The notes under the pieces: model-generated | The model's database searches: none | Told to the model about the DNA's origin: nothing | Seen by the model: only the letters and a program-made list of their open reading frames with translations | Shown here: in pieces, positions 1-27,736 of the stretch | How the letters are laid out: every line of letters starts with the position of its first letter | Position numbering within the stretch: position 1 is the stretch's first letter | Assembly (NCBI GenBank): GCA_910592205.1 | Contig: CAJVPJ010000347.1 | Span: 1-27,736, forward strand | DNA from: Paraglomus occultum | Lineage: Eukaryota; Glomeromycota; Glomeromycetes; Paraglomerales; Paraglomeraceae | DNA length: 27,736 nucleotides | Direction: 5' to 3' | Program-made: the position numbers and the translations under genes

Positions 1-356
1 ACTTCTTAGGTAATGAACATAAACGTGAAAATGTTAAAAATCCAGAGTAGACTAAATCGGATCCTTGTCTGAACTTGGCAAGTTTTATCTCGAATGAGCT
101 GAAATCCAAATGCTTTACCTATAGTCTCTTCGCTAGATGGGTCTATTTGTTTGAGATTTACGTTTAATCAATGTTCCTGAACGTATGATATGAACTGAAG
201 TCTGCTAGAAGACGCAAATGCTTACCAATGACCGATGAGTGACGAACAAAAGGCGGCGGAAGTGGCCCGTTATAATCGACTTCTTAGGTAATGAACATAA
301 ACGTGAAAATGTTAAAAATCCAGAGTAGACTAAATCGGATCCTTGTCTGAACTTGT
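1..356. repeat. 76-bp direct repeat (1-76 and about 280-356) inside gene 1
   Basis: Both copies begin ACTTCTTAGGTAATGAACAT and are essentially identical to about base 76. On the minus strand each carries the end of an intron and its acceptor AG. This fits duplication of an intron-plus-micro-exon unit about 280 bp long. Confidence 0.85.
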
Positions 357-748
357 AATGATTTACTGAAAATCAAAAAGTGCTTCTTACCTGCTTCCAA
401 AGTATTTTGTCGAGCGGAAACTCGTTCGTCCAAGACAATACTAGCCTCGCTGTTAGTTCTTATAAACGTCTTAAGGCTGTTGGCTGTTTCTTTAAATTCC
501 TGTTTAATCGCTTTTTTTTTCCACAGGAAATTTATGAGGTCAGTGACAGCCTCCTCTCCGAGTCCTTCATGTTTCATGCCCTGGCGGATCGTTTCGGCGA
601 AGATATTTTTGGCATCACGGGAGTTTCCTTTAAGCTCTATATTGTGAATCAGATGCGCCCGAGGTAACTTCATTATCAACACTGCATTTTGATCAGGACG
701 ACAGAGACGGTACCCATCACCAGATGGACGAGGACTGAAGGTAGCCAT
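1..748 (-). CDS. Micro-exon cassette gene 1, orphan family (3' part beyond window edge)
   Basis: Function not recognised. The ATG at 748 opens a 358-nt exon (748..391) for about 119 residues, a basic domain with no signal peptide. Its LWKKKAIKQEFK stretch matches LWRDPKIKAEFK and LWKDSKIKRKFK in the two downstream paralogues. A GTAAG donor leaves the exon in phase 1. Two symmetric phase-1 micro-exons follow: 279..226 (54 nt, reading VDYNGPLPPPFVRHSSVIG) and 142..119 (24 nt, DPSSEETIG). The next acceptor places a fourth exon exactly at base 1, so the gene runs off the left edge. Introns are 111, 83 and 117 nt. About 76 bp of intron plus acceptor (1-76) recurs at about 279-356, a recent tandem duplication of a cassette. 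A TTG three codons upstream of the ATG is in frame but not needed. Confidence 0.65.
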
Positions 749-2620
749 GTCGGCCAAGAATGCTGAAACTATTAGGTAACGGGTGTGCTAATCGAATAAG
801 AGTCCTTTATAAATGCATAACTTGTATTGTAGACTGAATTCGATAAAAACGGGTATATTAAACTTCATGACAACTTGCTCCGTATTTATCCAGTTAACTG
901 TCACACAGGATCCCATTGACCAAAGATAAAGGATCGATTCGATTATTTATAACATTTATGTATGCCCTCTTGAAGATCCTTAATGTTTCAAGGGTGTTCA
1001 TCTCGGCGCACTTTGTGGGAATAATGTCTGTAATAAATGATTACTGGTATCAAGTAGTCGAGTAATGCGGCAAGAAATTCTAGGGGGTTAGTCGCTGTTA
1101 CGAGCGACTTGCATAGTTTTATTTTAGGCTGATTTTGTGTACCAAATAATAATAATGTCATTTGTCTTGGTTTGTAAGAAATCACCCTGTTTTACAATCA
1201 CATTTTAAATATTTAGGCAGAGATGGGTGAAAATTTGTCCGTCGATTATCCAGTACATTTATTTCGCTTACTGAAGTATTAACTTTGAGCTGATATTAGA
1301 CAACGGACCAGAACATATTACTATGCATAAATTTAGTGATACGGGAAATTTTATCGATAATATATTCTGTTAATGAAGTTTGCGCTCTAAGCGTCAGATC
1401 GTTAGACATATCTCAGCATGTCCCCCATGGGACGGTCTTTCTGGGGAAGTTCGAATTTACATATTTTTATTGAACTACAATATTGCGGTAGGAAAACTTA
1501 AAATAAACATGATTTCCCTGCATGCGTCCCTGAAAATCAGTGATCGACATGACTCATTGAAACTAACCAGGCCAAGAAAAAGCGATCTTAAAGCTTTTAA
1601 ACCTCCTGTAACAAAAGTGAATAAAGAATATACATCATACATCTCGTTCGCTGGGAACATAGGATGGTGATGCAGTTCACCAAGAAGACCTAACGATTGT
1701 TTCTCAAATTCTCTGTCGAATAAAAGTGGTAGTGTCTAAGATAATTTGGTTTCTGATGCGAAAAAAAAAAGCTTTCTTAGGATCGGTTATTTGTGATCTC
1801 AACAGCGTGCATGTATTATATCACTGGAAAACAATACAAAACTTTTTACGTTATGCAATATGAGACTATACAACAATAAAAGGAATAAACTCGAATATGC
1901 AGTAAATTAGTTTCTCATCCATAACGTATGCTATTTTATTCTGAGTAACCCGTCTACTATAAACCATGACCGAGCTGTCCAAACGCACCTGACTGCTTTT
2001 AAAAGTACGTGTAACAATGCATTACGGCGATGCTATAGGATAAGTTTTAAATTACATTTAACGCCTGTACGTTTGACACTAACAACATGTGCTATTTTGA
2101 AAATAAACGTTATGATGTAAAGTACATAATTTAAACAGTTACACGGTATCTGCAATACTCTTCGGTTACGCAATGAATGCACGATGAACCTGGATACGAT
2201 AAAATTTGATCATAACAAAGTTTTTTCGATGTCCTACATCCCTTTATAGTGAAAAATTTTGGATATAACTTTGGGAGACCAATTCATATCAGTTATGTGT
2301 TTTTTAATACTGCTATAATGCCCAAGTATAATAGTAACATGGCGAATTACAATAGCAATTTTTTTGATGCTGAAATGGATGGGAGCTTATAAGTTTATTT
2401 GTTTTGGTTTGTGTTCTTTAATAAGAAAAACTAACTTTGAAGAATGTAGATATTGCGACACAAAACCGCCCACTTAGGCATATTTGCAACACTGGGATAT
2501 TCTCCATCGTCGCAAAGCGCGGAAACCGTTGAAAGTATGTCCATCTATTTAATGTTAACGTCATATTATTACTTTTCTTTGCAATACTTTCAGTTTTAGT
2601 TCGAGCCAAAAACAATAAAA
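749..2620. other. No supported gene
   Basis: AT-rich sequence 5' of micro-exon gene 1. Short open frames here start at non-ATG codons or lack splice context, coiled-coil or family similarity. I see no RNA gene or clear repeat. Confidence 0.5.
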
Positions 2621-2633
2621 GGTTGTCAGAATT

Positions 2634-2945
2634 AAAGACTGCAACTAAGACAAGCAGAATCAGAACGACAACTGCAATTGCAACAATCAGAATTAGAAGA
2701 AGCACTCATAAAGTTATAAGATAAATTTGAGCGATTACAAGTTGAATGGAGACAGGCAGAAAGTTTATCCGCAAATACATTGAACAAAGTACAAATCAAA
2801 ACGAGAGATAAAGATCAGATAAGAAGAACAGGAATTTCTTGCCAAATAAATTTCTTTAGATAATGATAATTTCCAGAACGTTTTGTTAAACCCCGAATTC
2901 AATCTTGATGATTTGGTAGGCCGTATAAGGGCTCGAATGACGGTA
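2634..2945 (+). pseudogene. Decayed coiled-coil ORF remnant
   Basis: One frame reads as a Q/E/L-rich heptad-like helix (LRQAESERQLQLQQ, then SELEEALIKL, an in-frame TAA, then DKFERLQVEWRQAESL). After a frame change comes NPEFNLDDLVGRIRARMT, ending at a possible GTAAGT donor near 2943. The words DKFER and RQAES recur, and a related GATAAATTTGAG-type segment reappears near 3126. The stop codon and frame change mean it is broken. A retroelement gag-like protein is one possible origin (inference). A similar remnant lies at 12.44 kb. Confidence 0.35.
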
Positions 2946-3595
2946 AGTAGACAAATTTCATTATTATATCCTTTAGCAATTGCGTATTTTTACAATTATG
3001 GTGGAACACTGGCGGCATTAAAGATTTTTTCAGAAGAGGCTCTGGTACCCTGTTATCACGCTTTGAAAAAAAAGTGGTATCAGATTGAGATGGCAGTACA
3101 CAACACCATTGCTTAGAAAAATTGCTGATAAATTTGAGTGATTACATTTGTCACGCGGAAACAACAATATTATTACTGTACACGTAGTTATCAATGTAGA
3201 TGAAGCTGATTGGAACTATATTAGTGGTTTATCACTAATACACGTATGTAGGGGTTGACGATCTTGAAGAAGCGAGCTACGATTATAATGAGCATAAAAC
3301 TTTATCTTAAACTTGTTAAATCCAAATACCATGATTTGTAAAAGAATAATAAATCTTATTATTGCTGCTTCAGTCCAAATCAATAATCAATGAAGACTAG
3401 CATATACGATAATGGAGTTGACATCAACGAAGGAAGCAAAGTGTGGTCCATACGATAATGACTATTAACGGTTGACATCAAGCGCATTCTTACTGTGAGA
3501 CGGCTGTTCTAAACCTCAATAGTTAAAATAATTAAACGCATTGGAGAGAGAATTGAAAATGCCGGAACGTCAAAGCCCGAGCCGCTTGCCTTTAG
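2946..3595. other. No supported gene; short degenerate repeats
   Basis: An open frame continues to 3116 but has no recognisable family. Two related tracts containing ATACGATAATG and GTTGACATCAA occur near 3400 and 3452. Nothing else stands out. Confidence 0.4.
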
Positions 3596-3865
3596 ATGCG
3601 GAAAGCCATTCGCTCGTATAATAATAACGAGTACAATTTTATGTTAGACTTCCACTCAGCAAACTGGTATAACGGCCTCACGCATCAAGGCAGCTCAAAA
3701 AGTACGCCCAAATGCATCAAGGCTGTTCAAAGTGAGCTCGAAAAGATCAAAGCTCAACGCTCCGATCATTATCCTCGCATTGTCTTTTTCCAGATCGCAA
3801 ATAGTAATGACAAATGTACAGTATTAGCTGTTGTAGAAGTAAAAGTATATACACGTATTGGGTAA
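3596..3865 (+). CDS. Small hypothetical ORF, doubtful
   Basis: An ATG-started frame of 89 residues with mixed composition and no domain, signal peptide or membrane segment that I recognise. The frame stays open upstream without an ATG (LERELKMPERQSPS precedes it), so it could be the tail of a broken gene like the remnant at 2.6 kb. No matching splice sites were identified. Confidence 0.25.
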   Translation: MRKAIRSYNNNEYNFMLDFHSANWYNGLTHQGSSKSTPKCIKAVQSELEKIKAQRSDHYPRIVFFQIANSNDKCTVLAVVEVKVYTRIG

Positions 3866-4439
3866 TGCAACGGTGTTTTCGTGTTGCTTTTTAAATAAAA
3901 AAAGCCTTTACATGAAGCAGTTACACAGCATGTTCTGTGCCCCCAAGAGATAAAGAATAATCTTTTTTACATCATTCAAGCCGTTACGCATGTGTTGTTA
4001 GAGATATTTAAGAAATGGTTACCTCGAGAAGATATGTTTTTATTAATAAAAAAACTCAAAAAAGTATTTCCGGTTGTTAACAAAAAAGAAGTAATTGGAA
4101 TATTTCATCACCAGCTTTATAATATTTGTTAATTTTATCATTGATTGTATTTGAGTGATAAAATGTAACCAAAGTTTAAAATATTATGAACTGTAATCTT
4201 TCGGATTTCAAATATAAATAGATATCTTGGGCAGGCAGCAAAACCAAGATTCATGACCATCGGGAATGGAAAAATTAGACGAGGTTAATTCCATCGGTTG
4301 ACAGAGTTTTTCGATTTCGTTTTCGATTTCACAATGATCTTATTATTTTAAAAAAAGAATAAAATAGAAAATTAATTCGATTTTGTTTTATATATTTGCT
4401 CACAATAATTGGTATGAAACAGAATTTATATCTTACAAA
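3866..4439. other. No supported gene
   Basis: AT-rich spacer downstream (3' side) of minus-strand micro-exon gene 2. No coding frame or repeat stands out. Confidence 0.5.
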
Positions 4440-5896
4440 TCACTTAAAGCTGGTCATAGGCAAATACAAATCCGTTACTGTCATAACTACCGGACCTTGA
4501 AAAACTTGCCATTCGTCATCTACGCCCAGGTAATGATAAAATTGCATTAATACTCGATACTTCTAATCACGCTTCTAAACAATGGTATGAGCTGAATATC
4601 ATCAACTTGAAAGTCCTACCCATATTAGTATCATGTTCGGGCGCAAATTGATGGTAGCCAGCTTGAGCTATTCGTGGTTGAGTAATGAAAATTTACTTTA
4701 ATAACTTTTCCTAAGCGTTTGATATAAGCTCAAGTCTGAAACTTTACCCATATTCTGTTCGACAGGCGTAGGCGAGTAAACTTGGCCGTAGTTATGATAG
4801 CTTGCGTCTTGTGAATAAGGAAAATTGACATTAACAAGTTATCGAACGCAATGCATGGCTATTATTATTATAATTATAATTACCCATGGGTATAGTCAAT
4901 TCGATGCCTATACCATAGAAATTGTGGTTAATTGAATTAACAAAATTCCTATTATTAAACACGTAATATGGGCTGAATATCATCAACTTTAGTCTTACCC
5001 AGATTAATATCCTGTTCAGGTGGAAATTGATTGTAGCAAGCTTGTTCTAGCGTAATGGATATTTGCTTTAATAAATATTCCCAAGCGTTTGGTACAAGCT
5101 CAGGTTGAAACTCTTACCCGCATGCTGTTCGGTAGGCATAGGCGAGTAAGTTGGACCGCCGTTATAATAGAGTGCGTCTTTATAAATAAAAAAATTAACA
5201 TTAATAAGTAATTTTTATAAGAGCTGAAAAAAGTGCAATGCGTTGCTATTACAATCGTGATTATAATTGCCCATGGGCACAACCAATTCGACGCCTACAC
5301 CATGCACATTGTGGTTGATTATTAACAATTAAACATGTGATATGAGCTAAATATTATCAACTTAAAAGTCTTACCCTGTTCAGGCGTAAATTGATGGTAG
5401 TAAGCTTGAGCTACTTGTTGAGTAATAGAGATTAACAACCTAAAAATTTAATAGTCTGCTAAAAAAATCAAACTCTTACCCGTATCCTGTTCAGCAGACA
5501 CTGACGAGTAATTTTCGGGTATGATATTGTAGTCATCTTATTGTAAGACAAATTTCCGTTAAATAGTTTATATTTATAAGAGCTGAAAAGTGCAAATGCG
5601 TTACTATTATAATTACCAGTGGCGTCTCCGGGCGTATCCCATTCGCTATTTGCTGTTGTTAGGTAATGGGAAAGTTGCACCATAATTAATATTAACAAAA
5701 GCACAATCTAAACGTTTGATAGGAGCTGAACGTTAACCTAAAATTCAAGCCTTACCCTGTTCGGAAGTAACTTGAGAGTAGCCAACTTGGGTTACTTGTT
5801 CAGAAACGAAAATTTTATTTTAATCAACATTTTAACGTTATAAAGGCTTACCCGTGACGTCAATAAGCGAGTAATCATCACGTAGTTGGCTGTGAT
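4440..5896 (-). repeat. A-B-C micro-exon cassette array of gene 2
   Basis: After the linker exon at 5896..5852, the array is A (5794), B (5652), C (5536), A (5413), B (5294), C (5177), A (5046), B (4907), C (4807), A (4667), then a B-like terminal exon (4519). A exons end in a ..PEQ-type peptide. B exons carry a short ..E(W/L).. core. C exons begin DA/DD and carry YSP.P.EQ or YSSVSAEQ. Matching introns are also alike, for example GTAAGACTT..AAGTTGATGATATT after A and GTAATTATAAT after B. Confidence 0.8.
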
Positions 5897-6265
5897 CTAC
5901 ATGATAGACACAAAATCGCTGACCTTGTATTGACATAATTATTCTAAACATGTAACTCAAGCTTACCTGTTTCTGAGCTATAACTCAGTCTGTCGTGGAC
6001 AATACGAGGCATTCCCTTATCTTTTAAAGCGTCGTTGTACAATACTTTTGAATTCGGCTTTGATTTTTGGGTCACGCCATAAAGCTTTTCCAAGATTATT
6101 CGCAGCCGTCGTGATTAGCTGTTCAAATATTTTTCTCGGATTGCGGTTCCCCTCTTGCAAGAGACCTGATTCAAGTATTTCATCCCCGGTAGGCCTTTTT
6201 ATGAATGCTTGCTGACGGAGAGTGTATCCCTTTTGTTCTATCGTAAAAGTAATTTTATCAGCCAT
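4440..6265 (-). CDS. Micro-exon cassette gene 2, 13 exons, one-base frameshift in exon 1
   Basis: Function not recognised. Exon 1 (6265..5967) begins MADKITF and holds the family domain with LWRDPKIKAEFK. The exons after it are 5896..5852, 5794..5756, 5652..5617, 5536..5480, 5413..5375, 5294..5271, 5177..5118, 5046..4999, 4907..4884, 4807..4748, 4667..4620 and 4519..4440 (TGA). Exons 2-12 are 45, 39, 36, 57, 39, 24, 60, 48, 24, 60 and 48 nt: all divisible by 3 and all in phase 1. They encode short Tyr/Gln/Pro/acidic peptides such as VTQVGYSQVTSEQG and DASYHNYGQVYSPTPVEQ, in repeating A-B-C order. Exon 1 is 299 nt, one base too long. Its frame ends in TAA after RRFKR, while the frame matching gene 3 continues (DALKDKGMPRIVHD) to the phase-1 donor. 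It is therefore either a pseudogene or carries an assembly indel; without the extra base it would be 285 residues. The exon at 5294 uses a GC donor. Confidence 0.72.
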
Positions 6266-6760
6266 TGTGGTAACATAGAAGCTTACAAACTGAGGTTTAT
6301 TTATAGTCCTCAAAGGCAACACAAATATCAAAAATTCCCAAACTGGATCAAAAATTTTGACAAAATAGGTTCGGTGGGACTGCACTTATTTATAATAATA
6401 GCATCGTTTGGTCACAGTTGGCTCAATCCCAATCGACTAATTTTGGTTTAATTTCTCGATTTTTTAGATAAAATGATTAGTTGCAGGGACATTCAGATAA
6501 ATCTGTATAATTTATTTATAGCTTTGTCGCACAAGTACAAATTGAGCGGATGGGTTGCTCACCCTGCATCGCTGTGTGACTAACGCAATTTCTTCAATAG
6601 TAAATTCTTCATTTTTTTTTGTCAGATATAGTCGTTGTGAATGTAATGGGACGATCAGCCCCACTTTTAGGCAGATGTTTCGTATGGAACTTAGTTGGGC
6701 ATGTACATATAAAAATTTAACCTAAAGTAGTTTGAAATATGAATAACGATAGAGCAACAC
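6266..6760. other. 5' flank of gene 2; no supported gene
   Basis: AT-rich region upstream of the gene 2 ATG. The gene 2 frame stays open upstream to an alternative ATG at 6385, but the similarity to the paralogues begins at 6265. No other gene is seen. Confidence 0.4.
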
Positions 6761-6827
6761 AGTGATTGCATAGAAAAATATACTCAGGCCCAAACCATTA
6801 ATGAGTATAACCTATTCTTTGGTCACT
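6761..6827. repeat. Structured repeat element, copy 1
   Basis: This matches copy 2 at 8365-8445 over about 70 bp, with the last 27 bases identical (ATGAGTATAACC through TCACT). It can pair as AGTGA 6761-6765 with TCACT 6823-6827, and ATACTCA 6780-6786 with TGAGTAT 6802-6808. CCAAA 6790-6794 can pair with TTTGG 6818-6822, which crosses the previous helix to form a pseudoknot. The class of element is unknown and the strand undetermined. Confidence 0.5.
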
Positions 6828-8364
6828 CTGGTGGGTGCAGATTTAAATCTCTTTTTTATATTATTAATATTATAGTTATCGATGTACTAATCTTTTTATC
6901 TTCTTCTTCTTTCTTCCCCAATCCAACATTGGATTCATGACCAAAGTTAAGAATTAGAAATGTTACACTGGACGTCATGCAGCATGCAACTACGTTAAAC
7001 AATCTATAAGCAACTCTTGCTCTATCCGTTCACTACTTCCACCATTTATGAGCATCGAAGGGTTAAACTGTTGGTTTAGTAATCTTTATCCAATTGAATA
7101 AAAGAATTTGTAATGTTAGTAAAATTAACAGTCAAATTACGGTAGAAATAACGTATTACACAGTCTGTCTCATACGATACCTGCCGACTTATCGAAAATT
7201 ATGTGATCGAATATAATACATTGAATTAAACCGTTTATGATTAAATACTTTTTAATATACAAAATACTCTTGCAGACTAGCTTAGTCTTAAAAACTCAAC
7301 TTGTTTTTTCTTATCTGACGTTGTAAATCTTCCATTCCTGACAACATAGACTGTGTTATTCGATTATAAGTAGGGCCATTAATCGGGTGTGGTCCACCAA
7401 TTAAATTGACAAATTGACACGTGAAACTGATTATCAAGAATTTACTGACTTTAGGCCAAAACGACTTATCAGTGACTCTGTTAAAAATATGCGTCTCCTA
7501 ATAGTACGCATACGCAGCTGTAAAGCTCTTACAGTACATGCCTATGTTTCCTCCTCGCATACTTGTCTCAAATACATTTGCAAATAAAGGAGTTCTCGTT
7601 GAATACATTTGCGCGCATGAATTCGACAGTGTAATACTGACAGTTTATTATAATTACTGGACGTCAACAAAAGCGGGCTTGCTTCTATACCGATTATTGT
7701 TTGTACTTTTATCTTCTCGTGACTTCTCAATCGAAGCCAGATGTATAGTCAGAGAGACATAGAAATATGTATACATCTTTTTTCCGAGAGATAAGGAGGA
7801 AAAAAAGGGCTCCACTATCATGTGGAATGTCATAGTTGAAATAGTATATAGCTTTAACGCTTACGTTGTAATCTCTAACAAGATTCTGAAATCTATTATT
7901 ACATTGTTATCCTGTATATGTGGTCCCAATTCGTTCGTTGATCGTATTTGTAATACTATTCCAAAAGTCTACCCTGCAACTGCCGGGATTGTTATAATAC
8001 TCTGCATTTCGATTTCTTCTTTCGTCAATTAGTCAGGACAGCGATCCATATTAGACGATCAACTATTTATAAGAAAAAAAATCATCGTACCTTCACCGTG
8101 TTTATATTACATCTTAACTATAAATACATAGTATGATCGTGACAAATTTGTCACCGTTTCGTTAATATAATAACAAAAGTATAGATCTAAATATAAGAAT
8201 ATCTGCGGATTTGTTTATCTCATTCCTATCATTGGAAAATAAAATCATATGCTTGTAATACATATTAATACATGCGTATGAAAGGCTAACATGTAAAAAT
8301 AATTCGATTTTTGTAAGCATAAATTTTATTATTTTAATTATTGAAAATATAAATAATACTAAAT
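6828..8364. other. No supported gene
   Basis: AT-rich spacer. A 70-codon hydrophobic ATG frame at 7820..8032 and overlapping frames at 7538-7762 on both strands have no family signal or splice context, and I do not call them. Confidence 0.4.
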
Positions 8365-8445
8365 GCACCAGAGTGATTGCATGTGAGGAAAATACTCAGA
8401 CCCAAAGCCATTGATGAGTATAACCTATTCTTTGGTCACTGGTGC
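8365..8445. repeat. Structured repeat element, copy 2
   Basis: The terminal stem is longer than in copy 1: GCACC (8365-8369) plus AGTGA (8372-8376) pairs with TCACT plus GGTGC (8436-8445). Internal helix ATACTCA 8392-8398 pairs with TGAGTAT 8415-8421. CCAAAG 8402-8407 can pair with CTTTGG 8430-8435, crossing the internal helix. Differences from copy 1 mostly fall in loops, or keep pairing such as A to G in the strand facing TTTGGTC. It has no tRNA-type T loop and no convincing C/D boxes. Confidence 0.5.
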
Positions 8446-8516
8446 AAATCAATTTCGTTCTTCTTTACTATCATTATTACTATTATTAATTATTGAATTC
8501 ATTCACTATTCCTAGA

Positions 8517-9517
8517 TCATAACAAAAGATCCATGGAATCCCATTCAAAAATTCGACCATAGCAGTCCAGAAAAAGGATTCCACAATAAGGCTTACCAAT
8601 AATAATGACGTGATCGAAACCATACCATTTAACCTGCTCCATATAGTTTGTAAAATTATCTGGAGGTTGGATCTCAATACCTATAAATGATGCAACACGA
8701 TGACGATCACTTGCAATCTCATGAGCAACACCCATGCGATTCATAACCTTCACCAACCACCCTTTGCCACTTGAAACACGGAAGAGTAATCTCCCTCCAA
8801 CAGAGTGATTGTCCGGGTATATAAGACGACTTCGGACTTTCTGTCGTCCATGTGGTGCCCGCCAAGGTACCGATTCGGAGCAGTTCCCCGGACAACATTC
8901 GAATGGCACCACTGTAATACCGGTATTTATTTCACTCTCGACATTGTCGCTAGTTTGTTGCGGTTGTAAATTATTGTTCCCATTCGTCGTGTTAGTGTTC
9001 TTCCACAGCGAATCGACGCCCCAAATATGAACCGAGAGCAAATACAGTTTACCAAAGCCTTGGCAAATTCGTGATTTCAGAGATAAACTTATCCACCTTA
9101 TCTCCAACCTAAATAGAATGTTAAAAAACAGAGAAATGCTTAAAGTTGGGACTGTGAGGCTCCCGGTACGGTTACTTAATTCTGCTCGAACTTGGGCCAA
9201 ACTGTCAAAAACTTCTGTTCACCAAAAGTTTTTACTCATTCATTTCTTACAATATTTCTCTTCCGTCCTTTCGTATCCATCTCCATAATTATACTTTTGT
9301 CGGCCAGGAGTTCCAACATCTCGACAAGACATGATTTCTGGTCTTGAAATGACATCTCTTGGTAGGCCGACGGATATGGCACGTCCAAAGAAGGCATATT
9401 GCATCCCATACTGTTATTATTGGAATTAGTCGATAATGGGACGGTTTTACCGGTATCAAACGGAGTATATTTTCTTTCGAGCGGAGACCTACATAGAACA
9501 TTTTTTGTTAAATACAT
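8517..9517 (-). CDS. Orphan-family protein, 3 exons, 294 residues
   Basis: Function not recognised. Exons 9517..9251, 9201..9176 and 9108..8517 join in phase (donors GTAAG and GTAAC, acceptors GACAG and TTTAG; introns 49 and 67 nt) into 295 codons including TGA. An in-frame TAA sits just upstream of the ATG. The N-terminal third is low complexity and Ser/Asn-rich. The middle has an N/T/Q-rich linker. The C-terminal half is conserved in the broken copy at 26.0-27.0 kb, sharing GNCSE(S/T)VPW.A.HG, a hydrophobic L(I/V)(Y/F)P segment and GF(D/N)H(V/I)III.GK.YCG followed by FGR/YGR and a (E/D)WDS end. The reading frame stops after WDSMDLLL, while the other copy continues about 45 residues, so the C terminus may be truncated. 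No signal peptide lies at this start. Confidence 0.6.
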
Positions 9518-9557
9518 TTATTTTTTATTGTTCTCTACTAGACAAGCAAAAACTAAC

Positions 9558-9692
9558 CTGAAAGGTTTCTATTAACTGCTTCTGAAGCCCAAAAAGTATA
9601 TTATATACCATACACGTACTTTTCATCAAACATATCAAAACACGGTAATAGACCAGCACAAAAGTTATCGTTATGACTAGTAACCTAGCCAT
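9558..9692 (-). other. Hydrophobic ORF upstream of the orphan gene (possible extra exon)
   Basis: From the ATG at 9692, 45 codons run to a GTTAGT donor at 9558. The first 25 residues are strongly hydrophobic (MARLLVITITFVLVYY), like a signal anchor. However, its phase does not join any acceptor that leads into the frame of the 9517 gene, so I cannot connect the two. It could be the 5' untranslated region or a separate small ORF. Confidence 0.25.
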
Positions 9693-9831
9693 GGCGGAAA
9701 AAAAAAGGTTTGGATGTAGAGCCGATGTGATACAGTAAACAAATCGCGTGCCATATTTGTAAAGGTAAACAAATTTCACACTTTTGTTGTATCACTACAA
9801 GGTATCTTTTCGCCATGGCTAAGGGTACTAT

Positions 9832-10196
9832 GTTATGACACCATGACTTAGCTCCAGTCCACTCTCTGGAGTGCCTTTACTTCGAGGGCCTTCGGGCACA
9901 ATACCACCCCATACCATGAAGACATTCTCCTAGGACGTATCCTCTTCCTCCGCTCCACTGACATACAAATAAATCCACAAACCCCATGAATTTACCCCAA
10001 TAAAATACAGTCAATCACGATCATTCAAACCTCTAAAAATAGATACATCTCCCCCGATCCTCAATAACCCCCCTCCATGAGCTTTTATTCTCTTCCTCTG
10101 CATGTAATGTAGATAGATAAAAACAGCCTAAACTGGCACTTTAGCGAGCGCCTTGTTGTGAATAAAAGTTCCTCGCGATAGTTATGACACCATGAC
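9832..10196. mobile_element. SINE-like insert, 333 bp, between 16-bp direct repeats
   Basis: GTTATGACACCATGAC occurs exactly at 9832-9847 and 10181-10196, flanking 9848-10180. The insert is more GC- and pyrimidine-rich than its surroundings and has a small hairpin (CACTC..GAGTG) near the left end and AATAAAAG near the right end. A 16-bp target-site duplication fits target-primed retrotransposition. On the minus strand, the left end plus the left 16-mer can be read as VPEGPRSKGTPESGLELS followed by HGVIT. I have an unverified recollection of this text recurring in Glomeromycotina sequences. If so, the 16-mer may belong to the repeat instead of being a duplication. Confidence 0.5.
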
Positions 10197-10639
10197 AATA
10201 CCGGCCCTGAAATTAGCATATGACTCAAGGGCTTTATCTGCAATTTGGACTCATAACGTGATAATTCATGTTTTTTTCCGATGCGCTATATATACACGGT
10301 TAGAAATAAAAGCTTGATGTGGGTAAAGTAAACATTTTCGGCACTTTGTATCGGCTCATTAAATTACAGATTGTGATCGCATTTTGAAAGCGTGCTTAAA
10401 TTCACGCGATCAACATGTGGCATATTCACAATAAGCGATTGATATTAAAATCTCCTTTATTTAACCAATCGCCAAAGTATCTAAAGCATTTGAGGTTCGA
10501 ATTCCTTAAAAAACTTACTGCTTATCGCTAGTGTTTGTAGTGAATTGAACGACAGAAACGCGTGCTCCCGTCTACCATATCTGAACAGCAACTTAAAAAA
10601 ATTTGGCCTTATAAGATCCTTCAAACACTTTACTGCAAT
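10197..10639. other. No supported gene
   Basis: 3' flank of micro-exon gene 3. It holds a small palindrome (GCGTG..CACGC near 10390-10410) and weak decayed cassette-like text just below 10640. No tRNA, although a GGTTCGAATTCC string occurs near 10493. Confidence 0.4.
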
Positions 10640-12339
10640 CTATGCGTTATCGTTACAGTTATAATCTTCCATGGGCATAACCCATTCGATGCCTACACCA
10701 TAGAAATTGTGGTTGCATTAACAAAATCCGTATTATTAAACACGTAATATGGGCTGAATATCATCAACTTTAAAGTCTTACCCAGATTAATATCCTGTTG
10801 ATTGTAGCAAGCTTGTTCTACATAATGGATATTTGCTTTAATAAATATTCCCAAGCGTTTGGTACAAGCTCAAGTTTGAAATTCTTACCCGTATCCTGTT
10901 CGGTAGGCATAGTTGGACCGCCGTCATAATGGCTTGCGTCTTTATGAATAAGAAAGTAACATTAATAAGTTATCTCTACAAGAAGGCAATGCGTTGCTAT
11001 TACTATTATAATTATAATTACCCGTGGACATATCCCATTCGACGCCTACACCATACGCATTATGGTTGCATTAACAAAATTCATATTATTAATCATGTGA
11101 TATGGGCTGAATATCATCAACTTTAAAGTCTTACCCATATTAATATCCGTAAATTGATGGTAGCGAGCTTGAGCTACTTGTTAAGTAATAGAGATTTACT
11201 TCAATCAATAACCACATAAGTTCAAGTCTGCTAAACAAAATCAAACTCTTACCCGTATCCTGTTCGGCAGACACTGACGAGTAATCTTCGGGTATGATAT
11301 TGTACTCGTCTTATTATAAGACGAATTTACGTTAAATAGTTTATATTTATAAGAGCTGAAAAGTGCAAATGCGTTACTATTATAATTACCAGTGGCGTCT
11401 CCGGGCGTATCCCATTCGCTATTTGCTGTTGTTAGGTAATGGGAAAGTTGCACCATAATTAATATTAACAAAAGCACAATCTAAACGTTTGATAGGAGCT
11501 GAAAGTTAACCTAAAATTCAAGCCTTACCCTGTTCGGAAGTAACTTGAGAGCCGACTTGGGCTACTTGTTGAGTGATGAAAGTTTTACTTCAATCTATAT
11601 TTCGTCACGATTGTGAAAGTCCGCTAAAAAGACTAAACTCACCGGTATACATGGTGCCGATCATATCATTATTATCGTCTTATTAATAAGAGAATTTACA
11701 TTGATAAATTTGTCTTGTGAACTGAAAAGTTTGAAAAAGTTGTATGAGCTGGACAACAACTTACCCACAAAGTCGACATGAGAGTAACCAACTTGGGCTA
11801 CTTGTTCCGTGTCCTGAACGGGCGAACCATTATTACGTAGTTGTGGGCTGTGATCTACATGAATGATAATTAATGAATGAAGCATATATACGCGCACAGA
11901 AAACGTCTTTTTATATCGTGTGCTATTTCTGTGTTTTCTGTGGAATAAATCGTTCTGTTTATGCCAGAATAGCTAAAGCGCAGATCTTGCTTGCGTTGAC
12001 ATAATAGATAAGATGTAACTCACGCTTACCATGAGACATGTCAAATGCATAGAGTCCTTTCTTCTTTAACGCCTTCTCCACAAAGCCTTTGAATTTACGT
12101 TTAATTTTGCTGTCCTTCCACAACAGTTTTCTCGCGGCTTCTGGAAGAAACCGCATCATTACGTTATTGAAGACGACTCGTGAGAGGTACACAAGTTTCC
12201 GGGAAAAAACCAGATTTCCCAGTATTGCGAGTATGTTGTCTTCTGTGGGTTTGTTTATTATTATTTGTATTTTTGTGCCTTGTTGACACAGCACAATGTA
12301 GTCATGTTTAGAAATAGTTGTAAAGGATACGACAGCCAT
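10640..12339 (-). CDS. Micro-exon cassette gene 3, 11 exons, intact 256-residue frame
   Basis: Function not recognised. Exon 1 (12339..12030, 310 nt) begins MAVVSF and holds the family domain with LWKDSKIKRKFK and a basic EKALKKKG end; there is no signal peptide. The other exons are 11854..11765, 11678..11643, 11564..11529, 11425..11390, 11309..11253, 11176..11135, 11045..11022, 10939..10889, 10817..10782 and 10692..10640 (TAG). Internal exons are 90, 36, 36, 36, 57, 42, 24, 51 and 36 nt, all symmetric in phase 1. Introns are 71-175 nt with GT donors. The total is 771 nt, so the frame closes exactly across ten introns, which is strong support for the model. The encoded tail is Tyr/Gln/Asp-rich (for example DASHYDGGPTMPTEQDTG). 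The last exon is a B cassette whose donor has changed from GGGTAATT to GGAAGATT, so it reads into a stop. Any sum of the internal exons keeps frame, so alternative isoforms are possible. Confidence 0.78.
11330..11503. repeat. 174-bp block identical to 5557-5730
   Basis: Bases 5557-5730 and 11330-11503 are identical, covering the B exon with parts of both flanking introns. Similarity at about 95% or more continues over roughly 5450-5770 and 11220-11540. Introns as conserved as exons indicate recent duplication or gene conversion between genes 2 and 3. Confidence 0.9.
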
Positions 12340-12442
12340 GACAAATGTGTCGAGCCATTAGTTCGTAGCGGCTTTTTTTATGCGATTTCTTGGCGACACA
12401 AAATGAATTGAGTAGAAAACATGTAACAGATCACCTCCTGAG

Positions 12443-12645
12443 AAAATATGCGCTCGTGAATTAGATCAACAACGATCTGATATTATACAAAATCATAGAG
12501 AACTTCAATTGATCCGCAGATCATCTGCACAGAGATAGATAATGAATTGAGACATTGCGAATGTATCCGATTGGAGACACAAATTGATCACGATTTGTTC
12601 CGCCGCCTGGCCCTCCTTTTGGCAAACTACAAATGCTTTCAATAA
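12443..12645 (+). pseudogene. Decayed coiled-coil ORF remnant, second copy type
   Basis: One frame reads CARELDQQRSDIIQNHRELQ then LIRRSSAQ before a stop. One base away the helix-like text continues as EIDNELRHCECIRLETQ then IDHDLFRRLALLLANY, to a TAA at 12643-12645. The style resembles the remnant at 2.6 kb. It lies just upstream of micro-exon gene 3. A gag-like origin is a guess. Confidence 0.35.
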
Positions 12646-14805
12646 ATCTTCATACATGTTCAAAGAATAACAAAATGCTTATATAGATAATCGATTAGTG
12701 ATATTAAGCTGCCACTCGCAACTGAGACTTAAATTCTTCTTGTAAGCAAAATACCATGACCGTCATCTTTATCTTTAAGCAAACACAGCACAAACAATCA
12801 GAACCCTTTATCCCGCGTGTGAATTTTACAAATGTGGTAAAAAACCCAATGAACTATAAATAACAAACATTATGGTCACTTACTGCGTCAAAAGGGTGTG
12901 TGTTACCTTCCGTAATTGTAAAATTTTTTTACCCTATTCCTATCTTTTCTAATTGACAATATATTAACGTTGTATTGTGCCAAATCTTCCTATCTATGTT
13001 TATCAGTTTGTCGCATTAAATTTACTCTTCGAGCCAAATTTGTGTTATACATGTGTTATAATTGCTGATTCTTCATAAATGACGATAGTGATCATGACAC
13101 AATTGTAACTATATGGGAGCAATAAATGCTTGATTCCGCAGTGGCTATTTATGCTTCCCTCGTTTATTTAGTTAGTCGCATTGAAATAAGCACTATTTGG
13201 TTTAATTTGCCTTTTGATCGATATGACGCTCTCCCTGCAGTGTTTCATCATTTCGGACGATACTCTTTTCTTCCCACGCAAGCATTATCTACGTCACACA
13301 ATGTAATTTTTTACATGTAAGGCAACTAATTGTAGAACCGACCGAGCCCTGTTTAAACCGGCCAGTCTCGGGTTAACGATTACATCAAATTTTCATCAAT
13401 TAGAAACTTCTCCAATAAAACAATTTCCCGAACCAGTTTGGTCAAACCGGTCAAAATCAGCAAATCAGGCCCGTTGGTTTGAACGGGTTTCATCTGTATG
13501 TAGCTACGCTCACATCTGTATGTACCTTATAATACGTGCCCATTATGTGGTTCTCTTTTTAAGTCTATGGCGTTTTAGCGTTAGTGCAAATGCTAGATCA
13601 AGTGAAAGTCGGGGTTCAAACAAGGCAAGGCCGAGATGAATAAAATGATCACGCAATAATATATATGGCAGATCCCACCCCAACTTTATATTTATGGTGG
13701 GACAGATGATCAAAAATAAACGGTTTTTATCACTTATTATTATGTAATGGTTTCAGATGGAGTCTGAGAATTCTGACAATCGGAATTGTTTGTTGAAAGC
13801 GTCTTTTCTGTGGCGTGGCGTCGACTATCATCAAAGCACATCAACGAGCTTTGAAATGACAAGTATCATTATACTATTTGTTTCACAATGTTTCGACCAA
13901 CTGAAAGAAAAGCCAGCCCATAAAGTAGGGTCTCGAGCTGCAAGAGGTAGTTTATTAAATATGAACTCAATTTATAAGACGAATTAACAAGATCAACTTC
14001 AGTTAAGGTGCACTTAGACAGATAAATACTGTGAAGCGTCTGGACAATGAATGAGATTTTTCAAACGCAAATCTCACATTGTGATTTCAGAACATTTTAA
14101 CGTGACATGATTCGCACACTGACATTATCAACCAACTGTTAGGGCGTTTCTCTTTTACAGTCAACAGATATTACAGATAAGGGTTTCTCCAATAGGCTAC
14201 GATCAATCATTATTTAAAAATAGATCATGCTTGCAATAAGATAAAAGTTTTATTAAATCCACACGCCAATTTTCAGGGGGATGCAGGGTAAATCATGTTT
14301 ATTTTACAAGAAGGGGGAAACGTTGGATTTCATTTCAACCATTATAATTACTATAGTTCGATTTTTATTAGAGGACATGAATTAAAACTCGAGCTTCGAA
14401 CATAAGGCCGAGCTTTGCAACTTGGGAAAAGCTGCTTTATAACTAATTTCTACTTATCGCTGTATTTAATAGTCCTATGTAAATTAATTAGACTTGGAAG
14501 CAATGAAATGACTATTAAACAAGACAGATATAAACGATCATGTCACCGCACCGTTACCGTATACAAAAATCAATTTTTTACAATTTAGAACTTTATCGCC
14601 TACCTACAGATACATGCATACTACTAAACATATATGCAAAGCATATAGAACAATAAATAGCTTGGCTGAAAGACCAAGTTGGTAACCCCTTATCATTTTC
14701 TGTAACGGTAATGATACATTCAGAAATTCAGTTCTGGTTCTTCTATCACAATAAGGGCAATTAAAGTTACACAACATTGGATATTTTTACGTAATACAGT
14801 TGACT
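12646..14805. other. No supported gene
   Basis: AT-rich sequence. ATG frames at 13126..13320 (64 codons) and 13757..13987 (76 codons) have no family signal. Around 13335-13490 several related AAACCGG/CCGGTTT tracts face each other and may be a worn inverted-repeat element. A short hairpin (CTTGG..CCAAG) lies near 14660-14680. Confidence 0.45.
13335..13490. repeat. Worn inverted-repeat element with AAACCGG tracts
   Basis: GCCCTGTTTAAACCGGCC near 13347 partly matches the reverse complement of GCCCGTTGGTTTGAACGGG near 13468, and AACCAGTTTGGTCAAACCGG lies between. No target-site duplication is clear. Confidence 0.3.
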
Positions 14806-15037
14806 CTCCCTAAATGCACGCCCCTTGGAACTGTATCGTTAAAGCCCAGTTTAAGCTGTTTTTATCTTTTACATTGTAAATTAAGAGAATAAAAGCCCAT
14901 AGAAGGCGGATTGCTATGAAGGGGGGGGGGGGGGGTGTATCTAAAGGAGTATATTTTTTGTATGGAGATCCAAGGGGTACTTGGATCTGTGTGTAGATCT
15001 AAGGAACAACGGAAAAATTGAGCGTGCATTTAGGGAG
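14806..15037. mobile_element. Inverted-repeat (MITE-like) element with a G15 run
   Basis: CTCCCTAAATGCACG (14806-14820) is exactly complementary to CGTGCATTTAGGGAG (15023-15037). The interior has no coding capacity and holds a run of 15 G at 14921-14935. Its right edge abuts the mariner-type MITE at 15040, suggesting one inserted beside or into the other. No clear target duplication is seen. Confidence 0.5.
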
Positions 15038-15231
15038 TACACAGTGACTCTCTTTATAGTGTATCAAAAAAATCTATTAGCAAAAAATTCTCAAAAATCC
15101 ACTATATTGAGAGTTTTTGAAAATTAATTAGTAAATACACTATATCGGATAGAATTTATTATAGACGGTTTTGAACCTCTATCCACTATATCGCGATTTT
15201 AATTAGTCTCCACAATAAGCGGCACTGTGTA
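15038..15231. mobile_element. Tc1/mariner-type MITE, about 190 bp, TA-flanked
   Basis: The left end reads TA-CACAGTGACTCTCTTTATAG. The reverse complement of the right end reads TA-CACAGTGCCGCTTATTG. CAGTG-type termini next to a TA duplication are typical of Tc1/mariner/pogo elements. The interior is AT-rich with repeated CACTATAT motifs and no ORF. Confidence 0.6.
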
Positions 15232-15821
15232 TTTATGTCACGTGATGTCAATAAATAACGATTAATATACATTTCTTTCTGATGTATGGTCTGATATGCT
15301 GATTTATGGCCTGAGTTAAACGGTACAATGCGAGTTTAGTAAATCACGCCACATTTGGCAACTTGACAGCCCGGGAGTTGAATTAAGGCAGCTTACTTGG
15401 ATGGCGAGTATCTACTAATGCATAAGTGTCACGTGCGTGCATTTACGAGAACTATTTTCATATTAGGGTGAACGTCAGCATCATAATAACAGGCACAAAT
15501 TTAAACAATATTAATATACTGTCTAGCTATTCTAACACCATTAGAACACTGTTCTTTCACAGAAAAGAGGCGTGTTTTTTTGATCCGCAAAATATATCAT
15601 CATCAGAAAAGAAATTCATGACCAACAATCAGCGAATATTTCTGATAAGAATTGTCTTTACGGATGTGTCTGCTTTTATGCAAATAAAAAGGAACTGTAA
15701 CGTATACCATATCAAAGAAATATATGACGGGAATTCGCGATGCTCAAAAGTCCCATGTTAACAAAAGCTCTGCACAGTTTGGGGAAAGGGGATCTATCAC
15801 TACGAAAAAACCATCTTAATA
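15232..15821. other. No supported gene
   Basis: A 111-codon plus-strand frame (15426..15761) starts at a non-ATG codon and lacks recognisable features. The region is the 3' flank of CCT6. Confidence 0.4.
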
Positions 15822-18344
15822 TTAATTGCCAACGTTGTCATTCTTTAGACTTGATCTTCCAGCTCGCATCATTTCATCTACCAGCAAGAAATTACTGGCT
15901 ATCACAGAGCTAATAAATAGAGAAATAAAATGTGGGTAAATATAGCTCAACATCGAACCGTACGATTAACATCCCACTAACATACCATGAATGCAACATA
16001 TGTCGCACTACCCGATAATTATCCCAGATGCCTTCCGTAACAGGATCAAGAGTTTCTCCAGTCTTCAGATCCACGCCGACAATATGGCCCTCAGCATGCT
16101 CCTCCTATGCGGGAGATAACCATTGGTTTCGTGTCAGAAAGGAATACCAAACTAACACCAAATCTTCTGCTTATAACTTATGCTCTTACCTGCAATGCCA
16201 CCATAGTCTTTTGTGCTTCATGTCCAGCGTTTTGCGCTAATATCTTGGGAATAATCAACATCGCATCCCCAAATGCCTGGACGCCCATTTTTGCAAGACC
16301 TTTTACACCATCTTTATACTTTGTCAAGTGAGCCGATAGAGCTACTTGGAATGCACCTGCGCCAGGAATTACGGAAGCGTCTTCTATTGCATTCTTGACT
16401 GCTCGGAGACCATCACGAACAGCATCATTAATCTGAGCAATAGTGTGGGCATTTGGGCCTAAATTTATTAAAAAAACACACACACATTTGATTAGTGAAC
16501 GTGAATGAATACGCGATCACTATAATGTGCTTACCTTTTATTAGGAGAGTAACTGATTTAGGGTCTTTGACATCTTCCACGAAAGTAAACTTTTCTTCTC
16601 CAAGAACATGTTCGTATACAAGCCCGGCATAGCCAAGCACATCAGGCGTAAGATCATCAACTGAATTCTGGGCGACACCTCCGCAGACAAGTTGCAATCT
16701 GATATGTATGGGGGAAAAAAAGGTACAATACGTCGTGTTAATATTTGCCCTTTACTGATTACTATATGGAATATCTATCACTAACCTTTCCATGTTTCTT
16801 CTCTTAGCGCGTCTTAGAGCCAGAATGCCATTTTTACATAGGATATCCAAAGACAATGGATCGATTCCCTTCTGATTAATCACAACAAAGCCTTTGCCCG
16901 AGTCCCCAACGACCTCTTTCTTAAATTCAACAATCTTTCTAACTTTTTCATCAGTAAATTTACGTTCCGATTCGACCAGCTTTTCCCGTTGTTCAGCCGA
17001 CGAGTAAAAAAATCCCGAATTAATCTCGCTGTTTTAATAAGTACAGAATTTTAGTTTTAAATGTGAGAACGACAATACAAGTCGTTGATTTTTTTCTTTT
17101 TACCTTTTTTCATATTCCAAAGAAACGTTTAAAGTCAAAATATATGCATCTTTAACGCGCTTGGGCATATCGGGGTGACGCGCTCCATGATCCATTACTA
17201 ATCCACGGATTAGTCTTGAATCTATTGCTGTCTTGTGTTGCATCTTCATAATCTCAACCATATGCAAGTCTATCGGTTCTCCTTCACGTTTAATAGCCAA
17301 TACAGCATCAACCACAGCGTCGGTTAACGCATCGGCAAGGGTAGAGTGAACTTTGGTACGGAGAGAAGTACGAGCAACATTGATCAACAATTCGCGGTCG
17401 ATTGGACGTTCGACTTTGAATTTATCAAGAAACTGTGTTGAAAAAAAAAATAAAACCCATCAATAGGTTATAGTGAAGACGTTATGCTCAGAGAACAAAG
17501 AAAGAAAAAAAGCCTATATATTACTTCTAAAGCTTCTTTCCGGGCAAGATCAAACCCTTCTGTGATAATTCGAGGATGCAGGCCTTCAGATATATATCTC
17601 TCCGACTGTCTCATTAGTTCTCCAACGAGCAGCACGATAGACGTTGTGCCATCTCCGGTGATCTCATCTTGAGCGGTAGCAGCACGAGCTATCATAGCAG
17701 CCGTGGGATTTTGTATTTGCTGAGATATGTTTTTGATTAATTTTAGGCTGTCGGAATGGATTATTAATTAAAGAATTAAATCCTATTATTATTTCAGCGA
17801 GATACTCACCATCTCACTTAAAAGCACCTTTCCGTCCTTGGTAAGTTTGATATTGCCCGCTCCATCCACCAACCTATTTATTACGAATTTTCCGTCAGCA
17901 CAATACAATAATGGGAAAAACCAGCACTTGATGAAATCAGCCATAATTAAACGTCATATTTATAGCGGGTGTCAAGGTCATTGCATACTCTGTCTATCAG
18001 GTAAAATTCGGCCGATTCATTGAATTGAATAAAAGGTACGTGAAGATCTATATATTATGACAATAAGCTGCTAGGAAGCAAAGGCTACGCCAGGATTGCG
18101 AGCGTAACTCACATTTTTATTGTTCCTTTCGGGCCTAGATTTGACTTGATTACATCTTTTAAACCAATGGCTGCTGTTATGTTGAGTTGCAGAGCCTGGC
18201 CCCGTCGGGCGACTTCCGAGTTGGGATTAATAAGTTGAACAGCGCTACCAGACCTATAAAATAGATCAAACAGCTGTTGCCTTGAGCCAACTTACAAATT
18301 AACGTTTTTCAAAGGTGCAAGATCATATAAAAGACATGTTACAT
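15822..18344 (-). CDS. CCT6: T-complex protein 1 subunit zeta (CCT/TRiC)
   Basis: One of eight subunits of the cytosolic group II chaperonin that folds actin, tubulin and other proteins using ATP. Exons 18253..18113, 17873..17810, 17719..17525, 17432..17104, 17028..16786, 16698..16535, 16458..16190, 16104..15986 and 15909..15822 (TAA) join in perfect phase. Recognisable family blocks are [13 protein letters not shown], the nucleotide-binding [10 protein letters not shown] and LTKDG, the catalytic-loop [73 protein letters not shown] and a C-terminal [15 protein letters not shown]. No ATG precedes the first block in frame. The simplest start is AT at 18344-18343, a GT-AG intron 18342..18254, and G at 18253, giving ATG-TCT-GGT and 537 residues, close to the usual length of about 530. 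Only this split start is uncertain. It is divergent from the ING gene. Confidence 0.93.
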
Positions 18345-18603
18345 TATTATAATGTGCCGAATAAGAACGAAAATGCGCTTTCTTTCCTACGCGACTAATG
18401 TGAATGTGTAAGAAAAGATTGCTTTTAAGCTTCGTGTAACAAAAATTTTGATACGTCCGTGAATATTTCCGCTAAAGTTTGCTTTTAATATTAAGCAACT
18501 TCGTGGTGTAACAAAATTTTTCTTGCGTCATAAAAATCGACAATTTTTCCGCTAATGTTGCTTATACTTGGAGTGTTACTAAGAGAGACTGATATTAAGA
18601 ACA
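18345..18603. promoter_or_regulatory. Shared divergent upstream region of CCT6 and the ING gene
   Basis: About 260 bp separate the two divergent starts, so regulatory elements are probably shared (inference from layout). It contains an imperfect tandem repeat, 18421-18480 and 18481-18557. Both units begin GCTTTTAA, share TTCGT..GTAACAAAA and end CCGCTAA.GTT. Confidence 0.55.
18421..18557. repeat. Imperfect tandem repeat (two units, about 60 and 77 bp)
   Basis: Unit 1 (18421-18480) and unit 2 (18481-18557) share GCTTTTAA, TTCGT, GTAACAAAA and TTTCCGCTAA in the same order, with insertions in unit 2. Confidence 0.65.
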
Positions 18604-20055
18604 ATGAGACCTACAACGATGCCAACAAATGGTTCAAATAAAGCAGAAAAGTCAGAGAGAGGAAGCAAAATAGATAAGCTAGACAGTAGATCCGATAAAG
18701 ATAACCTTGTATATTTGGACGATTATGTAGACAGTAAGTGTTATAACGTCGCCCCCCGGGTGATTCAAGTAGTCTGACCATTATTTCAAGCGTTCATTTT
18801 TTCTTGCTGTCCGCTCTAGCGATCGAGTCTCTCCCTTCGGAGCTTCAGCGCAACTTTTCTCTTATGCGAGAACTTGATGCTCGTTGTGAAGGTAGGTCAC
18901 ATTGACTGAAATGTAATGCTACCAAGCTTTGCCAAGTCCATTAATCTGTTTTCTGGACTTTCGTAACAGAGGCGATGAATGTCGTTGCTAAACAGGCCGC
19001 TTATCTACTGGAAAATGCCGAACATATAACACCAGAGGAACGTATAGCTGAATTAAAGAAATTATCAGATTGTTTAACGGAAAGTCTAAAGGATGCCGAA
19101 GAAAAGTGTGCCATGGCGCAGGCTACATATAAGACGGTAACTGGGTTTGAGCTTTTTTGGTGTTTACCTGTCGTTGTGTATGTATAGTTAGTTGCTTGCT
19201 ATGATCGTTCGACGTCCTGGTGTACAAATTGAAATGGATATATACGCTATCAGGTTGATCGTCACGTAAGAAGACTCGACGATGACTTGCAAAGATTCGA
19301 AGACGAACAGATGACAGGACCGGGTAGAATAGTTCCGACAGCGCAACCTATTACGTCAACACCCGAAACACCACGAAAAAATGGACAGAAAGAAAAGGAC
19401 AAGAAAGAATCACGTGATAAGCGAACTCAACAGAGTAAATATAACTTGATCGCAACTTGTTGCTTATCTTATCCTATGCTGACTTTTTATACTGTTAGCA
19501 GCACAAGAACAGCCGAGTAATAAGAGTAAGTTTATATTTTTCTTTTGGTCTTGCTAGTGTTTCGAGACTGACGTGATCCCGTCAATATATTAGGGCGTAA
19601 ACATAAAGATAATGGTACTCCGCCACCGAGCAATGGTCGTAACGGTCATGATAAAGAGCGCAACGATAAGTCAAAGAAGGCAGCACGAAAAGACAGTAAC
19701 AAGGGACAAAGAAAAACAAAAGACAAACAGTATGAATCACTTCAATGTCGATTGAATCTTTGTCGTGCCATATTTTAAATGCAATCATTCATTCTGATAA
19801 CGTACATTGCTTACAAACCACCCTTACTATGCGTTTAGGAATAACGTTCAAACTACAGACATGCCTATAGATCCCAATGAGCCAACGTATTGCTATTGTC
19901 AACAAGTGAGCTATGGCGAAATGGTAGCTTGCGACGATGACGAGTGTGAAATCGAGTGGTTCCATTATGCCTGTGTAGATCTTAAAGCTCCACCACCTGG
20001 CAAGTGGTATTGTAAAGAGTGTACAGAAAAACAGAAAAATAAGCAAAAGAAATGA
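18604..20055 (+). CDS. ING-family (inhibitor of growth) PHD-finger chromatin protein
   Basis: Probably a histone H3K4me3-reading subunit of a histone acetyltransferase or deacetylase complex, acting in the nucleus (family knowledge). Exons 18604..18733, 18820..18891, 18970..19136, 19254..19434, 19499..19525, 19594..19729 and 19839..20055 join in phase into 309 residues. The N-terminal ING helix reads [20 protein letters not shown] then [11 protein letters not shown] (about residues 37-67) and continues through [16 protein letters not shown] Lys/Gly-rich basic linker covers roughly 165-240. The C-terminal PHD begins [20 protein letters not shown], with C4HC3 ligands C256, C258, C269, C274, H280, C283, C296 and C299, followed by a Lys-rich tail. 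The YGEMVAC and EWFHYACV segments are those of the H3K4me3 pocket. Acceptor choice at 19499 (CAG repeated) could shift by 3 nt. A possible poly(A) signal, AATAAA, lies near 20306. Confidence 0.93.
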
Positions 20056-22005
20056 AATAAGGTAATTTATCTGTATCATGCCTTCTTGGTAAACGGACGT
20101 TATGTGTTCTTGACGAGATTCTTATTTTTATATCTATGACCGTAGATGGACAAACATACAAGTTGTATAGAGTGCAAGTATTATAATTATTGGCGTGTAT
20201 TAGCCAGAAGCACGCATATTGTGAATTATAATTAGGACCATAATAATATTACGGCAAACAATTTGGGCAACGATTGTAGTTTATTCCTCGTCGTTATACG
20301 TACCAAATAAAACCCACAACGAATGAAAAGACATGATCCGCCGTGTACGCGCGCGTCTTGTGTACACAGAACTACTTTTTGAATGTGCAATTGTTACAGT
20401 TGAGCTTTGCACATGCGTCGGATTCCAAGTTAAACACATGCAAACTTATTTGTGTGTTGCACAACAAGCAACCGCATGTATGCAACAAAATTAAACACGC
20501 GCTCTATAAGGCTGACTTGATGCAAAGAATAAGAACGGTTTAAGAAATTGATTAATAAAAAACAGCAGTAGACTGTATGAATCATATTATTGAGATTGTG
20601 AAGAAAGTCGAATACGATTGGGTCAAGGGAAGCTCAGTGTTATAACAACGGAAACGGCTTTCATATTCAATACTTGGATCTTTAAAAAATTAAATGGTGT
20701 GCAAAATATATCAGCATTTTCTCTTGACTAACAATGGTTATACTGAAATTAATTTAAAAACAACTATTTTTGAAATTACCAGAGAAAATTTTAGTGCTAC
20801 TTTGGATTATAAAGACAAAAGTGTCTTCATGTTTATATTCCTCTTCTGTTACAGATAAATACTTGCAAGACCAATCTATACTGCTGTACTGGCAATGATA
20901 AATGAATAAAACATTTATACCATTACTTTAATTTTCTCGCTGTTATCAAATTTCGCATTTAATCTGTCGTCTAATTTCCCCCTTTGCTTTTAATTCTTTA
21001 CAATTAATATTAAATTAAGTAATTATATACTTAACATGTTTGACAAAAAGAATGCGAAAAGCATGGTAAAGATTATAATGACTTTAAAAGAAATCATTAG
21101 AAAAGAATGAAAATTTTGAAAGGGCAGTTACTCAGCTGATAAAAATTAGGAATCTGAATATTAGGACTGTTCACAGTATTGAAAAAGCCTAAGATATACC
21201 AATTTAACTTTGGGAGGATTAGAATAATATATTTGATCTGACAGTGCAAGTGAATGGTGATTTTCCTATTTGAATACGCTTCGAGAATTGTAGTATTGTT
21301 GATTTTAAAATGTATGAAACAATTTTTCTCCTTGATATTGTAATTTTGTTCCATGGGTGTAATTGAGTTTATATTATGTAAAACACATTATCATTATCAT
21401 TATAATGAGTATAAATTAAGTAGCAATACCATTCCACATCTGCCACATCAGTTCAGGAGCTATAGCTGTGCCACTAATAATAATAATAATACCAAACTTG
21501 AGAATTATCAGCTACATTAACATTAGCTAATGTTTCAGCCACATCAGCTTATGGTCAATTACAATGTTCACTATTACTTTAGTTTAAACAAACATGCGAC
21601 AGACTCAGACAAAGTAATAGTAAACTTGTCTTGTAGTACGTCATACACTCACTCAGTTTTATAAGTTTACCTGTTGTATATTCACAGCTCTCCTGCTCAG
21701 GTATATTGCTATGGTACCAATTTCCCATGACCTATAACAACCTACTATTTTATATTATAATTACGAAAGTGTCTTGTATATCTCTTAGACAAATTACATT
21801 CCTATAAACGAGACACTTAGATTAATACTATTCTATTTTCATGGTCAATGCCAGAATCCATCGTTTATATTAATATGCCCAAATGAAAATGCCTGGCTAA
21901 TAGAATGTTATGGTGTATATTACACAAGTTGTCTGCTCGCTTCGGATATATTCCCAAGAAAGCGTTGTGGTCCGGTTTATATTTAAACCTTATAGAGTAT
22001 TATTA
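20056..22005. other. No supported gene
   Basis: Very AT-rich. Short open stretches with protein-like text (near 20728-20860 and 21228-21330, plus strand) are interrupted and may be relics. The 85-codon minus-strand frame at 21097..21354 has no family signal. Confidence 0.4.
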
Positions 22006-22138
22006 ACACAATCGTACCCCGTTTATATCTCCCTCTCAAAGTGGGGGGATATAAACGGGGTTGGGGATATAAATGTACATCTATCGTATAAGGACATTTT
22101 TTTTTATAAATTTAGGGGATATAAACGGGGTACGAGTG
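22006..22138. mobile_element. Hairpin MITE with CGTACCCCGTTTATAT ends
   Basis: CGTACCCCGTTTATATCT (22013-22030) faces GGGGATATAAACGGGGTACG (22115-22134). A third partial copy, GGGGGGATATAAACGGGG, lies at 22043-22060. Outer bases read TA-ACACAATCG on the left and TA-CACTCG on the reverse of the right end, consistent with TA insertion. The element is non-coding. Confidence 0.6.
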
Positions 22139-22616
22139 TATACCGCAATGGATCCTGTATATCAAGTACCCGAAAATATTTCGAAGGGTCCCAGACTAAG
22201 GTACAGCATAATCTTTGTTGAATACTACTATTGTTACCAGTTTGTAGTACCCTTTACAAACCTGTTTGGCGCTCTGTTATTTGTCTGGGTAACACCTTAA
22301 ACAAAGGTATGGTTGGTACACAACACCATAATGAATGTACTTTTCAGAATAAAGTTTACACCGCCAAGGAACAGCGATTTTTTCACGCTAGCAACTATGA
22401 ATAATCAACGATTCTCATATATCCATAAACACGTTGTTAATATATTCATAAACAGTGCCTGCGTATTACTAATAATTACTTGATTCATAGCTGAATATCC
22501 GTCTTAGTATCGACTGAAAAGTTTGATGGTTTGGTACTGTTACCCAAAGATTTACCAAAACATGAACCATTTTAGTGTTGAATGAACCCGCTGCGGCACT
22601 ACGACTTATCAATATA

Positions 22617-22661
22617 AACGACCCAATCATCACTAACTATCCTAAACAAATTTGGGTCGTT
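22617..22661. repeat. Short inverted repeat
   Basis: AACGACCCAA (22617-22626) and TTGGGTCGTT (22652-22661) are exact complements separated by 25 bases. It could form a hairpin or be the end of a small element. No gene context explains it. Confidence 0.55.
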
Positions 22662-22747
22662 CAATGATTACCGTTACAGGCGTTTGTTCTTTGACAAAAC
22701 GCCCCGCATAGTATATGCGACATTGTTGGAATTATTATTATTTCGCT

Positions 22748-23083
22748 CTAAATGATATAGCAACCTGAAGAAAGGTTGGATCCTCTACGTGAGACTGTAT
22801 CACAGGCTAAATCATGTTGATATACGTCTTTCACTTTACATGTCATTTGAAAATGACCATCTTTTGTTACGGTTGTACGAACATCTGCACTGCATGGGCT
22901 GTGTACAATGTGTATTACATCCGCCCTCTTCTTCGCTATATTCCGAGTAATCTCCAACGTTTGTATGCCTAATAGAACGTCAATGCTGTGTGTTGAAAAG
23001 AATGTCTTTCGTTTGTTTTGTACTAGAAAGTTCTTCGATTTTCCTTTATTCTCTCTGCAAGAGAAAGAAAAATCGTCGTACAT
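22748..23083 (-). CDS. Hypothetical 111-codon ORF, head-to-head with the EF-hand gene
   Basis: No recognised domain. The first codons contain a pyrimidine tract ending TTGCAG (about 23056), which looks like an acceptor, so the true exon may begin there and the ATG at 23083 may be spurious. The later part (HIVHSPCSADVRTTVTKDGH, then FQMTCKVKDVYQHDL) has balanced, protein-like composition with several Cys. About 160 bp separate it from the EF-hand start. It may be a real small gene or a chance frame. Confidence 0.3.
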   Translation of the reverse strand: MYDDFSFSCRENKGKSKNFLVQNKRKTFFSTHSIDVLLGIQTLEITRNIAKKRADVIHIVHSPCSADVRTTVTKDGHFQMTCKVKDVYQHDLACDTVSRRGSNLSSGCYII

Positions 23084-23243
23084 GTGATTCTGCGCAAGTG
23101 CGACAAAGACGTGTTGTACGATTATAGCCTAACTGTCTCGATCGAGTACTACTTTACGTAACACCACATGAGCATTCAAAAGAATTTAAAAATCACCTCA
23201 CATCTTCCACCCAAAAAAAAAAAAAACTCACTACCGAAAAAAC

Positions 23244-23956
23244 ATGTCTCAAAAACTCGATAGAGCGGAAATTAAAAAGGTAATCTGCAAAGCAACCGCT
23301 TTTTTGATTTCCAAGTGTCAATTCTCATTACTCGGGGCTGACTGACTGACTTTCGACTTTACTTACTGCGGTAGGTTTTTGACGTCTTTGACTATAATGG
23401 TAATGGTATCTTGTCTCTTGCTGAAATTGACAGAGCGGTGATTGAACTTTACCCGCATCTGGCGAAAGACAAACCTGCCATCATGCGAGCTTACAAAGCT
23501 GCTGACACCTCAAAGGTACGCTACTCTCCCTACAAGTAACTCTTATTCTACTTGTCGAATTCACTCTCTAATATTTGAACGTCTCATTAGGATGGATTTA
23601 TCGATCTCAACGAATTCGGACGTCTCATCGACCTTCTCCATTACTACCACGAACTATACAAGAAATTCCAACAACTTGATATAGATGGCGACAGACGTAT
23701 CAGCTACGTCGAGTTCAAGAAAGGACACGACCTCATGGGAATAAAGGGACGTTCGGATAAAGTACTTAAGGCGGCTTTCGATGAAATCGACACGAACCAT
23801 GGAGGATATATTCTTTTTGATGAGGTAGGGTAAAATTTGCACTTCTCTCTAATGGATGAGCTCTTTTGCACAAATTGGTACTAATACACGCATTAAATCC
23901 CGTTCTAGTTCTGCACTTATGCTGCCAAGACAAAAATGCTGGAATATCCCGAATAA
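23244..23956 (+). CDS. Four-EF-hand calcium-binding protein, 152 residues
   Basis: A calcium sensor or buffer of calmodulin size. Exons 23244..23279, 23375..23515, 23591..23824 and 23909..23956 join in phase 0. The four 12-residue loops are DYNGNGILSLAE (18-29), DTSKDGFIDLNE (56-67, split by an intron after DTSK), DIDGDRRISYVE (89-100) and DTNHGGYILFDE (126-137). Loops 1-3 have acidic ligands at positions 1, 3 or 5 and a 12th Glu. Loop 4 has Gly at position 5 and may bind weakly. It has no signal peptide, N-myristoylation start (MSQ) or membrane segment. It is not calmodulin itself, because the inter-loop sequences differ. A probable poly(A) signal, AATAAA, lies at 24080-24085. Confidence 0.92.
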
Positions 23957-24113
23957 TATCAAATATTTGCCGTATCTCTCTGTAGAGTTTAAGCTATTAT
24001 TGATTCGGCACCGCATGTATGATATACTCTTGTGAATTTTGTCGAAATGACTATAAATATATGTTACTTAATCAACCAAAATAAAGGTGGTTTATTTCCT
24101 GTATTCGCATTTG

Positions 24114-25048
24114 ATGATTTCGTCACAAGAAACCTTTGCTACGTTTACTAGCAGTTTTGCAAGCAGATTTGGTCAGGCCATTTGTAAGTCGTCAAAAAGA
24201 TTTTCAATCTAACCTTGGGCCGCTTTTATCGACCAATTAGTCTGCTCATTATATTTCATCGATACCTTCGTTCACGTCAGTGCTCTGGCTCGTTACGAGA
24301 AACTTATCCATATCATCCATTCACTCAACTAATTTTGGATTAGTCTGAAACTTAAATTTTAATTTATCAAGAGCATTTACGTTGCGTTGATCTTTGTCTA
24401 AAACAGGCATAGTTGATGCCACGTTTGAACCATACGATAATAGAAAAACCAAGTCCGCTTAGTTGAAGAAAGCGATTCCACATCACAGTAAGTTTTCTCA
24501 TGAGACAAGTGTTCACAACTTAAATCTGACTTTTGCGATATTCGATAACATCACATTGGGAAAACCAATCATTAAACGTCTAATTCTCGGTGATTCGAGC
24601 ATCAAGGTCACGAAAAACTAGAGCGCCCACTTTTATAACTTCTCACTACTGGCTCACTTATAGAGAAAACTAGCAGAAACACAATATCTACAACTATATT
24701 CACGTTCCCTCCAATATGACGACTGACCACTCACAGAAATTAATATCGTTCCTATCATTCATTCAATTTATCAATTTGAAGCACGTAAATTCCACAAAGG
24801 CCCACTTAATCGGCAGCCTGCTGCCCTCATTCGATGTTAACCAAATCACTTGACAATACGAGACAAGTATCTCGAATATGTTAATATCACGTTTGCCAAG
24901 AGATTCTTTTACCAGGTGAGGAGTTAGCCATGCTCATTAACAGGTCTGGTCTGGTATGTATAAAATAACTATTGGCATTTCTCGATATTTAATGAGCACT
25001 GACTATGATAATAACGACTTTGAAGAGTTTGAGATGGAAGAGGAGTAA
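24114..25048 (+). pseudogene. Possible decayed or unresolved multi-exon gene
   Basis: Several pieces look coding but I cannot join them. An ATG at 24114 opens MISSQETFATFTSSF to a GTAAGT donor at 24184. SALARYEKLIHIIHSLN follows a CAG near 24282. One long frame from about 24410 to 24920 reads protein-like text (LTFAIFDNITLGKPIIKRL, DKYLEYVNITFAKRFFYQ then a GTGAGG donor) but has about six stops. An acidic piece MSTDYDNNDFEEFEMEEE (24992..25048) ends in TAA. It is either a pseudogene or an unsolved exon structure. Confidence 0.3.
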
Positions 25049-26007
25049 TGAGCGATAGGATAGATAGATAAATTAATTATGAAAAGCAGTTGCGTACTGG
25101 CAAAACTTTAAAATACTTGTCATGCCTTAATTATAGCGCAAATCGAAAATGAGGACGAAATTGTTTATTTCGACTTTTGTCAAGTATCATATTACTAAGA
25201 GTTAGTTAATTACGTACAGAATAATCAAATCATTACTAGCTGTTAATTCTAGGAAGACTAGAGCCTTTCCTTTACCGAAGAGATCCTATGTAGCCAGTAT
25301 AAAAGCAGTTGTGTCGTTAAATCTGATGCTATCATCTTTCCCATATTATGCCTCTGTGTTTAATTTGTTTTCTCCTTATCCCAATATTACGATTCTCCAT
25401 GGCCTTGGATGGCCTGCTGTATCATGAATACGTTTATTCTAATTATTAATGTTTTCTTGTTTATATCGGAACAAAGTATTTGAATGGATTGATTGCACAA
25501 AAGCATTCGACACACCCGAATAAATGTTATGTTAGTACAATAAAATTATTTCCCAGTGACATTATATTATGCTCTTTACAGAGTCTTTTCGATCGGTTAC
25601 CCAATAGCGTCTATACTGGACTAATCAGTGTCACCACTTGTCATGTCAAGTATAAAATACAAGCTGTGAATCCAATTACTATGCCACTCATACTCAACTA
25701 CCATCATATTTATTATTATGACAACTTCAACAATTTTTTCCAATAAAAATAAATGGTTTTAAAAATGCTGTTAAAGCTAAATGGAGTTTCAATAATTTCT
25801 TCTTATTCTGGCATATTATACCACGTTTTATCCAAGATGTTAACATTAAGTGTTAATTCTGGTTTGAAATTATATAAAAAGGTGTCATTTCTGATTAAAC
25901 AAGCGCTCATCCAAGATTCGATACGCCATTGAGAAAGAGATAGAATTGCAACAAAAGCATAAAAAGCAAACTAACTGACTATCTGTGTAACTGACTTTTT
26001 ACCAAAG
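25049..26007. other. No supported gene
   Basis: AT-rich spacer. The plus-strand frame 25483..25746 has no recognisable features. This is the 3' flank of the broken orphan-family copy. Confidence 0.4.
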
Positions 26008-27039
26008 TCAATGACGCCTTTTCTTTTTCGTCTTCTTTTTTGTATCGTCCACGATTGAGGAAATGTCGAATTCTCCTGGCACATCTGAAAGAAGAAAAAG
26101 TTATAAAGGATTAAGGTAAAATGTGAGCAAAATATATACGCACATACATTTATGTAGCACAAACACAGTTCCGTCCTTTAAAACGTCCCATGCTGTCCGA
26201 TCGTTTCAGATTCCTTCTTTGATATAACTTCGAAATAATCCCCGAGATACCATAATGCATGACCATCTGAATCCCAATCAAATACGCGACCAAAACAATC
26301 CATAAAAAGCATTCCACAATAACGTTTTCCGATAATAATATGATTAAAACCAAACTGTTTAACATCCATTACGTAACACTGAAGCTCCATCTTAGTATTT
26401 CTTCAGGATCTTCGGTTTGGAGATCGAGGCAAAGAGAAATCGCCACACGACAACCATCAGATTCACTTAATATTTCAACTAAAATGGGAGAATTAGTGCA
26501 CGATAATTTATCGAATTTTGCACCATCTGACACTGGGCACACGGAAGAACTGTCTTCTTTGTTCTTAGGTTCATCGTTTGGGAATACAAGATGGCACGGC
26601 GTTTCCGCGGGTTTTTTTGTCCATGTAGAGCATACCAAGGTACTGTCTCGGAACAATTTCCCCACAGCTCTTTAACTTTTTCGTGGTTGGAACACTCGAG
26701 AACTATGTTGGCATTATTTTCACTCTTGTCATTGCTACTAGTTTGTTCGTTTCGTATATCTGTTCTCTCATCTGTCTCACTTCTGCTGTCCCGCAACGAA
26801 TTGTTGCCCCGAAGAAATATCTCAAAATCCTCCCTTTCCGAACCGAAATGTGAGGTTTACCGTGGTTAGGCGAGCAAGCAAGTTCTCCTCCATTTCTATG
26901 ATCTTGCTGTCCCATACTGTAATCGCCAAGATCGGACGAAAAATTGAGATAGTGTTATCATCTTTCCCGTTGGGCCGTACGGAGTTACTATTTCCCGGTG
27001 TTTATGTAAAAATAAGGTTAATAAATACGTTTTTTGCAT
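26008..27039 (-). pseudogene. Frameshifted copy of the 8.5-kb orphan-family gene
   Basis: Homologous to the gene at 8517..9517 but in several frames. The start at 27039 (MQKTYLLTLFLHKH, TPYGPTGKMITLSQ) matches that gene's N terminus. A block from about 26796 has QTSSNDKSENN and GNCSETVPWYALHG, then the frame changes at a T7 run (26612-26618; A7 on the coding strand). The next block (LVFPNDEP...VEILSESDGCRVAISL) changes frame again near 26388-26394. The next has GFNHIIIGKRYCGMLFMDCF, GRVFDWDS and LWYLGDYFEV, with another change near 26192-26203 into TAWDVLKDGTVFVLHK. A GT-AG intron (26147..26085) leads to a Lys-rich last exon (26084..26008, DDTKKKTKKKRRH). At least three single- or few-base shifts, plus more in the N-terminal part, indicate a pseudogene unless the assembly has indels. 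Confidence 0.55.
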
Positions 27040-27736
27040 TAGACCGTATCTGAACAACCACTTAATAGTACTTGAAAGGGTCTATGAATTCCGTTATAAG
27101 TTTTCTCATCCATGGTTCATTAAGATCGTTTAGCCAGCTGAATGGGTCGTTTGACTTGCGTAAATTTTGCAACCTATACAAACTTGGACAAATGCACAAG
27201 GTTAATATTAATGAAATTTTAAACGCGTATATTTGTCCAATCGGATGAAAATCGTATGTCACATTATCTATTTCGGGTGTGTAGATCTACATTTGGGGAT
27301 TACGACACAGGTGTTTAATCGAATTGCGGCGAACCACAAACAAGTCACGTTTCATTTTATATTTAATTATCCAGATGCTAATTCATTAATAGCAATATAT
27401 TTGCCCAACTAAAATGTTGTTTTGTGTGCGAATTCATAGCACCTTTGGTACTTGCTCCGCTAATGAAGCGACGAATTAATTACTTTTAGAACGAAATTCT
27501 TTTTCCTCTCATATACGTGATCGGTAAAGGAGAAGGCGGGAATAAACCAGATATAATTTGTGTTAAAAAGGCATCTGTTTGTTGTTGTATAAAAACGATT
27601 AAGCTTATTTTGACATAGAATGAGGGTCTGTGCGTCGTATGAGATGTGTCAAACTACCTATCAGATAAATTCACAAATGATTAAAGGTAACGGGATCGCC
27701 CATATTAATATAGATAGATTTTTATTTCAGAGAAAT
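27040..27736. other. No supported gene
   Basis: A 66-codon minus-strand frame (27262..27062) begins with a moderately hydrophobic segment and lies upstream of the broken orphan-family copy. A link is not established. The rest is AT-rich with nothing recognised. Confidence 0.35.

Follow-up and report, generated by a model that had tools for sequence, protein, structure and literature searches.

A Paraglomus occultum gene family with divergent heads and tails of phase-1 micro-exons that are probably exchanged between neighbouring paralogues

The closest described systems come from flatworms, aphids and fungi. Schistosome micro-exon genes (MEGs) are apparently restricted to flatworms and have a high dN/dS, and their products are all said to carry a signal peptide, according to the account of these genes in PMC4350168; the same account describes VAL-6 as a Group 2 (intracellular-type) VAL gene combined with a MEG-like part, perhaps by recombination. 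The gene-structure passages on aphid bicycle genes report many small internal exons, almost all of which start at codon position 2 (PMC9168663). In fungi, SP7 is characterized by a signal peptide and a Y[KR]Rx[AP]x[AP] motif, and the passages on its distribution give no hint of SP7 in the Paraglomerales (PMC11333574). Among the matches listed from the open-licence literature, none describes fungal genes with same-phase micro-exons.

Here we analyse a 27,736-nt contig (CAJVPJ010000347.1, assembly GCA_910592205.1; the whole stretch is hereafter the window) of the arbuscular mycorrhizal fungus Paraglomus occultum. The first-pass annotation had proposed three minus-strand paralogues with a common first-exon head (LW(K/R)...IK.(E/K)FK), each continuing into a series of exons of 24–90 nt, all multiples of 3 and bounded by phase-1 introns. 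The NCBI-deposited models for the contig (P0001 for gene 1, P0003 for gene 2 and P0002 for gene 3), mapped on the window with one solution each, bear out the paralogues and their exon structure: the internal exons measure 24–90 nt, every length is divisible by 3, and all 23 modelled introns (10 in gene 3, 11 in gene 2 and 2 in gene 1; 57–191 nt long) are in phase 1. The micro-exon series stands for genes 2 and 3, but gene 1 reaches the contig end after two micro-exons. Because the introns are in phase 1 and a G lies directly 5' of the donor in 21 of the 23, nearly all junction codons are GNN, a form that cannot be a stop. The tail of genes 2 and 3 consists of repeats of a three-exon A-B-C cassette (∼360 bp of DNA per cassette). 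Tandem Repeats Finder reported no array, and there was no Rfam match.

These features suggest to us, as a fairly probable interpretation, that the family comprises intracellular proteins with a folded basic head and a disordered acidic tail made from exchangeable phase-1 micro-exon cassettes. Exon 1 would encode the small folded basic head, and the tandem A-B-C cassettes would encode a long disordered, acidic and polar tail. Since the junctions are in phase 1 and stop-proof, loss, duplication or fusion of cassettes, their copying from one neighbour to another and the skipping of exons can all leave the frame intact. Breakpoints inside introns would let cassettes move between neighbouring genes; exchange of DNA by gene conversion or unequal crossing-over may be the main source of tail variation, with splicing adding more, and tail length could determine how strongly the proteins bind multivalently within fungal cells.

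Gene 3 (minus strand, 12339–10640; 11 exons and 10 introns) is the clearest case. Its ten introns close, as proposed, into one 256-codon frame (768 nt, i.e. 255 codons plus stop). The head exon (12030–12339) is supported by the model and an open frame, although the deposited P0002 starts at an inner Met at 12156, not at 12339. Exon 2 (11765–11854, 90 nt), which resembles an in-frame fusion of gene 2 exon 2 and A1, and exon 3 (11643–11678, 36 nt; deposited model) precede the cassettes, whose exons are placed by the model and repeat comparison: A1 (11529–11564, 36 nt), B1 (11390–11425, 36 nt), C1 (11253–11309, 57 nt), A2 (11135–11173, 39 nt, or 42 nt with the AAG acceptor), B2 (11022–11045, 24 nt), C2 (10889–10939, 51 nt) and A3 (10782–10817, 36 nt). 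The last exon (10640–10692; model and open frame) is of B type and includes the stop TAG.

For this gene, the idea that exons can be skipped or shuffled without loss of frame is upheld by computation: every one of the 512 possible exon-skip forms reaches the same stop, as do all 1000 exon orders drawn at random. With a donor pattern picked after inspection of genes 1–3, and in gene copies that are mutual duplicates, phase-1 micro-exons form chains of up to 9 in gene 3 and up to 8 in gene 2. The background maximum is 3 over 240 scans (40 own-genome regions originally retrieved for HMG boxes, 222,804 bases in all, on two strands and in three phases), and dinucleotide shuffles (1000 per gene) reach 3 and 2. 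Phase 0 is also open in many of these short exons, where chains of 7 occur in both genes; phase 1 is therefore fixed by the joint fit with exon 1 and not by openness alone.

The open skip forms also speak for a different emphasis, in which one locus, as the first-pass annotation proposed, would give rise through alternative splicing to isoforms of many tail lengths, and the symmetric micro-exons would serve that purpose. Tandem acceptors spaced three bases apart (AACAAGTAG) fit this idea, as does the absence of an open exon (B3) from the deposited gene 2 model. However, symmetric phases also arise by plain inheritance in duplicated cassettes, and 7 of the 10 gene 3 donors read GTAAGN, a form close to the general donor consensus, which would favour constant use. 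We regard isoform production as the purpose of the structure as possible but doubtful on these sequence features.

Gene 2 (minus strand) carries a frame disruption in exon 1. Its head exon as deposited (6046–6265) ends at an unusual A|GTATTG donor, through which the model bypasses a stop that lies ahead of a GTAAGC donor. The P. brasilianum protein goes on in the next frame to that donor (6066–5968), and this conserved frame marks a continuation of exon 1 (5967–6045) to G|GTAAGC at 5966. Exon 2 (5852–5896, 45 nt; deposited model) is followed by A1 (5756–5794, 39 nt), B1 (5617–5652, 36 nt), C1 (5480–5536, 57 nt), A2 (5375–5413, 39 nt; deposited as 36 nt with a TAG acceptor), B2 (5253–5294, 42 nt as deposited; a 24-nt form would require a GC donor), C2 (5118–5177, 60 nt), A3 (4999–5046, 48 nt), B3 (4884–4907, 24 nt, with a GTAATT donor and left out of the deposited model), C3 (4748–4807, 60 nt) and A4 (4620–4667, 48 nt); of these, all except B3 are supported by the model, and all by repeat comparison. 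The last exon (4440–4519; deposited model) is B-like (DDEWQV...) and includes the stop TGA.

Gene 1 (minus strand) runs off the contig. Its head exon (391–748; deposited as 7959_t, P0001) is identified by LWK..IK.EFK and the deposited model, exon 2 (226–282, 57 nt; deposited model) is in phase 1 on both sides, and exon 3 (120–142; model and sequence), partial in the deposited model, is followed by a GTAAAG donor. The contig end (1–87, minus strand) repeats the end of gene 1 intron 1 (95% to 279–365, with 73 of 73 bases identical in local alignment), and would be either a tandem copy or an assembly loop.

A second species agrees with the deposited models on the predicted splice sites. One P. 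brasilianum homologue (10254_t) was found among 3184 candidates; further protein searches returned only the window's own proteins, which brings the family to four members, and exon-1 protein and DNA searches of the P. occultum genome matched, among the best candidates, only this contig. When the P. brasilianum protein is compared with the window, the best 10 of 40 listed matches (at least 24.6 bits) fall on predicted exons for at least 75% of their length, 1 of the 10 only with gene 2 exon 1 extended to GTAAGC. At the protein level, a hand parse of the P. brasilianum tail gives the same A-B-C order with more units.

Comparison with this homologue indicates that heads and tails of the family have different histories. 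The gene 2 head shares 53 of 73 residues (73%) with P. brasilianum and 26 of 69 with gene 3, whereas the first cassette plus the next A exon shares 48 of 52 (92%) with gene 3 and 33 of 55 with P. brasilianum; head grouping and tail-cassette grouping each recur in 2000 of 2000 bootstraps. At the DNA level, exon 1 of gene 2 aligns with that of gene 3 no better than shuffles do, whereas good alignments are obtained for intron 1, the following pair of introns and the tail: the common tail tract (4862–5832, minus strand) is 85% identical, and its core (5461–5760) is 97% identical to 11234–11533. By these alignments, the heads of the neighbouring genes 2 and 3, which lie 5.8 kb apart, appear old and very different and their tails nearly alike. 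Because the gene 2 head is nearest to P. brasilianum and its first tail cassette nearest to gene 3, tails were probably homogenised, or copied from one paralogue to another, within phase-1 introns. Variation visible in the DNA comprises length differences that keep the frame, and tails that paralogues have exchanged or that have been homogenised among them. Against our interpretation, class A repeats are not clustered by species (mean identity 0.45 within P. occultum and 0.48 between species), unlike class C repeats, which are.

Also against it, tail exons have a pN/pS of 1.06 (bootstrap 0.71–1.89) and diverge about as much as introns, which leaves the tail amino-acid sequence without visible selection. 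Positive selection on these exons was considered and rejected: third codon positions differ least, yet pN/pS is 1.06, the Fisher test on the three positional pairs gives p 0.32, and controls in the other frames yield 0.59 and 0.98. Gap lengths, counted over all pairs with an aligner that is not codon-aware, are multiples of 3 in 25/39 (A), 12/16 (B) and 4/21 (C) cases in exons and in 16/59, 7/38 and 12/38 in introns; class C therefore gives no support to the in-frame argument by this count.

A pN/pS near 1 would also be expected if the cluster were decaying, with tails in neutral drift and open frames as remnants. The frame disruption in gene 2 agrees with such decay, as does its B2 exon, which is followed by GCAATT where its siblings have GTAATT. 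We nevertheless hold decay to be improbable: gene 3 is open through 11 exons, all 17 compared exon copies are open, the gene 2 head retains its identity to P. brasilianum, and gapped bases between genes 2 and 3 (one-sided gaps) number 3, 9 and 12 per exon and 1, 1, 2, 3, 4 and 11 per intron.

We then consider the proteins. The head is predicted to be folded and the tail disordered: in an AlphaFold2 model of P0004 (5 sequences), block means are 66–86 for residues 1–90 and below 50 for residues 90–321, and the overall pTM is low (0.29) with the tail unfolded. Tails are acidic (2 K+R and 27 or 30 D+E in 183 or 152 aa), and their imperfect repeats are hydrophilic (GRAVY −0.80 and −0.92). In line with the first-pass annotation, no signal peptide is apparent by hydropathy; the first 42 residues of three heads contain nothing strongly hydrophobic, the best 12-residue mean being 0.12–0.78 (three of four heads, gene 1 left out). 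On this hydropathy of three of four heads, the family proteins are probably intracellular. In gene 2 a TATA-like box starts 40 bases upstream of the ATG and in gene 1 one starts 63 bases upstream, which leaves little space for an upstream leader exon in these genes; gene 3 lacks such a box within 345 bases. The suggested similarity to SP7-like effectors fails on two tested points, namely the signal peptide (by hydropathy) and the signature motif, as the Y[KR]Rx[AP]x[AP] island occurs in 0 of 5 proteins. Bicycle proteins carry C-Y-C motifs, and a crude C..Y..C pattern is present in 0 of 5 proteins here.

These results bear on the possibility that the proteins are secreted effectors of the SP7 or micro-exon type, exported without a signal peptide and acting in the plant. 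The imperfect hydrophilic repeats, the intron ahead of the first repeat, the divergent tails and the placement of the family by our searches in Paraglomus only are what such effectors might display. Against them stand the three measured heads without a hydrophobic N terminus, the missing SP7 motif, the TATA-like boxes close to the ATG in genes 1 and 2 (with none found for gene 3) and the passages on distribution by the SP7 authors, who report none from Paraglomerales (PMC11333574). An effector role of this kind thus seems to us quite unlikely, and intracellular proteins remain our preferred reading.

The head belongs to no recognised family, as first noted: the three heads have no Pfam match at E ≤ 1, whole deposited proteins give no Pfam row above threshold (five weaker ones for P0004, one for P0002), NCBIfam gives one weak row (P0004), and PHROGs gives only weak rows to unknown or unrelated families. 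Sequence searches of solved structures return none at E ≤ 10, and Foldseek of a low-confidence first model returns nothing at E ≤ 0.001. A weak lead is that the head is a strongly altered HMG box, the family being an offshoot of the fungus's large HMG-box set and having acquired an acidic, activation-like tail. The HMG-box proteins encoded in this genome share, weakly, the Trp - IK..F register in two helices. However, no significant family match exists for the head (none to Pfam HMG_box at E ≤ 1), its N terminus is modelled with strands, and the 40 HMG regions scanned contain, unlike the family, no micro-exon chain longer than 3. We consider this origin unlikely, though less so than decay or secretion.

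Compared with known systems, the family shares with SP7-like effectors the fungal subphylum, hydrophilic imperfect repeats and an intron before the first repeat, as their gene structure is described (PMC11333574), but has introns ahead of every repeat. Like schistosome MEGs, it has a coding region of mostly very small symmetric exons; it differs in its heads without apparent signal peptide (hydropathy, three of four heads) and in its short introns, MEG introns being reported at up to 5 kb (structural description in PMC10526429). VAL-6, as summarized above, would come nearest to a pairing of a micro-exon tail with a head that is not secreted. With aphid bicycle genes it shares internal exons that follow phase-1 introns and so begin at codon position 2; those are insect genes described as having ∼17 exons on average and implicated as gall effectors (PMC9168663). 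By analogy, the family behaves like schistosome MEGs or aphid bicycle genes, yet we assign it to neither, nor to SP7. We tentatively propose that it may be the first fungal family of the MEG or bicycle kind, non-secreted, with old distinct heads and disordered tails that paralogues trade, in both DNA and RNA, by way of stop-proof phase-1 introns, and so a generator of tail length and tail sequence retained in the early-branching Paraglomerales. Head/tail discordance makes the step from symmetric exons to shuffling measurable, here as exchange between neighbouring genes, and an early-branching mycorrhizal lineage without reported SP7 would gain fast-changing repeat proteins of its own. The same-phase micro-exon genes compared here, in flatworms and aphids, serve secreted host-interface proteins; a fungal family that apparently lacks a secretion signal would point to an independent origin of the architecture and to its use for intracellular disordered tails.

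Deposited protein models exist for all three minus-strand paralogues with a common exon-1 head: P0001 (gene 1, partial; 1–748), P0003 (gene 2; 4440–6265) and P0002 (gene 3; 10640–12339), with 3, 12 and 11 exons, respectively. Refitted to the minus strand, each protein gave a single splice solution, with 2, 11 and 10 introns of 57–191 nt. As the first-pass annotation had described, introns are in phase 1 throughout (23/23), internal exons measure 24–90 nt with every length divisible by three, and gene 3 closes into a 256-codon frame (768 nt from 12339, i.e. 255 residues and a stop). Because donors follow a G (21 of the 23 introns) and introns are in phase 1, the junction codon is GNN and never a stop. 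The freedom to skip or shuffle exons without loss of frame, also proposed there, was borne out in gene 3: none of the 512 skipping combinations or of the 1000 random orders tried loses the open frame, and each ends at the same stop. If retained, nine of its 10 introns would shift the frame and the tenth would bring in stops.

The later micro-exons, which encode the tails, fall into three classes: A (VAQVGYSQVTSEQ-like), B (EWDTPGDAT- or GVEWDMST-like) and C (DDYNIIPENYSSVSAEQDT-like). Within a gene, the A-B-C repeat period is 353–387 bases. A exons can carry acceptors 3 bases apart (AACAAG, TAG), by which a valine is gained or dropped. After B2 of gene 2 (5271–5294, minus strand) comes GCAATT instead of the GTAATT of its siblings, so that the splice site either is a GC donor or has been lost. 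Exon 2 of gene 3 (11765–11854, minus strand) spans the equivalents of gene 2 exon 2, intron and exon A1, so that two exons kept apart in gene 2 have apparently been joined here in frame, six bases of the former intron end having become coding (EQ).

With a donor pattern fixed after the genes had been seen, and with exon copies related by duplication, gene 3 has a longest phase-1 chain of 9 micro-exons and gene 2 one of 8, against at most 3 and 2 in 1000 shuffles of each. Background scans (240, over 40 regions originally picked from this genome for HMG boxes) gave a longest chain of no micro-exon in 160 cases, of one in 71, of two in 8 and of three in 1. Phase 0 is also open for many of these micro-exons (chains of 7). 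Given these limits, the chain numbers mark the array as exceptional, but they do not give the number of independent events behind it.

The architecture is real and unusual, and a second species has a homologue. In a protein search, a profile built from three proteins retrieved P0004 from Paraglomus brasilianum (321 residues; E = 3e-41). Of its tblastn matches in the window, the 10 best (at least 24.6 bits) each have at least three-quarters of their length within predicted exons of the minus strand, gene 2 exon 1 being counted up to its GTAAGC donor; the eleventh (23.7 bits) falls on the plus strand by chance. Parsed by hand, its tail reads e2-A-B-C-A-C-A-B-C-A-B-C-A (e2, exon 2-type unit), with a higher number of units in the A-B-C order of P. 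occultum. The later C units of this protein share 86–95% with one another and 24–38% with the later C units of P. occultum; class A units show no such species separation. Its record label ends CDS:10, like those of genes 2 and 3 (gene 1, CDS:2), which suggests at least 10 coding segments.

At the protein level, exon 1 of gene 2 is related to that of gene 3 (E = 7e-7); at the DNA level the two score 20, no better than 200 shuffles (mean 18.6, maximum 27). Intron 1 and the next intron pair score 37 and 31 against shuffle maxima of 25 and 21, and from 5832 (gene 2) and 11602 (gene 3) onwards genes 2 and 3 share 85% identity over ∼960 bases, with a core of 300 bases at 97%. The gene 2 head shares 73% with P. 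brasilianum (53/73) and 38% with gene 3 (26/69); its first tail cassette and next A exon share 92% with gene 3 (48/52) and 60% with P. brasilianum (33/55). Both groupings recur in 2000/2000 column bootstraps. Most simply, the heads would have split before the species did, and later copying or homogenisation of the tails would have had its breakpoints inside phase-1 introns. Protein searches found no gene 3 orthologue in P. brasilianum, which leaves room for other head and tail histories. What the sequences support is a putative tail exchange between paralogues; the many splice isoforms first proposed for one locus are hypothetical.

Tail exons and introns have diverged similarly (mean identity 0.72–0.78 versus 0.78–0.79), and exon pN/pS is 1.06 (interval 0.71–1.89); neither measure reveals purifying or positive selection on tail exons. 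An open frame (17/17 exon copies), polar composition and most splice sites are kept. Among positional pairs, with gaps counted on one side only, exons have 3, 9 and 12 gapped bases and introns have 1, 1, 2, 3, 4 and 11; class-wise counts are less clean.

The gene 2 frame from 6265 meets a stop ahead of the GTAAGC donor at 5966, and the deposited model cuts exon 1 short, using a weak donor. Matches to the P. brasilianum protein cover 6265–6023 in the start frame and 6066–5968 in the next, so the gene 2 frame is disrupted relative to the sister species; either the gene is broken or the contig is misassembled here. Gene 1 has the most divergent head (E = 0.011 and 0.003 versus the other two) and runs to the contig end, where the last 87 bases (1–87) directly repeat the end of its intron 1 (279–365). 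This is as expected if a tandem array halted assembly, and gene 1 possibly contains a collapsed one.

The window is one entire contig of a 32.3 Mb assembly. P. occultum is an early-branching, arbuscular mycorrhizal member of the Glomeromycotina, with a small, repeat-poor genome according to one account (PMC9453076). Deposited gene models may be ab initio predictions; a single-nucleus study including two Paraglomus isolates used GeneMark-ES (PMC10512289). Ordinary neighbours are a TCP-1/cpn60-type chaperonin gene (exons at 16178–17390, minus strand) and a PHD-finger ORF (19807–20055, plus strand). Two further minus-strand ORFs (8517–9200 and 26479–26796) are related (39% over 62 aa; 71 bases at 82%, 8536–8606 versus 26269–26339) and have GNCSE.VPW..HG in common; Pfam gives nothing at E ≤ 1 for the former.

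AlphaFold2 (five sequences) predicts three short strands and four helices for the P. brasilianum head, with block means of 66–86 over residues 1–90 of P0004 and below 50 over residues 90–321 (overall mean 44.5, pTM 0.29); the gene 3 head modelled alone gives the same element order at low confidence (52). The three heads measured are basic (13–15 Lys+Arg, 5–10 Asp+Glu) and, in agreement with the first-pass annotation, have no hydrophobic leader apparent by hydropathy. The tails (183 or 152 residues) are acidic: 2 residues are Lys or Arg, and 27 or 30 are Asp or Glu. A basic folded head and an acidic, aromatic-containing disordered tail suggest a binding protein that acts inside the cell and whose multivalent tail could be tuned. 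TATA-like boxes start 40 (gene 2) and 63 (gene 1) bases before the ATG; none lies within 345 bases upstream of gene 3.

An HMG-box origin of the head gave three weak signals, none significant. The P. occultum genome itself contains at least 95 HMG_box matches (76 above the Pfam cut-off), partly clustered (C109, C37, C819, C191, C329 and C245). This is a large expansion, and the MATA-HMG genes of Rhizophagus form a similar one.

Schistosome micro-exon genes (MEGs; PMC4350168) and aphid bicycle genes (PMC9168663) have the same architecture as these fungal genes. Membership of the MEGs fails on the signal peptide, which hydropathy did not find in the fungal heads. The suggested likeness to SP7, an effector of arbuscular mycorrhizal fungi, did not hold up on the same ground, and the SP7 motif occurs in 0/5 proteins. 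Perhaps the nearest parallel is VAL-6, which is described as a gene of intracellular type, part of which resembles a MEG (PMC4350168). The paralogues present a known gene architecture in a new form, here in a fungus.
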